Assembly: GCA_903828805.1 (NCBI GenBank)
Contig: CAIKNO010000134.1
Span: 1 to 53,237, forward strand
Reading direction: 5' to 3'
DNA: 53,237 nt
DNA from: an uncultured Sandaracinus sp.
GTDB taxonomy: Bacteria > Myxococcota_A > Polyangia > Polyangiales > Sandaracinaceae
Below the pieces are notes generated by a model. The model saw only the letters and a program-made list of their open reading frames with translations. It was not told the DNA's origin and made no database searches. Every line of letters begins with the position of its first letter. The first letter of the stretch is position 1. A program made the position numbers and the translations under genes. Below are positions 1 through 53,237 of this stretch, piece by piece.

Positions 1-212
1 CCCTGCCCGTGGTCGATCGCCGGCTCCGAGGACGCTTCGCCGAAGTCGTCGAAGCCCTCGTTCTCTCCGGCAATTTCCTGCCCTGCGCCCGCCGTGGCCG
101 GGGCTGGGGCCGCACTGCTCGACGCCCCCGAGCCGCCGCAGCCCCCGAGACCCAGGACGAGGGCCCCATTGACCAAAGCTGCCCAAGTCCGCGACTGGCT
201 CGATGCGATCAC
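1..212 (-). CDS. Partial secreted lipoprotein, unknown function (3' end outside window)
   Basis: About 70 codons of a minus-strand gene are visible and the reading frame is open to the left edge. It begins at a GTG (212-210) preceded, five bases away, by a very strong Shine-Dalgarno run GAGGAGGAGG (227-218 on the minus strand), which decides the start; a second in-frame GTG at 218 overlaps that run and is less likely. The N-terminus reads as a lipoprotein signal: a hydrophobic stretch ending LVLGLGGC, then a low-complexity Ser/Ala/Pro linker and an acidic segment (EGFDDFGEASSE). The mature domain is cut off, so no function can be given. It leads the minus-strand lipoprotein cluster that extends to 3717. 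Confidence 0.65.
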   Translation of the reverse strand, partial: MIASSQSRTWAALVNGALVLGLGGCGGSGASSSAAPAPATAGAGQEIAGENEGFDDFGEASSEPAIDHGQ

Positions 213-297
213 GACCACCTCCTCCTCGCGTGTACACCGTCCGTCACCGCGATGTCGAGTCACCTCGCGCGCGCCGAGCGGGGATGAGCACGTCCGC

Positions 298-786
298 TCA
301 TCGCGGGATGGGCTCGGTGAATTCGAACGGGGTCACCAGGGCACCGTCACCGCTGCCGCCATCGGCCACCAGCGCCCCGCGCACGGTGAACGTGTCTCCG
401 CGGACGGTGGCGAGCAGGCTGAGCGGCACGTGCACCTCGAAGACGAACACGCGCTCCGCGTCCGCGTCGAGCTGCTGCGGTCCTTCGATCTGGAGCGTGG
501 CGACCTCGAGTCCGTCGAACGACAGGGTTCCCCGCACGTGTCGGATCGTGACGGCGTCCTCGTTCTCGTGGGTGACCAAGACGCGGATCTCGAACGTCGC
601 ACGGGTCGCCTCCCGGGACAGCAACCGCGCCTCGGGATTCGAGACTTCGAGAGCCCTCAGCGAGGAACTCGCAACCACCCCGCCGACCGTCGAGTCCCCG
701 TCTCGCGGCGCCGCACCGCAGCCCGACGCGAGTGCCGCGACGCACACCATCCCGCGAACCCAATCCGTGTTGCCCGTGGACCGCAT
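298..786 (-). CDS. Lipoprotein, possible LEA14/WHy-like fold
   Basis: 162 residues. The ATG at 786 has a GGAGG ribosome-binding site five bases upstream. Residues 1-22 form a lipoprotein signal with lipobox ALASGC, so the product is probably anchored in an outer or inner membrane. The mature part alternates short beta-type segments (ATFEIRVLVTHEN, GTLSFDGLEVATLQI, VFVFEVHVPLSLL, FTVRGALVADG), a pattern like bacterial LEA type 2 (WHy) lipoproteins, which carry one immunoglobulin-like beta sandwich and are thought to be stress-protective. That assignment is pattern-based and not secure. Its neighbours on both sides are also minus-strand lipoproteins. Confidence 0.7.
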   Translation of the reverse strand: MRSTGNTDWVRGMVCVAALASGCGAAPRDGDSTVGGVVASSSLRALEVSNPEARLLSREATRATFEIRVLVTHENEDAVTIRHVRGTLSFDGLEVATLQIEGPQQLDADAERVFVFEVHVPLSLLATVRGDTFTVRGALVADGGSGDGALVTPFEFTEPIPR

Positions 787-901
787 GGGACCTCCAGCGC
801 GGAGACTACCGCGGCGACGGTGTCGAATCTTCTTCCCCGCGGTCGGACGAAGTCCCTCCGCTTCGTGAACGGCGCCACCGCCCCGGCGCCGAGCGCGTCC
901 T

Positions 902-2575
902 TCAAGGCCGCGGACTGGTGAGATCGGCGGTCGGAACCGGAGGCAGTCGAAGGTCTTCGCCGCGTGGATAGACCCACATGACCGTGTTCCACCCGACCGA
1001 TCCGCGGCGCACGTCGAGGCGCTGGGAGGGATCGGAGGCCCCTTCGGGGTTCATGAGGCGGTGATCCGCCACGAACCCATCGATCAGGTAGTCCGTGAGT
1101 TCCCCTGCGTACAGGACTCCGTCGCGTGGCTTGTGGTCCCCGTGGCCGAGAACGCCCATGCGAAGATGGTACGACAAGTACCCGCCGGCCCCCCTCGGCT
1201 CGGCGGTGTCCGAGAGCACGTCCTCGTCGGAAGAATAGAGGCCGATCCGACCCGGCCGATGGCCGAAATCATCGGCAAATCCGCCGGAATGGCAGGAGTC
1301 GAGCGCAAGCACGACCGTCCCGGCACGCACCGCGTCGAGCGCGCCCACGACCTCGTCGTCGGTGAGCGGGCCGTCGATCATCTGGATCGTCTCGTCGAGA
1401 CCATCGAGCTCGGTCGTGCCGCCCGGGGCGGGCTGCGCGTTGCCGTGCCCCGACCAGAAGACCATCACGACGTCTTCCGGCTGCGCACGCGCGGCAAGCT
1501 GGCCGAGGGCCCCGAGGAACGCGCCGCGCGTGGACTGGGCGTCGGTGAGCACGATCTGCTCATCGCTTCTCTGCAGCCGGGCGGCTCGCATGGCGTCGCC
1601 GAGCAAGCGCGCATCGTCGGCGCAGCCGTACAGACGCCCTTGCGATTCGTACGCGGTGATGCCCGCGTAGAGGCCGAGGATGCGTCCGCGCCCTTCTGGC
1701 CCCGCGAACGGTCCCTGGGGTGCCGTCTGGCCGGCGGGAACGAGGACGGGCGGCCGCACCTGCGAGGAGATCCGGAACGCCCCCGCGCCAGCTGGCGCGA
1801 AGGACGTCACCGCGACTTGGTAAACGCCGGACTCCGGCACCGCGAGCACGAGCGTGCTGTCGAGCGCCCGTTCGGTGCCGTCCACTCCGAGATCGTTCGC
1901 GTCGTCGTTCGTCCACCGCTGCCCTCCGGGGCCAAGGACCGTGACGAACGTGTCGAAGGCGGCCGACGTGACCCGAAGCCGGACGACCGCGCCGCCCGGC
2001 GCTTCGAACGTGGAGAGCGCCGCCCCCGGAAGCGCGGCGTCCTGCACCGGCCCGAGCGTGCCGGCGAACGGCTGCCCCAGCGTCATTCGAGGACCCATCC
2101 CGCCCACGTCACGCGCGGTGACTTCCAGCCGGAACGGCCCCGTCTGGCCGACCGGCGCCGTGGTCACGACCAGCCGATGACGGCCCGCCGTGGCGGGGAC
2201 GACCTCGAGAAGCGCGTCGAGGGAATGCGGCAGGACGTCGTCGTTCTCGACCCGCAGCCCGTCCGGCCCCTCGAGCCGGAGCATCGGGTCGATCGCCCCC
2301 GATGGGACACGGAAGCGAACCCGCCGCCCCGCCTCGAGCGCGACTTCGAACACGCGAAGATGTCGCCCCTCCGCGTCCGTCGGATCTCCTGGAGACAGCG
2401 CGTCCTCGAGCACTCCGAATCCGATCTGCCGAGGCGCGATGACGACCGCCGAGGTGGACGCTCCGCCGTTCCGAAGAGGGTTGCGGGCCGGGAGCGAGGC
2501 CACCGCCCCCGGCATGCACCCGCCGAGCGCCAGCGCCCATCCCACGCCTGCGGCGCCCCACACCATCCCTCGCAT
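902..2575 (-). CDS. Lipoprotein orthocaspase (peptidase C14) with two PPC-like domains
   Basis: 557 residues. I start it at the ATG at 2575 because this gives a clean lipoprotein signal ending LALGGC (Cys20); a longer frame reaches 2722 but adds only Arg/Gly-rich junk overlapping the upstream gene. Residues about 75-153 and 190-271 are two similar beta-rich repeats (RVRFRVPSGAIDPMLRLEG; VVRLRVTSAAFDTFVTVLG), typical of bacterial pre-peptidase C-terminal (PPC) domains. Residues about 298-530 form a caspase-like domain with the catalytic pair visible: His377 in FWSGHG and Cys428 in LALDSCHSGGF. Family members cleave after basic residues in proteins. It starts 2 bp after the stop of the upstream lipoprotein gene, so the two are probably co-transcribed. 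Its substrate is unknown. Confidence 0.9.
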   Translation of the reverse strand: MRGMVWGAAGVGWALALGGCMPGAVASLPARNPLRNGGASTSAVVIAPRQIGFGVLEDALSPGDPTDAEGRHLRVFEVALEAGRRVRFRVPSGAIDPMLRLEGPDGLRVENDDVLPHSLDALLEVVPATAGRHRLVVTTAPVGQTGPFRLEVTARDVGGMGPRMTLGQPFAGTLGPVQDAALPGAALSTFEAPGGAVVRLRVTSAAFDTFVTVLGPGGQRWTNDDANDLGVDGTERALDSTLVLAVPESGVYQVAVTSFAPAGAGAFRISSQVRPPVLVPAGQTAPQGPFAGPEGRGRILGLYAGITAYESQGRLYGCADDARLLGDAMRAARLQRSDEQIVLTDAQSTRGAFLGALGQLAARAQPEDVVMVFWSGHGNAQPAPGGTTELDGLDETIQMIDGPLTDDEVVGALDAVRAGTVVLALDSCHSGGFADDFGHRPGRIGLYSSDEDVLSDTAEPRGAGGYLSYHLRMGVLGHGDHKPRDGVLYAGELTDYLIDGFVADHRLMNPEGASDPSQRLDVRRGSVGWNTVMWVYPRGEDLRLPPVPTADLTSPRP

Positions 2576-2577
2576 CG

Positions 2578-3717
2578 TCAACCTCCGTCTCCCACCCCCG
2601 CGTCCGCCGGGGTGCCTCCGTCGAGCCCGACGCAGAGATCGGGCAGCTCGGGCCCCGGAGCGACGCCTGCAACCCGTACGCGCGTCCCGGTGAAGCCCAC
2701 CCCGAGGCTCAACGCATTGCACTCGACGCCTGGCCCGCCGGTGCCCGGGGTCGAACGGACGTCCGCGATCCGATCCAGCTGTCCGGCGAGCAGTTCGTAG
2801 TCGCGCTCGCCTTCACACACGCCGATGTTGCGTGCGGTGGCGAGCAGGTCGTTGATGGCCCATCGTCCGGACACGCGCACCTCCTCGAGCGAGAGGCCGT
2901 CCGCCGAGAGCCGCCCGGTCGCGACCGCACCGGTGATCCGGACGAGCACGCCATTGGTTTCGGCCGCGAAGACGATGTCCACGCGATCGGGGAGGCGCGC
3001 GACGAACACGCCGTCCGCGATGTACGCGTTGTCATCCCGGATGAGCGGGCTCTCGAGCGAGCCTCGAAGGAACGCGTCGTCGCGCACCCAGAACCAGTCC
3101 CGCCCGTCCCACGCGGGACGCGCCGTCCCGGGGTTGGCCGGCACAGGGGGCGGACTGAGGTCCGCACTGCCGGGAGCGCCGAACACCGCCTGCATGATGG
3201 AGACGTCGAGGCGAGGATCGTTCGGCGTGCCGTTCCAGCCGCGGACCCGCATGATCGGAAGGCCGAGCCCGGCCTCGATCGTCGCGCGCGACTGCTCCTC
3301 CAGGCGCGGGGTCGTCAAGGCGACGAGGGGGTACAGAAGCGCCCCGAACACGTTGTCGACGCCCCCTGGGCCATCGACCGGAGGGCGACCGCCGGAGGGC
3401 GGGGTGCATTCCGCGGCGTAGGTGGGCGCCGACGTGCACGCGTCGTCGAGATCGTAGCCGTAGTTCGCCCAGCCGTCGGCCTGCGCGAGCACCACGTTCC
3501 GCAGGCCGAACGCGACCTCGACCTCGCCCGAGTCCATCGCCGCAGGGCGCGCCGGCGGATGCAGGGCAGCGCACGCGCCCGGCGCGGTCAGCAGCGCGGG
3601 GTCGTAGACCCGGCAACCGGTCATCGTCAGCATCGCCGCGACGGCGATGGCGCGAGCCCCATGAGGCCGCCCTTCGCCCGTGCTTCGCCCCCGTCCCTCG
3701 TGATTCACGCCAGTCAT
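2578..3717 (-). CDS. Secreted lipoprotein of unknown function
   Basis: 379 residues starting at the ATG at 3717. The first 35 residues form a long signal with hydrophobic AIAVAAMLTMTGC, so Cys35 should be lipidated. The mature protein contains several Cys residues (CACTSAPTYAAEC area, IGVCEGE, GVECNALS) and an Asp/Gly/Ala-rich tail (GGTPADAGVGDGG). I recognise no domain; it resembles the large single-copy lipoproteins common in myxobacteria. A TAGGCT hexamer on the minus strand (3733-3728) lies only 10 bp before the ATG, matching the -10-like element seen before other genes here. The stop codon is 2 bp from the orthocaspase start, suggesting a two-gene operon. Confidence 0.8.
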   Translation of the reverse strand: MTGVNHEGRGRSTGEGRPHGARAIAVAAMLTMTGCRVYDPALLTAPGACAALHPPARPAAMDSGEVEVAFGLRNVVLAQADGWANYGYDLDDACTSAPTYAAECTPPSGGRPPVDGPGGVDNVFGALLYPLVALTTPRLEEQSRATIEAGLGLPIMRVRGWNGTPNDPRLDVSIMQAVFGAPGSADLSPPPVPANPGTARPAWDGRDWFWVRDDAFLRGSLESPLIRDDNAYIADGVFVARLPDRVDIVFAAETNGVLVRITGAVATGRLSADGLSLEEVRVSGRWAINDLLATARNIGVCEGERDYELLAGQLDRIADVRSTPGTGGPGVECNALSLGVGFTGTRVRVAGVAPGPELPDLCVGLDGGTPADAGVGDGG

Positions 3718-3762
3718 CGCAGACCTCAGCCTATCACCGCCCCCTGGCCCCGCGCGCGAGGC

Positions 3763-5412
3763 TCAGCGTCGGTAGGGATTCAACAGGAGATCATCCTCCT
3801 GGTCGGGCGCGCTCCGTGGGCGCGACGGGCGGACCGAACGAGGGCGGGCCGGCGGTCGGACGAGGTCCACGGGCGCCGCGACCGGCGCGACGTCTCCGCC
3901 GACGCCGTCCGCGTGCCCCGGCGCCCCCGAGGCAGGCGCCCCGGTCGATGGCGCGATCGGGTCGACGCCCGGGCTCCCTGCGGACAGCGCCGGTGCCTCG
4001 GGCGCGCGGTGGGGGATGGCCTCTGCACCCTCTGCTGCGGTCGCCGGCGAGCGCTCGACGACCGGCGAGCGCTCGACGACCGGCGACCGCACCGACGCGG
4101 CGCGTCCCCCCACGGGGTCCGTGGCCGCTCGCGTGACCATCCATGCGATCACGACCGCCACCAGCCCGACGGCGCAGGCCGCGGCGATCGCGAGCCGAAC
4201 CCGAGGACTTCGGGCCCACGAGGCGTCCGAGCGCGCGTCCGCGGAAGCCGACAGGTTCGATGGAAGCGCGCCCACCGTCGCGTCCTCGTGGGCCACCGGA
4301 CGCAGGGCGCTCGGGGTGTTCGCCCCCGGGACGGGTCGCCAGGGTCCGCTCGGCTGGGAACCGCCCTCCGGGCGGGGCAGCATCCCGGAACGCAGTTCGC
4401 TGCGACCCAACGCGTCCGCCGCGGCGCGAACCCCGACCGAGCGGGCCTCCAGCGCGGGGCCGAGCCTGTCGCGCACGTGCCGGCCCACGACCCGCGGGCT
4501 CGCGGCGCCGCCGGACGCCGCCGCGGCCTGCTCGATCGCCTCGACGAAGGCATCGGCGGAAGGGAATCGATCCTCCGGTGCCCTCGCGAGGGCCCGCGCG
4601 CAGACACTGTCGAACGCCGAGGCTTCGGGCACGAACGTGGACGGGGCAGGAATCGGATCATGAAGCAGGCGATGCAGCAGCTCGCCGTTCGTGTCCGCCC
4701 GGAACAGTCGCCTTCCAACCAACGACTCCCAGAGCACGATCCCCATGCTGAACAAGTCCGAGCGCTGGTCGCCTCCGCCGCTGGCCGCCTGCTCCGGCGC
4801 CATGTAGCTGAGCTTGCCTTTGAACTGGCCATCCCGCGTCGAACTCAGCCGCACCTCGGCGCGCGCGACGCCGAAATCGGTGATCCTCGAGACGCCATCC
4901 GAGCCGACGAGGATGTTGTGCGGCGAGACGTCGCGATGGACGATTCCCAGCGGCCGACCGTCGTCGTCGCAGAGGGTGTGCGCCGCCCCGAGTCCCTCGA
5001 GGGCGTCGATGACGATCCGGGCCGCCACCGGCACCGGGAGCAGCCCGCCGGCCCGCGCCGTTTCGCGGAGCAGGATGCCGAGGTGGTCGCCCTCGATGAG
5101 CTCCATGACGAGGAAGTAGCCGTCTCCCTGCGTGTCGCTGATGTCGAGCGTGCCGACCACGTTGGGATGGCGAATCCGGGCCGCAAGGCGCGCTTCGTCG
5201 AGGAACATCGAGATGAACTCGCCGTCGTGCGCGAGGTGCGGGTGCAGCACCTTGATGGCGACGAGTCGCTCGAAGCCCGCGACCCCCTGGGCCCGGGCCA
5301 CGTACACCGTGGCCATGCCGCCGGACGCGAGTTGCGTCAGCACTTCGTACCGGCCGAGTCGGCGACCGCTCAGGTCCCGCGGGCCCGAAGGCATGGGTGC
5401 CAGCACGGTCAT
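3763..5412 (-). CDS. Transmembrane Ser/Thr protein kinase (Hanks type)
   Basis: 549 residues. The ATG at 5412 follows the upstream TPR gene stop by one base (TGA-C-ATG), so translation is probably coupled. Residues 21-295 are a complete eukaryote-like kinase domain: Gly-rich loop around LASGGMATVY, Lys54 in AIKVL, Glu73 in the C helix, HRDVSPHN with Asp161, DFG with Asp179, and SYMAPEQ in the activation segment. A Pro/Ala-rich juxtamembrane region follows, then one transmembrane helix at about 406-427, then a Pro/Ala-rich tail with a small duplicated SPVVER motif (18-bp tandem repeat near 4047-4085). There are no PASTA repeats. It phosphorylates Ser/Thr of unknown targets, possibly acting with the PP2C and FHA genes at 10.2-13.2 kb. 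Confidence 0.95.
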   Translation of the reverse strand: MTVLAPMPSGPRDLSGRRLGRYEVLTQLASGGMATVYVARAQGVAGFERLVAIKVLHPHLAHDGEFISMFLDEARLAARIRHPNVVGTLDISDTQGDGYFLVMELIEGDHLGILLRETARAGGLLPVPVAARIVIDALEGLGAAHTLCDDDGRPLGIVHRDVSPHNILVGSDGVSRITDFGVARAEVRLSSTRDGQFKGKLSYMAPEQAASGGGDQRSDLFSMGIVLWESLVGRRLFRADTNGELLHRLLHDPIPAPSTFVPEASAFDSVCARALARAPEDRFPSADAFVEAIEQAAAASGGAASPRVVGRHVRDRLGPALEARSVGVRAAADALGRSELRSGMLPRPEGGSQPSGPWRPVPGANTPSALRPVAHEDATVGALPSNLSASADARSDASWARSPRVRLAIAAACAVGLVAVVIAWMVTRAATDPVGGRAASVRSPVVERSPVVERSPATAAEGAEAIPHRAPEAPALSAGSPGVDPIAPSTGAPASGAPGHADGVGGDVAPVAAPVDLVRPPARPRSVRPSRPRSAPDQEDDLLLNPYRR

Positions 5413-5413
5413 G

Positions 5414-6427
5414 TCAATACCGCGCACCGACCAGCACGGACGCACCTTCGGCCGCGGGGACGATGGCGACCTGGGCGGGCGCGTCGGGGCCGTCCCAATC
5501 GGCGACGATCGAGAGCACCACCGCCGTCGCCGCAAGCCCGGCCGTCACGCCGATGAGAACGTCGGTACGGCTCTCTCGCGACTGGCCGTCGGCCAGCCCC
5601 GCAGCGGTCGGGTTGGCGCGGTACGCAGGGACGCCGGACAGCGTGTCCACGCCCGACCAGGTGAGCAGACCGCCCGCGACGGCCGTCGCGCCGCACGCGA
5701 CGAGGGCGAACACGGGCGAGATCCCCTCCGAAGCGGCCGCGGCCGGCGATTCGCCACGCCCCGCGGCGGGTACGACGGCGGCGACCTCGGACACCGCTGG
5801 CACAGGAACGGTCTCCGCGACGCGCGGGGCAGGGGCGTCGAAAGACACCGTCTGCACCTGTCCCTCGAGGCCCGCCACCCGGCGCTCGACCGTTCCCCCG
5901 TCGAACGTCGCGCGAAGGGTGTGGGCTGGCCCCGCGTCGACGAAGAAGGGCGCGAGCTCGATCAGGACGCCCTCGAGTTCGAGCGTGCACCGTTCGGAAC
6001 AGCTCGGCTCGATCCGCACCAGCCGTTCCGCGTGTTCCAGCGTTCGAGCCGACTGCCGCGCCGCCGCGCGATCCCTCGGGAACTGGGACGCAAGCCGGAG
6101 GGCCAGCGTCGCCGCACGGGCGTAGTCCTCCGCGTGTTCGTGGGAACGGATGGCCTGGATGAGCGCCGCGCTCGCAGGGGCCATCCGGAACGCAGTCTCG
6201 AACCACTGCGCGGCCGTCGGGTAATCCCTGGCCACCAGCGCGCGTGTCCCGCGGTCGTACGCCTCTGCCGCCGCGGCTCGATCCTCGGCGGTCCCCGTTC
6301 CAGCCGCCGTCGCATCGTCTTGCGCGCACGCGACCGACGGGGACGCCCCGGACAACGCGACGCACCACGCGAAGAGCCAGCCGACGACCCGGCGCCGCAG
6401 CGTCCGCGAGGCCCCCGGATGAACCAT
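5414..6427 (-). CDS. Exported TPR protein with PEGA-like segment, partner of adjacent kinase
   Basis: 337 residues. The start at 6427 gives a plausible signal peptide (hydrophobic VVGWLFAWCVALSGA, cleavage near VACAQ); the frame continues upstream but without a sensible N-terminus. Residues about 50-130 are helical and TPR-like (AYDRGTRALVARDYPTAAQWFETAF). A Cys pair (PSCSERCTLELEGV) opens a beta-rich segment resembling PEGA domains, and two hydrophobic helices near the C-terminus (VFALVACGATAVAGG; VLIGVTAGLAATAVVLSIV) suggest membrane anchoring. Such TPR/PEGA proteins are often encoded beside Ser/Thr kinases in myxobacteria. Here the spacing is one base. The exact role is inferred from context only. 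Confidence 0.8.
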   Translation of the reverse strand: MVHPGASRTLRRRVVGWLFAWCVALSGASPSVACAQDDATAAGTGTAEDRAAAAEAYDRGTRALVARDYPTAAQWFETAFRMAPASAALIQAIRSHEHAEDYARAATLALRLASQFPRDRAAARQSARTLEHAERLVRIEPSCSERCTLELEGVLIELAPFFVDAGPAHTLRATFDGGTVERRVAGLEGQVQTVSFDAPAPRVAETVPVPAVSEVAAVVPAAGRGESPAAAASEGISPVFALVACGATAVAGGLLTWSGVDTLSGVPAYRANPTAAGLADGQSRESRTDVLIGVTAGLAATAVVLSIVADWDGPDAPAQVAIVPAAEGASVLVGARY

Positions 6428-6636
6428 GGACGAGGGGGCGAATCGAACGGCCGCGTCACGAACGCACGCCCGCGGTGCAGCCCCCGCATGTTCTGGTTCG
6501 ATCTGCTGCACCGCGACCCCGACACAGGATGACGATGTCGGCCGCCGCCGGTCAAGCACCCACCCACCTCGGGGGCCGCTCGAGGCAGGCCATCCCCCTC
6601 GCTTCCTGCGCCATGCGGGTTTATGAATCAGGCGCC

Positions 6637-8394
6637 ATGTCCACCACCCCCGATGCGCTGCGCACACTCGTCGAGTCCTGGGCGTCCGACGATCCTGACC
6701 CGTCCACCGCCGCCGAGCTCGAGGCGCTGGTGGCCGCAGGCTCGTGGGAAGAACTCGCGGACCGGTTTGCAGGGCGGCTCGAGTTCGGCACGGCCGGGCT
6801 TCGTGGCGTCCTGGGCGGCGGTCCGAACCGGATGAATCTCGCGGTCGTCAGGGCCGCGACGGCCGGACTCTGCGCCTACCTGGAACGCACCACCGAACAC
6901 GCCCAGACCCGCGGCCTCGCCATCGGCTTCGACGGAAGGCGCATGAGCGCCGAGTTCGCCCAGGAGACGGCGCGGGTCGCACTCGGGCGGGGCTTCAAGG
7001 TCCGGTTGTTCGACGACGTCACGCCCACCCCGGTCCTCGCGTTTGCCGTGCTCGACACCGGCGCGGCGGCGGGCGTGATGGTGACGGCCAGCCACAATCC
7101 CCCGGAGTACAACGGCTTCAAGGTGTACTGGGGCAACGGCGCCCAGATCGTGCCGCCGCACGATGTCGGGATCGCCGCCGAGATCGAGCGCTGCGGAGCG
7201 CTGAAGACGATGCCCCTGCGCAGCGTGGAAGACGGCCACGAACATGGCTTGGTCGAGCACCTCGGGGCGGAGATCGAGGACCGTTACCACGCTGCGATCC
7301 AGCGGCTCCTCGTGCTGCCCGCGCCAGCGCCGCGGGACCTTCGCATCGTCTACACGGCACTCCACGGCGTCGGTGGTCGACATGTGCTGCGGGCGCTCGC
7401 GTCCGCCGGCTTCGAGGACGTGCACGCGGTCGACGCGCAGCACCAGCCGGACGGCGCGTTCCCGACCGTTCGATTTCCCAACCCCGAAGAGCACGGGGCG
7501 ATGGATCTCGTGCTGCAGCTGGCGCGTGAGCGAGAGGCCGACCTCGTCATCGCCAACGACCCCGACGCGGACCGGCTGGCGCTCGCGGTGCGGCGCGGTC
7601 CCTCGGACTACGTCCAGCTGACCGGAAACGAGGTCGGCTGCCTGCTGGCGCACCACGTGCTGGAGCACACGGCCGACATCCCGCGGCGGACGGTCCTGAG
7701 TTCGCTCGTGAGTTCTCCGATGCTCGGCGCCATCGCCCGAGCCCACGGCGCGCACTGGGAGGAGACGCTCACGGGCTTCAAGTGGATCGCCAACCGAGCC
7801 CTCGAACTCGAACGGCAGGGGCACACGTTCGTCTTCGGCTACGAGGAGGCGCTGGGCTACACGGTGGGCTCCCTCGTGCGCGACAAGGATGGCGTCAGCG
7901 CCGCCCTCGTGGCCGCCGAGCTCGCCGCCAAGTGCAAGGCCCGAGGGCGCACGCTGCTCGATGAGCTCGAACTCTGCGCGCGACGCTATGGACTCTATCT
8001 GTCGCGGCAGGTGGCGGTGACGATGAAGGGAAGCGACGGAGCCGCACGGATCCAGAGGATCATGGCCGGCGTGCGCAGCCATCCTCCCGACGCCATCGGA
8101 ACCCACGCCGTCCTCGCGGTCCAGGACCTTCTCGTCGGCGAGCGACGCGTCCGGTCGGGCACCATCGAGAAGCTCGCATTGCCCCCGAGCAACGTCCTCG
8201 CGCTCGAACTCGACGGGGGCCACCGCGTGATGCTGCGCCCGAGCGGAACCGAGCCGAAGATCAAGTATTACTTCGACTTCCGCGAGACGATCGCCGGGGA
8301 CGAGGCGGTCGCTTCCGCCCGAGGACGGGCGGAGCGCGTGCTCGACGGGCTCGTCCGGTCCTTCGTCGACCTCGTCGGCGCTCTGCCGCAGTAG
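6637..8394 (+). CDS. pgcA: Phospho-sugar mutase (phosphoglucomutase/phosphomannomutase family)
   Basis: 585 residues, the usual length of the PgcA/PGM2 branch of alpha-D-phosphohexomutases, cytoplasmic enzymes that interconvert hexose 1- and 6-phosphates. All four family motifs are visible: the phosphoserine loop TASHNPPEYNG (Ser152), the metal loop DPDADR (308-313), the sugar-binding loop GYEEALGY (401-408) and the phosphate-binding RPSGTEPKIKYY near residue 535. The ATG at 6637 is chosen because the homologous N-terminus (LEFGTAGLRG) lies at the expected distance. A TATGAA hexamer at 6622-6627 sits 9 bp before it and no Shine-Dalgarno is evident, so a leaderless start is possible. The substrate (glucose or mannose phosphate) cannot be decided from motifs. 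Confidence 0.95.
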   Translation: MSTTPDALRTLVESWASDDPDPSTAAELEALVAAGSWEELADRFAGRLEFGTAGLRGVLGGGPNRMNLAVVRAATAGLCAYLERTTEHAQTRGLAIGFDGRRMSAEFAQETARVALGRGFKVRLFDDVTPTPVLAFAVLDTGAAAGVMVTASHNPPEYNGFKVYWGNGAQIVPPHDVGIAAEIERCGALKTMPLRSVEDGHEHGLVEHLGAEIEDRYHAAIQRLLVLPAPAPRDLRIVYTALHGVGGRHVLRALASAGFEDVHAVDAQHQPDGAFPTVRFPNPEEHGAMDLVLQLAREREADLVIANDPDADRLALAVRRGPSDYVQLTGNEVGCLLAHHVLEHTADIPRRTVLSSLVSSPMLGAIARAHGAHWEETLTGFKWIANRALELERQGHTFVFGYEEALGYTVGSLVRDKDGVSAALVAAELAAKCKARGRTLLDELELCARRYGLYLSRQVAVTMKGSDGAARIQRIMAGVRSHPPDAIGTHAVLAVQDLLVGERRVRSGTIEKLALPPSNVLALELDGGHRVMLRPSGTEPKIKYYFDFRETIAGDEAVASARGRAERVLDGLVRSFVDLVGALPQ

Positions 8395-8405
8395 GATAGT
8401 CCCCG

Positions 8406-9323
8406 ATGTTCGCCCGCGCCCTTGCCCTCCTTTTGGCCCTCGGGGTCGTCGCCTCGTCCGCCCACGCGCAGGACGAGGAGGTCGACCTCGCGCTCGCAAG
8501 AACGCGTGAGCAGGTGCTCTACGCCCAGTATCCGAGCGCGATCGCCGCGGCGGAGAGCCTCCTCGCCCGTCGCACCCTGTCGGCGCAGCAGCGGAACGCC
8601 GCGCTCGAGGTGCTCGCGACGGCACAGCTCGCGGATCAGCAGCTCGACGCCGCGCGAGAGACGCTCCTGCAACTCTTCGCACGGGACCCGGACCATCGTC
8701 TCGCGGACCCCGACGCGAGTCCCCCGGTGATCTCGGCGTTCGCGCGTGCCCGGGAGTCCCGGCCTGCGGTGGTCGACGTGAGGTTGCGGCACGACGCCCC
8801 CACCGCGTGGAGCGGACGGGAGCCGCCCACCGTCACCGTGACGGCCGAGCAAGGTGCCGATGCGATCCACGAGCTGCGCCTGTCCTACCGCGGCGCCGGC
8901 GACCCCGGCTTCTCGCAGATCGTCCTGAACCCGCGGGGCGCCACGTGGACGGGTCGCATCCCGCTGACGGCCACGCGTGCCCGCGCCTCCGAGGTCGTGT
9001 TCTACGTGCTCGCGTTCGCGCCGAGCGGCGCTCGCTTGGGTCAACGTGGAAGCGAGGCCGAGCCCCTGCATATGCGGGTGGAGGCGGACGTCCCATCGGC
9101 GGACGAGGCCGCACGGGCCGGCCGGATCGCCGACGAGATCAGTCCGGCGGACGTCGCTCGCGCCCGCGCCCGCTCTCGAAGCCTCACGGACGAGCCGGCG
9201 TTCTGGACGGTGCTCGCGCTGGTGATCGCCGGCGGCGTCGCCGCGGCTGTCGCGATCCCCCTGACGACGCAGGGCCAGGGTCCCGATCAAGGCTCCCTCG
9301 GGAGCGTCACGCTGATGCACTGA
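8406..9323 (+). CDS. Exported helical protein with C-terminal membrane anchor
   Basis: 305 residues. Residues 1-22 are a signal peptide (LALLLALGVVASSAHAQ). Residues about 25-115 are helix-rich with TPR-like spacing (ALEVLATAQLADQQLDAARETLLQLF). Residues about 120-235 are beta-rich (VVDVRLRHDAP, PTVTVTAEQG, IHELRLSYRG, VVFYVLAFAPSG), as in an immunoglobulin-like fold. A hydrophobic helix near residues 270-290 (FWTVLALVIAGGVAAAVAIPL) anchors the C-terminus. It starts 11 bp after the mutase stop. The protein type is common in myxobacteria beside Ser/Thr kinases, but no function is known to me. Confidence 0.8.
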   Translation: MFARALALLLALGVVASSAHAQDEEVDLALARTREQVLYAQYPSAIAAAESLLARRTLSAQQRNAALEVLATAQLADQQLDAARETLLQLFARDPDHRLADPDASPPVISAFARARESRPAVVDVRLRHDAPTAWSGREPPTVTVTAEQGADAIHELRLSYRGAGDPGFSQIVLNPRGATWTGRIPLTATRARASEVVFYVLAFAPSGARLGQRGSEAEPLHMRVEADVPSADEAARAGRIADEISPADVARARARSRSLTDEPAFWTVLALVIAGGVAAAVAIPLTTQGQGPDQGSLGSVTLMH

Positions 9324-9380
9324 GCGGCGCCGCCGCCAGCGGCCCCCACGCGCGCCCTCGATGGGTCGGGACGATGCCCC

Positions 9381-9983
9381 TCAGGAGGGTTCGAGGACCG
9401 CGCGGGCGAGCGCGAACCACCGCTGACTCTCGGCACGATCCTGCTCGGCGCGCTCGGCCAGGATTCGATGATGCAACCGCACCGGCTCGGGGCCTTCCTC
9501 GTCGGGGACCTGAAGCATGAGGCGCTGGGAGCGCAGCTTGTACTGATCCCCGAAGGCGCGGCCGACGACGACGACCGCCGCGGCATCGACCGACGCCTCG
9601 CGATCCGTCGGCAGCTTCACGTGCCTCTGCACCCGAGACAGGTCCGTCCCCGTCAGGAATGCCATGCGCTGCAGGTCCGCCAGCGTCCGGCGCGCGAGGA
9701 CCTCGCCGCGGTCGAGGTCCACGCCATGCCGCCGCGCATCGATGACGACTTCACGTCGGAGCACCTCGTCGCCGAGGTCGAGCACGAGCTCACGGATCGG
9801 CTCCTCGACCCGCATCCTGTCCCGGCCCAGCAGCACCCCGGCCGTCTGGCTGACGAGTCCAACGGCACGCCGCCACCGGAAGCGCTCCGGGGCGCGATGC
9901 CTGACGATGCTCACCGCACCGCGGAGCTCACCGCGCCGCCGCCAGTAATCCACTGCATCCGTGATGCGCGATCCGTCGTACAT
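9381..9983 (-). CDS. Conserved-looking hypothetical protein, 200 residues
   Basis: The ATG at 9983 is preceded by AGGGG five bases upstream, which selects it over in-frame starts at 10004 and 10166. The protein is Arg-rich, soluble and has no signal peptide. A central beta-rich part (EEPIRELVLDLGDEVLRREVVIDARRH is visible as alternating hydrophobics at residues about 60-85) is followed by a tail with a helical C-terminus (LHHRILAERAEQDRAES). I recognise no family. The gene is a minus-strand singleton between the convergent 8406-9323 gene and the PP2C gene 223 bp upstream. Confidence 0.65.
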   Translation of the reverse strand: MYDGSRITDAVDYWRRRGELRGAVSIVRHRAPERFRWRRAVGLVSQTAGVLLGRDRMRVEEPIRELVLDLGDEVLRREVVIDARRHGVDLDRGEVLARRTLADLQRMAFLTGTDLSRVQRHVKLPTDREASVDAAAVVVVGRAFGDQYKLRSQRLMLQVPDEEGPEPVRLHHRILAERAEQDRAESQRWFALARAVLEPS

Positions 9984-10020
9984 GTGACCCCTGGTCCGGC
10001 GCATCCGTACGCCTCGACCC

Positions 10021-10036
10021 TTCGAGTTGTCTCGAA
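10021..10036. promoter_or_regulatory. Short inverted repeat upstream of the 9381-9983 gene
   Basis: TTCGAG-TTGT-CTCGAA is a perfect dyad with 6-bp arms, 38 bp upstream of the minus-strand start at 9983. The rest of the 223-bp gap (9984-10205) contains a minus-strand TTGACC (10054-10049) but no convincing -10. An operator is possible; chance occurrence is also plausible for a 12-base dyad. Confidence 0.25.
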
Positions 10037-10205
10037 CGCCCAGGTTCAGGTCAACAAACGAGCAGGGGCATCCTCGGCGCGGGATTCGCGACCGGTGGCA
10101 ACGACACTGCGCCATCGGACGCGCTCGATGGGATGACCGACCCATCCGAGGCAGCGAGCGTCGCACCGCGACCCGCCCGGAATCCGCGGGCGCGGCGACC
10201 GCCGC

Positions 10206-11843
10206 TCATCCCCCCGAGGACGCGAGGATGTAGACGGCCGCGGCGACCGCCGCGATCGCCACCGCGAGCAGCACGCGGGTCCCCCATGACGGCGCGCTCG
10301 GCGCGTCTTGTTCCCCCTCCGACCACATCCCATCCGCGCCGGGCTTCGCGCCGCCGGCCTTCATCCCGCCAGGCCGTATCCCCAGGGCCTCATCCGTGGA
10401 TTCGGTCTCCGGCGGCAGTGGGTACTGCTGGTAGGCGACCTTGACGTCTGCCGTGGGCTCCGGGAGGGACGCACCACCGAACTCCGCGAGCACGACGGTG
10501 ATGTTGTCGTGACCGCCGCCGGAGTTCGCCATCGCGATCAGCGATTCCGCGGCCTGTCGGAGGTCGGGCGTGGACCGAAGCACATCCTTCATCATGTCCG
10601 CGTGCACGAGGCCGGAGAGGCCGTCGCTGCACATCAGCAGGCGATCGCCGCGTCGCAGCTCGAGGAACGTGAGATCGACCGTGACCTCCTCGGTCGTTCC
10701 CAGCGCCTGCAGGATGATGTTCGAGTGCTCGAAGTTCTCGGCCTCTTCCTCGGTCAGCTGGCCGGCCTCGATGAGCTGATTGACCAGCGACTGGTCCTTG
10801 GTGATGAGCGCGATCTGATCGCCGCGCAGGATGTACGCCCGCGAGTCGCCGACCTGCCCGACGAACAGCGTTCCGTCGATGAGGCCCGCGACCGTCGAGG
10901 TCGTCCCCATCCCCCTTCGCGACCGGTCCATCTTGGCGGCCGAGAAGATCCTGAGCCCAGCCTCCTCGACCGCCCGGACGAGTCGCCTGGCGAACACGTC
11001 TCTGCTGGAGGTCGCTGGCGCCGCCTGAAACAGCTCGGCAAGGGTGTCGACGGCCATCTGGCTCGCGACCTCACCGGCCGCCGCACCGCCCATCCCATCA
11101 CACACGGCGAGCAACATTCCGTCGGGCCCGAGCGGCACGTTCAGGACGGCGCCATCGGTCCCTCGACGTCCCGCCGTCAGGTCGACGACGAGGAAGTTGT
11201 CTTCGTTGTGCTCGCGCACGAGCCCCACGTCCGTATGGCCGTAGTACTCGACTGACATGGCGGACGCCGGGACGGCGTCGTCATCCGCCGCCTCCGACGT
11301 GTCGGCATCCGCGGTCGGACCCGAAGATTCGCCGCCTTCGACCGGCAGAGACTCGGCCGCCGCTGACTCGACCACTGCCGACTCGACCACTGCCGACTCG
11401 ACCACTGCCGACTCTACCACTGCCGACTCTACCACTGCCGACTCGACCGCTGCCGACTCGACCGCCGCCGGTTCGGCCGCCGCCGGCTCGGCCGCCACTG
11501 ACTCGGCCACTGACTCGGCCACCGCCGGCTCGGCCGCTGTCGACTCGACCACCGCCGACTCGACCACCGCCGACTCGGGAGCCAGGCCAGGCTCCGTCGC
11601 GGTCTGGGCAGTGTGGGGTTCGCTGGGTTCGCTCGTGCCGGCGGAGGCCACCACCGCGTCCTGCGCCGCGTTGTCCTCCGGGCCAGGGGCCTTCTCGGCC
11701 TCTCTCGACGCGGGGGGCACGGACACGCTCGCGAGCGCCGCGGCGACCGCCGCCCCGAGGCTGCCCGTCACGCCAGACGCCGTAGGTGGCGCAGCCGCGC
11801 CCTCCGCCGTTCGAGACGACTCCTCCGCCAACGGCTCAGTCAT
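10206..11843 (-). CDS. Membrane-anchored PP2C-type protein phosphatase with repeat-rich N-terminus
   Basis: 545 residues. Residues about 196-450 form a PPM/PP2C phosphatase domain with the metal-binding motifs in place: EHNEDNF, VCDGMGGAAAG, GDSRAYI, SDGLS and GGHDNITVV. This enzyme removes phosphate from Ser/Thr. A single C-terminal hydrophobic helix (VLLAVAIAAVAAAVYILA) probably anchors it. The first ~190 residues are unusual: Ala/Glu/Ser/Val-rich with more than ten ESAVV-like pentapeptides (residues 89-165). Its ATG overlaps the TGA of the upstream FHA gene by four bases (ATGA at 11843-11840), so the two are translationally coupled and probably act on the same phosphoprotein circuit, perhaps opposing the kinase at 3763-5412. 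Confidence 0.95.
   Translation of the reverse strand: MTEPLAEESSRTAEGAAAPPTASGVTGSLGAAVAAALASVSVPPASREAEKAPGPEDNAAQDAVVASAGTSEPSEPHTAQTATEPGLAPESAVVESAVVESTAAEPAVAESVAESVAAEPAAAEPAAVESAAVESAVVESAVVESAVVESAVVESAVVESAAAESLPVEGGESSGPTADADTSEAADDDAVPASAMSVEYYGHTDVGLVREHNEDNFLVVDLTAGRRGTDGAVLNVPLGPDGMLLAVCDGMGGAAAGEVASQMAVDTLAELFQAAPATSSRDVFARRLVRAVEEAGLRIFSAAKMDRSRRGMGTTSTVAGLIDGTLFVGQVGDSRAYILRGDQIALITKDQSLVNQLIEAGQLTEEEAENFEHSNIILQALGTTEEVTVDLTFLELRRGDRLLMCSDGLSGLVHADMMKDVLRSTPDLRQAAESLIAMANSGGGHDNITVVLAEFGGASLPEPTADVKVAYQQYPLPPETESTDEALGIRPGGMKAGGAKPGADGMWSEGEQDAPSAPSWGTRVLLAVAIAAVAAAVYILASSGG
11349..11579 (-). repeat. 15-bp tandem repeat encoding ESAVV pentapeptides in the PP2C gene
   Basis: On the plus strand the unit is close to ACCACTGCCGACTCG, with the purest block of about seven units near 11375-11450 and diverged units on both sides. 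It is in frame and encodes the E-S-A-V-V / E-S/P-A-A-V/A low-complexity linker before the phosphatase domain. Such arrays expand and contract by replication slippage, so linker length may vary between strains. Confidence 0.9.
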
Positions 11844-13180
11844 GGCCCGTGATGTCCCCCTGCCGCGCCGCCCGCTCCGGGACGATCGAAGCGGAAAAGA
11901 TGTCTGCCGACGCGGAAGTGGTCGCCAGGCTGCAAGGCTCGCTCGCCTCGAATCCGAACCGCCGTGCCGTTCGAAGACCCGAGGTCCTTGAGGACGAACC
12001 GGCGACGGGCGCGGTCCATCGAGATCGAAGCATGTCGGCGGGACATGAATGGATCGTCGGTGCAGACGATGTCGCCTTGCTCTCGTCCGATCACGGTGTC
12101 GTCACGATACAGGGAGAACGAGTCCCGTCCAATGCCTTCCGTCGAGTACTGAACCAACCGCGCGAGGCGCGGCGTCTCGGGCGTCCCGAACACGACGACC
12201 CCGCGATGCATCGCCGGCCCCAGCGGCTGCTCGGCGTCCGCGAGCATCTCGAAGCGCAGGACCTGCTGGCCGAGCAGGATCGAATCGCCGTCCTGCAGTT
12301 CCACGGGTTCGCGGATCCGGACGTAGACACCGTTCAAGGAGTCGAGATCCCGAACGACGGCACTCTCGCCACGCAGGGTCACCCGAACGTGACGGGGTGA
12401 GAGGTACGGATCGTCGCGGAGCACGAGGTGCCCCTCGGTGCGGCCGATGTCGGTCTGCTCCTCCCTCAGCGCGTGCGTCACGCCATCCGAACCATCCTTG
12501 AGGATGGCCACGAGCACCGCGCGCACGGCCGAGCCCGACGGCTGGATGGCGGGACCGAGGGACTGGACGGGCTGCGTCGGAATGCTGGACGGAGCCTCGG
12601 ACGCACCAGCCGCCGGCTCCAGCGCGGCGGGCGCAGGCAGCGCACGAACGCCGGCCCCATGCAGGTCGGCCGCGGGTCGGGCGGCGGGCGGCGTCGCGAG
12701 GGTGCCGGGCGAGGCCTGCGCATCCGCGTACCGGGCGCCGCAGTACTTGCAGAAGTCGGCCGCGGCATCGCCGGCGCTTCGGCATCGCCAGCAAGGCGGG
12801 ACGACCGGTGCGGCCGCGACGGGCACATCGAAGCCAGGAGAACGCGGAAGGAGTGGGCCAGACACCCCGGGAAGCGCAGCGTGGACCTGCGCTGCCACCG
12901 GCAGCGGAACCGCCGCTGCCACGGGCGCGGGCGCCAGGACGGACGGGACGGCCGCGAGCTGGAACCCGCAGTTGTTGCAGAATCGCAGGTGCGCAGCGTT
13001 GACGGTCGCGCACCGCGGACAGGCCGTCGTGGTGGCGACGACGGGACGGACGAGGCCCGTGGGCGGAGTCGCCATCCGCGCCGGCGTCTCGGGCGGCACC
13101 CAGTCCCCAAGCCGGTGGCCGCAATCCTGGCAGTACAGGCTGCCGGATGGGTTCTGGCGGCCGCAATTCTTGCAGTTCAT
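11840..13180 (-). CDS. Three zinc ribbons plus two FHA domains
   Basis: 446 residues from the ATG at 13180, which places the first zinc ribbon at the N-terminus; an in-frame start at 13219 would add 13 residues. Three four-Cys ribbons are visible: CKNC..CQDC, CPRC..CNNC and CWRC..CKYC, separated by Ala/Pro linkers. Two FHA domains follow, each with the phosphothreonine-binding signature: IGRTEG...LSPRHVR...DSLNG at about 230-300 and IGREQGD...MSRRHAS...GSSNG at about 345-420. FHA domains bind pThr peptides, so this is a candidate reader of Ser/Thr kinase output. The stop overlaps the PP2C start by four bases. The function of the ribbons (protein or nucleic-acid binding) is unknown. Confidence 0.93.
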   Translation of the reverse strand: MNCKNCGRQNPSGSLYCQDCGHRLGDWVPPETPARMATPPTGLVRPVVATTTACPRCATVNAAHLRFCNNCGFQLAAVPSVLAPAPVAAAVPLPVAAQVHAALPGVSGPLLPRSPGFDVPVAAAPVVPPCWRCRSAGDAAADFCKYCGARYADAQASPGTLATPPAARPAADLHGAGVRALPAPAALEPAAGASEAPSSIPTQPVQSLGPAIQPSGSAVRAVLVAILKDGSDGVTHALREEQTDIGRTEGHLVLRDDPYLSPRHVRVTLRGESAVVRDLDSLNGVYVRIREPVELQDGDSILLGQQVLRFEMLADAEQPLGPAMHRGVVVFGTPETPRLARLVQYSTEGIGRDSFSLYRDDTVIGREQGDIVCTDDPFMSRRHASISMDRARRRFVLKDLGSSNGTAVRIRGERALQPGDHFRVGRHLFRFDRPGAGGAAGGHHGP

Positions 13181-13321
13181 CCGGGCCAGAGTGGAACCCG
13201 CAGAGCCACGATCCGTCAAGGCTCCAGTGAACCCGTCGTCCGCGCGGCGGGGCCGGTCGACGCCACCCGTGCGGTCGACGCCACGAGGAGGCCATCGCAG
13301 AGGGCATCGCTGAGCGCGGGG

Positions 13322-14083
13322 TCAGTACGTCTCCTCACCCTCGGGTCCTCGCGCCACGGCGTCGTCCAGCAGCACCGACACCCCCAACGAGAGCTGGAGC
13401 GCCACGTTGACGCCCGGCTCCGCGGCCCGACGAACGCCCTCACGGGACGTGAACGCTTCGGTCCCGAACGCCCAGGTCTCGAAGTTCCCCACGAGGGCCA
13501 CCGCCTCCGAGATCTCGAGCTCGGCTCCCACGCCGATCGAGACGCCTGCTCCGAGCGCCCGCACGCCCGCAGTGTCACCGAACGCGAGAAGCGCGAGCCC
13601 TCCGGACACGAACGGATGCACCCGGGTCACGTCGTCGAAGACGTGGCGGACTCCCCCGCGAAACGAGTGCACCGTGCCCAGCTCGTACACGCCGCCGCTG
13701 TCGAGCAGCCAGACATCGTATCCGGCCCACATCCCGAAACGATCGCTGCTCCTCCGCTCGACGGAGGCGCCGACCCCGACGCCGGGGCCGAAGACGCAGC
13801 TCGCGCCCGAGGGGCAGAGCGCATCCCGTGCGATCGGCGCCACGCCGAGCGCGCGGATCTCCACCAGCACGAAGGGGGCGTGAGCCTGTTGCGGCGGCGG
13901 CGGAGCCACGTGATGGGCCGTCCCGTCGGCCCGCGAGGCGGGCACCGTGCCCAGCCACCACGCCCCGACCGCGACGAGCGCCCTGCCCCACCCGCCGATG
14001 GTTCGGAGCGCCCCGCGAGGCGCGCTCGACGAGGCCCCGTGGACGCGCGTTTTGCAAGACACGGGACGGTTGTTGACAGTCAC
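13322..14083 (-). CDS. Exported, probably outer-membrane beta-barrel-like protein
   Basis: 253 residues. The only reasonable start is a GTG at 14083 with a G-rich stretch (AGGGGGGG) upstream. Residues 1-52 form a long signal (WGRALVAVGAWWLGTVPASRA). The mature part has alternating amphipathic strands (VGVGASVERRS, RFGMWAGYDVWLLD, GVSIGVGAELEISEAVALVG, VNVALQLSLGVSVLL), with glycine and aromatic residues typical of small outer-membrane barrels. The start codon overlaps the -35 element of the divergent promoter at 14073-14100, so expression of the two genes could interfere. Confidence 0.75.
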   Translation of the reverse strand: MTVNNRPVSCKTRVHGASSSAPRGALRTIGGWGRALVAVGAWWLGTVPASRADGTAHHVAPPPPQQAHAPFVLVEIRALGVAPIARDALCPSGASCVFGPGVGVGASVERRSSDRFGMWAGYDVWLLDSGGVYELGTVHSFRGGVRHVFDDVTRVHPFVSGGLALLAFGDTAGVRALGAGVSIGVGAELEISEAVALVGNFETWAFGTEAFTSREGVRRAAEPGVNVALQLSLGVSVLLDDAVARGPEGEETY

Positions 14084-14100
14084 TTCGCCCCCCCTATAGT
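14073..14100 (+). promoter_or_regulatory. Consensus sigma-70-type promoter
   Basis: TTGACA at 14073-14078 and TATAGT at 14095-14100 are separated by 16 bp. The predicted transcript start near 14107 leaves a leader of about 28 nt before the ATG at 14135, which has GAGGGA as ribosome-binding site. It is the best -35/-10 pair I found in the window and implies high, constitutive-type expression. Confidence 0.8.
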
Positions 14101-14134
14101 ACCCGCCCGAACGTCAGCCGAGGGACGATCTTCG

Positions 14135-14521
14135 ATGGAAATTTTTCTCGATAAGCGCGCCGTGAAGCAAATCCGCACGTCGGCGCAGGACGCGATCGAC
14201 GAGGGGGATGTCGACACCCTCCGCGAGGACATCATCGAGGCGTTCAGCGACGAGCAGATCGAAGAGATCGAGCGGCGAGTGGACAGCGTCGACTTCAGCG
14301 ACTTCGTCTCGGAGGTGCTCGACGAGTGGTCGGGCGACGAGACGGACGAGCTCTTCGAGTTGCTCGAAGGCCACCTCGCCGAGGCCGGCATCGAGGTCAA
14401 GTACGCCCCCGCCGACGCGGACGACGAAGAAGACGACTCCGACGCGGATGCGGACGACGACGACGACGACGACGACGCGGACGAGGCCTTCGTGGCCGAG
14501 GACGACGAAGAGACGCTCTGA
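14135..14521 (+). CDS. Small highly acidic protein with poly-Asp tail
   Basis: 128 residues; ATG with a GAGGGA ribosome-binding site at about nine bases. Residues 1-90 look helical and well ordered (AVKQIRTSAQDAIDEGDVDTL, EQIEEIERRVDSVDFSDFVSEVL, DELFELLEGHLAEAGIEVKY). Residues 93-128 are almost purely Asp/Glu/Ala, including a run of eight Asp. There is no signal peptide or membrane segment. The consensus promoter upstream and a terminator-like hairpin downstream make it an independent, probably abundant transcript. I recognise no family. An acidic chaperone-like, nucleic-acid-mimicking or cation-binding role is conceivable but unsupported. Confidence 0.85.
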   Translation: MEIFLDKRAVKQIRTSAQDAIDEGDVDTLREDIIEAFSDEQIEEIERRVDSVDFSDFVSEVLDEWSGDETDELFELLEGHLAEAGIEVKYAPADADDEEDDSDADADDDDDDDDADEAFVAEDDEETL

Positions 14522-14527
14522 CCCGAC

Positions 14528-14550
14528 CCGCGAGGCACCATGCCTCGCGG
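14528..14550 (+). terminator. Terminator-like hairpin after the acidic protein gene
   Basis: CCGCGAGGC-ACCAT-GCCTCGCGG is a perfect 9-bp stem with a 5-nt loop, starting 7 nt after the stop codon. No T-tract follows, as is common in high-GC genomes, so intrinsic termination is likely but not certain. It could also serve the convergent threonine aldolase gene. Confidence 0.6.
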
Positions 14551-14639
14551 CGCCTGGAGCGACGAGGACGCGGCCGTGGGCTTCCACGACCGCGTCGTTC
14601 GTTTGGCCTCGTCCGATCCGGAAGCGAACCGTCCCGCCT

Positions 14640-15668
14640 TCAGGATCGACGAAGCGCGCTGCGGAGCACCAGGAGCGCCCGCGCGATCCCCGCCTCGTCC
14701 ACGTCGAGGTGCGTGACCGCCCGGACGTGATGAGGACCGACCGCGGCGATGCGCACCCCCTCCGCGCTGGCGAGCGCCACGAGCTCGGCCGCAGGCATGC
14801 GGTCGAGACCGGCGATCACGATGTTGGTGCGGACGGACGCCGGATCGATGGTGACGCCGGGCATCTCGGCGAGGCCCTCCGCCAGGCGCCGCGCGTGCAC
14901 GTGGTCGTCCTTCAACCGCGCACGGTGATGGTCGAGCGCGTGGAGCGCGGCCGCGCAGAGCATTCCGATCTGGCGCATCCCACCCCCGAGCATCTTCCGG
15001 TACCGACGCGCCTTCGCGATCGCCGCCCCACTCCCCGCGAGCACCGACCCGACGGGCGCACCGAGACCCTTCGAGAAACACGCGGACACCGTGTCGAACG
15101 GCGCCGCGAGCGCCTGCTCCGAGCGCCCCGTCGCCACGGAGGCGTTCCAGAGCCGCGCTCCGTCGAGGTGCAGCGCCAACCCGCGTTCTCTTGCACGCGT
15201 CGTGACCGCCTCGAGGAGCCCGTCGTCCCACACGGTTCCACCGCCGCGGTTGTGGGTGTTCTCGATCGCGACCAGGCGGGTGGGCGCGGCGTGGATGTCG
15301 GAGGAGCCGATCGCGGCCTCGAGCGCCGCCACGTCGAAGGTGCCGTCGGGTCCGCCGACCTCGACGCATTGCACCCCCGCCCAGGCCGAGCCCGCCCCCG
15401 ACTCGTAGATGCGGATGTGCGCGCCCCGTCCGACGATGACCTCGTCGCCCCGCTGGCAGTGGAGCAGCAGCGCGATCTGGTTGGCCATCGTGCCGCTCGG
15501 CACGAAGAGCGCGGCCTCCTTTCCCAGGACCTCGGCGGCGCGGGCCTCGAGCGCGGGCGCGACCGGGTCCTCGCGCCAGACGTCGTCTCCAACCTCGGCG
15601 CGGTGCATCACCTCGCGCATGCGTGGCGTGGGGCGGGTGAACGTATCGGAACGGAGCTCGATGATCAT
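14640..15668 (-). CDS. ltaE: Low-specificity L-threonine aldolase
   Basis: 342 residues, normal length for the PLP-dependent threonine aldolase family, cytoplasmic enzymes that cleave L-threonine/allo-threonine to glycine and acetaldehyde. Visible signatures: N-terminal IELRSDTFTRPTPRM, GDDVWREDP, the glycine-rich VPSGTMANQ, HLDGARLWNA (Asp169 contacts the PLP ring) and the Schiff-base lysine Lys200 in ACFSKGLGAPVGS. The ATG at 15668 starts the conserved N-terminus directly. It is convergent with the acidic-protein gene and stands alone. Confidence 0.95.
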   Translation of the reverse strand: MIIELRSDTFTRPTPRMREVMHRAEVGDDVWREDPVAPALEARAAEVLGKEAALFVPSGTMANQIALLLHCQRGDEVIVGRGAHIRIYESGAGSAWAGVQCVEVGGPDGTFDVAALEAAIGSSDIHAAPTRLVAIENTHNRGGGTVWDDGLLEAVTTRARERGLALHLDGARLWNASVATGRSEQALAAPFDTVSACFSKGLGAPVGSVLAGSGAAIAKARRYRKMLGGGMRQIGMLCAAALHALDHHRARLKDDHVHARRLAEGLAEMPGVTIDPASVRTNIVIAGLDRMPAAELVALASAEGVRIAAVGPHHVRAVTHLDVDEAGIARALLVLRSALRRS

Positions 15669-15786
15669 CGGCCCGAGTGTACAGGGCCCGCGGCTTCGGT
15701 CACGTGGACGCTTGACACGGCCCCCCCGCTGCGTCAGGAAGCGGCTCCGATTTTCTTGTGTCGCCTTGCGACTCTTTGCTTCGCTG

Positions 15787-15858
<72 letters not shown>

Positions 15859-16088
15859 TGGAACTCTGACGACCTGGGGGCCCGCGCGGGGATGCCGGGA
15901 CCTCGCCTTCACTTCTGAGTGCGTGAACGGCCCCCCGAAGCCGCGGTCCATGTGGTGTCGCGGCGGTCCGACGGCGCACCACACGCGTGACGCCAGTCGC
16001 CGCAGCTCGGTCGAATTCCAGGGTGCCCTTCGAGGCGCGCAGGACTGCGCGGAGCGCCCAATCGACTGCACCGGGGCCCTCCATCGAT

Positions 16089-16094
16089 TAGGCT
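16089..16094 (+). promoter_or_regulatory. -10-like TAGGCT immediately before a start codon
   Basis: TAGGCT ends 7 bp before the ATG at 16102, so a transcript would begin at or next to the start codon. No Shine-Dalgarno exists in the gap. No good -35 is seen. The same hexamer occurs before the genes starting at 3717 (minus) and 34195. Confidence 0.4.
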
Positions 16095-16101
16095 CCCGGC
16101 C

Positions 16102-17307
16102 ATGCAGGACATCGCTTGGGGAGCGCCGTCGCACGGGGTCCGATTCGGGTTGAGGGTTCCCGAGCGCGCGATGGTGGCAGGCCACACCATCGTGCTGGAG
16201 CTGTTCTGCGAGAACCAGAGCTACACCCCGATCTTCGTCTTCGGGTTCCAGCCGACCTACCCGCGCAGCCTGCGGCTCTCACCGCCCCGCCCTGAACGCC
16301 CCTTCATCCTCGTGACGTTCGGCGACGAGCGGACGCTCCACCCACCAGAAGCCTTCTTGCGCGTGGATCCCGGCACGCAGGCCAGCACCTCGCTCGACCT
16401 CTCGTTCGCGTTCGACCGGCGCGGCGAGGGCGACTGGCCCGTCGCGTTTCGCGCGCTGCCGGTGGCTGCCATGGGTGGCCTGAGAGCGTGGCGACCCCAC
16501 GACGAAGCCGGGGGCCTCACGGCCGTCGCGGAGCTGAAGGTGACCCGGCTGGCCTCCATGCGGGCAGCGGGCATCGGCGCCGACCTCGAGTCGGAACTCG
16601 ACACCCGCTTGCTCGCAGGGGATCCCTCGCTGCCCGAGCGACTGCGCGCGCTGGGCACGGGAGGCGCGGACTACGCGGCGCAGCGGGTGGCACGGGTGCT
16701 CGTGCCGGGCGCGGACGCGACCCTCGGCTGGAAGGCCCTCGACGCCCTCGAGATGATCGGCCCCGCAGGTCTCGACGCGGTGCACGAGGCCCGCCACGCG
16801 CTTCCTCACGCAGCCGAAGCGCTGACGTTCGCGGCGGAATGGCTCGGGTTCCGCCTCGGACATGGGCATGCCGCGCGGGACTTGCCCTTCGTCACCGCGC
16901 TCGAAGACCTCATCGCCCAGCCCGATCGACGAGGGAACTTCGCGGTGACCTGGGTGCCCTACGACCTCGCCATCCACGGCCGCATGTCGCTCGACATCGC
17001 GCGGGACGCCGAGCGCATCGTCCACGCCCAATCGCCAGGGGGCGGACCGAGCGTCGTCCGCCGCGCACGCCTCAAGCCGATGCAGGTCCAGGCCCTGCTC
17101 GACACGCTCGCCCACTCCGGGGTGTGGCTTCTTCGACCCCTTCGCACCATGGGGATCCCGGACGAGCCACGCCCCTCGCTCCGGGTGCAGCTCGACCTGG
17201 CCGGGGGCTCGACGCGCCACATCGAGATGTGGAACGGAGAATGGCGCCACGGCCCCGGCTTCCGCCTCGCAGGCCTTCTCGACCGCATCGCGAACGACCC
17301 CGATTGA
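16102..17307 (+). CDS. Hypothetical protein, 401 residues
   Basis: No signal peptide or membrane helix. Residues 1-150 are beta-rich (GVRFGLRVPERAMVAG, TIVLELFCEN, DWPVAFRALPV), like an immunoglobulin-type sandwich. Residues about 160-260 are helical with a repeat-like look (DATLGWKALDALEMIG, AEALTFAAEWLGFRLG) suggestive of HEAT-type helices. The C-terminal 100 residues form an alpha/beta part around LKPMQVQALLDTLAHSGVW. I recognise no named family. The gene is isolated, and its ATG lies 7 bp from a TAGGCT element, suggesting a leaderless message. The 243-bp stretch between tRNA-Thr and this gene holds nothing else I can support. Confidence 0.7.
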   Translation: MQDIAWGAPSHGVRFGLRVPERAMVAGHTIVLELFCENQSYTPIFVFGFQPTYPRSLRLSPPRPERPFILVTFGDERTLHPPEAFLRVDPGTQASTSLDLSFAFDRRGEGDWPVAFRALPVAAMGGLRAWRPHDEAGGLTAVAELKVTRLASMRAAGIGADLESELDTRLLAGDPSLPERLRALGTGGADYAAQRVARVLVPGADATLGWKALDALEMIGPAGLDAVHEARHALPHAAEALTFAAEWLGFRLGHGHAARDLPFVTALEDLIAQPDRRGNFAVTWVPYDLAIHGRMSLDIARDAERIVHAQSPGGGPSVVRRARLKPMQVQALLDTLAHSGVWLLRPLRTMGIPDEPRPSLRVQLDLAGGSTRHIEMWNGEWRHGPGFRLAGLLDRIANDPD

Positions 17308-17391
17308 CGCCGCGGCGGAGTGCGCGCTGCGCATCGTCCCGACGGCGATCCAGGACGGTCGGGCCATCGTCCACCCGCGTGGTCGTGTGAA

Positions 17392-17413
17392 GGCCTCGCT
17401 TCGACGCGAGGCC
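17392..17413. terminator. Hairpin downstream of the sigma-factor gene
   Basis: GGCCTCGC-TTCGAC-GCGAGGCC is a perfect 8-bp stem about 30 bp beyond the rpoH-like stop on the minus strand. A second stem, GCCGCC/GGCGGC (17411-17429), overlaps it. No T-tract is present. It may terminate transcripts from both convergent genes (16102-17307 and 17443-18261). Confidence 0.5.
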
Positions 17414-17442
17414 GCCTCCCCACGGCGGCCAGACGCGACCCC

Positions 17443-18261
17443 TCAGGCCGCCATCGGGTGGTAGGCCGAGAGGGCCGTCCGAAGCCGCGAGCAGGCCCGC
17501 TCCTCGAGCTGTCGAACGCGCTCCTTGCTCACGCCCATCTCCTGGCCGAGCGATTCGAGGGTGATCGGCTCGTCGGACATGATCCGGGCCTCGATGATGC
17601 GACGCTCTCTGGGAGAGAGCTTCTCGAGCGCGTCGGCGAGCACCTCGCGCACACCCTCGATCTCGGCGTGCTGCGCAACCTGTTCCTCGGGCGTGCCGTA
17701 GGTCGAAGGAAGCCTGTCGAGCGCCGGGGACTGGTCGTCCCACGTCGCATCGAGAGAGACGTCCCCCTGGGCGAGCAAGGGCCAGAGCTTCTCGCAGCGC
17801 GCGAGCGGCATCCCGGACTGCGCCGCGAGCTCCTCCACGCTGTCGACGCCGGTGCGGCGGAAGCTGCGAAGCGCGCGCCGCTCGGTGCGCGTCGTGCCGA
17901 GCCGCACGATGCGGTAGCCGCGCACGACGTACTCGCGGATCTCCGCGCGAATCCAGTACACCGCGTACGTCACGAGGCGGCAGTCCTTGTCCGGGTCGAA
18001 CTTCGAGGCCGCGCGAAGCAGCCCGAGGTTCCCCTGCTGGATGAGGTCCTCGAGCGGCACGCCCCAGCGCCGGTACTCCTTGGCGATCCGGATCACGAAC
18101 GGAAGACTGGCCTCGACCAGCTTGCGACCGGCGACGGCGTCGCCCTTGGCCCATGCCCGGGCCAGTTCACGCTCGGCCCCCGGCTCGAGTTGCTCCACAT
18201 CGCGGAGGTCATGACGGTACCGATCCAGCTGGGTCGTGGCGTAGGTGCGGGTGAGCGTCAT
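17443..18261 (-). CDS. rpoH: RpoH-type (heat-shock, sigma-32-like) RNA polymerase sigma factor
   Basis: 272 residues from the ATG at 18261, which has GGAG six bases upstream. Region 2 is intact: ASLPFVIRIAKEYRRWG, PLEDLIQQGNLGLLRAA, then the promoter-melting/-10 region VYWIRAEIREYVVRGYRIV with the TTRTERRAL stretch following, characteristic of the RpoH branch rather than RpoD. Region 4.2 is ITLESLGQEMGVSKERVRQLE, the -35-binding helix-turn-helix. There is no sigma 1.1 region. It should direct core polymerase to a stress regulon. Myxobacteria carry several RpoH/SigB-like paralogues, so the exact stimulus is unknown. The 475-bp upstream gap is unusually long for this window. Confidence 0.9.
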   Translation of the reverse strand: MTLTRTYATTQLDRYRHDLRDVEQLEPGAERELARAWAKGDAVAGRKLVEASLPFVIRIAKEYRRWGVPLEDLIQQGNLGLLRAASKFDPDKDCRLVTYAVYWIRAEIREYVVRGYRIVRLGTTRTERRALRSFRRTGVDSVEELAAQSGMPLARCEKLWPLLAQGDVSLDATWDDQSPALDRLPSTYGTPEEQVAQHAEIEGVREVLADALEKLSPRERRIIEARIMSDEPITLESLGQEMGVSKERVRQLEERACSRLRTALSAYHPMAA

Positions 18262-18736
18262 GAGGATCTCCGGGTCGAGGCGAACAACAGCCTGGGTGAC
18301 TCGTACGAGGTTCTGCCGACGTGTTGTCCATGATCCGCCTGTGGCTGTCCAGGTTTTTATTGGACACCAAGAGCGATCGCTCACAGCCCCCGACGGGCCA
18401 CACTTCCACACATTCCATGGAAATAATGGAATCGATGGACGGCCGAGGTCGACGAGCGTCCCGACGTCGAATCTGGACAAGCCCGTCAAACCCTGGACAG
18501 CACCGGGTCCAAGAACATGGCGGGCCACGACTCGACGCAAGCCGCGAACGACCCACCGGAGGGACCCTGGCAGGGTGCGCCATGCGCCCGGTGAGGGGAC
18601 GGGCGAGCAGCCCCGCCTGGTGACGGGCCGCGATCGTTGCGCCCGTCGGAGGGCGCGAGCGCCACGCCCCAGCGTCGACCGAAGCCCAGCGTCGACCGAA
18701 GCCGAGCGTCGACCGAAGCCCAGCGTCGACCGAAGC
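18262..18736. other. Long non-coding stretch upstream of rpoH-like gene, with palindromes
   Basis: I see no credible gene here. An AT-richer island at about 18345-18435 contains three dyads: GTCCA-N9-TGGAC (18347-18365), the perfect palindrome GAGCGATCGCTC (18371-18382) and TTCCATGGAA (18413-18422). These lie 86-161 bp upstream of the sigma-factor start and are good candidates for regulator binding or an mRNA leader structure. The right end carries a 17-bp tandem repeat (18671-18738). Confidence 0.45.
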
Positions 18737-18738
18737 TC
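18671..18738. repeat. Four copies of a 17-bp tandem repeat
   Basis: The unit AGCGTCGACCGAAGCCC occurs at 18671, 18688, 18705 and 18722 with only the last two bases varying. Each unit contains the palindrome GTCGAC. The array abuts, and its last base pair overlaps, the stop codon of the MBL hydrolase gene (18737-18739), so it lies in that gene's 3' untranslated region. Confidence 0.9.
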
Positions 18739-19570
18739 AGCCGAGTTCGAGCGTCAGGCCTTCGTACGCCGCGACCGCGTCGGGAAAGAGCACGCGGGCG
18801 CGCTGCTCCTTCACGCGAACCATGGCGTCGGTCTGCGAGGGGTCGTGATGAAACAACACGTAGCGCTTCACGCCCGCGGCGCGGGCGAGGGCCGCACCCG
18901 CCTCGAAGTGAGAGTGTCCCCACCCGACCTTCGAGAGGCCATCGACCTGCCCGGCGTACTCCTCCGGCGTGTACATCGAGTCGTAGATCAGCACGTCGGC
19001 GTCTCGTGCCAGCGCCACGAGCCCCCGGTCGGGTTCCGCTCCGTGCTCGGTGTCCGTGGCATAGACGACCGCGCGACCCGCGTGATCGACACGGTACGCG
19101 AGCACGCCACCCGGGTGCGAGCCGGCAGCCGACGTGATCCGGACGCCCCCCTCGAGGTCGACGGCTTGCCCCGGGTGAATGTCGTGAAACCGGAGCGACG
19201 CTGGAAGGTCGGTCAGGCGAACGGGGAAGTTCGGGGTCTCCATTTGCCCCCCGAGCGCCGTCTCCACGGTTCCGGTCACGTGCGGCGCGCCGTACATGTG
19301 GACCGTGTTTCCCGGGACGAACGCGGGCGTGAAGAACGGAAACCCCTGGATGTGGTCCCAGTGAACGTGGCTGAAGAACAGGTGGACCGTCACGGGCATC
19401 GATGGGACGAGCGCCTGACCAAGTCCCCGGAGCCCCGTGCCGCCATCGAAGATCAAGCGCGCCGGGCCGGCCTCGACCTCGACACAGCTCGTGTTGCCGC
19501 CGATCCCCGCCGTGTCCGGCCCGGGGACTGGAATGCTGCCGCGAACCCCCCAGAACCTGACGCGGAACAT
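18737..19570 (-). CDS. MBL-fold metallo-hydrolase
   Basis: 277 residues. The ATG at 19570 is chosen because GGGGAG lies eight bases upstream; a GTG at 19579 is too close to that site. The metallo-beta-lactamase zinc motif is complete: SHVHWDH (His68, His70, Asp72, His73), later SHPGG, YATDTEH and DSMY, with a C-terminal LFHHDP. The N-terminus FRVRFWGVRGSIPVPG and GGNTSCVEV match the branch of MBL hydrolases that includes cyclic-phosphodiesterase-like and RNase Z-like enzymes. Cytoplasmic; the substrate is unknown. No partner gene is adjacent. Confidence 0.9.
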   Translation of the reverse strand: MFRVRFWGVRGSIPVPGPDTAGIGGNTSCVEVEAGPARLIFDGGTGLRGLGQALVPSMPVTVHLFFSHVHWDHIQGFPFFTPAFVPGNTVHMYGAPHVTGTVETALGGQMETPNFPVRLTDLPASLRFHDIHPGQAVDLEGGVRITSAAGSHPGGVLAYRVDHAGRAVVYATDTEHGAEPDRGLVALARDADVLIYDSMYTPEEYAGQVDGLSKVGWGHSHFEAGAALARAAGVKRYVLFHHDPSQTDAMVRVKEQRARVLFPDAVAAYEGLTLELG

Positions 19571-19598
19571 CGGTTGCACTCCCCGCTCGCGGAACGGA

Positions 19599-19628
19599 AC
19601 AGTACAAGCGGCTCGAATCGTCCGTCAA
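19599..19628 (-). promoter_or_regulatory. Promoter for the MBL hydrolase gene
   Basis: On the minus strand TTGACG (19628-19623) and TACTGT (19604-19599) are separated by 18 bp. The predicted start near 19592 leaves a leader of about 22 nt that includes the GGGGAG ribosome-binding site. Confidence 0.55.
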
Positions 19629-19674
19629 TCGCGGGCTGGTCGATGGGCCCCGCCCATGTCAACAAGGCGTCGCG

Positions 19675-20400
19675 ATGCCGGTGAAGGTGGCCATTCCCAG
19701 CGCGCGTCAGGACCGCCCCCGCGTCGCTGCGCTGGCTCTGCTGGGCGCGGTCGGCGTGTCGTTGGGCGTCGGCCTCGCCCGCTGGGGGGCCGGTCAGGGG
19801 CCCCCGTCAGGTCAGACGAGACCCAGCCCCGCCGAAGCCGCAGCGACGTCTCCTGCGCCCGCCGAGGGCGCCCTGGCCCAGGGCGGAACCGACGCCGAAG
19901 CTCCGAGGTCGCCCGAGCCTGAAGGACCTCCTCCCGGCGCCCCCGGCGCTGCGCCCGCTGAGCCCGCGCTCGAGGTGCCGACCGCGACCCCGACCCCGAC
20001 CGCGACCGCGACCCCGACCGACCCCGGCGCGGCACGACCGGGCGGCCCCCGCCACGTCGAGCAGGGACGCGTTGCGTACCTCCGCTGCGACGGAGTTCCA
20101 CCGTCGACCGGCCCGTTCCCCTGCCCACGCGACCCGGGCCTCGAACGCGCCGTGTGGCATGCGATCGACGAGATGGCGTCGTGCGACGGGCTCGGAGGCG
20201 AGCTCGGCGAAGCGGATCTGAGCCTCACGCTGGTTCGAGGCGCGCCGACCGAGATCGGAACGCGCGACACCTTCCGCTCCGATGTGTCACGGCTCGATCC
20301 GACGCGCGTGATGGGCTGCCTGCGAGCGCCGCTCGCGGGCGTCACGCCGACCCTCGATGCCTCGCGACTCGTCGTCTCGTTTCGGTTCCGGGTCCGCTGA
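19675..20400 (+). CDS. Membrane-anchored protein of unknown function
   Basis: 241 residues. A hydrophobic segment at 17-36 (VAALALLGAVGVSLGVGL) is a probable signal anchor. Residues 40-125 are a Pro/Ala/Glu/Thr-rich linker with a TPTPTATATPT stretch. Residues 130-241 form a small folded domain with several Cys (YLRCDG, FPCPRD, ASCDGL, MGCLRA) and a C-terminal strand LVVSFRFRV. I recognise no family. The domain is probably periplasmic. An AAGG lies near the start. Confidence 0.7.
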   Translation: MPVKVAIPSARQDRPRVAALALLGAVGVSLGVGLARWGAGQGPPSGQTRPSPAEAAATSPAPAEGALAQGGTDAEAPRSPEPEGPPPGAPGAAPAEPALEVPTATPTPTATATPTDPGAARPGGPRHVEQGRVAYLRCDGVPPSTGPFPCPRDPGLERAVWHAIDEMASCDGLGGELGEADLSLTLVRGAPTEIGTRDTFRSDVSRLDPTRVMGCLRAPLAGVTPTLDASRLVVSFRFRVR

Positions 20401-20415
20401 GGCGGGTCGGCCGCG

Positions 20416-21000
20416 CTAGAACATCGAGCGGGTGCTCGGTTCCTCACGCGGCGTGTGGCAGCGGCGGCAGCGGGGTTCGTACGCGTCGGCGGCTCCGACC
20501 AGCACGCGGTCCGCGTCGGCCTTCATGCGCTGCGAACGGCCGGCGGGCTGACCGCAACGCGTGCAGATGGCGAGGGTCTTGGTGACGTACTCGGCCAGGC
20601 ACAACAGATGCGGCACGGGCTCGAACGGTCGTCCCATGTAGTCCTGGTCGAGGCCCGCGATCACCACGCGCACCCCCGACCCGGCGAGCCGCTCGACCAC
20701 CTCGACGATCCCAGCGTCGAAGAACTGCACCTCGTCGATGCCGACGACGCGCGTCTCCGGCTCCACGAGGCGCACGATGTCGGCCGAGCCGCTGACGGCC
20801 ACTGCCTCGATCGAGTGCTCGGAGTGGGAGACGATCTTCGAGCCGTGGTAACGGTCATCGATGCGGGGCTTGAAGCACTGCAAGGGCTGCCGCGCGATCC
20901 GGGCCCGCTTCAGGCGGCGAATGAGTTCTTCGCTCTTGCCGCTGAACATCGGACCGCAGATGAGTTCGATCCATCCGATCTCCCCGTGGATGACGTGCAT
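20416..21000 (-). CDS. tdk: Thymidine kinase (type II)
   Basis: 194 residues, the usual length. It phosphorylates thymidine to dTMP with ATP in pyrimidine salvage. The ATG at 21000 gives the family N-terminus HGEIGWIELICGPMFSGKS with the P-loop at 16-23. Other signatures are FKPRIDDRYH, the Asp/Glu motif VVGIDEVQFFD, the lasso/substrate segment AGLDQDYMGRPFEP, and the structural zinc site CTRCG...CRRCH near the C-terminus. It is convergent with the 19675-20400 gene, with 15 bp between stops. Confidence 0.96.
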   Translation of the reverse strand: MHVIHGEIGWIELICGPMFSGKSEELIRRLKRARIARQPLQCFKPRIDDRYHGSKIVSHSEHSIEAVAVSGSADIVRLVEPETRVVGIDEVQFFDAGIVEVVERLAGSGVRVVIAGLDQDYMGRPFEPVPHLLCLAEYVTKTLAICTRCGQPAGRSQRMKADADRVLVGAADAYEPRCRRCHTPREEPSTRSMF

Positions 21001-21194
21001 GGCGCGGCGGGGTGATACCGCGGCGACGCCCCGCGGCGCAATGCAGATGGCGTCCAGCCGCAGGCCTCGCATCCGGGCATGCCCCGCAGGAGCCCAGCGC
21101 CTTTCGCGCGTCGGGCACCACGCGGACCGGTCGCCGGGCGCGGACCCCGAGCGAGGGACGCACGCCCCGCCGGCCTCTCGCGACGGGCCTCCCC

Positions 21195-21224
21195 TTGGCC
21201 GGCGCGAAGGCCGCGTGCTAGCGT
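21195..21224 (+). promoter_or_regulatory. Promoter giving a probable leaderless transcript
   Basis: TTGGCC at 21195-21200 and TAGCGT at 21219-21224 are separated by 18 bp. The expected start point, about 7 bp on, falls at the GTG at 21232, leaving no room for a ribosome-binding site. Confidence 0.5.
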
Positions 21225-21231
21225 GCACGTC

Positions 21232-21489
21232 GTGGAGGTCGTCCTGCGAAAGGTCGGACGGAAGCCTGGACGAGCAGTCGTCGGGCGCCTTCTCCGTGCG
21301 CCTCGCAAGGGCAGCGTCCTCGTCATCGAGTTCCCCGACGGCCTGCACGAGTACGTGACGACGCCGGTCAAGCGGATCCTCCAGCTGTGTGGCGGCGGCG
21401 TCTACTACGTCCAGACGGCGAACAGCCGCTACCGCCTCGAGGTGCGCTCGGGCGACGTGATGGCGCTCGACGCACCGGCCGCGGGCTGA
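21232..21489 (+). CDS. Small hypothetical protein, 85 residues
   Basis: Starts at a GTG; an in-frame GTG at 21223 overlaps the -10 element and is less likely. The protein is basic at the N-terminus (LRKVGRKPGR) and then beta-rich: SVLVIEFPDGLHEYVTTPVK, GGGVYYVQTANSRYRLEV. That pattern suggests a small barrel or a KOW/SH3-like fold. I recognise no family. Coding status is supported by amino-acid composition and by the tight promoter placement. Confidence 0.6.
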   Translation: MEVVLRKVGRKPGRAVVGRLLRAPRKGSVLVIEFPDGLHEYVTTPVKRILQLCGGGVYYVQTANSRYRLEVRSGDVMALDAPAAG

Positions 21490-21565
21490 TCCTGGACCCG
21501 CGCGGTCCTCGAGCCGCCCTCCGCCCGCCGGGGCGGATCTGCGCACCCTCGTCGCGCTGACGACC

Positions 21566-22399
21566 TCAGCGTCCGAGCTGCGCGGGGGGGTCCAGCTCGA
21601 GACCGCCGAGCCGCTCCAGCAACCCAGCCGACAGGCTGCGCATCCACTCGAGCGCGCCATCTTTCGGTCGGCTCGAGGCCTCGTCGGCGTAGAGGGCGCG
21701 GTTCAGCTCGATCTGCACCGCGTGCACGCCTCGCTCGGGCCGACCGTAGGTTCCCGTCGTCCACCCCCCACGGTACGGGTCGTCGTGACGGACGGAGAGG
21801 CCCGCAGCACGGTAGTGCCGCTCCACCGCGTCGATCACGCGCGGGTCGGCGCTGGTGCGATGCCGCGTGCCGGGCACCACGTCGGCGCGGCGTGTGTGGC
21901 CATCGCGTGATGTCGAGGGCATCGAGTGGGCCGCGATGAGGATGGCAAACCCGAAGCGCGCCCGCTTGCCCTCGAGCGCCTGCCGGAGCGCATGGTGGTA
22001 GGGCTCGTGGTACGCCTGCAGCCGGTCGACCAGCCCGGCGTAGGTCAAGGGCGCGCGCACCGCCGAGCGACCGTCCGTCGTCGTGCGCCAGACGACCCCC
22101 CGGGCCTGCGTCGGTCGCGGTGCCGGATGATCGGGCACCGTCTGCCGGTCGACGTCGTCGGGGGCGCGGTTCATGTCGATGACGAAGCGCGACACATCGG
22201 CCACGAGCATCGTGGCGCCACACGACGCCGCGGCGTCCCAGATCCGGTCGACGTAGAGGTCCGAATCACGCAGCAGCGCGTCCCTCGGGACATTCAACTG
22301 CGACGCGACGGGCTCGGGGATCGCGAGGCCGGCATGCGGCACTTCCACGACCACGGGAGTCTCCGGGCCCGTCGGCGTCCTGAGGGTGTAGTAGCGCAT
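21566..22399 (-). CDS. N-formylglutamate amidohydrolase family protein (HutG-like)
   Basis: 277 residues. Family signatures include VVVEVPHAGLAIP, the Asp-rich RDSDLYVDRIW, FVIDMNRAPDD, ILIAAHSMPS and HAVQIELNRALYAD. Members hydrolyse N-formyl-L-glutamate in one branch of histidine degradation, but no hut genes are nearby, so the substrate may be another N-acyl amino acid. Cytoplasmic; no signal peptide. The start at 22399 begins directly with the conserved first strand. It may belong to the minus-strand run with the two genes to its right (43-bp gap). Confidence 0.88.
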   Translation of the reverse strand: MRYYTLRTPTGPETPVVVEVPHAGLAIPEPVASQLNVPRDALLRDSDLYVDRIWDAAASCGATMLVADVSRFVIDMNRAPDDVDRQTVPDHPAPRPTQARGVVWRTTTDGRSAVRAPLTYAGLVDRLQAYHEPYHHALRQALEGKRARFGFAILIAAHSMPSTSRDGHTRRADVVPGTRHRTSADPRVIDAVERHYRAAGLSVRHDDPYRGGWTTGTYGRPERGVHAVQIELNRALYADEASSRPKDGALEWMRSLSAGLLERLGGLELDPPAQLGR

Positions 22400-22441
22400 C
22401 GGTCGATGCCCCGCGTGCTCGTTCGTCTCCGTGCGCCCATC

Positions 22442-22723
22442 TCAACGCGCGGAGGGGACCTCACGGTCGAGGCCCGACGGCATCCCCTCGGAGGGACGGC
22501 CCGGCTCGGGGTTGACCGGATCGGTCGACCTCTCGCGCTCGGCGGCGGCGTCTCGCTCGACGTCCGCCCGGGCGGACGCACGGGCCCGGATGTTCGTGAG
22601 GTGTATCCACCAGGCCCCGGTCGCGGCGATGCCGATGAAGGTCACGAGCCCCAGCGTCACCACCCAGCCGGGAAAGCGGCGCGGCTGAGGCCTCGAAGCC
22701 CGCGGCGGCATGGGTGTCGTCAT
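22442..22723 (-). CDS. Small single-pass membrane protein
   Basis: 93 residues. The ATG at 22723 follows the PIN-gene stop by four bases. A Pro/Arg-rich cytoplasmic N-terminus (MPPRASRPQPRR) precedes one transmembrane helix (WVVTLGLVTFIGIAATGAWWI, abbreviated here to residues 20-40), then an Arg/Glu/Ala-rich tail. The layout suggests N-in topology. Tight linkage to the PIN gene implies co-expression. I recognise no family. Confidence 0.7.
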   Translation of the reverse strand: MTTPMPPRASRPQPRRFPGWVVTLGLVTFIGIAATGAWWIHLTNIRARASARADVERDAAAERERSTDPVNPEPGRPSEGMPSGLDREVPSAR

Positions 22724-22727
22724 GGGC

Positions 22728-23159
22728 TCAGGCGCCCTTCGATCGGGTCGGCGGCGGCGGCGGTGTGGTCGCCTCGACCAGCCACGCCTCCGACGAGACG
22801 AACTGGATTCCGTCGAGCTCCGTCTGGTCCGCGAGGTCGGGATGGTCGGTGACCACCCGTCCGTACCCCGCGGCTTTCGCGCTCGCCACCAGTCCCTCGG
22901 CATAGCTGGCCGTGGGCGCCGCAGCGGGGAGCGCCGCGATCTCCACGAGGGCGCGAACGAGATCCATCTGGGCGTGGATCGAATCCTTCCGGAAGCTGGG
23001 CACGGCCTCGAGCATCGAGGCGACCCGGCCGAGCACCCACTCGGTCGTGCGCGGCTTTCCGCCTGTCTTGCCGAGCACCCGCCGAACGACCTGCTCGGGC
23101 GGGCTTCCCAGCGCCACCGAGGCATTCACCAACACGTCCGGACCCAGCAGAATGTCCAT
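22728..23159 (-). CDS. PIN-domain-like protein
   Basis: 143 residues with an excellent ribosome-binding site (GGAGG six bases before the ATG at 23159). The layout matches PIN nucleases: N-terminal strand with an acidic residue (DILLGPDVLVNASV), a mid-protein acid (TTEWVLGRV), and late VVTDHPDL followed by IQFVSSEAWL. PIN proteins cleave single-stranded RNA, and many are VapC toxins. No antitoxin-like gene lies upstream; the only close partner is the small membrane protein downstream. It could therefore be a solitary PIN protein. A minus-strand TATGAT (23187-23182) is a plausible -10. Confidence 0.7.
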   Translation of the reverse strand: MDILLGPDVLVNASVALGSPPEQVVRRVLGKTGGKPRTTEWVLGRVASMLEAVPSFRKDSIHAQMDLVRALVEIAALPAAAPTASYAEGLVASAKAAGYGRVVTDHPDLADQTELDGIQFVSSEAWLVEATTPPPPPTRSKGA

Positions 23160-23391
23160 CGCTCACCTCCTCGCCGCGCGCATCATAGGCTCGGAGCGCG
23201 CCGACGCCTACGGGAACCCTCCGTGGCCGGGAGCACACCGCCGATCGAGCGGGCGACGTGACACCGCATGGGGCCGCCCTCGGAAGGCCTGCGCGGCACG
23301 CGAGCGTTCGCGCCATTCGGACCGCCCTCGAGAGCGCCGCGGAGCCACCGTTGCGTCCGCCGTCGGTTCGTGCTCCAAACGGGGCGGTCTC

Positions 23392-24882
23392 ATGCGCCGG
23401 AACGTCGCCGTCCTGGCCGGCATCGTGGGCTTCGTCGCCCTGGTGACGGCGCTCCTGTCCGCATGGCGGAGACCCTCCCCGGTCGCCACCGGGTCGGAGC
23501 CTGCAGGCAGCCACGAGTCACCGCCGGCGACCGAGGACGAGCGTCTGCGACGCGAGCGGGCCCTCGAAGAAAGGCTCGATCGAGAGTTTCCGACCCACGG
23601 GCTCGTCACCAAGACCCAGCTCACGATCCGAGTTCGTCCGGACGGAGAAGCCACGTCCCTCGGGTGGCTGCGGATCGGGGCGCACCTCCGGATGAAGGCC
23701 GAGCCCACCCGGACCGCATCGTGCCGTAGCGGGTGGTACGAGCTTCACCCGCGAGGCTACGCGTGCGCTGGCCAGGGCATCGAGCCGCGCGAGGCCGCGC
23801 CGGACGTCGGCACCGAGCTCGGACCGGACCTCGGCCGCGCGTTGCCGTACGCCTATTATTTCGTGAAGGAGCCGCAGGTCCCCGAGTGGCACCAGTTGCC
23901 GTCGCGCGAGGATCAACGCGAAGCCCAGCTGCATGCCGAGCGATACCTCGCGTTCTTGACGGCCGGCGACGAAGCCCGGGCACGCCGTCTGCGGGGCGGC
24001 GAATTGACGGGGGAGCCGGAGCCGCCACACGAGGTGGCCCGGTGGCTCGACCATGGTTTCTTCATCGCCAGCAATGGCACGGAGGTCCGCTCCCGGCGCC
24101 GGTTCGTTCGCACCGTACGCGGCAGCTACGTGAAGGAGTCGCAACTCGAGGCCCGCGAGGGCGCACAGTTTCACGGCCTCGAGCTGACGGCGGACCGCAC
24201 GCTCCCCGTGGCGTGGATGGTGCGGGCGTCGAGGCCGATGGTGCGGCGTGAGCGGAGCGACGGGACGATCCGCATGGTCGACGAGGAAGGCGTCGAGCCC
24301 CTCGCACGGCTCGCGATGGTCCCGTGGCGACGGCGGGAGCGGATCGGTGACCAGCAGTACCACGTCATCGAGACCCCGCAGGGCGAGGAGCGATGGGTGC
24401 GCGACTGGTTCATCGCGGTGGCCGAGGCGCGCGAACCGCCCGCCGGCATCGCCGCCGAGGAGCCCTGGGTTCACGTCGACATCTCATCGCAGACCCTCGT
24501 GCTCTACGTCGGACCGCGTCCGATCTACGCCACCCTCGTGTCGTCGGGGGTGTCAGGCCACGACACGCCCGAGGGCGAGTTCGTCATTCGGCGGAAGATG
24601 GTCACCGACACGATGGCCGACCTCGGCGACGACGCCGGCGACGATCGGTACCGCATCGAGGACGTGCCGTGGACGCAGTACTTCGAGGGTTCGATCGCCC
24701 TCCACGCCGCGTTCTGGCACGCTCAGTACGGCATCCCCCGCTCGCACGGATGCGTGAACCTCGCCCCACGCGATGCGCAGTTCGTGTTCCTGCATACGTG
24801 GCCCGACGTGCCCCGAGGCTGGCACGGCATCTCCACGGAGGGCACGGGCGTCCAGGGAAGCCGCGTGATCGTCACCCACTGA
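23392..24882 (+). CDS. L,D-transpeptidase (YkuD) with membrane anchor and SH3-like region
   Basis: 496 residues from the ATG at 23392. A hydrophobic anchor at 5-24 (VAVLAGIVGFVALVTALL) is followed by a charged linker and a bacterial SH3-like segment (LTIRVRPDGEATSLGWLRIG). The C-terminal YkuD domain has WVHVDISSQTLVLYVG, TPEGEFVIRRKM, HAAFWH and the catalytic SHGCVNLAPRDA (His452, Cys454). These periplasmic enzymes form 3-3 peptidoglycan cross-links or attach proteins to peptidoglycan. The long central region (about 150-350) is specific to this protein. The LMW phosphatase gene follows after 10 bp. Confidence 0.93.
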   Translation: MRRNVAVLAGIVGFVALVTALLSAWRRPSPVATGSEPAGSHESPPATEDERLRRERALEERLDREFPTHGLVTKTQLTIRVRPDGEATSLGWLRIGAHLRMKAEPTRTASCRSGWYELHPRGYACAGQGIEPREAAPDVGTELGPDLGRALPYAYYFVKEPQVPEWHQLPSREDQREAQLHAERYLAFLTAGDEARARRLRGGELTGEPEPPHEVARWLDHGFFIASNGTEVRSRRRFVRTVRGSYVKESQLEAREGAQFHGLELTADRTLPVAWMVRASRPMVRRERSDGTIRMVDEEGVEPLARLAMVPWRRRERIGDQQYHVIETPQGEERWVRDWFIAVAEAREPPAGIAAEEPWVHVDISSQTLVLYVGPRPIYATLVSSGVSGHDTPEGEFVIRRKMVTDTMADLGDDAGDDRYRIEDVPWTQYFEGSIALHAAFWHAQYGIPRSHGCVNLAPRDAQFVFLHTWPDVPRGWHGISTEGTGVQGSRVIVTH

Positions 24883-24892
24883 GAGGTCCTCG

Positions 24893-25387
24893 ATGAGCGT
24901 CGTGAGGGTTTGCTTCGTCTGTCTCGGAAACATCTGCCGCTCGCCCACGGCCGAGGCGGTCTTCGTCCGGGACGTGAGCAACGCTGGACTGTCCTCTCGT
25001 TTTCGGATCGACAGCGCCGGCACCGGAGACTGGCACGTCGGGCAGCATGCCCACCCCGAGACGCGGCGCACCGCGCAGGCTCGTGGCGTTCCGATCACCC
25101 ACCTCGCGAGGCAGTTCGTCGCCCACGACTTCGACGCGTTCGACGTCATCCTCGTGATGGACCGGAGCAACCATCGGAACGTGCTCGCCCTCGCGCCCGA
25201 CGAGGCCGCACGCGCGAAGGTCCATTGCTTCCGCGACTTCGAAGCGGGCACGGAGCCCATGACCGAGGTGCCCGACCCGTATCACGTCGGCGGGTTCGAC
25301 GAGGTGTTCGACATCTGCGAGCGGGCCAGCCGAGGGCTGCTCGCCCACCTCGTTCGAACGCACGAGCTGACCGCCTGGAGCGGGTGA
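24893..25387 (+). CDS. Low-molecular-weight protein tyrosine phosphatase
   Basis: 164 residues. The C(X)5R loop is at the N-terminus, VCLGNICRSPTAEAV (nucleophile Cys10, Arg16), and the general-acid motif DPYHVG near residue 124. The ribosome-binding site GAGAGG lies just upstream and overlaps the L,D-transpeptidase stop region, so the genes are co-transcribed. Family members dephosphorylate tyrosine on kinases of polysaccharide export or act on low-molecular-weight phosphoesters. No tyrosine kinase gene is in the window. The stop is 6 bp from the convergent histidine kinase stop. Confidence 0.95.
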   Translation: MSVVRVCFVCLGNICRSPTAEAVFVRDVSNAGLSSRFRIDSAGTGDWHVGQHAHPETRRTAQARGVPITHLARQFVAHDFDAFDVILVMDRSNHRNVLALAPDEAARAKVHCFRDFEAGTEPMTEVPDPYHVGGFDEVFDICERASRGLLAHLVRTHELTAWSG

Positions 25388-25393
25388 ACTGCC

Positions 25394-27658
25394 TCAGACG
25401 TCCGTGCTGACTCGGGCCTCCATCATCTCGAGCAGTTCACGGAACCGGACCGGCTTGCAGAGGTAGTCCGTCGCGCCCGCGTCGAGACACCGCTCTCTGT
25501 CGCCGGGCATCGCGAGGGCCGTCAGCGCGATCACGGGGACGCGGCGTCCGACCTCCGCATCGCGGATCTTCCGCGTCGCCCCGAGCCCATCGAGCCGGGG
25601 CATCTGGACGTCCATCAGGATGATGTCGGGGGCGTCCGCGAGCGCCCGGTCGACGGCCTCGACACCATCTCTCGCGCGGGTCACCGACCACCCCTCGGCG
25701 GAGAGAAAATCGGAGAGGACTTCGAAGTTGAGGTCGTTGTCCTCGGCGACGAGGACCCGGCCGCGCGCCGCCCCGCTCGACCGCGCGGTCGGCGCCTCAG
25801 CGGACGCGATGGACCCCGTCGCGCCGGGCACCTCGGGCACCGAACGGCCCTGCGTTCCGCGCGCGCGCGGAGCAGCGGGCGGCTCCGCGGCCGGCAGCAC
25901 GACGGTGAACGAGCTGCCACGGCCGACCACACTCTCCACCCGGACCGACCCCCCCTGCAGGTCCACGAGGGCATGCACCAGCGCCAACCCGAGCCCGGTC
26001 CCATCGAATCGACGTGAGAGGCCGCTGTCGAGCTGGACGAAGGGCCGGAACAGGCGTCCGAGGTCCTCAGGGGCGATGCCGATGCCGGTGTCGGTGACCT
26101 GAAGGGCCATGTTGACGCCATCGGGCTCGGGCCGCACCGCGAGGGTCACGCGGCCGCCCTCGGGCGTGAACTTCACCGCGTTGCTGAGCAAGTTCAGAAG
26201 GACCTGCTTCAGCCGTCGCGGGTCCGCGGCGACGGCGCGCACGTCCGGGTCGAGCAGGAGGTCGAGCGCCAGCCCCTTCCGAGTCGCCGCCTCGCGCACC
26301 ACCCGGAGGGACGCCAGCCCCACGTCGGACACGTCGACCGGGACCCGGTCCACGGCGAGGCGGCCCGCGGCGATCTTGGTGATGTCGAGCACGTCGTTGA
26401 TGAGTTCGAGCAGATGCTTGCCGCTCTCGCGGATGCTCGACAGCCCACGGGTCTGACGCTCGTTGAGCGGTCCGTAGACGCCCTCGACGAGGGCCTCCGA
26501 GAGGCCGAGCACGGCGTTGAGCGGCGTGCGCAGCTCGTGGGACATGGAGGCGAGGAACTCGTCCTTCATCCGGCTCGCACGTTCGAGCTCCGCGTTGGCG
26601 CCGACCAGCTCGGCCGTTCGCAATTGCACCCGTCGCTCGAGTTCCGCGTGGGCCTCGCGGGTCGCGTCGAGCTGACGCTTGCGCTCCGTCAGGTCGCGCG
26701 CGACCGACAGACACCGCGGCGGCCCGTCGCCCCCGATGGAGACCGTGCGAATCTCGGCGGGGAAGGTCGTGCCGTCCGCCCGCCGCAGGGTCAGTTCATC
26801 GGTGCGGGGCAGGTCGGGCGCGGAGAACACGGCGGCCCACGGCAGGCGCCGGTCGTGCTCCCATGGGCCGACGGCGAACTCGATGAAGTTCGCCCCGAGC
26901 AGCGCCTCCTGCGGCAGTCCGAGCGCGAGCGCGGCGCTCGGGTTCACCTCGAGGATGAGCCCCGCCTCGTCGGTCAGGAAGAGCGGATCGATCGACTGCT
27001 CCACGAGCGCGCGGAAGCGCTGCTCACTGGCACGCAGGTCCGTCTCCGCCTTGAGCCGCGCGCTGATGTCGCTGAGCCTCGCCTCGACGATCGACGAGGC
27101 CTGATCGATGCCGTGGAGCGCGACCTCGAGGCTGCCACGCGCATGCTCGCCGCCCGCATCGCGCCATCGCGCCTCGAGGCCCTCGAGCGCTTCTCGAGCG
27201 AGCGCGAGGGGCCGCTTCACTTCGTGCTCGACCATCGCCGCCACCGACGCGACCGCGGCCGGCGCGCGCTCCGCCGTGACGTCTCGGACGACCACGACGC
27301 TCTGCCCGTTCGAGCCGGGACCGAGCGAGGCGATGCTCATGCCCCCGACACGGGGGGGGCCCCCTGACTGCTCGAACCGGATCTCCCGTCGGACGGGCAG
27401 TCCCCCGGCCGCCGCCTCCTCGACGAGGGAGCGCACGAGCGCCCGGTCCATCCGATGGGCCCGCTCTGAGAGGCGCTCGCCGATGATCTCGGCCGCGGTC
27501 GCCTGCATCATCCGCTCGCCCGCGGGGTTGATCGAGGCGACCGTCCCATCGGCCTCGAGGGTCAGCAGCGCGAGCGGTGAGTTCGCCCACACCGCCTCGA
27601 GCACCGCTGAGTTCGGCGCTCCTTCAGGCGCGCTCGCCGCGGTCGGATCGTCAGGCAT
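25394..27658 (-). CDS. Hybrid histidine kinase: PAS - HisKA-like - PAS - HisKA - HATPase - receiver
   Basis: 754 residues, no membrane segment, so a soluble sensor. A first PAS is at about 18-128. Residues 138-200 look like an HisKA dimerisation helix with an H-box-like EHEVKRPLALA (His145). A second PAS spans about 212-322 with a coiled coil to 360. The canonical H-box is SHELRTPLNAV (His374). The ATPase domain has LLSNAVKF, DTGIGI and GTGLGLAL. The receiver domain (633-745) has the acidic pair AEDND, phospho-Asp683 in LMDVQMP and Lys735 in CKPV. Phosphate therefore passes His374 to Asp683 and onward to an unknown partner. It is divergent from the second kinase at 27859. A minus-strand TAGCCT (27686-27681) is a possible -10. 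Confidence 0.95.
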   Translation of the reverse strand: MPDDPTAASAPEGAPNSAVLEAVWANSPLALLTLEADGTVASINPAGERMMQATAAEIIGERLSERAHRMDRALVRSLVEEAAAGGLPVRREIRFEQSGGPPRVGGMSIASLGPGSNGQSVVVVRDVTAERAPAAVASVAAMVEHEVKRPLALAREALEGLEARWRDAGGEHARGSLEVALHGIDQASSIVEARLSDISARLKAETDLRASEQRFRALVEQSIDPLFLTDEAGLILEVNPSAALALGLPQEALLGANFIEFAVGPWEHDRRLPWAAVFSAPDLPRTDELTLRRADGTTFPAEIRTVSIGGDGPPRCLSVARDLTERKRQLDATREAHAELERRVQLRTAELVGANAELERASRMKDEFLASMSHELRTPLNAVLGLSEALVEGVYGPLNERQTRGLSSIRESGKHLLELINDVLDITKIAAGRLAVDRVPVDVSDVGLASLRVVREAATRKGLALDLLLDPDVRAVAADPRRLKQVLLNLLSNAVKFTPEGGRVTLAVRPEPDGVNMALQVTDTGIGIAPEDLGRLFRPFVQLDSGLSRRFDGTGLGLALVHALVDLQGGSVRVESVVGRGSSFTVVLPAAEPPAAPRARGTQGRSVPEVPGATGSIASAEAPTARSSGAARGRVLVAEDNDLNFEVLSDFLSAEGWSVTRARDGVEAVDRALADAPDIILMDVQMPRLDGLGATRKIRDAEVGRRVPVIALTALAMPGDRERCLDAGATDYLCKPVRFRELLEMMEARVSTDV

Positions 27659-27858
27659 CCCTGGGTGGCTCCAGCGCGAGAGGCTACTTCCGACGCCTCG
27701 ATGGTCGCAAGGGCCGACTCGGCGGCGCCCCGACGCGGATCCAAGCGCGGCCGAGCCCGATGCCTTCAGTTCCGGCTACCGCACCCCTCGACCGCGACTA
27801 ACTCCAGAACTGAACGGCGCGCGCACCGCGCGGCCTGCGTCCTGCCCGGACCGCATCG

Positions 27859-29019
27859 ATGGACCTGCAACCGCGCGAAGTCACTTCTTCCCCCTTGCGC
27901 GTCCTCGTGCTCGACGGCGGTCGGCCCAGGGCGCAGCACGCCCCCCGACGTCCCGATTCTCGGCCCCGTCCGCTCGCGACGACCTCGGTGGCCGATGTCC
28001 CGTCCCTGCTGCGCACGATGCAGGACGGTGCGCCCGACGTCTGCGTGATCGACCTGTCGCCCGATCCCGAAGCCCGGCTCGAGGCACTGCGCGACGTGCG
28101 GGCCAGCGGATGGCACGGGCCGCTCGTGGCGCTCTCCGACGGTCGAGAACCGGACCTCGAGGACCGCGCGCGCGACGCGGGCGCAGACGACGTCGTGGTC
28201 GCCGGGGACGACGGGGCGCGCGGGTGGAGCGACGCCATCCACGACACGCTCGCGCACCGGCAGAGGCTCGAGCCGTGGGTGCAGAAGACGAACACCCTCG
28301 AGGCGGAGCGCGCCCGACTCGAGACGATGGTGGCGCGCCAGAACGAATTCCTCGCCGTCGTCGCCCACGACCTCCGTGGCCCCGTCGGCATCGTGCTCGG
28401 GTGCACGCGCCTGCTCGAGACCGGGCTCGACACCGCGTCCCGCGACGAACAGAGGCGGCTCCTCGCGCACACCCGCCACGCGGTGCAGCGGATGGCCGCG
28501 CTGATCGACGACCTGCTCGACCTGGCGGCCATCGCCTCCGGGCACGTGACGCTGCACACGACCGAGGAGGATCTCGTCCACGTGGTCGCCCCCGTCGTGG
28601 AGGCGCACGGGTTGCTCGCGGCGCCGAAGGGCATCCGACTCGCGTGCGAGGTCGACGGCCACGTGCGCCCGGTCCGCATCGACGCAGGTCGGATCGAGCA
28701 GGCCATCCAGAACTTGATCACCAACGCCATCAAGTACTCGCACCCGGGGAGCGAGGTGCGGGTCCGCCTCGCGCAGCGGGGACCGTGCGCCCGTCTGTCG
28801 GTCGAGGACGACGGAGTGGGGATGAACCTTGCTGAAGACCGTCCCTCGTTCGTCCCGTTCCAGCGCGGTTCCACCGCCGGCACCGGCGGAGAGAAGAGCA
28901 CGGGCCTCGGTCTCGCCATCGTGCAACGCATCGTCGAGGCCCACGGCGGAGGCCTGTTCGTCGAGAGCGCGCCAGGTCGCGGGACCTGCGCGGGGTTCGA
29001 GCTCCCGTGCGTCAATTGA
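27859..29019 (+). CDS. Histidine kinase with degenerate receiver-like N-terminus
   Basis: 386 residues. Residues 12-130 resemble a receiver fold (LRVLVLDG, VCVIDLSP with Asp65, PLVALSDG, AGADDVVVAGDD), but the acidic pair is reduced to Asp19 and the conserved switch lysine is absent (VVVAGD instead of the usual LxKP). A coiled coil at 135-160 leads to HisKA with AVVAHDLRGPVG (His170), then the ATPase domain LITNAIKYS, EDDGVGM and TGLGLAIVQRI. There is no transmembrane helix. It faces the hybrid kinase across 200 bp, which suggests shared control or a phosphorelay, though no separate response regulator is adjacent. Confidence 0.92.
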   Translation: MDLQPREVTSSPLRVLVLDGGRPRAQHAPRRPDSRPRPLATTSVADVPSLLRTMQDGAPDVCVIDLSPDPEARLEALRDVRASGWHGPLVALSDGREPDLEDRARDAGADDVVVAGDDGARGWSDAIHDTLAHRQRLEPWVQKTNTLEAERARLETMVARQNEFLAVVAHDLRGPVGIVLGCTRLLETGLDTASRDEQRRLLAHTRHAVQRMAALIDDLLDLAAIASGHVTLHTTEEDLVHVVAPVVEAHGLLAAPKGIRLACEVDGHVRPVRIDAGRIEQAIQNLITNAIKYSHPGSEVRVRLAQRGPCARLSVEDDGVGMNLAEDRPSFVPFQRGSTAGTGGEKSTGLGLAIVQRIVEAHGGGLFVESAPGRGTCAGFELPCVN

Positions 29020-29049
29020 ATCGCGCGCGGGTGAAGGCTCGATGGAGAT

Positions 29050-29134
29050 TGCCGGGGGCGGGACTCGAACCCGCATGCCGCTCACGCGGCGTGGGATTTT
29101 AAATCCCCTGCGTCTGCCATTCCGCCACCCCAGC
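29050..29134 (-). tRNA. tRNA-Leu (anticodon TAA)
   Basis: 85-nt class II tRNA with a long variable arm. The acceptor stem GCTGGGG pairs with CCCCGGC (one G-T pair) and the discriminator is A (29050). The anticodon loop TTTAAAA places TAA at 29101-29099, reading UUA. The T arm GGTTCGAGTCC is canonical. CCA is not encoded. The outermost anticodon-stem pair is a G-A mismatch. Confidence 0.93.
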
Positions 29135-29487
29135 GCAGGTTGCCCGCGTTCCCGCTCGTCTCGTCATTCCCTCGATCCGTGGAGTCGGCGTTCCGGCCCC
29201 GGATCGAATAGGTCGCGCCGAACTCACCCCACCGATCCGACCGAGGCTCCCACGCGTCGATGGCGGTCTCCGTGACCGCCCGCGCCGCACAGGACTGGCC
29301 CACGCCGCGGACTGTGCGGCATCCCCCTGGGCCGGTCCAGCCTCTGCGCGCGAGGGCGACTGACCGCGCCCCGAGGCGCGCAACCCGGGCACGCGCCCTC
29401 CGATCGCCGCCACCGACCCCTCGCGCTCCGAGCCCGCCCATTTCGGCTTGACCCGACCCGGATCGCCCCGGATCGTCCCGCATCCGT
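29135..29487. other. 353-bp gap with no recognisable gene
   Basis: It lies between tRNA-Leu and the 1217-residue lipoprotein gene. I see no credible coding frame, strong dyad or RNA gene. A plus-strand TTGACC at 29448-29453 could be a -35 for the lipoprotein gene, but no matching -10 is evident. Confidence 0.4.
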
Positions 29488-32400
29488 ATGTCCATGTCCC
29501 GACGTCTTCTTGGTGCGCTCCCAGCGCTGTTCGCCGTGTTCCTCCCGACCGCGTGCGGCGACGTCACGAACGATCCCGACGCGGGGCCGGCCGCGGACGC
29601 AGGACCGGCCACCGACGCGGGGCCGGCCGCGGACGCTGGGCCCGATTCGGACGCCGGACCTGGCACCGATGGAGGGACGGGCTCGGTCGTCACGACCTGC
29701 CCCGGCGCGTCGCGGCCGCCGCTCGCCGGCAGCGCCGTGTGCGAAGCGACCCCAGGCGACGCCGCCCTGCTCATCACCGCGGACATCCTCACCCCGGAAG
29801 GGGTGCTCGCGGGTGGCCAGGTGCTGGTGGACGCGACCGGAACGATCGCGTGCGTGGGGTGCGACTGTGCGTCCGCGGCGGGCGCCGCGGCGGCCACCCG
29901 GCTCGACTGTCCCGACGGAGTCGTGTCCCCGGGCCTGATCAACGCCCACGAACACATGACCTTCCAGGGGCGCCCCTACACCCGCACCGACGAGCGGTAC
30001 GAGCACCGACACGACTGGCGGCGCGGTCTGCACGGGCATACCCGCATCGGGTCGCGGATGGGCACGCGGGAAGAGATGGTGTGGGCCGAGATCCGCATGG
30101 TCATGAGCGGGGCCACCTCGATCAACGGTTCCGGTGGTCCGGACGGCTTCCTGCGGAACCTGGATCGATCGAACAACGGCGCCCTCATGCAGCCGTCGGT
30201 CGAATACGACACATTCCCGCTCGACGACTCGAACGGGACCCAGGCCACCTCGGGCTGCAGCTACGGGATGACCCCGACGACGGCCTCGCAGATCGCGCGC
30301 AACGATTCCTATACGCCGCACATCGCCGAAGGCATCGACGGTTCCGCGCAGAACGAGTTCGCCTGCACGAGCTCGACCGACGGTGGTGGCAACGACGTGA
30401 TCGGCGCGCAGACCGCCGTCATCCACGCGGTCGCGCTCGCACCCGCCGACATCGCGGCGATGGCGGCCGACAACGCGATGCTCATCTGGTCACCGCGTTC
30501 GAACGTCACCCTCTACGGGGACACGGCGCGGGTGACGGAGTACGACCGCCTGGGCGTGCCGATCGCGCTCGGAACGGACTGGGTCTTCACGGGCTCGATG
30601 AACATGGTGCGCGAGCTGCAGTGCGCCGACGCGCTGAACGCCGACTACATGGGCGGACACTTCAGCGACGAAGATCTCTGGCGGATGGCGACGCTGAACG
30701 GCGCCATCGCGACGGCCACCGACGACGCCGTCGGAGCCATCACGGTCGGCCGTATCGCCGACCTGGCCGTGTACGACGGGCGCGTGCATCCGCTGCACCG
30801 CGCGGTCATCGATGCCGAACCCGCGGACGTGGCCCTCGTGCTGAGGAGCGGCGTGCCGCTCTTCGGCGAGGCGAGCACCGTCCCGGCGCTCCGCGATGGC
30901 GCCGCGTGCGACACCCTCGACGTCTGCGGGGCCTCGCGGCGGGTCTGCGTGTCGCGCGAGACGGGCATGACCCTCGCGGCCCTGCAGAGCGCCATCACGG
31001 ACCCCTACCCGCTCTTCTTCTGTGGCGAGCCCGAGGGGGAGCCCTCGTGCGTGCCGGCGCGCGTGGCATCGACGGCCTCTGTGATGGGCTCCACCGTGTA
31101 CTCGGGGATCAGGAGCGCCGGGGATTCGGACGGGGACGGGCTCCCCAACGCAGAGGATCTCTGCCCGTCGGTGTTCAGCCCGATTCGCCCCATGGATCAG
31201 GGTGCCCAGCCCGACGCGGACGCCGACGGCATCGGGGACGCATGCGATGCGTGTCCCCTCGAGGCGGGCACCGCGACCTGCGCCCCGGCGGACCCGGGTG
31301 ACCGGGATCGCGACATGGTCCCCGACGCGTCGGACAACTGCCCGACGACTCCGAACATGGGCCAGGAGGACGCCGATGGCGACGGCAAGGGCGACGCTTG
31401 CGATCCTTGCCCCGCGGATCCCAACCCGGGCGCGGCCGCGTGCCCGGCCTCGATCTACGACGTGAAGACCGGCCGCGTCGCGGTCGGCTCCGTCACCCGC
31501 GTCGTCGGCGTGGTGACCGCCACGGGCGCCAACGGTCTGTTCCTCCAGGTCACGGCGGACGACCCCGACTTCGCCGGCGAGGACAACTCCGGCGTCTTCG
31601 TCTACACCCGCACGGCTCCGACCCAAGCCCGAGGCGATCGAGTCGCCGCGGAAGGGATGGTCTCGACCTTCCAGGGGCAGATCCAGATCACCGCGTCGAT
31701 GCTGGCGCCCCTCGGGACGACGGCCGTCCCTGCCCCGGTGGTCGCCACCCCCGCCACCGTCGCCACCGGCGGTGCGCGCGCGTCCGCGCTGGACGGCGTG
31801 CTCGTGCGCGTCGAGTCCGTGACCGTCGCGACGACAGGCGCCTCCTTCGGCGTCGAGGGCGGGCTGACCATCGGGAACTTCCTGTTCACGCTCGCGCCCG
31901 CAGCCGGGGTCGGCGAGGCCTTCACGTCGATCACCGGCGTGCTCGGGACCCGCACCGGCTGGGGCGGGTCGAACCTGATGGCGCGTGACGCGGCGGATTT
32001 CGTCGCGGGAAGCGTGCGCCTCGCCGCCCTCGGGCCGTCGATCTCCTTCGCACGGGTGGGCCGCTCGAGCGCGCCCACGTTCCCGGCACCGCTCACCGTC
32101 CAGCTGTCCCGCGCCGCGTCGACCGACACCCTCGTGACGGTGCGGAGCAGCGGTCCGGAGGCCACGGTGTCGAACGTCACCGTGCCCGCGGGGGCCGCCT
32201 CCGCGGTGGTCCCGGTGACGGCCATGACGGCCTCGGGCATGCCCGTCACGATCACCGCGACGCTGGGCGCCGACGTCCGGACCGCGGAGGTCCGCACCCT
32301 CGGTGCGACCGAGGCCCCCCGGGCGTTCACCCTCTCGCCCGGCACCGCGCGCGTGTTCACGTCCGCGGCGGCCACCTTCACGCTGGCGCTCGACGTCCCC

Positions 32401-33141
32401 GCGCCCGCGGGCGGGGTGTCGTTCGGGCTGGCCGACACCACCGGCAGCCGCGTCCCCGCGACCGTCAGCATTCCCGAGGACGCGCTGGAGGTCCGCTTCG
32501 ACCTCATCGGCGGGCCGATGCCCGCGACGGGCACGCTCACCGCGTCCGCGTCGTTCGGCACACCTCAGAGCGCCGCGATCACCGTCGCGTCGGGGCTCCC
32601 CGGTCGCGTCGTCATCAACGAGGTCGACTATGACCAGCCCGGTGCAGGCGACAGCGCCGAGTTCATCGAGCTGATGAACCCAGGCGTCGACAGCGTGGAC
32701 CTCACGGGCATGGTGCTCGTGCTGGTGAACGGCAGCGGGGGCGCCGAGTACGGCCGGGTGGCGCTCAGCGGCGCGCTGGCCCCCGGGGGCTATCTCGTGA
32801 TCGGCATCGCGGGTCAGATGCTCACCCTCCCGACCGGCGCCCGCAGGCTCGATTTCCCGGCCACCGTGACGGCCATCCAGAACGGCTCCCCGGACGGCAT
32901 CGCGTTGCTCGACGCCTCGGGGACGTTGCTCGACGCGGTCTGCTACGAGGGCGCGATGACGAGCGCCTCGATCGGCGGGCGCGTGTACTCGCTCGTCGAG
33001 GGCACGGCGACCACCGCGACCGACCTCGGCAGCGGCTCGCTTGTCCGCGCTCCGAACGGCAGCGACACCGACGACGCCAGCGTGGACTGGTCGCTGTCGA
33101 CGACGCCCACGCCGGGCGCCTCGAACGCCGCTGGGATGTGA
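29488..33141 (+). CDS. Giant lipoprotein: amidohydrolase + thrombospondin type 3 repeats + lamin-tail domain
   Basis: 1217 residues. A lipoprotein signal ends LPTACG (Cys23), then a DAGPAADAGP-type linker. Residues about 92-460 are an amidohydrolase with SPGLINAHEHMTF (metal His154, His156), a later VIHAVAL, and ALGTDWVFTGS (Asp364). A Cys-rich part follows, then at about 546-650 Ca-binding thrombospondin type 3 repeats (DSDGDGLPNAEDLCP, DADADGIGDACDACP, DADGDGKGDACDPCP). Next come an OB-like beta domain (about 655-745), immunoglobulin-like segments, and a lamin-tail domain starting VVINEVDYDQPG near 1035. It is cell-surface or outer-membrane; the enzyme substrate is unknown. The stop abuts the stop of the convergent BtuF-like gene (TGATCA). 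Confidence 0.92.
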   Translation: MSMSRRLLGALPALFAVFLPTACGDVTNDPDAGPAADAGPATDAGPAADAGPDSDAGPGTDGGTGSVVTTCPGASRPPLAGSAVCEATPGDAALLITADILTPEGVLAGGQVLVDATGTIACVGCDCASAAGAAAATRLDCPDGVVSPGLINAHEHMTFQGRPYTRTDERYEHRHDWRRGLHGHTRIGSRMGTREEMVWAEIRMVMSGATSINGSGGPDGFLRNLDRSNNGALMQPSVEYDTFPLDDSNGTQATSGCSYGMTPTTASQIARNDSYTPHIAEGIDGSAQNEFACTSSTDGGGNDVIGAQTAVIHAVALAPADIAAMAADNAMLIWSPRSNVTLYGDTARVTEYDRLGVPIALGTDWVFTGSMNMVRELQCADALNADYMGGHFSDEDLWRMATLNGAIATATDDAVGAITVGRIADLAVYDGRVHPLHRAVIDAEPADVALVLRSGVPLFGEASTVPALRDGAACDTLDVCGASRRVCVSRETGMTLAALQSAITDPYPLFFCGEPEGEPSCVPARVASTASVMGSTVYSGIRSAGDSDGDGLPNAEDLCPSVFSPIRPMDQGAQPDADADGIGDACDACPLEAGTATCAPADPGDRDRDMVPDASDNCPTTPNMGQEDADGDGKGDACDPCPADPNPGAAACPASIYDVKTGRVAVGSVTRVVGVVTATGANGLFLQVTADDPDFAGEDNSGVFVYTRTAPTQARGDRVAAEGMVSTFQGQIQITASMLAPLGTTAVPAPVVATPATVATGGARASALDGVLVRVESVTVATTGASFGVEGGLTIGNFLFTLAPAAGVGEAFTSITGVLGTRTGWGGSNLMARDAADFVAGSVRLAALGPSISFARVGRSSAPTFPAPLTVQLSRAASTDTLVTVRSSGPEATVSNVTVPAGAASAVVPVTAMTASGMPVTITATLGADVRTAEVRTLGATEAPRAFTLSPGTARVFTSAAATFTLALDVPAPAGGVSFGLADTTGSRVPATVSIPEDALEVRFDLIGGPMPATGTLTASASFGTPQSAAITVASGLPGRVVINEVDYDQPGAGDSAEFIELMNPGVDSVDLTGMVLVLVNGSGGAEYGRVALSGALAPGGYLVIGIAGQMLTLPTGARRLDFPATVTAIQNGSPDGIALLDASGTLLDAVCYEGAMTSASIGGRVYSLVEGTATTATDLGSGSLVRAPNGSDTDDASVDWSLSTTPTPGASNAAGM

Positions 33142-33996
33142 TCAGCCGGGCGCGAGCGCGCGCGTCAGCCGCTCGATCGCCCCGGCCGTGCGCACCCCGT
33201 ACCAGAACAGGTCCTTGCCGGAGACGAGCACGACACGCCCTGGGAACCCCAGGGCTTCGAGCTCGTCTCGCTCCGCTTCGCCGAACCGAAACGGCTCGTC
33301 GGGCAGCAGGATCTTGTCGGGATTCCGCTGCCTCAACTCCTCGATCGCGAATCGGGGGTAGCGGGTATCCCGGGCCTCGGCCGGGCGCTCCGGGGCCGTG
33401 CCGAGATCGGCCGCGAGGGGGTAGCGCCGGGCGCGCGTCGAGAAGACGTTGTCCGCACCGGCGAGGCGCAGAACGTCGCTGGCGTACGTTCGCCCATCGA
33501 TGCTCATCCACGGGTCCTTCCAGATGGCGACCAGCGCGCTCCCCCGCGGCGCCGTCGACGACTCGGCGCGCGCCACCGCCGCATCGAGGGACGAGAGCCA
33601 CGGCTGGGCAGCGGCCTCGGCGCGCAGCAGCCGGGCCGTCTGCTCGAGGTGAGCGCCCGCGTCACGCACCGTGCGCGGGAACGACACGAAGACCGGCACG
33701 CCGAGACCGATCAGCGCTTCCACGTCGCGACGGCTATTTTCCTCTTGGTTCGCGAAGACCAGCTCCGGTGCGAGCGCCGCCACGGCGGACACGTCGATGT
33801 TCTTCGTGCCACCGACGCAAGGCACCGCCTCGATGCGCCCCGCCGGCTCCTCACACCAGTCCGTCCGCCCCACCAAGCGCTCGAGGCCCACCAGCGCCAC
33901 GATCGTCTCGGTCTCGCTCGGCACGAGCGAGACGACCCGCCGCGGGACACGGGGCACACTCACGATCCGACCGAGGGCATCCTCGACGTCCATCAC
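33142..33996 (-). CDS. BtuF-like cobalamin/metal-chelate binding protein lacking a signal peptide
   Basis: 284 residues of the helical-backbone metal-receptor fold: N-terminal DALGRIVSVPRVPRRVVSLVPSE (given here in part), VGRTDWCEEP, SAVAALAPELVFANQ, then the second lobe with IWKDPWMSIDGRTY, ASDVLRLAGADNVF and FWYGVRTAGA. BtuF/FhuD relatives normally deliver vitamin B12 or siderophores to ABC importers from the periplasm, but this one begins directly with the fold and has no signal sequence or lipobox, so it is probably cytoplasmic. No permease or ATPase gene is adjacent. Start at the ATG at 33996; it lies only 199 bp from a divergent gene. Confidence 0.85.
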   Translation of the reverse strand: MMDVEDALGRIVSVPRVPRRVVSLVPSETETIVALVGLERLVGRTDWCEEPAGRIEAVPCVGGTKNIDVSAVAALAPELVFANQEENSRRDVEALIGLGVPVFVSFPRTVRDAGAHLEQTARLLRAEAAAQPWLSSLDAAVARAESSTAPRGSALVAIWKDPWMSIDGRTYASDVLRLAGADNVFSTRARRYPLAADLGTAPERPAEARDTRYPRFAIEELRQRNPDKILLPDEPFRFGEAERDELEALGFPGRVVLVSGKDLFWYGVRTAGAIERLTRALAPG

Positions 33997-34125
33997 GCAC
34001 GCTCCTGCGGGGCCGCGCCGACGCTGCCCGCGGCCGGAGGGCTACACGCACCGAGGCACCCGCGCCACGCGTCCACCGACGACCTAGATCTCGGAATTCC
34101 ACTCTCGGCGCAACGGGCAAAGGCT

Positions 34126-34155
34126 TTGCGCGCACGAGGTACGGAGTGGTAGGCT
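34126..34155 (+). promoter_or_regulatory. Promoter upstream of the 34195 gene
   Basis: TTGCGC at 34126-34131 and TAGGCT at 34150-34155 have an 18-bp spacer. The predicted start near 34162 leaves a leader of about 33 nt before the ATG at 34195. Confidence 0.5.
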
Positions 34156-34194
34156 CTCGGCCTCCATTGGATCCACCGATCCGCCGTTCTCGAG

Positions 34195-34668
34195 ATGTCG
34201 ACGAGCCCGCACGACAGCCCCCGCATGGACAGCAAGAAGGTCAAGGAAGTCCTCGTCGCCGCGGGGATCGAGGTGTACCGAACGCGGCCGGCCGAGGTTC
34301 ACGTCGCGGAGCGGATCAGGCTCCACATCATGGACTCGGGCATCCGCGTCGTGCCGGGAGACCCTTTCGGCGTGGCCTTCACCGTGCGGTCCCAGCGCTC
34401 GGACTTCCCCGAGGAGGTCGAGGCGTCGAGCGTGTTCGACCGACTGCGCGAGGTGGTCGGCGCGGCCGCCCTCTCCCGCGGATACGCCGAGCGTGGCAGC
34501 AGCACGACGCCCGTGAAGGATCCGAGCGACGGGGAGCGGCTCCTCGACGTCTGGCACGACATCACCTTCGAGAAGGCCGGCTGCGATGCCGACGCGATGC
34601 TCGATGAAGTCCGATGGGCCCTCGGGCTCGAGCGCTACATCGGGCCGTCCGGCAGCTCCGAGCAGTGA
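34195..34668 (+). CDS. Hypothetical soluble protein, 157 residues
   Basis: The ATG at 34195 is used; MDSKKVKEVLVAAG at 34225 is an alternative start. The sequence looks like a compact alpha/beta domain: VKEVLVAAGIEVYRT, EVHVAERIRLHIMDSGIRVV, FGVAFTVRSQRSDF, then a helical part around FDRLREVVGAAALSRGYAE and a C-terminal DVWHDITFEKAGCDADAM. No membrane segment. I recognise no family. It is convergent with the cold-shock gene. Confidence 0.75.
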   Translation: MSTSPHDSPRMDSKKVKEVLVAAGIEVYRTRPAEVHVAERIRLHIMDSGIRVVPGDPFGVAFTVRSQRSDFPEEVEASSVFDRLREVVGAAALSRGYAERGSSTTPVKDPSDGERLLDVWHDITFEKAGCDADAMLDEVRWALGLERYIGPSGSSEQ

Positions 34669-34696
34669 GCTCCGGCCAGGCGTCGGGCTCGGACGG

Positions 34697-34713
34697 GGCC
34701 GACCCGATCGGCC
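34697..34713. terminator. Hairpin between convergent genes
   Basis: GGCCGA-CCCGA-TCGGCC lies between the stops at 34668 and 34727, with further outer pairing GCTC/GAGC. It could terminate transcription in both directions; no T-tract. Confidence 0.4.
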
Positions 34714-34726
34714 GAGCGGCCCGGCC

Positions 34727-34930
34727 TCACTCGTCGATCTTCACGTCCACCGCGAGCGGTCCCTTCGGGCCATCGCGAAGTTCGAAGCGCACGACTTGCC
34801 CCTCGCGCAGCGAGCGAAAGCCTTCGCCTGGGAGCTGCGAGTAGTGAACGAAGACGTCGGGCCCTTCATCGTGACTGATGAATCCCCAGCCCTTGGCATT
34901 GTTGAACCACTTGACCGTACCGACTGCCAT
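34727..34930 (-). CDS. Cold-shock domain protein
   Basis: 67 residues, the standard single-CSD length. The ATG at 34930 has AGGAG six bases upstream. The RNA-binding motifs are intact: RNP1 as KGWGFI and RNP2 as VFVHY, with the N-terminal GTVKWFNNA typical of the CspA family. It binds single-stranded RNA or DNA and acts as an RNA chaperone. The 179 bp upstream to the divergent exonuclease gene may include a structured leader, but I see no clear promoter. Confidence 0.97.
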
Positions 34931-35109
34931 GCGCGCTCCTGCCGTCGAACGGCGCCCCAGCCGACCCGACGCCCCCCTGGGCGTCGAGCGCCGACGTGGA
35001 TGCTCCGCAGCGCAGTCGCCCCTCGACTGCCGCGCGCGGACCAAGCCCACGTCTCCGCCCCCCGCAACGGCGCGATGGTAGGATGGTCAGGGTGTGAGTC
35101 AAGGCTCCC

Positions 35110-36006
35110 ATGCGCCGCCCGCCGGCACGGAGCGCGCAGGTTCGTGCGCCCGCCGCCGAGCGCCCCGGACGCACCGCGATGATCTGGGAGACACCGATAG
35201 GTGGGGTCGCCTGGGCCGTCCTCGACCTCGAGACGACGGGCTGCGATCCGCTCGTCGACCGGATCTGCGAGGTCGCCATCCACCGGGTGCAACGGGGCGT
35301 GTGCGTCGACCGGTGGGCGAGCCTCGTGCACCCTGGGGTGTCGGTCGGAGGGTCGTACGCCGTGCACGGCATCGACGACCATCAACTGCGCGACGCACCG
35401 ACGCTGAGGGCGCTCGCCGAACCGCTCGCGGCGCGGCTCGAAGGGGCCATCGTGGTCGGCCACGCCATCGCGTTCGACCTCGCATTCCTCGGCGCGGCCG
35501 CGGCCCGTGGCGAGGTCGGCCCGATGCCGACGCGTGCCCTCGACACCCGCGCGTTGGCCCAGCGCGCGCTCCGGACGGGGAGCACGGCGCTCGCGTCGCT
35601 CGCCCGCGATCTCGGCCTGCCGGAACCGACCCACCGAGCGGAACCGGACGTCCTCGCCACGCGGGCCCTCTTCGATCGCGTGGTGACGGAGTTGCGCCCG
35701 CGCACGCCCCACGACCTCTGGCAGGCCCAGCAGGTCGCCGGTCCCGCGACGATGCGAACGGACGTCGCGCAGCAACTCGCCGCGGGGCTGGCGCGGGAGC
35801 GAATGGTGGACATTCGCTACCGGGTCCCCGGCCGCGATCCGTTCATCGACCGGCTGGCGGTGTCGGCGCTTCGCCCCCCGTGGGTGGACGGCTGGCTCGC
35901 TGGGAAGGGCGTCCGACGCACGCTCCGAGGCGACCGGATCCTCTGGGCCGAGGTCGCTGACGAGGCCATCCCGACGGCGCGCCGGGTCAAGGGCAGAGGC
36001 GAGTGA
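35110..36006 (+). CDS. DnaQ-like (DEDDh) exonuclease with possible C-terminal WYL-like domain
   Basis: 298 residues. The 3'-5' exonuclease domain shows all DEDDh residues: VLDLETTG (Asp39, Glu41), AIAFDLAFL (Asp123) and THRAEPD (His175, Asp180). It should trim DNA or RNA from the 3' end. Residues 222-290 (MVDIRYRVPGRDPF, LRPPWVDGWLAGKG, RTLRGDRILWAEV) resemble the strand pattern of WYL domains, which bind ligands or nucleic acid; this part is a weak inference. A start at 35110 (AAGG nearby) is used; the ATG at 35179 would remove a basic 23-residue leader. A TAGGAT hexamer at 35079-35084 may be the -10. The 3' end overlaps the convergent pdxH by 20 bp. Confidence 0.85.
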   Translation: MRRPPARSAQVRAPAAERPGRTAMIWETPIGGVAWAVLDLETTGCDPLVDRICEVAIHRVQRGVCVDRWASLVHPGVSVGGSYAVHGIDDHQLRDAPTLRALAEPLAARLEGAIVVGHAIAFDLAFLGAAAARGEVGPMPTRALDTRALAQRALRTGSTALASLARDLGLPEPTHRAEPDVLATRALFDRVVTELRPRTPHDLWQAQQVAGPATMRTDVAQQLAAGLARERMVDIRYRVPGRDPFIDRLAVSALRPPWVDGWLAGKGVRRTLRGDRILWAEVADEAIPTARRVKGRGE

Positions 36007-36568
36007 TCCCCCAGCCCCCGCCGTCGAGCGCCTCGTAGAGGACACGGTCGTGGAGGCGGTGCTCGCCCTCCACCCAGTACTCGATGCTGAAGGGCAGAAC
36101 ACGATAGCCGCCCCAGTGGGGAGGCCTCGGAACGGCGCGGCCTTCGTACCGGGCCTCCACCTCTTCGACCCGGAGGAGCAGTTCATCCCGCGAGCCCACC
36201 GGGCGGCTCTGCGCGCTCGCCCACGCGCCGAGCTGGGAGATCCGGGGCCTCGAGGCGAAGTAGGCGTCGCTCCGGGATCCGGGGGCACGATCGACGCGCC
36301 CTTCGATGCGGAACTGAACCCGCTCGGTGGTCCAGTGGAAGCAGAGGGCACCCCAGGGATTCTCCTCGAGCTCGCGCGCCTTTCGGCTCTCCTGGTTCGT
36401 GTAGAACCAGAACCCCTCGGCATCGACCTCCTTCACGAGCACGCAGCGCGCCGAGGGCCGACCACGGGCGTCGGCCGTCGCGAGCACGCACGCCTGCGCC
36501 TCCCACGGCTCCGTCTTCTCGGCGCGTGCACGAACCTCGAGAAACAACGCGATGGGATCGGCGGGCAT
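35987..36568 (-). CDS. pdxH: Pyridoxamine/pyridoxine 5'-phosphate oxidase
   Basis: 193 residues from the ATG at 36568; a GTG at 36577 would add three residues. This FMN enzyme makes pyridoxal 5'-phosphate in the cytoplasm. Family motifs are visible: ADPIALFLEV, PSARCVLVKEVDAEGFWFYT (in part), SRKARELEENP, RVQFRIEGRVDR, SRPRISQLGAWAS and the C-terminal WGGYRVLPFSIEYW...RLHDRV. The last codons (GITRLCP) match the conserved end. PLP made here would serve the threonine aldolase among others; no operon partner. Confidence 0.96.
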   Translation of the reverse strand: MPADPIALFLEVRARAEKTEPWEAQACVLATADARGRPSARCVLVKEVDAEGFWFYTNQESRKARELEENPWGALCFHWTTERVQFRIEGRVDRAPGSRSDAYFASRPRISQLGAWASAQSRPVGSRDELLLRVEEVEARYEGRAVPRPPHWGGYRVLPFSIEYWVEGEHRLHDRVLYEALDGGGWGITRLCP

Positions 36569-36742
36569 GGTGGTCACGGCCTGGTTCTAGCGAAGAACGC
36601 CCACGACGCCCGCGACGGCGTGCGTTGACGCGGCGAGGGCGCGCGGCGGGGCCGCGGGGCCGTCGTGGCGCATCGCGCAGGACTCACGGCACGCGCTCCC
36701 CTTGTGCTAGCGTCTCCGCTCCTCACGCCCCGGACGAGCACG

Positions 36743-39700
36743 ATGGACGCGACGGCCGAAGAGCTCATCGCGCGGCTGCGCCGCAACCCCGACGACCCGA
36801 CGGCCTACGCCGCGCTGAAGTCCCACTACCATCGGGCTGGAGACGTCGCCTCGCTCGCCAATCTCCTCGAAGGATGGGCCGCGCGCAGCCCGGATCCGGG
36901 CGCTGCTGCGCAAGCCTTCCACGAGGCGGCCGAGCTGGCGTGGGGCCGGCTCTCCGACGCGGCTCGGGCAGCGCGCCTCTACGAGGCGGCGCTCGAGCGC
37001 CATTCCTTGCACCCCGAGGCGGGAGAGCGACTCGCCCTGCTGTTCGAGGACCTCGGAGACTTTCCGAGGCTGGCCAACTTGCTCGAGCGGCGCGCGGAAG
37101 CCCTGGCCTACGCGCAGGCCGACCCTCGGGACCTCGCCGCGATTCAGGAGCGGCTCGGGCAGCTGTGGCAGCACTCCTTCGAGCGCGCCGACAAGGCCCT
37201 GGTGCACTACCGCCGGGCCTTCGAGCTCGACCCCACCCGGGTGCCCGCGATCTACGCCGCCCGGGAGATCTACCGGCAAGCCGGCAACGCCAAGGCCGCC
37301 GCCGCGCTCTGCGACCTCGAGAGCAAGGCCGAGCCCGACCCCGGACGCAAGGTCGCGCTGCTTCGCGAGCTCGCGCACGCGCGCGGCACCGAGCTCGGGG
37401 ACTTCGAAGGCGCCGTGGCCGCCCTGAAGCGGGCACTCGGCATCGCGCCGGGAGATGTCGAAGTTCTCGAGGATCTCGCCCGTGTCCACCTCGCGCGCGC
37501 CGCGCAGCAGGGCGACGCGCCCAGCGCGGCGGCCGAGCGAGAACGCGCGGCCGACGTGTTCCACCAGCTCGCTCAGCAACGACGACCGGCCGACGCCGTG
37601 CCGCTGCTCGAGAGCGCCCTCGACGCCATGCCGATCCACGAGCCGGCCCTCGCGTTGCTCGAACGCATCGCGGAGCAGGTCGGCCATTTCGAACTCTTGC
37701 CCGGACGCTGGGTCGCCTACCTCGCGAGCGCGCCGTCGACGCCCGCCTCGCGGACCCGGCGCAAGCGACTGGCGAAGGCCTACCTCGACGCGGGCCAGCG
37801 CGACTATGCGATCACCTGCCTCGAGTGGCTGCTCGAGGAAGGCGACGCCGAAGCGGCCGAACAACTGGTGGAGTTCTATCGGCGCTCCGGACGAGAGAAG
37901 GACATGTTGCGGGCCTTGGAGGTCAGCGTCCGCGGGCTGGACCCGCGCGCGCGCGCGCCGAAGCTGCGCGAATTGATGGAGATGCAGGCCCTTCGAGGGG
38001 ACGAGGCGGCCGCCGTGCAGACCGCACGCAGCCTCCTCGATCTCGAGCCGGCGGACATGGACGCGCTCGGCCGCGTCGAGTCGCACCTGCGACGGCGCGC
38101 CGAGTGGTTGGAGCTGCGAGACTTCCTGCTCGCGGCCGCGAGGGCGCCTGGGCTCACGGTCGAAGCGCGTCGTCAGCGCCAGCGCGAGGCCGCGATCCTG
38201 TCCGAGCGGCGCCTCGCCGACCCGGCGGCGGCCATCGGTGCCTGGAACGGCCTCGTCGCGCTCGATCCCACCGACCGGGAAGCGCTGGACATGCTCGGCC
38301 GACTTCTCGAGGACGCCCAGCGCTGGGACGAACTCGTCCCCGTGTTGGAGAGGGAAGCAGCGAACGCCACGACGACCGAGGAACGAGCCGACGCGTTCGC
38401 CCGACTCGCGAGCGTGCATCGCGAACACCGGGGCGACCTGCCCGAGTCGATCGCGGCGCTCCGTAGCCTGCAATCGCTCGTCCCGGACGACGACCAGGTC
38501 CTCGCCGCGCTCTCGGACGCGTTGCTCGAGGCCCACGCATGGGGCGAAGGGATTCCTCTCCTGCGGCGCAGGATCGAGGACGCCGACGGCACGGCCCGGG
38601 CCGAGTTGTTGCGCGTGCTCGCGCGGACTCTGGAAGGGCCGACAGCGGACGTCGAGGGTGCCTTTGCATCGTGGGCCCGGGTGCTCGAAGACGCGCCAGG
38701 CGACCCCGAGGCCCTCGAGCGGATGGAAGCTATCGACGTTCGCGCCGGCCACGCCGAGCGGCTGCTCGACACGCTGGCGTACCGGGCCGACCTGGAGGTC
38801 GGTGCCACGCGCTCGGCGACACTGCGCCGCATGGGCGAGATCGCCGAGGCGCAGCTGGGGGACGCGGAGCAGGCGTCGGAATTCTTCGCCCGCGCGTTCC
38901 AGTTGACCCCCGGCGACGATCGCGTGCTCGACGCCATGTGCACCGCCCACACCCGCGCGGGCCGTCACCGCGAGCTCGTCATGCTCCTGCGCGAACGGAG
39001 CCTGGCGACCGACGACGTGCGCCTGAGGACGTCGATGTCTCGACGGATCGCGCGCGTGCTTTCCACCCATGTTCGCAACGACGACGCCGCCGCGGAGGCC
39101 TACGGGCAGGTCCTCGAAGCGGGCGAGGACGCCGAGGCGCTGACGTTCCTTCTCACCCACGCCGAGCGGGCCGACGATCTCGACGCGATGGACTCTCTGA
39201 GCGGCAGGCTCGGGGCCATCACCTCCGACCCCCAGACGCGGTGTGCCCTCAACATCGAGCGCGCACGGCGGCTCGCCGATCGCATGGACCGCCCACTCGA
39301 CGCGGTCGCGCTGCTTCGCGCGATCGTCGAGGACGTCGCGCCCCCGAGTCTCGAGGCGCTCGAACTGCTGGCCGCGATCTGTACGCAGATGGGCGACCGA
39401 GCCGGCGTCGCCGACGCGCTCGAACGCTCGCTGATGGCCACGACGAGCGCCCCGCTGCGCGCGCGGCAAGCGCGGGCCCTCGCCGACGTGGTCGAGCACG
39501 AACTGCACGACGCCGGACGCGCGATCCGGGCGCTGCAAGCGTGGTCCGAAGCCGAACCGCATGAGGACGAACCGGTCCGCCGGCTCGTCGCGCTCCTGGA
39601 GCAGGGACAGCACTGGCAGCCCCTCGTCGGAGCGCTGGACCGCCTCTCCGTTCTGGTCGGCGAGGACGAACGCGGGGCCGTGCTGCGCAGGGCCGCCCGC

Positions 39701-41794
39701 GTCTCGGCGGAGCACCTCTCGGACGCCGAGGGCGCGTGGGCCCGCCTCGCAGGACGGGTGGCGGCGGGCGATGCCGACGCCGAGGCGCTCTTGCGCGAGG
39801 TATGCCGGAGGAGCGGACGAGGCCCACAGCTCGCCGACCTCTACGCGTCCATCGCCGAGGCAGCCTCCGATCCCGACGAGAAGAGTCGTCGCTGGATCGA
39901 CGCCGCGAGGGCCCACGAGGACAGCTCCGGGCAGACGGCGGCCGCGCTCGAGGCGCTGCTCAAGGCCTTCTCGCTCGACCTCGACGACCCCGCGCTGCTC
40001 GACGAGGTCGACCGCCTCGCCACCGGCGCGACGGCATGGTCTCGACTCGCGCAAGTCTACGACACGCTGTTCCGCCGCGAGGCCGATCGCGTTCGCAAGG
40101 TCCGCCTGTTGCTGCGTCACGCCACGATCCTCGAGGGCCCCGCGGCAGCCCCGTCGGCGGCGCTCGACCGAGCCCTTCGGGCCTACGCCCTGATGCCCGA
40201 GAGCGACGAGGTGCTCGCGATCGCGGAAGGCCTCGCGTTCCGCGCCGGGCGCGCCTCGGAGCTCCTCGAGGTCTACGATCGGCGCCGCACGGCGGCCGTG
40301 GACGACGCCGGGCGCGTCGACGCGCTGCTTCGCGCCGCCACGCTGTGCGAAGGGACGCTTCGGGACCGCGGACAGGCCCTCGTGCGCTTTGCACAGGCCA
40401 TCGCCCTCTCGGTGCGGAGCGCGGAGCTCACACCCGCCATCGAGCAGTGCGCCCTGGATCTCGATCGTGCCCGCCCGCCGCGCGGCGCCCCCGGCGTCAT
40501 CCAGGGTCTGGTGGACACCTATCTCGCGCTTGCCGCGAGCATGCAGGACGACGCGGCGGGTGCGGCTGCGCTCGCAGTTCGCGCCGCAGGCTTGCTCGAC
40601 CGCGTGCTCCGCGATCCAGCACGCGCGTGGTCCGTGCTCGCCGCGGCCGTTTCGGAGGCACCGGCGTACGCACCGGGACTCGATGCACTCGAGTCCCTGG
40701 CCACGTCGCCTGCGCAAGGCGCCGCCCTCGATCGCCTGCTGGCAAGGTGGATCGACGAGGCGCTCGACGCGCGCACCGCAGCCACGCTGATGCGCCGCCG
40801 GGGCCTCTGGCTCGACCGCTTGGGTCGGGTCTCCGAGGCCGCGGACGTGTACGCGAGGCTCCGGACGCTGACCCCCGCGGCAGCGGACGTGCGCGCGGCC
40901 CTCCGCGAGGCACTCCGGCGCGCCGCGCGACATCAGGAACTGCTCCTCGCCCTCGAGCTCGAGCTCGCCAAGTACCCGGTCGATGCGGGCCACGAACAGG
41001 CGCTTCGCAAGGAGATCGCCCGGACGTGGGAGCGGGGTCTGAAGAATCGCTGGGAAGCGCTCGAGGCGTGGGAGAAGGTGCTCGCCCGAGAGCCCGCCGA
41101 TGTCGAAGCCCGCGCCGCGGTCGACCGGCTTCGGAAGGGTTCGACCTCGACCGACGAGGACACCGGAACGGTCGAACTCGACACGGGCGACGTGAAGCTC
41201 GACGAGTCCCTGCGCGCCACGTCCGACCCCACGAGTCCGCAGGTCGCGGCCCCGTCCGCCTCCGCGGGAGAATCCTCGGGTTCGGGTCGTGGACGGCACG
41301 ACGCGGTCTCGGACGATGCCGAGGCCCTTCTGCTGCGCCAACGACGCGTCCCGAGCGCGCTCTCGAACGACTCGGCCACGGGCGAGCTCGACGTCCAGGA
41401 TCTCGCCCTCGACACCGATGATGCCGACCCCTTCGACGACGAAGGCCTCCGGTCGGGCGACTTCGTGGAGGTCGAGTCCCAGCAGCGCGGCCTCGACACC
41501 GGGGTGATCGAGGTTCGACCGCTCGCCCACGCCGACGAACTCGACGCCGACGAACTCGACGCCGACGAACTCGACGCCGACGAACTCGAAGCCGACGAAC
41601 TCGAAGCCGACGAACCCGCAGCGGTCGGCCTCCAGCAGCACGCGCGCAGGCCCGCGCCGGCCCCGCTCGACGCGGACGAGCTCGACGGGAGCGAACTGCT
41701 CGAGGCCGACGACGCGGACGAGCAGGAACTCGACCCCGAGGCCCTGGAAGACGAGAACGACCCCGCACCGTCCAGCGCACGACCCTCTCCGTGA
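36743..41794 (+). CDS. 1683-residue TPR-type helical repeat protein with acidic repeat tail
   Basis: The ATG at 36743 is used; a GTG frame reaches 36665 but overlaps a TAGCGT promoter-like element (36708-36713). From residue 1 to about 1480 the protein is a near-continuous array of TPR-like helical hairpins (AARLYEAALERHSLHPEAGERL, ALVHYRRAFELDPTRVPAI, SEFFARAFQLTPGDDRVLDAM, each quoted in part). No signal peptide or membrane helix is seen, so it is a cytoplasmic scaffold. The last 200 residues are Asp/Glu/Leu-rich, with TGVIEV and TGELDV motifs and six DADEL pentapeptides. Comparable huge TPR proteins occur in myxobacteria with motility or secretion roles, but nothing here fixes its job. The next gene follows after 81 bp. 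Confidence 0.93.
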   Translation: MDATAEELIARLRRNPDDPTAYAALKSHYHRAGDVASLANLLEGWAARSPDPGAAAQAFHEAAELAWGRLSDAARAARLYEAALERHSLHPEAGERLALLFEDLGDFPRLANLLERRAEALAYAQADPRDLAAIQERLGQLWQHSFERADKALVHYRRAFELDPTRVPAIYAAREIYRQAGNAKAAAALCDLESKAEPDPGRKVALLRELAHARGTELGDFEGAVAALKRALGIAPGDVEVLEDLARVHLARAAQQGDAPSAAAERERAADVFHQLAQQRRPADAVPLLESALDAMPIHEPALALLERIAEQVGHFELLPGRWVAYLASAPSTPASRTRRKRLAKAYLDAGQRDYAITCLEWLLEEGDAEAAEQLVEFYRRSGREKDMLRALEVSVRGLDPRARAPKLRELMEMQALRGDEAAAVQTARSLLDLEPADMDALGRVESHLRRRAEWLELRDFLLAAARAPGLTVEARRQRQREAAILSERRLADPAAAIGAWNGLVALDPTDREALDMLGRLLEDAQRWDELVPVLEREAANATTTEERADAFARLASVHREHRGDLPESIAALRSLQSLVPDDDQVLAALSDALLEAHAWGEGIPLLRRRIEDADGTARAELLRVLARTLEGPTADVEGAFASWARVLEDAPGDPEALERMEAIDVRAGHAERLLDTLAYRADLEVGATRSATLRRMGEIAEAQLGDAEQASEFFARAFQLTPGDDRVLDAMCTAHTRAGRHRELVMLLRERSLATDDVRLRTSMSRRIARVLSTHVRNDDAAAEAYGQVLEAGEDAEALTFLLTHAERADDLDAMDSLSGRLGAITSDPQTRCALNIERARRLADRMDRPLDAVALLRAIVEDVAPPSLEALELLAAICTQMGDRAGVADALERSLMATTSAPLRARQARALADVVEHELHDAGRAIRALQAWSEAEPHEDEPVRRLVALLEQGQHWQPLVGALDRLSVLVGEDERGAVLRRAARVSAEHLSDAEGAWARLAGRVAAGDADAEALLREVCRRSGRGPQLADLYASIAEAASDPDEKSRRWIDAARAHEDSSGQTAAALEALLKAFSLDLDDPALLDEVDRLATGATAWSRLAQVYDTLFRREADRVRKVRLLLRHATILEGPAAAPSAALDRALRAYALMPESDEVLAIAEGLAFRAGRASELLEVYDRRRTAAVDDAGRVDALLRAATLCEGTLRDRGQALVRFAQAIALSVRSAELTPAIEQCALDLDRARPPRGAPGVIQGLVDTYLALAASMQDDAAGAAALAVRAAGLLDRVLRDPARAWSVLAAAVSEAPAYAPGLDALESLATSPAQGAALDRLLARWIDEALDARTAATLMRRRGLWLDRLGRVSEAADVYARLRTLTPAAADVRAALREALRRAARHQELLLALELELAKYPVDAGHEQALRKEIARTWERGLKNRWEALEAWEKVLAREPADVEARAAVDRLRKGSTSTDEDTGTVELDTGDVKLDESLRATSDPTSPQVAAPSASAGESSGSGRGRHDAVSDDAEALLLRQRRVPSALSNDSATGELDVQDLALDTDDADPFDDEGLRSGDFVEVESQQRGLDTGVIEVRPLAHADELDADELDADELDADELEADELEADEPAAVGLQQHARRPAPAPLDADELDGSELLEADDADEQELDPEALEDENDPAPSSARPSP
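41531..41620 (+). repeat. Six copies of a 15-bp tandem repeat in the TPR gene tail
   Basis: The unit GCCGACGAACTCGAC starts at 41531, 41546, 41561, 41576, 41591 and 41606, drifting to GAA and then GCA at the ends. It is in frame and encodes repeated A-D-E-L-D/E. Slippage-prone. Confidence 0.92.
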
Positions 41795-41875
41795 ACCCTC
41801 TGCGGCCCCCTTCTTCGACGACGCGCACGGTTCGTCGATCCCTGCCCCCTTCCGCTGCATTCCACACGAGGCCCG

Positions 41876-42637
41876 ATGGACCCCCGACCCCTCCGATCGT
41901 CCAGCCCCCCCCTCGCCATCGAGCTCGAGATCGAGATGCCAGCATCGGCAGAACGGGAGGTCGTGTTCGGAGGACGCGCCGTCGCCGAGTGGCTCGGTGA
42001 GGATGCCCTCCGCTTCCTGGACGCGCTCCGCCGCGCCGGGCTCATGCGAGCGCTGGTGGGCGACGAACTGCTGCGCATCGTTGCCGCAGCGAAGAGCCGA
42101 GGGCTCGACGCCCGGGCCGACGTGGTGGAACTGTACTACGAGGGGTCGGCTTCATCGGACGTGGGCGCGGCCCGTGGCCTCGAGGACCGCGTCCTGCTCG
42201 TGCTTCATCGCGTGCCCGCCACCGCTCCAGGGCTCGTCGCGCGACTCGCCGCGCTGCTTCCGGAACTCGGCGGCATCGTGCTCGAGCGGATCGGTGGCGC
42301 CGACGACGGGCCGCTCGTGCTCCGGAGCGGAGAGCACCTCGCGGCCGTCTTGAACGACTACGAGGAGCTGCTCCATACGGACGAGATCGACCTCCGCGAG
42401 ATCGAAGCGCGGCGCGCACGGAACGAAGGGCCGATGGTGACGGTGCGGGGCCTGGTGCGCGCCACCAACGTGCTCCTCGACCGGCACGGCGTGTCCGCCC
42501 GGCTGGTCGAGCTCAAGCTCGACGAGCACCGGGAGGCCTACGTCTCGGTGACCATCGATGCCGCGATCGACCTCGTGCGCGGTGGATGGCTCGGGGACGA
42601 CGAGTTGGAGGACGCCATGGAGCTCGCGGGGTGGTGA
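41876..42637 (+). CDS. Hypothetical protein, 253 residues
   Basis: ATG with GAGG four bases upstream. Soluble, acidic. Residues 30-75 are helical (AVAEWLGEDALRFLDALRRAG, quoted in part); later alternating strands and helices (DRVLLVLHRVPA, LVARLAALLPELGGIVLERI, ARLVELKLDEHREAYVSVT). I recognise no family. It follows the giant TPR gene on the same strand and is probably co-transcribed, so it may be a partner of that scaffold. Stop is 33 bp from the convergent nitroreductase. Confidence 0.75.
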   Translation: MDPRPLRSSSPPLAIELEIEMPASAEREVVFGGRAVAEWLGEDALRFLDALRRAGLMRALVGDELLRIVAAAKSRGLDARADVVELYYEGSASSDVGAARGLEDRVLLVLHRVPATAPGLVARLAALLPELGGIVLERIGGADDGPLVLRSGEHLAAVLNDYEELLHTDEIDLREIEARRARNEGPMVTVRGLVRATNVLLDRHGVSARLVELKLDEHREAYVSVTIDAAIDLVRGGWLGDDELEDAMELAGW

Positions 42638-42670
42638 CGACGCGCGCGCGCGCCCGCAGAAACGGCGCGT

Positions 42671-43330
42671 TCACCGGATGAAGGTGACGTTGTCCTCGAC
42701 CGGCTGCCGCGCGGTGCGGGCGCGGTTCGCGGCGGCGGCGGGGTCCTCGTAGCCCAGGGCGACCCCGAACAAGATCGACACCTCGTCGCCCATCCCCGCC
42801 ACTTGCCGAGCGACGTCCGGGAAGGTCGCGAGTGCGGCCTGGGCGCAGGTCCCGAGCCCTTCCGCATGGGCGGCGAGCATCAGCGCCTCGAGCCAGCAGC
42901 CGACGTCGAGCGCCCCGTACAGCCCGAAGCTCCGGTCGATCCCCACGAGCGCGACGTGCGGCGCATCGAACGCCGCGAAGTTGCGCATCCACGCCGCTCG
43001 ACGGGCTGCTCCGTCGTCGCGTGCCACGCCCATCGCTTCGTAGAGGACCTTGCCGCAGGCCTTTCGGTGCGAGGCGTAGGGCTCCGGGTAGTCCCCTGGA
43101 AACGCGACGTCCGGGCACGGAAGGCGCGCGGTGGCCGCCTCCTCCATCGCGCGCGTGAAGCGCACCCGCGCGTCGCCCGACAAGAGCCAGACGCGCCATG
43201 GCTGGATGTTGCACCACGACGGGGCCCGCTGCGCGAGCCGGAGCACACGGAGGAGCGTCTCGTCAGGGACCTCGGTCGGAAGAAACGCGCGGACGCTGTG
43301 CCGGGATTCGAGCACCTCGGAGAGCCTCAT
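42671..43330 (-). CDS. Nitroreductase family protein
   Basis: 219 residues, starting directly with the conserved FMN-binding N-terminus LESRHSVRAFLPTEVPDETL (in part). Other family features: APSWCNIQPWRVWLLSG, the central DVGCWLEALMLAAHAEGLGTC and the C-terminal LFGVALGYED. Members use FMN and NAD(P)H to reduce nitro-aromatics, quinones or other acceptors; the natural substrate is not evident. Cytoplasmic. It is divergent from the DHH gene (104 bp between starts). Confidence 0.93.
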   Translation of the reverse strand: MRLSEVLESRHSVRAFLPTEVPDETLLRVLRLAQRAPSWCNIQPWRVWLLSGDARVRFTRAMEEAATARLPCPDVAFPGDYPEPYASHRKACGKVLYEAMGVARDDGAARRAAWMRNFAAFDAPHVALVGIDRSFGLYGALDVGCWLEALMLAAHAEGLGTCAQAALATFPDVARQVAGMGDEVSILFGVALGYEDPAAAANRARTARQPVEDNVTFIR

Positions 43331-43434
43331 CGGACAGGTGTAGCGCCTCTCGCGATCGTAGAGGAGGGGCCACCGGCCCGGGCCACGGGCCCGTTCGGTT
43401 GCAGGGGCGGGGCGCCGGCCCCATCGTCCGAACC

Positions 43435-44319
43435 ATGTCCGTCCGATTCCCTCAGCTCTCGTTCGGCACGCCCCGAAAGCTCCCGCGTGCGAGCGAACTG
43501 CAGGGGCGGGTCGTCGTCCTCGACATCGCCTTCGCCGCCGAGGGCTCGGGCACGAGCTTCGACAAGGTCACGCGGAAGCTGATCGACGGCCTCGGCCCGC
43601 GCCTGGCGATGTGGGTGGACCACCACGACCACGTCCTGCACGCGCGCTACGCGGACGACCCGCGCTTCGTCCTCTCGACGAAGGCCGAACACGGCGCCTG
43701 CCCAGAGATGATCACCCCGGAGCTCGTCGAGCGCGCGGGCCCGGTGGACACGCTGTGTTGCCACGGCGACTTCGACGGCCTCTGCTCCGCGGCGAAGTGG
43801 ATCCTCGGCGGGGTCGAGCCCTATCCCGGAGCCGATGACGACGCGCGCGCCATCGACACCCGGATCGGCACGCCCGGCGAACGCGGCATGATCATCGATC
43901 GTGCGTTGCGCGCCCGGCCGAGGGACGATGGCCTGAAGGGGCTCGTCGTGCGCTTCCTCGCGACGGGCGCGACCGATTCGAACCTCTTCGTCCCGATCCG
44001 CGAGGCGGCGGAAGAGGTGCGGCGCATGGAGGATGAGGCGCGCCGGATCGCCCGCGGCTACGAGGTCGAAGGCGGGATCGCCGTCGTCGACGCCCGCGGC
44101 GCGAAGTCGTTCGACAAGACCTACCTGCTGCTCCTCGGGCAGGAGCGCGCGCGCATCTCGGTCGTGCATGACGACACCACGGTCACCGCGGCGGCCCCCT
44201 TCGACTCGGGCGTCGATCTGCTCTCCCTGCTCGGCCTCGACGGCGGCATGCCGACGCGGGTCAGCCTTCCGCGGGAGCGCCTCGACCACGTGCTCGACCG
44301 TCTCCGCGCCGTCCCCTGA
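43435..44319 (+). CDS. DHH-motif phosphoesterase-like protein with permuted motif order
   Basis: 294 residues from the ATG at 43435. Signature pieces of the DHH superfamily are present: VVVLDIAF (about 26-33), VDHHDH with DHH at 62-64, and CCHGDFDGLCSAAKW (109-122), equivalent to the usual HxDxDGxxSA motif. In typical DHH proteins (RecJ, NrnA, PPX) the D-x-D-G motif precedes DHH; here it follows. The C-terminal GGGH-type DHHA motif is not seen, but ISVVHDDTTVTAAAPFDSG might be a diverged equivalent. These enzymes hydrolyse phosphodiesters or pyrophosphate with Mn2+. The adenosine deaminase gene follows after 45 bp. Confidence 0.8.
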   Translation: MSVRFPQLSFGTPRKLPRASELQGRVVVLDIAFAAEGSGTSFDKVTRKLIDGLGPRLAMWVDHHDHVLHARYADDPRFVLSTKAEHGACPEMITPELVERAGPVDTLCCHGDFDGLCSAAKWILGGVEPYPGADDDARAIDTRIGTPGERGMIIDRALRARPRDDGLKGLVVRFLATGATDSNLFVPIREAAEEVRRMEDEARRIARGYEVEGGIAVVDARGAKSFDKTYLLLLGQERARISVVHDDTTVTAAAPFDSGVDLLSLLGLDGGMPTRVSLPRERLDHVLDRLRAVP

Positions 44320-44331
44320 GCCGCCCCGGAT

Positions 44332-44359
44332 TTGATCCCCCGGAAGCCTTTGCTATACC
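44332..44359 (+). promoter_or_regulatory. Promoter for adenosine deaminase, probably leaderless
   Basis: TTGATC at 44332-44337 and TATACC at 44354-44359 have a 16-bp spacer. The expected transcription start coincides with the ATG at 44365, and there is no Shine-Dalgarno. Confidence 0.55.
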
Positions 44360-44364
44360 GGGCC

Positions 44365-45441
44365 ATGGCACTTCCCCTCTCGTTCTTCGAGCGCCTCCCC
44401 AAGACCGATCTCCACGTCCATCTGGACGGTTCACTGCGCCTCGAGACGATCCTCGAACTGGCCGAGCAAGATGGCATCGCCCTGCCCGGCTCGACCCCGG
44501 CCGAGCTCGCGAAGGCGATGCACCTCGGGGAGAACACCGGCTCGCTCGTCGAGTACCTGAAGGCGTTCGACGTCACGCTGAAGGTCCTCCAGACGGAGCA
44601 GGCGCTCGTGCGGGTCGCACGGGAACTCGCCGAGGACGCCGCGCGCGAGAACGTTCGTTACATGGAGGTGCGCTACGCGCCGATGCTGCACACCCGCAAG
44701 GGGCTGCGTCTGACCACCGTCGTGGAGGCCGTCCTCGAGGGCCTCTGGCAGGCGAAGGACCGATTCGGCATCGAGTCGAACGTCATCATCTGTGGCATCC
44801 GGAACATCTCCGCCGAGAGCTCCCTCGAGATGGCCCAATTGGCCGTGGCGTACAAGGGCCGCGGCGTGGTGGCCTTCGACCTCGCGGGGGCCGAGTACGA
44901 CCATCCGGCCAAGCATCACAAGGCCTCGTTCCAGCTGGTCCGCGACAACAACATCAACGTCACGATCCACGCGGGCGAGGCCTACGGTCCAGAGTCGATC
45001 CACCAGGCGCTGCACGTCTGCGGCGCGCACCGCATCGGGCACGGCTGTCGGCTCCGTGAGGACGGTGACCTGCTCCACTACATCAACGATCACCGCATTG
45101 CGCTCGAGTGCTGCCCCAGCTCGAACGTGCAGACCGGCGCGGTGCGGGACCTCGCGACGCACCCGATCAAGCTCTATCACGACCTCGGACTGCGGGTGAC
45201 GGTGAACACCGACAACCGGCTCATCACCGACACGACCGTGTCGAAGGAGCTGTGGCTCTGCCACACGCAGGCCGGCATGACCGTGGCGGAGATCAAGCAC
45301 ATGATCATGAACGGCTTCAAGGCCGCGTTCCTGCCGTTCCACGTCAAGCAAGCGTACCTGCGTCGGATCGCCAAGGAACTCGCCGCCGTCCGGGAGGACG
45401 AAGACACCGTCGAGGGCACCGCGGTCGCGACGCCGGTCTGA
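44365..45441 (+). CDS. add: Adenosine deaminase
   Basis: 358 residues from the ATG at 44365; an upstream in-frame ATT region (44332) overlaps the promoter. Zinc and catalytic residues are visible: KTDLHVHLDGSLR (two metal His), VTIHAGEAYGPES (His and catalytic Glu), HRIGHGCRL and VNTDNRLIT (Asp). Binding motif SSNVQTG is present. It deaminates adenosine to inosine in purine salvage; members of this branch may instead use adenine-type or modified nucleosides. No signal peptide. Tandem with tcdA (45-bp gap). Confidence 0.94.
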   Translation: MALPLSFFERLPKTDLHVHLDGSLRLETILELAEQDGIALPGSTPAELAKAMHLGENTGSLVEYLKAFDVTLKVLQTEQALVRVARELAEDAARENVRYMEVRYAPMLHTRKGLRLTTVVEAVLEGLWQAKDRFGIESNVIICGIRNISAESSLEMAQLAVAYKGRGVVAFDLAGAEYDHPAKHHKASFQLVRDNNINVTIHAGEAYGPESIHQALHVCGAHRIGHGCRLREDGDLLHYINDHRIALECCPSSNVQTGAVRDLATHPIKLYHDLGLRVTVNTDNRLITDTTVSKELWLCHTQAGMTVAEIKHMIMNGFKAAFLPFHVKQAYLRRIAKELAAVREDEDTVEGTAVATPV

Positions 45442-45486
45442 GTTCGACCGCTCGTTCGGCCCCTGCACCGGCTTCACAGGACGTCC

Positions 45487-46371
45487 ATGCCCCTTCCGAT
45501 GCTGCACTCCAAGCCCGCCGTTCCGACCGCCCACGAAGGCGTCGAAGGCCGCCACGACGAGGGGCCCGAGTCCACGTACAAGACGCATCGCCGGTTCGAC
45601 CGGGCCGCGCGCTTGTTCACCGAACCGGGGCTCCACGCCCTCATGGGCGCACGCGTCCTCGTGTTCGGGATGGGCGGCGTCGGATCGTTCGCGGCCGAGG
45701 CGCTCGCGCGCAGCGCCGTCGGCGAACTCGTGCTCATCGATTTCGACGATGTGTGCGTCACGAACACCAACCGTCAGCTGCACGCGATGCGCGGGGCCAT
45801 CGGCAAGCCGAAGGCCGACATCATGGCCGAGCGGCTCGCCAAGGTGAGCCCGACGTCCCGGATCGAACCCGTGCGCAAGTTCTACGAGCCCGCGCTCGCC
45901 GACGAGCTGCTCGCAGGTCGCATCGACCACGTCGTGGACGCGATCGACAGCCTCACGGCGAAGGCCCACCTGCTCGCGACGTGCCTCGCCCGCGGGATCC
46001 CCATCGTGTCGTCGATGGGCGCAGCCGCTCGCCTCGATCCGACGCGGGTACGTACCGCCGACCTCGCCGACACCGAGGGCTGCCCGCTCGCTCGCGATGT
46101 GCGACGCCTGCTGCGAACGAACCATGGATTGACGGTCGAACGCGGACGCCCGATCGGCATCACCGCCGTGTTCAGCGACGAGACGCCGATCCCGCCCTCC
46201 CCCGTGTCCTACGACGAAGGGCAGGGGTTCGTGTGCGTGTGCCCGAACAAGGACAACGGGGTGTACACCTGCGACCGGCGAACCCGCATCGACGGCTCGG
46301 CCTCGTTCGTGACCGGGACGTTCGGCCTCGTCGCCGCGAGCGTGGTCGTGCGCACCATCACGGGCCGCTGA
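45487..46371 (+). CDS. tcdA: tRNA threonylcarbamoyladenosine dehydratase
   Basis: 294 residues. This E1-like, ATP-dependent enzyme cyclises t6A37 to ct6A in ANN-decoding tRNAs. Visible features: RRFDRAARLFTEPGLHAL, the nucleotide loop VFGMGGVGSFAAE, LIDFDDVCVTNTNRQLHA, VDAIDSLTAKAHL, SSMGAAARLDPTRV and the C-terminal GSASFVTGTFGLVAA. AGGA lies just before the ATG. The first 30 residues are an extra, Glu/His-rich leader compared with the usual N-terminus. Possibly co-transcribed with add. Confidence 0.94.
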   Translation: MPLPMLHSKPAVPTAHEGVEGRHDEGPESTYKTHRRFDRAARLFTEPGLHALMGARVLVFGMGGVGSFAAEALARSAVGELVLIDFDDVCVTNTNRQLHAMRGAIGKPKADIMAERLAKVSPTSRIEPVRKFYEPALADELLAGRIDHVVDAIDSLTAKAHLLATCLARGIPIVSSMGAAARLDPTRVRTADLADTEGCPLARDVRRLLRTNHGLTVERGRPIGITAVFSDETPIPPSPVSYDEGQGFVCVCPNKDNGVYTCDRRTRIDGSASFVTGTFGLVAASVVVRTITGR

Positions 46372-46399
46372 CGCGGGCCCGCCGCGCGTCGGCGAGAGA

Positions 46400-47161
46400 C
46401 TACGGCGGCCCCGGCTCGAACGAGAGCAAGAGTTCCTCGGCTTCGTCGATCATCGCCGTGCGCGGCGGCTCGGGAATGTCGAGCGTACGGAGTCGAGCCA
46501 CGTGCGCTCCGAGGGCGGCCACGTCATCACTCAGTTCGGCAAGTCGAGCGCGTCCGAGGAGGCAGCGCCCGGCCGCCGTCGGATCGCCGAGCGCCGCCCA
46601 CTGCTCGCCTGCGAGGGCATAGGCTTCGTCCGCGGCCGGACGCGTCGAGCCTGCCCGCGCGGCGAGGATGTCTCCCCGGAGCTCGAGCGCGAGGGCCTGG
46701 CTCTCGAGGTCGTCATCGCCCGTCGCCGCGGCGAGGGCACGGGCTGCGGCGTCCAGCGCGCGACGCCAGTCGCCCTCGCGCTGCGCCACCTCGACCAGCG
46801 CGAGCCAGGTGTCCGCGGCCACGGCCTCCCCGAGCTCACCGCGAAGCGCGACCGCGCGCTCGAGACACCGTCGCGCCGCTGCGTAGCTGCGAGAGGCGAT
46901 CTCGATCTCTGCCGCGTCCTCGAGAATCGCCGCGAGGGCGCTCCGGTCCTCGTCGGACGCCGGCGGCTCGAGGAGATCACACGCAGCCTGCGCGTGCGCC
47001 CGCGCTTCGACGTGCAGACCGAGCGCCCGGGCCGCGACGGCACACAGACCGTGCGCCTCGGCACGCAGCCCCGGGGACGCCGTGCTCGCTTCGAGCCTCG
47101 GCGAGAGCCGGGCCAGCACGTCGGCGGCCTGGTCGTCGTCGAGGGCGTCGTGCGCCGACAT
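46400..47161 (-). CDS. TPR-type helical repeat protein at the end of the export operon
   Basis: 253 residues from the ATG at 47161; an in-frame GTG at 47200 would add an acidic 13 residues and cannot be excluded. The sequence is almost all Ala/Leu/Arg-rich helical hairpins (AHGLCAVAARALGLHVEARAHA, AAARRCLERAVALRGELGEA, quoted in part), as in TPR proteins. No signal peptide is seen, so it would sit in the cytoplasm. It lies 163 bp downstream of the TolC-like gene on the same strand and may be an accessory of the exporter. Convergent with tcdA. Confidence 0.75.
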   Translation of the reverse strand: MSAHDALDDDQAADVLARLSPRLEASTASPGLRAEAHGLCAVAARALGLHVEARAHAQAACDLLEPPASDEDRSALAAILEDAAEIEIASRSYAAARRCLERAVALRGELGEAVAADTWLALVEVAQREGDWRRALDAAARALAAATGDDDLESQALALELRGDILAARAGSTRPAADEAYALAGEQWAALGDPTAAGRCLLGRARLAELSDDVAALGAHVARLRTLDIPEPPRTAMIDEAEELLLSFEPGPP

Positions 47162-47324
47162 CACCGCGTCTTCGAGTTCTCGATCCTCGAACGTCACCAC
47201 AGGGGCCTGAACGTCGCACGTCCGTCCGGGTCGCGCATCCTCGTGCGTGGTCGTGAGCTCCGTCGGGAAACGCGATCTCCAAGTCCACAGGCGGCGGTTG
47301 GCCGACCGATCAGGGGCGTCCTTT

Positions 47325-48872
47325 TCACGGGCGGTCCACCGACTCCGCCATCGCGGCCGCGCGCTGGGCCGCCGCCACCGCAACGTCCGCCTCGGCATCG
47401 ATGACCGACGCGTCGGCCTGCGCCGCCGCGGTCTCCCGCAGATTGACGAAGAGCAGCGTGCTCGCGCCCGCGTCGAAGCGGCTCCGCTCGGCCGCAGCCA
47501 CCGCCGCGGCGACCTGCGCGCTCTCACGCGCGGCAGCGAGGGCCTCGCGGGCCGCCGCCACCGCCGAGCAGGCGTCCCGTACCTCGAGCGTGATCTGGTC
47601 CCGCGCGAGTTCGATCTCGGCGTCCAGCGCGTCGAGCTCCGCGCGCGCGGCGCGGAGCCGGCCCGTTCCCTCGCGGAACAACAGCGGCACGCTCAGCGAC
47701 ACCAGCGCCTCTCCCGTCGGCGGTGACAGCTGGGAACGCAGCGACCCGTCGTCGGTGGAACCGAGGTCGATCGAACCGTTCACGCTCACGTCGAGGCGCG
47801 GAAGCACCTGGTTCTCCGCCAGCTCGAGCACGACCCGCGCGGCCTCCCGCAGCGCGCCGAGCCGCACGATCTCGGGGCGCCGCGAGAGCGCGACCTCGAT
47901 GGCCTCCGACTCGTCCATCGGAACGACCGCGGAGGACGAGAGCGCCTCGGGGAGTCGGCGGAGATCGGGCACCCGGGGTGCGCCCGCCTCATCACGGAAG
48001 TAGAGCGAGAGGGCGATCGCCGTCCGCTCGACGCTCCGCCGCGCCGCGACCCGCGCTTGCCGACGCTCCAGCACCGCACGCTGATTCTCAAGATGCTCGA
48101 TGGCCGCGACGGCCCCCGCGGCCACCCGCGCCGCGATCTGCGCGTCCCTCGCCTCGGCGAGGTGCAGGAGCGCCTCGACCACCGCGAGCTTGAGCCCCGA
48201 CGCGACCCACCGTGCGTACGCCTCGCTGGCCGCCAGCCTCACCCTCCATCGACGGGCAGCACGCTCGTGCTCTGCCGCCTCGACCGCCCGTTCGGCGCGG
48301 GCGATGCCTGCACGACGCGCATCGATGGCGCCGTCGCGCAGGATGGGCACCGTGACACCGGCCCGGAGCTCGCCACCATCGAGCGTCTCGTCATACCGGT
48401 AGTAGTCGGGAAAATCCGAGGCCTCGAGCGAACGTCCGAGGCGCCATCCCGCGAAGAAGGACGCGCCCCACAGAGGCGTCGGCAGGCTCACGGTCGCATC
48501 GGTGCGCGCGTACCTGTAGTACCCCGCACTCCCGAAGCCCCGCGCGGTCAGGACGGGGTCGAAGCCACCCTCCGCCGCGAGCCTCCCCCCTTCCGCGGCG
48601 CGCACCCTTCCTTCGAGCGCTTGGAGGGACGGGTGATGACGCTCGACCGAGGCCAGCACCTCCTCGAGTGCCAGCGGGCCCGCGTCGTCGCCATCGCCCA
48701 CCGTGACCTGCTCGGCGTCGACCGTCCCCGCAGAGGCCAGCCCCGGCGCCACCCCCGGTGCGTCCGCCGCACGCGCCTCCGGCTGAGCCAGCACCCGGGA
48801 CACGCCCGGGACCGCGAGTGTCGCCGCGAAGAGAGCCCAAGGGAGGGGCCATGCGGGCGAACGGAACTTCAC
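47325..48872 (-). CDS. TolC-family outer-membrane channel
   Basis: 515 residues. Starts at a GTG at 48872 whose GTGA overlaps the HlyD stop, so it is translationally coupled. Residues 1-29 are a signal peptide (PWALFAATLAVPGVSRVLAQ). The mature protein has the TolC plan: LALEEVLASVERHHPSLQAL at the N-terminus, long Ala/Arg/Glu coiled-coil helices (AIARAERAVEAAEHERAARR, ARAELDALDAEIELARDQIT) and intervening strands (SAGYYRYARTDATVSLPTP). It would form the outer-membrane exit duct for the ABC/HlyD pair. Confidence 0.93.
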   Translation of the reverse strand: MKFRSPAWPLPWALFAATLAVPGVSRVLAQPEARAADAPGVAPGLASAGTVDAEQVTVGDGDDAGPLALEEVLASVERHHPSLQALEGRVRAAEGGRLAAEGGFDPVLTARGFGSAGYYRYARTDATVSLPTPLWGASFFAGWRLGRSLEASDFPDYYRYDETLDGGELRAGVTVPILRDGAIDARRAGIARAERAVEAAEHERAARRWRVRLAASEAYARWVASGLKLAVVEALLHLAEARDAQIAARVAAGAVAAIEHLENQRAVLERRQARVAARRSVERTAIALSLYFRDEAGAPRVPDLRRLPEALSSSAVVPMDESEAIEVALSRRPEIVRLGALREAARVVLELAENQVLPRLDVSVNGSIDLGSTDDGSLRSQLSPPTGEALVSLSVPLLFREGTGRLRAARAELDALDAEIELARDQITLEVRDACSAVAAAREALAAARESAQVAAAVAAAERSRFDAGASTLLFVNLRETAAAQADASVIDAEADVAVAAAQRAAAMAESVDRP

Positions 48873-50305
48873 GATCCACCCGCCCCGTACGCGTCGGAAC
48901 CGTCCCCCGCCTCTCCGCCTCCCCCGTACGCTCCTCCGCCGTATCCGCCGCCGCCGTAGGAGCCGCCGCCCGACCCAGACCCGGGCCGTCGCGGCGACGT
49001 GGACGGCAACGGACTCACGGTGGGAGGGAATCCGTTGAGCTGTCGCCAGAGCTCGAAGCCGAGGCGCACCTCGTTGAGGAGCACCCACGCGTTGACCCTC
49101 ACGCCCTGCCGCAGATAGCGGGTCCCGGGCCATGGGTCCTGCCCCGCATCGGGCGTCACCACGATGCGGAAGTTGCCGCGGCCGTCGTCCGTCGCGTCGA
49201 CGAGCGCGACCTCCCCGCCGAACGTGCCCACCGCCACCGAGGGCCACCCCGTGAACTGCACGGCCGGCCAGCCCTCGAACTGCAGCCGAACCCGCCGACC
49301 TTCCGACACCAGGGAGGCGTCGTTTCCATCGATCCACACCTCCACCGCGCGGTCCTCGGTGTCGGGGACGAGGGACACCAGCGGATCGCCCGCCCGCACC
49401 TGCTCGCCGCCCTGGTTGGCGAGGAGCCGGAAGACCGTGCCCGCCCTCGGGGCGAGCACCCGCTGCGTCGACTGCCGCGCCATGCGCGTGTCGAGCCTCA
49501 AGACCGCAGCACGCGCTCCGTCGCGGTCGGTCTCCGCCGACGCCCGCGCAGCCATCGCGCTCTCGACCTCCGCGTCCCGCGCGGCGCGTGCTTGCTGCAC
49601 CGACGCGCGCGCCGATTCGAGCTCTCCGCGGGCGGCCTCGCGCGCGGACCGCGCACCATCGACGGCGGCTCGATTCCTCGCATCGGCCAGGGCCGCCAGT
49701 TCCACGTCACGCTGGGAGAGCAGACCTTGTTCCACGAGCACCCGGCTCCGGACGAGGTTCACCCGCTGCGTCTCGAGCTCGGCCTCTGCGGCGGCCACCG
49801 CCTGCTCCGCGACCCCGAGTCGATCGCCCGCCACCCGCACGCGCGCCTCGGCCGCGACGATCGCGCTCTCCTGCGCGCGCCGGACGGACTCGAGGCGGGC
49901 CGCGAGGACCTCGACCCTCGCCTCGTAGCTCGCCACGCGATCGACCGTCAGTTCGCGCTCGCGATCGAGCCGCTCGGTCAGCTCGCCGTCGTTGTCGGTG
50001 ATGTCCAGCAGGACCTCCCCTTCTGCGACCCGCGCCCCCTCTCGAACGAACCAGTGCGTGACCCGTCCGTCGATCGGCGCCTCGACCGTCTGCTGTCGTT
50101 CGAGCGGCGCATACGCGACCACACGGCCCGCGCCTCGAACGCTCTGCTGCCAGGGAGCCACGAGGGCCAGCGCTCCCAGCACGGCGGCGACGCCGCTGAG
50201 GACCGTGGCCACGCGTCGGGCGACGGAGGGCGGTGGCACCAGGCGCTGCACCGGCAACGCCGTTCCTCGATCTCCACTCCGAAGCGGTGCGGGACGGGCG
50301 CTCAT
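48869..50305 (-). CDS. HlyD-type periplasmic adaptor with Gly/Tyr-rich tail
   Basis: 478 residues. One transmembrane helix at about 32-52, then a lipoyl/barrel-sandwich half (QTVEAPIDGRVTHWFVREGA), a long alpha-hairpin of coiled coil (about 110-285), the second lipoyl half (RVLAPRAGTVFRLLANQGG) and a beta-barrel domain (RAVEVWIDGNDASLVSEGRR). It ends with VNAWVLLNEVRLGFELWRQL and an odd 45-residue tail of Ser/Gly/Tyr repeats (GGGSYGGGGYGGGAYGGGG). Start ATGA overlaps the ABC stop by four bases. It links the inner-membrane ABC protein to the TolC-like channel. Confidence 0.94.
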   Translation of the reverse strand: MSARPAPLRSGDRGTALPVQRLVPPPSVARRVATVLSGVAAVLGALALVAPWQQSVRGAGRVVAYAPLERQQTVEAPIDGRVTHWFVREGARVAEGEVLLDITDNDGELTERLDRERELTVDRVASYEARVEVLAARLESVRRAQESAIVAAEARVRVAGDRLGVAEQAVAAAEAELETQRVNLVRSRVLVEQGLLSQRDVELAALADARNRAAVDGARSAREAARGELESARASVQQARAARDAEVESAMAARASAETDRDGARAAVLRLDTRMARQSTQRVLAPRAGTVFRLLANQGGEQVRAGDPLVSLVPDTEDRAVEVWIDGNDASLVSEGRRVRLQFEGWPAVQFTGWPSVAVGTFGGEVALVDATDDGRGNFRIVVTPDAGQDPWPGTRYLRQGVRVNAWVLLNEVRLGFELWRQLNGFPPTVSPLPSTSPRRPGSGSGGGSYGGGGYGGGAYGGGGEAGDGSDAYGAGGS

Positions 50306-52518
50306 GTCCGACCCCTCCCTCGCGGAGCAGACCCATCGGTCGGCGCGGAGAGCGCCTCGACCCGGACCCGACCCTCCTGGAGCGTGAGCCTCGTGTCCGC
50401 CCGCGCCGCCAGCGCCTCGTCATCGCTCACCACCAGCAGAGTCCACGGCTGCGTCGATGCGAAGAGGGCGTCGAGGAGCGCCTCTCGGCCTCGAGGCTCG
50501 AGGCCTTCGAGGGCGTCGTCCACGACGAGCATCGAGGGCTCGGAGACGATCGCCCGCGCGATGCCGAGGCGCACGCAGTCGCCGCGGGACAACGGCGCGC
50601 CCGAGGGCCGCAAGTGGGTCTGGAGCCCATCGGGAAGCGCATCGATCGTGGCCGCCAGCCCCACGGTCTCGAGTGCCCTTCGCACCCGCCGTGTGTCGAT
50701 CTCTGCCCGACCCATGCGAATGTTCTCGAGGACCGACTCCGACACCACCGCGGCGCCGCGCACGAGCGCGATCCGCGCGCGGAGCTCCTCGAGGCAAGCA
50801 TCCCGCACGTCCAGACCGTCGATGCGGACGTGACCGCCGCTCGGCTCCCGAAGCGCCGCCGCCATCTCGACCAGCAAGCTCTTGCCCGCGCCGTCGCCCC
50901 CGCGAAGGACGGCCCGGGAACCCTCGGCGAGTGAGAACGTCGCCCCGTCGAGGAGTGCCGGCCCCGCGCCGTGGCCGCCGCGAAGCGAGGCGACCTCGAG
51001 CGAAGATCCGCGCCGGGGTCGTGCCGCCGCTGGCGCGGCCCCATCGGCGCGCTCGGGGGACAGATCGAGCAGGTGGCCGACCTTGTCGAGGGCGGCGAGC
51101 AGGTCGTACCCGCTCTCGAGGTGCTTGCCCACCTTGGCGAGCGACGCGACCACCGCCGTGACGATCAGTTCCGCGGCGACCAGCTGGCCCAACGTGAGCT
51201 GCCTTCCGATGACCAACCAGCCCCCGATGCCGAGGACGGCCGCGCTCGCGATGGCCTGCACCGTGAGCACGAGCGCGAGCTGTCGAAGCACCACCCGGAA
51301 GTGGGCCTGCCGTGCGTCGAGCCACCCCCGGAGCAGCACATCGGCCCGCGACACCGCGCAAGGCGCCGCGCCGCCGAGCTTGAACGTGAGGTCGTGTCGG
51401 GCGACATCCTCGAGCCACGCCGCGATCTCATACTTCCTGACGGACTCGTCGATCGCGGTCGAGGGGCCGCGACGTCCGAGCACGGCGACGGCCAGCAGCG
51501 CGGCCACCAGGAGCACGTCGAACGCGAGCAGAAGCGGGTGATAGAACGCCAGGACGAGCATGCCGACGAGCACGGTCAGCGCCACCTCGAGGCCATCGAG
51601 GAGGAGGCTCGACGCCGCCTTCTGGATGGTCACGAGGTCGAAGAATCGATTCACGAGCTCCGGGCCATCCTCCTCGTCGAACGCCTCGCGGCGCACCCGC
51701 GGCAGCCGATGGGCGAGGTCCGCGACGACCCGCACGAACAACCGTCGCTGGAGCACCTCGACCACCCAGAACTGAAGCCCCCGGAGGGTGGCCGAGAACC
51801 CGAGCGCGAGCAGCAACAGCAACGAGAGGACGACGAGGGGCTGCGTCAGCGTCCCGAACGCGACGGTGTTGACGAGCGCCTGGACCGCGATCGGCGTCGT
51901 GAGCGTCAAGGCGCCCACGAACGCGGCGTACACGAGCACCGTCCACACGTCGTGCCGGTCGAGATGAACCCACGCAAACAGCCGGACCCAGGGACTTGGA
52001 GACGGCCCGTGGGCGCCTTCGTGCGGCGCCCCCTCGTGCCGGGGCGCCCCGGTGTCCACCGTGACCGCGAAGACGTCGCCATCGTCAACGAGACCGCACA
52101 GGGCCCGCCACTCACCCACCGCCATCCAGCGATCCGGAGCCGGCCCCGGCCCCTCCACCCGCACTTCGTCCCCTCGGTGGTCGGAGACGATCAGCAGCAC
52201 GCCCTCCGTTCGGTGGACCGCGGCGAGAACGACCGGCTGGCTCGCGCCGACGGCCTGCAGCAGTTCGGACTGCGGCACCCGAACCGGAGTCCCCCGGAGG
52301 CCGAGCGCCCGGCATGCCCGGACCAGCGACGCGGCCCAGCCCGGACTGGGCTCGGGCGCACGCGCCTCGGCACCCGGCGGCTCTTCGGAGGCGGCCACGG
52401 CGTCGCGCACCGCGTCGGGCCGCGCGGGCAGGTCGGTGAGGGCGAGCAGACGCCCGAGCACGAGCGCCATCTCCTGCGAGGAGGGCTTCGAGGAATCAGG
52501 GTCGTTGGGGGACGGCAT
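50302..52518 (-). CDS. ABC transporter with C39-like N-domain and catalytically degenerate ATPase
   Basis: 738 residues. Residues 15-150 resemble the C39-type peptidase-like domain of type I exporters without a catalytic Cys-His pair (a C39-like docking domain). Residues about 190-465 form the six-helix membrane domain. The ATPase domain (505-738) has a good Walker A, GGDGAGKS (540-547), but is unusual elsewhere: the Q-loop region reads ALVRGAAVVSES without Gln, the signature is LSRGD (643-647) instead of LSGGQ, Walker B ends LVVDD with Asp in place of the catalytic Glu, and the switch His is Ser/Asp (VVSDDE). It heads a three- or four-gene operon with four-base overlaps. The substrate is unknown; a LysR regulator diverges. 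Confidence 0.92.
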   Translation of the reverse strand: MPSPNDPDSSKPSSQEMALVLGRLLALTDLPARPDAVRDAVAASEEPPGAEARAPEPSPGWAASLVRACRALGLRGTPVRVPQSELLQAVGASQPVVLAAVHRTEGVLLIVSDHRGDEVRVEGPGPAPDRWMAVGEWRALCGLVDDGDVFAVTVDTGAPRHEGAPHEGAHGPSPSPWVRLFAWVHLDRHDVWTVLVYAAFVGALTLTTPIAVQALVNTVAFGTLTQPLVVLSLLLLLALGFSATLRGLQFWVVEVLQRRLFVRVVADLAHRLPRVRREAFDEEDGPELVNRFFDLVTIQKAASSLLLDGLEVALTVLVGMLVLAFYHPLLLAFDVLLVAALLAVAVLGRRGPSTAIDESVRKYEIAAWLEDVARHDLTFKLGGAAPCAVSRADVLLRGWLDARQAHFRVVLRQLALVLTVQAIASAAVLGIGGWLVIGRQLTLGQLVAAELIVTAVVASLAKVGKHLESGYDLLAALDKVGHLLDLSPERADGAAPAAARPRRGSSLEVASLRGGHGAGPALLDGATFSLAEGSRAVLRGGDGAGKSLLVEMAAALREPSGGHVRIDGLDVRDACLEELRARIALVRGAAVVSESVLENIRMGRAEIDTRRVRRALETVGLAATIDALPDGLQTHLRPSGAPLSRGDCVRLGIARAIVSEPSMLVVDDALEGLEPRGREALLDALFASTQPWTLLVVSDDEALAARADTRLTLQEGRVRVEALSAPTDGSAPRGRGRT

Positions 52519-52552
52519 CGTGGACCGTGGTCATAGGAACGGAACGCCGCGC

Positions 52553-52597
52553 TGACGATGAGAAAATCCAGGGCACATCCATCGTCAAAACCGATGG
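52553..52597. promoter_or_regulatory. Candidate LysR-type operator between ABC and NhaR-like genes
   Basis: Three GATG half-sites are arranged as dyads: TGACGATG (52553-52560) pairs with CATCGTCA (52580-52587), and CCATCG-TCAAAAC-CGATGG (52579-52597) overlaps it. This 105-bp divergent region is otherwise AT-richer than its surroundings. Minus-strand TATGAC (52535-52530) may be the -10 of the ABC operon. Interrupted dyads of this kind are typical LysR-family binding sites; the assignment is inferred. Confidence 0.55.
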
Positions 52598-52623
52598 TTC
52601 GTGACATCACTGCGCCCACACCA

Positions 52624-53237
52624 ATGAATGAACGACCCCCGCTCGAGTGGTTGAACTACCATCACCTCCACTATTTCTGGGTCGTTGCGCGCGAGGGCAC
52701 GATCACCCGGGCGGGCGCCCTCCTCCGGCTCGCGCAGCCGACGATCAGCGGACAGCTCCACGCCCTCGAAGTGTCCCTCGGCGAGAAGCTCTTCGAGCGC
52801 AGGGGGCGAACGCTCCAGCTCACCGAGGTCGGTCACGTGGTCTACCGCTACGCCGAGGAGATCTTCGGCCTCGGGCGCGAGCTGCAGGACACGCTGAAAG
52901 GGCGCCCGACCGGACGGCCGATGCGCGTGGCCATCGGCATCGCCGACTCGGTGCCGAAGCTGATCGCGTACCGGCTCCTCGAGCCCGCGCTCCGACTCAC
53001 GCCCCCGGTGCAGCTCGCATGCACGGAGGACAAGACCGAGCGGCTGCTCGCGGAGCTCTCGGTTCGAGGCCTGGACCTCGTGCTGACCGACACGCCGATC
53101 GGAGCGGGCGGCGGCGTCCGGGCGTTCAACCATGCGCTCGGGGACAGCGGCGTCTCGTTCTTCGGCACCGCCGGACTGCGTCGGCGTCATCCCGGTCGGT
53201 TTCCGGCGTGTCTCGACGGAGCGCCCTTGCTGGTGCC
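52624..53237 (+). CDS. nhaR: Partial LysR-family regulator, NhaR-like (3' end outside window)
   Basis: 204 codons are visible before the right edge. It starts at the ATG at 52624 with NYHHLHYFWVVAREGTITRA, the N-terminus typical of NhaR rather than generic LysR proteins; the winged helix-turn-helix spans about 12-68 (RLAQPTISGQLHALE). The effector domain begins near 95 and shows DLVLTDTPIG, GDSGVSFFGT and RFPACLDGAPLL, matching the NhaR layout. NhaR activates Na+/H+ antiporter and stress genes in enterobacteria. Here the obvious target is the divergent export operon, across 105 bp with a dyad-rich operator candidate. No nhaA gene is in the window. Confidence 0.88.
   Translation, partial: MNERPPLEWLNYHHLHYFWVVAREGTITRAGALLRLAQPTISGQLHALEVSLGEKLFERRGRTLQLTEVGHVVYRYAEEIFGLGRELQDTLKGRPTGRPMRVAIGIADSVPKLIAYRLLEPALRLTPPVQLACTEDKTERLLAELSVRGLDLVLTDTPIGAGGGVRAFNHALGDSGVSFFGTAGLRRRHPGRFPACLDGAPLLV

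Follow-up and report, generated by a model that had tools for sequence, protein, structure and literature searches.

The lipoprotein gene and its surroundings

The gene under study lies on the plus strand of the window (the whole stretch of DNA that was analysed, 53 237 nt). The features assigned to it and to the adjoining DNA are the following:

27859-29019, plus strand: histidine kinase gene, upstream of the lipoprotein gene
29050-29134, minus strand: tRNA-Leu (anticodon TAA), between the histidine kinase gene and the lipoprotein gene
29488-33141, plus strand: lipoprotein gene, ATG start, terminal stop, 1217 aa
29488..29556, plus strand: signal peptide and lipobox, residues 1-23 (FLPTA-C23, +2 Gly, +7 Asp), from the sequence
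29557..29685, plus strand: low-complexity Asp/Ala/Gly/Pro linker, residues 24-66 (43 residues), from the sequence
29686..31107, plus strand: amidohydrolase domain with C-terminal extension, residues 67-540 (Pfam, homologues, model, VIA)
29947..29955, plus strand: HxH metal ligands H154 and H156 (homologue alignments)
30319..30330, plus strand: H278xxE281, metal ligand and catalytic Glu (roles by analogy with ATZ/TRZ deaminases)
30424..30426, plus strand: H313, histidine of strand beta-6 (homologue alignments)
30577..30579, plus strand: D364, aspartate of strand beta-8 (homologue alignments)
31108..31452, plus strand: thrombospondin type 3 (TSP3) repeats, residues 541-655 (Pfam TSP_3, phmmer, motif scan)
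31453..32061, plus strand: OB-like module of the ExeM/NucH type, residues 656-858 (NCBIfam NF033681, homologues, beta-rich model)
32095..32301, plus strand: Ig-like domain 1, about residues 870-938 (model and fold matches)
32326..32589, plus strand: Ig-like domain 2, Big_2-like, about residues 947-1034 (model; 7quz, Z 10.4)
32599..32946, plus strand: lamin tail domain (LTD), residues 1038-1153 (Pfam LTD, homologues, fold match to 1ifr)
33142-33996, minus strand: periplasmic-binding-protein-like gene, convergent with and abutting the lipoprotein gene

The reverse strand of 29488-33141 has no frame that stays open over the whole length, and antisense coding was rejected for it. No sigma-70-like promoter site was found in the promoter scan. 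A gene-neighbourhood comparison of the homologues for an operon partner revealed no protein-coding neighbour conserved beyond close relatives and none that points to a pathway; the gene therefore looks free-standing. Apart from these, the largest groups of neighbouring frames were shadows of the lipoprotein gene itself on the antisense strand. Elsewhere in the window, at 36665-41860, two very long frames overlap on opposite strands (1709 aa on the plus strand, 1717 aa on the minus strand), and the minus-strand frame had no Pfam match.

The N-terminus has the signal peptide and lipobox Cys of a bacterial lipoprotein (MSMSRRLLGALPALFAVFLPTAC), both called by eye and by pattern. Position -3 of the lipobox is Pro, which is off-consensus; most homologues have canonical lipoboxes (LAAC, LAGC). 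Residues 1-66 are weakly conserved (mean 0.24 in the full-length alignment), and in the Myxococcus and Archangium homologues the linker is replaced by Cys-rich DUF4215 repeats. In M. xanthus, inner-membrane lipoproteins mostly have Lys at +2, a FibA variant with Asp at +7 was located in the outer membrane only, and Ala at +7 is a feature of the lipoproteins of the extracellular matrix (ECM) (PMC3222651). The 1217-aa protein has Asp at +7 and lacks both +2 Lys and +7 Ala. By these sorting rules it carries no inner-membrane signal, since +2 Lys is absent, and it would be an outer-membrane-type lipoprotein if the M. xanthus rules are carried to another genus.

Amidohydrolase domain

Pfam Amidohydro_1 (PF01979) matched residues 305-455 (E 4.8e-15; 56.1 bits against a gathering cut-off of 25) and was found in 31/31 homologues. 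Residues 67-545 were modelled with AlphaFold from 31 sequences (pLDDT 92.3, pTM 0.93), and the model has a TIM-barrel fold with a composite beta-sandwich. The top fold matches were the Zn adenosine/MTA-SAH deaminase homologues 4gbd, 4f0s and 4dzh (Z 31-32, rmsd 2.6-2.9, about 360 residues aligned). Alignment with 4gbd using VIA-align gave a Z of 32.2 and an rmsd of 2.6 for 358 aligned residues with 21% identity. Isocytosine deaminase, AtzA, TrzN and other deaminases or chlorohydrolases came next.

The combination of HxH, HxxE, H and D is the catalytic set of the mononuclear ATZ/TRZ deaminases. All six residues of this type (H154, H156, H278, E281, H313 and D364) are present in the 1217-aa protein. 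They are intact in 29/30 rows of the full-length alignment and in 54/61 frames of a wider set, which is partly redundant and includes the query. The remaining seven frames include two fragments without some of the catalytic sites. L030 is a truncated frame in which H313 is also replaced by Gln, and L097 has this replacement alone. At L024:5431-9447 (+), the homologue is split over three frames and has altered catalytic residues in its enzyme part; this is either a broken gene or an assembly error. The last two frames are one Lysobacterales gene, L040:3940-7692 (+), which is the same gene as L099; it retains the architecture with five of the six catalytic residues lost (the six positions read G, A, L, E, M and N where H, H, H, E, H and D are the rule, the Glu being retained). 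Judged from these substitutions, its product is an apparent pseudoenzyme.

The ATZ/TRZ (COG0402) deaminases 4gbd, 4dyk, TM0936, AtzA and TrzN share the fold (Z 28-32) and the catalytic set with the 1217-aa protein at about 18-24% identity. Their solved structures are stand-alone enzymes, whereas the present protein is a lipoprotein with TSP3, OB, Ig and LTD modules and falls below every curated subfamily cut-off. In NCBIfam, the deaminase subfamilies searched (MTA/SAH, guanine, 8-oxoguanine and SsnA) gave at best 68.9 bits against a cut-off of 540. A named deaminase identity was dropped for this reason, and the matches point to a likely class of enzyme rather than to a substrate. The likeliest class, from sequence and model, is a predicted aminohydrolase acting on small heterocyclic molecules.

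C-terminal modules and topology

The motif scan located four DxDxD loops, at residues 546, 576, 605 and 628. The best stretch for Pfam TSP_3 (PF02412) was 576-626 (E 6e-9; 35.9 bits against a cut-off of 25) and the repeats matched COMP (3fby) with an E of 7.3e-20 using phmmer. Like those of thrombospondin and COMP, the repeats are of the DxDxDG type, putatively calcium-binding, with conserved Cys. The 1217-aa protein differs in having about four loops only, and EGF and thrombospondin C-terminal domains were not detected.

For the OB-like domain there was no Pfam model. Residues 672-783 matched NCBIfam NF033681 (ExeM_NucH_DNase) over its first 116 positions (E 4.6e-10), and 25/25 homologues gave the same result. 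This N-terminal OB part was the only part of the model to match, at 39 bits against the 300 required, which places the protein outside the ExeM/NucH family. The ExeM/NucH nucleases resemble it as secreted hydrolases uniting an OB module with a lamin tail domain; they differ in their EEP nuclease catalytic domain and N-terminal LTD, and no TSP3 repeats are reported in them (PMC6085458). The Pfam scan of the 1217-aa protein detected no EEP nuclease domain. By analogy with the OB module of these nucleases, nucleic-acid binding by the tip is indirectly suggested. The LTD of ExeM is reported to be dispensable for degradation of extracellular DNA (PMC6085458).

The fold matches of the two Ig-like domains were bacterial Big_2 and S-layer domains. 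Pfam LTD (PF00932) matched the last domain with 51.9 bits against a cut-off of 34.3 (E 1.1e-13; found in 25/25 homologues), and its model superposed on lamin A/C (1ifr) with a Z of 10.8 and an rmsd of 2.6 over 104 aligned residues. The DUF4876 protein BT_1938 (4q1z) from Bacteroides has a similar C-terminal arrangement of Ig-like and LTD-like domains (Z 12.1, 163 aligned); the match is limited to the Ig2-LTD part, and no relation was seen elsewhere in the chain. The AlphaFold model of residues 540-1217 had a pLDDT of 89.0 but a pTM of 0.54; it can be relied on for the individual domains and not for their relative placement.

The initial annotation had described a lipoprotein combining an amidohydrolase, TSP3 repeats, an OB-like domain, Ig-like segments and a lamin tail. 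The lipoprotein reading holds on the signal peptide, Cys23 and the canonical lipoboxes of most homologues. The amidohydrolase, TSP3 and lamin-tail calls were borne out by Pfam matches above the gathering cut-offs, in exactly the families that the annotation had proposed, together with the DxDxDG-type loops for TSP3 and the lamin A/C fold for the tail. The OB-like call agrees with the N-terminal ExeM_NucH_DNase match in 25/25 homologues, and model and fold comparison concur on the Ig-like segments. The annotation had also placed the enzyme at the end of a calcium-stabilised stalk, and this had to be revised. The order along the chain is lipid-Cys23, linker, enzyme, TSP3, OB, Ig, Ig and LTD. As the enzyme follows directly on the anchor and its flexible linker, it is expected beside the membrane, and the TSP3 rod between enzyme and tip would hold the tip away.

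Distribution in the Myxococcota

This domain order is shared by a further 29 aligned homologues, which are 40-54% identical to the 1217-aa protein over the entire chain and come from Sorangium, Myxococcus, Archangium and numerous metagenome-assembled genomes (MAGs) of Myxococcota. The search for this order in other Myxococcota, proposed with the initial annotation, was thus positive. In the scan of bacterial genomes, many full-length homologues were obtained from the three genera and from MAGs of Kofleriaceae, Polyangiaceae and other Myxococcota, and one from a Lysobacterales MAG. Of the genomes searched in the organism's own family, the Sandaracinaceae, 10/10 have a homologue. A chance fusion or assembly artefact is excluded by these ten genomes and the 29 homologues with the same domain order. 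A query made of the enzyme and TSP3 parts was found in 21/38 sampled genomes of the order, 27/47 of the phylum and 26/26 of Myxococcus. The Myxococcus and Archangium forms are longer than the 1217-aa protein and have DUF4215 repeats, N-terminal in Myxococcus, where the frames reach about 1550-1600 aa and also include additional Ig-like sequence.

Among family members, variation is found in the C-terminal part. Some chains end after the OB module (L089, 882 aa), some have a different LTD-type tip (L091 and L094), and enzyme-only forms are represented by L002 and by frames of 530-630 aa. L002:163-2091 (+) is a lipoprotein-like paralogue in the same genome, 36% identical and without TSP3 or LTD. 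Two other lipoprotein-like proteins of this genome, L003 and L004, end in a close copy of the LTD (49-54% identical); they have Asp/Ala/Gly/Pro-type linkers and are otherwise unrelated to the amidohydrolase lipoprotein. The pattern suggests that LTD tips are exchangeable and that a stable enzyme core is combined with swappable docking modules. A frame of 2392 residues at L045:5719-12894 (+) combines TSP3 and OB parts with a downstream tandem of seven Ig-LTD units, but nothing in it matched the amidohydrolase part.

The literature search found nothing relevant on an LTD joined to an amidohydrolase or to TSP3. Secreted hydrolases with LTDs are already known (PMC6085458), and no paper was found that describes the present architecture. 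In line with the initial annotation, the combination is uncharacterised in the papers found, although the architecture is common and conserved across the Myxococcota. The family is old, widespread in predatory Myxococcota and unstudied.

Probable orthologue in M. xanthus vesicles

MXAN_0886, a 'metal dependent amidohydrolase', is >65-fold enriched in the outer-membrane vesicles of M. xanthus, and MXAN_0889 is an RCC1-repeat protein (PMC4158809). In the related Myxococcus genomes G089 (9.3 Mb) and G104 (9.0 Mb), whose contigs are nearly as long as the genomes, the homologue is single-copy and lies at 1.05 and 1.06 Mb, respectively. From average gene spacing, we estimated that locus 0886 should lie at about 1.08 Mb. 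In G104, an RCC1-repeat gene is found about 2.7 kb downstream of the homologue; in G089, the Pfam scan of the one long downstream frame gave no match. Because of the matching position, the RCC1 gene nearby and the shared annotation, MXAN_0886 was taken as the probable orthologue of the 1217-aa protein, by position and annotation rather than by sequence. MXAN_0075, an 'amidohydrolase' of the ECM (PMC3222651), was set aside as gene position favours MXAN_0886. The amidohydrolase lipoprotein family probably coats myxobacterial surface vesicles.

Proposed function and alternatives

The best explanation, to which we give a probability of about 55%, is a mononuclear-metal aminohydrolase of the surface or of vesicles that acts on small heterocycles and is docked by its C-terminal modules. 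The protein would be exported by the Sec pathway, lipidated at Cys23 and placed on the outer membrane or on outer-membrane vesicles. The flexible linker would keep the ATZ/TRZ-type (COG0402-like) enzyme near the membrane. H154, H156, H278 and D364 would bind the metal, E281 and H313 would shuttle protons, and the activated water would attack a C-N bond in a small molecule from the surroundings, probably a heterocycle. The TSP3 rod, stabilised by putative calcium sites, would project the OB/Ig/Ig/lamin-tail tip, which may attach to nucleic acid, to matrix or to an adjacent surface and so keep the enzyme at the source of its substrate, e.g. lysed prey or biofilm matrix. The analysis itself establishes the gene, its domains and fold, the catalytic residues and the conservation, while the surface or vesicle location, the class of reaction and the docking are inferred.

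Other chemistry is conceivable. Hydrolysis of a non-heterocyclic amide (peptide, acyl-homoserine or antibiotic amide) in defence or competition has a minor share of the probability; prolidase-like and enamidase superfamily members do occur among the weaker matches, but the best fold and profile matches are deaminases and chlorohydrolases of aromatic heterocycles, and HxH, HxxE, H and D together are typical of mononuclear deaminases. It is unlikely that the chain is primarily a matrix or adhesion protein in which the amidohydrolase is minor or structural, a reading that draws on three observations. Conservation peaks in TSP3 (mean 0.58, the enzyme having 0.55), the NCBIfam model of the cell-cell cohesion TSP3 protein MtsC matches the TSP3 part (below its cut-off), and L040/L099 keeps the architecture without five of the six catalytic residues, L024 deviating too. 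However, almost every other homologue has all the catalytic residues, and stand-alone forms of the enzyme exist (L002 and the 530-630 aa forms) while tips vary or vanish.

The location leaves room for another view. Bacterial lipoproteins by default face the periplasm, and we know of no surface-export signal for the host organism. The +7 Ala of M. xanthus ECM lipoproteins is absent as well, and a periplasm-facing enzyme handling nucleobases or a cell-wall related compound would be in line with all three points. With >1100 aa, a TSP3 rod and a tip of OB, Ig and LTD modules, the chain fits the exterior better, and its probable orthologue is known from vesicles, although vesicles may carry periplasmic cargo; we consider the periplasmic location improbable. 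More specific than the surface aminohydrolase favoured here, and quite speculative, is a phylum-wide, vesicle-displayed deaminase of prey-released nucleobases or related heterocycles, docked through OB and lamin-tail modules on extracellular nucleic acid or matrix. Such addressing of a secreted small-molecule enzyme to its substrate source would resemble that of modular glycosidases.

The protein belongs to a conserved, uncharacterised family of putative surface or vesicle enzymes within a major group of predators, the Myxococcota, which is present in every Myxococcus genome searched. With a probable orthologue in M. xanthus, both the role of a vesicle amidohydrolase and the ligands of bacterial lamin tails would be testable in a model organism.
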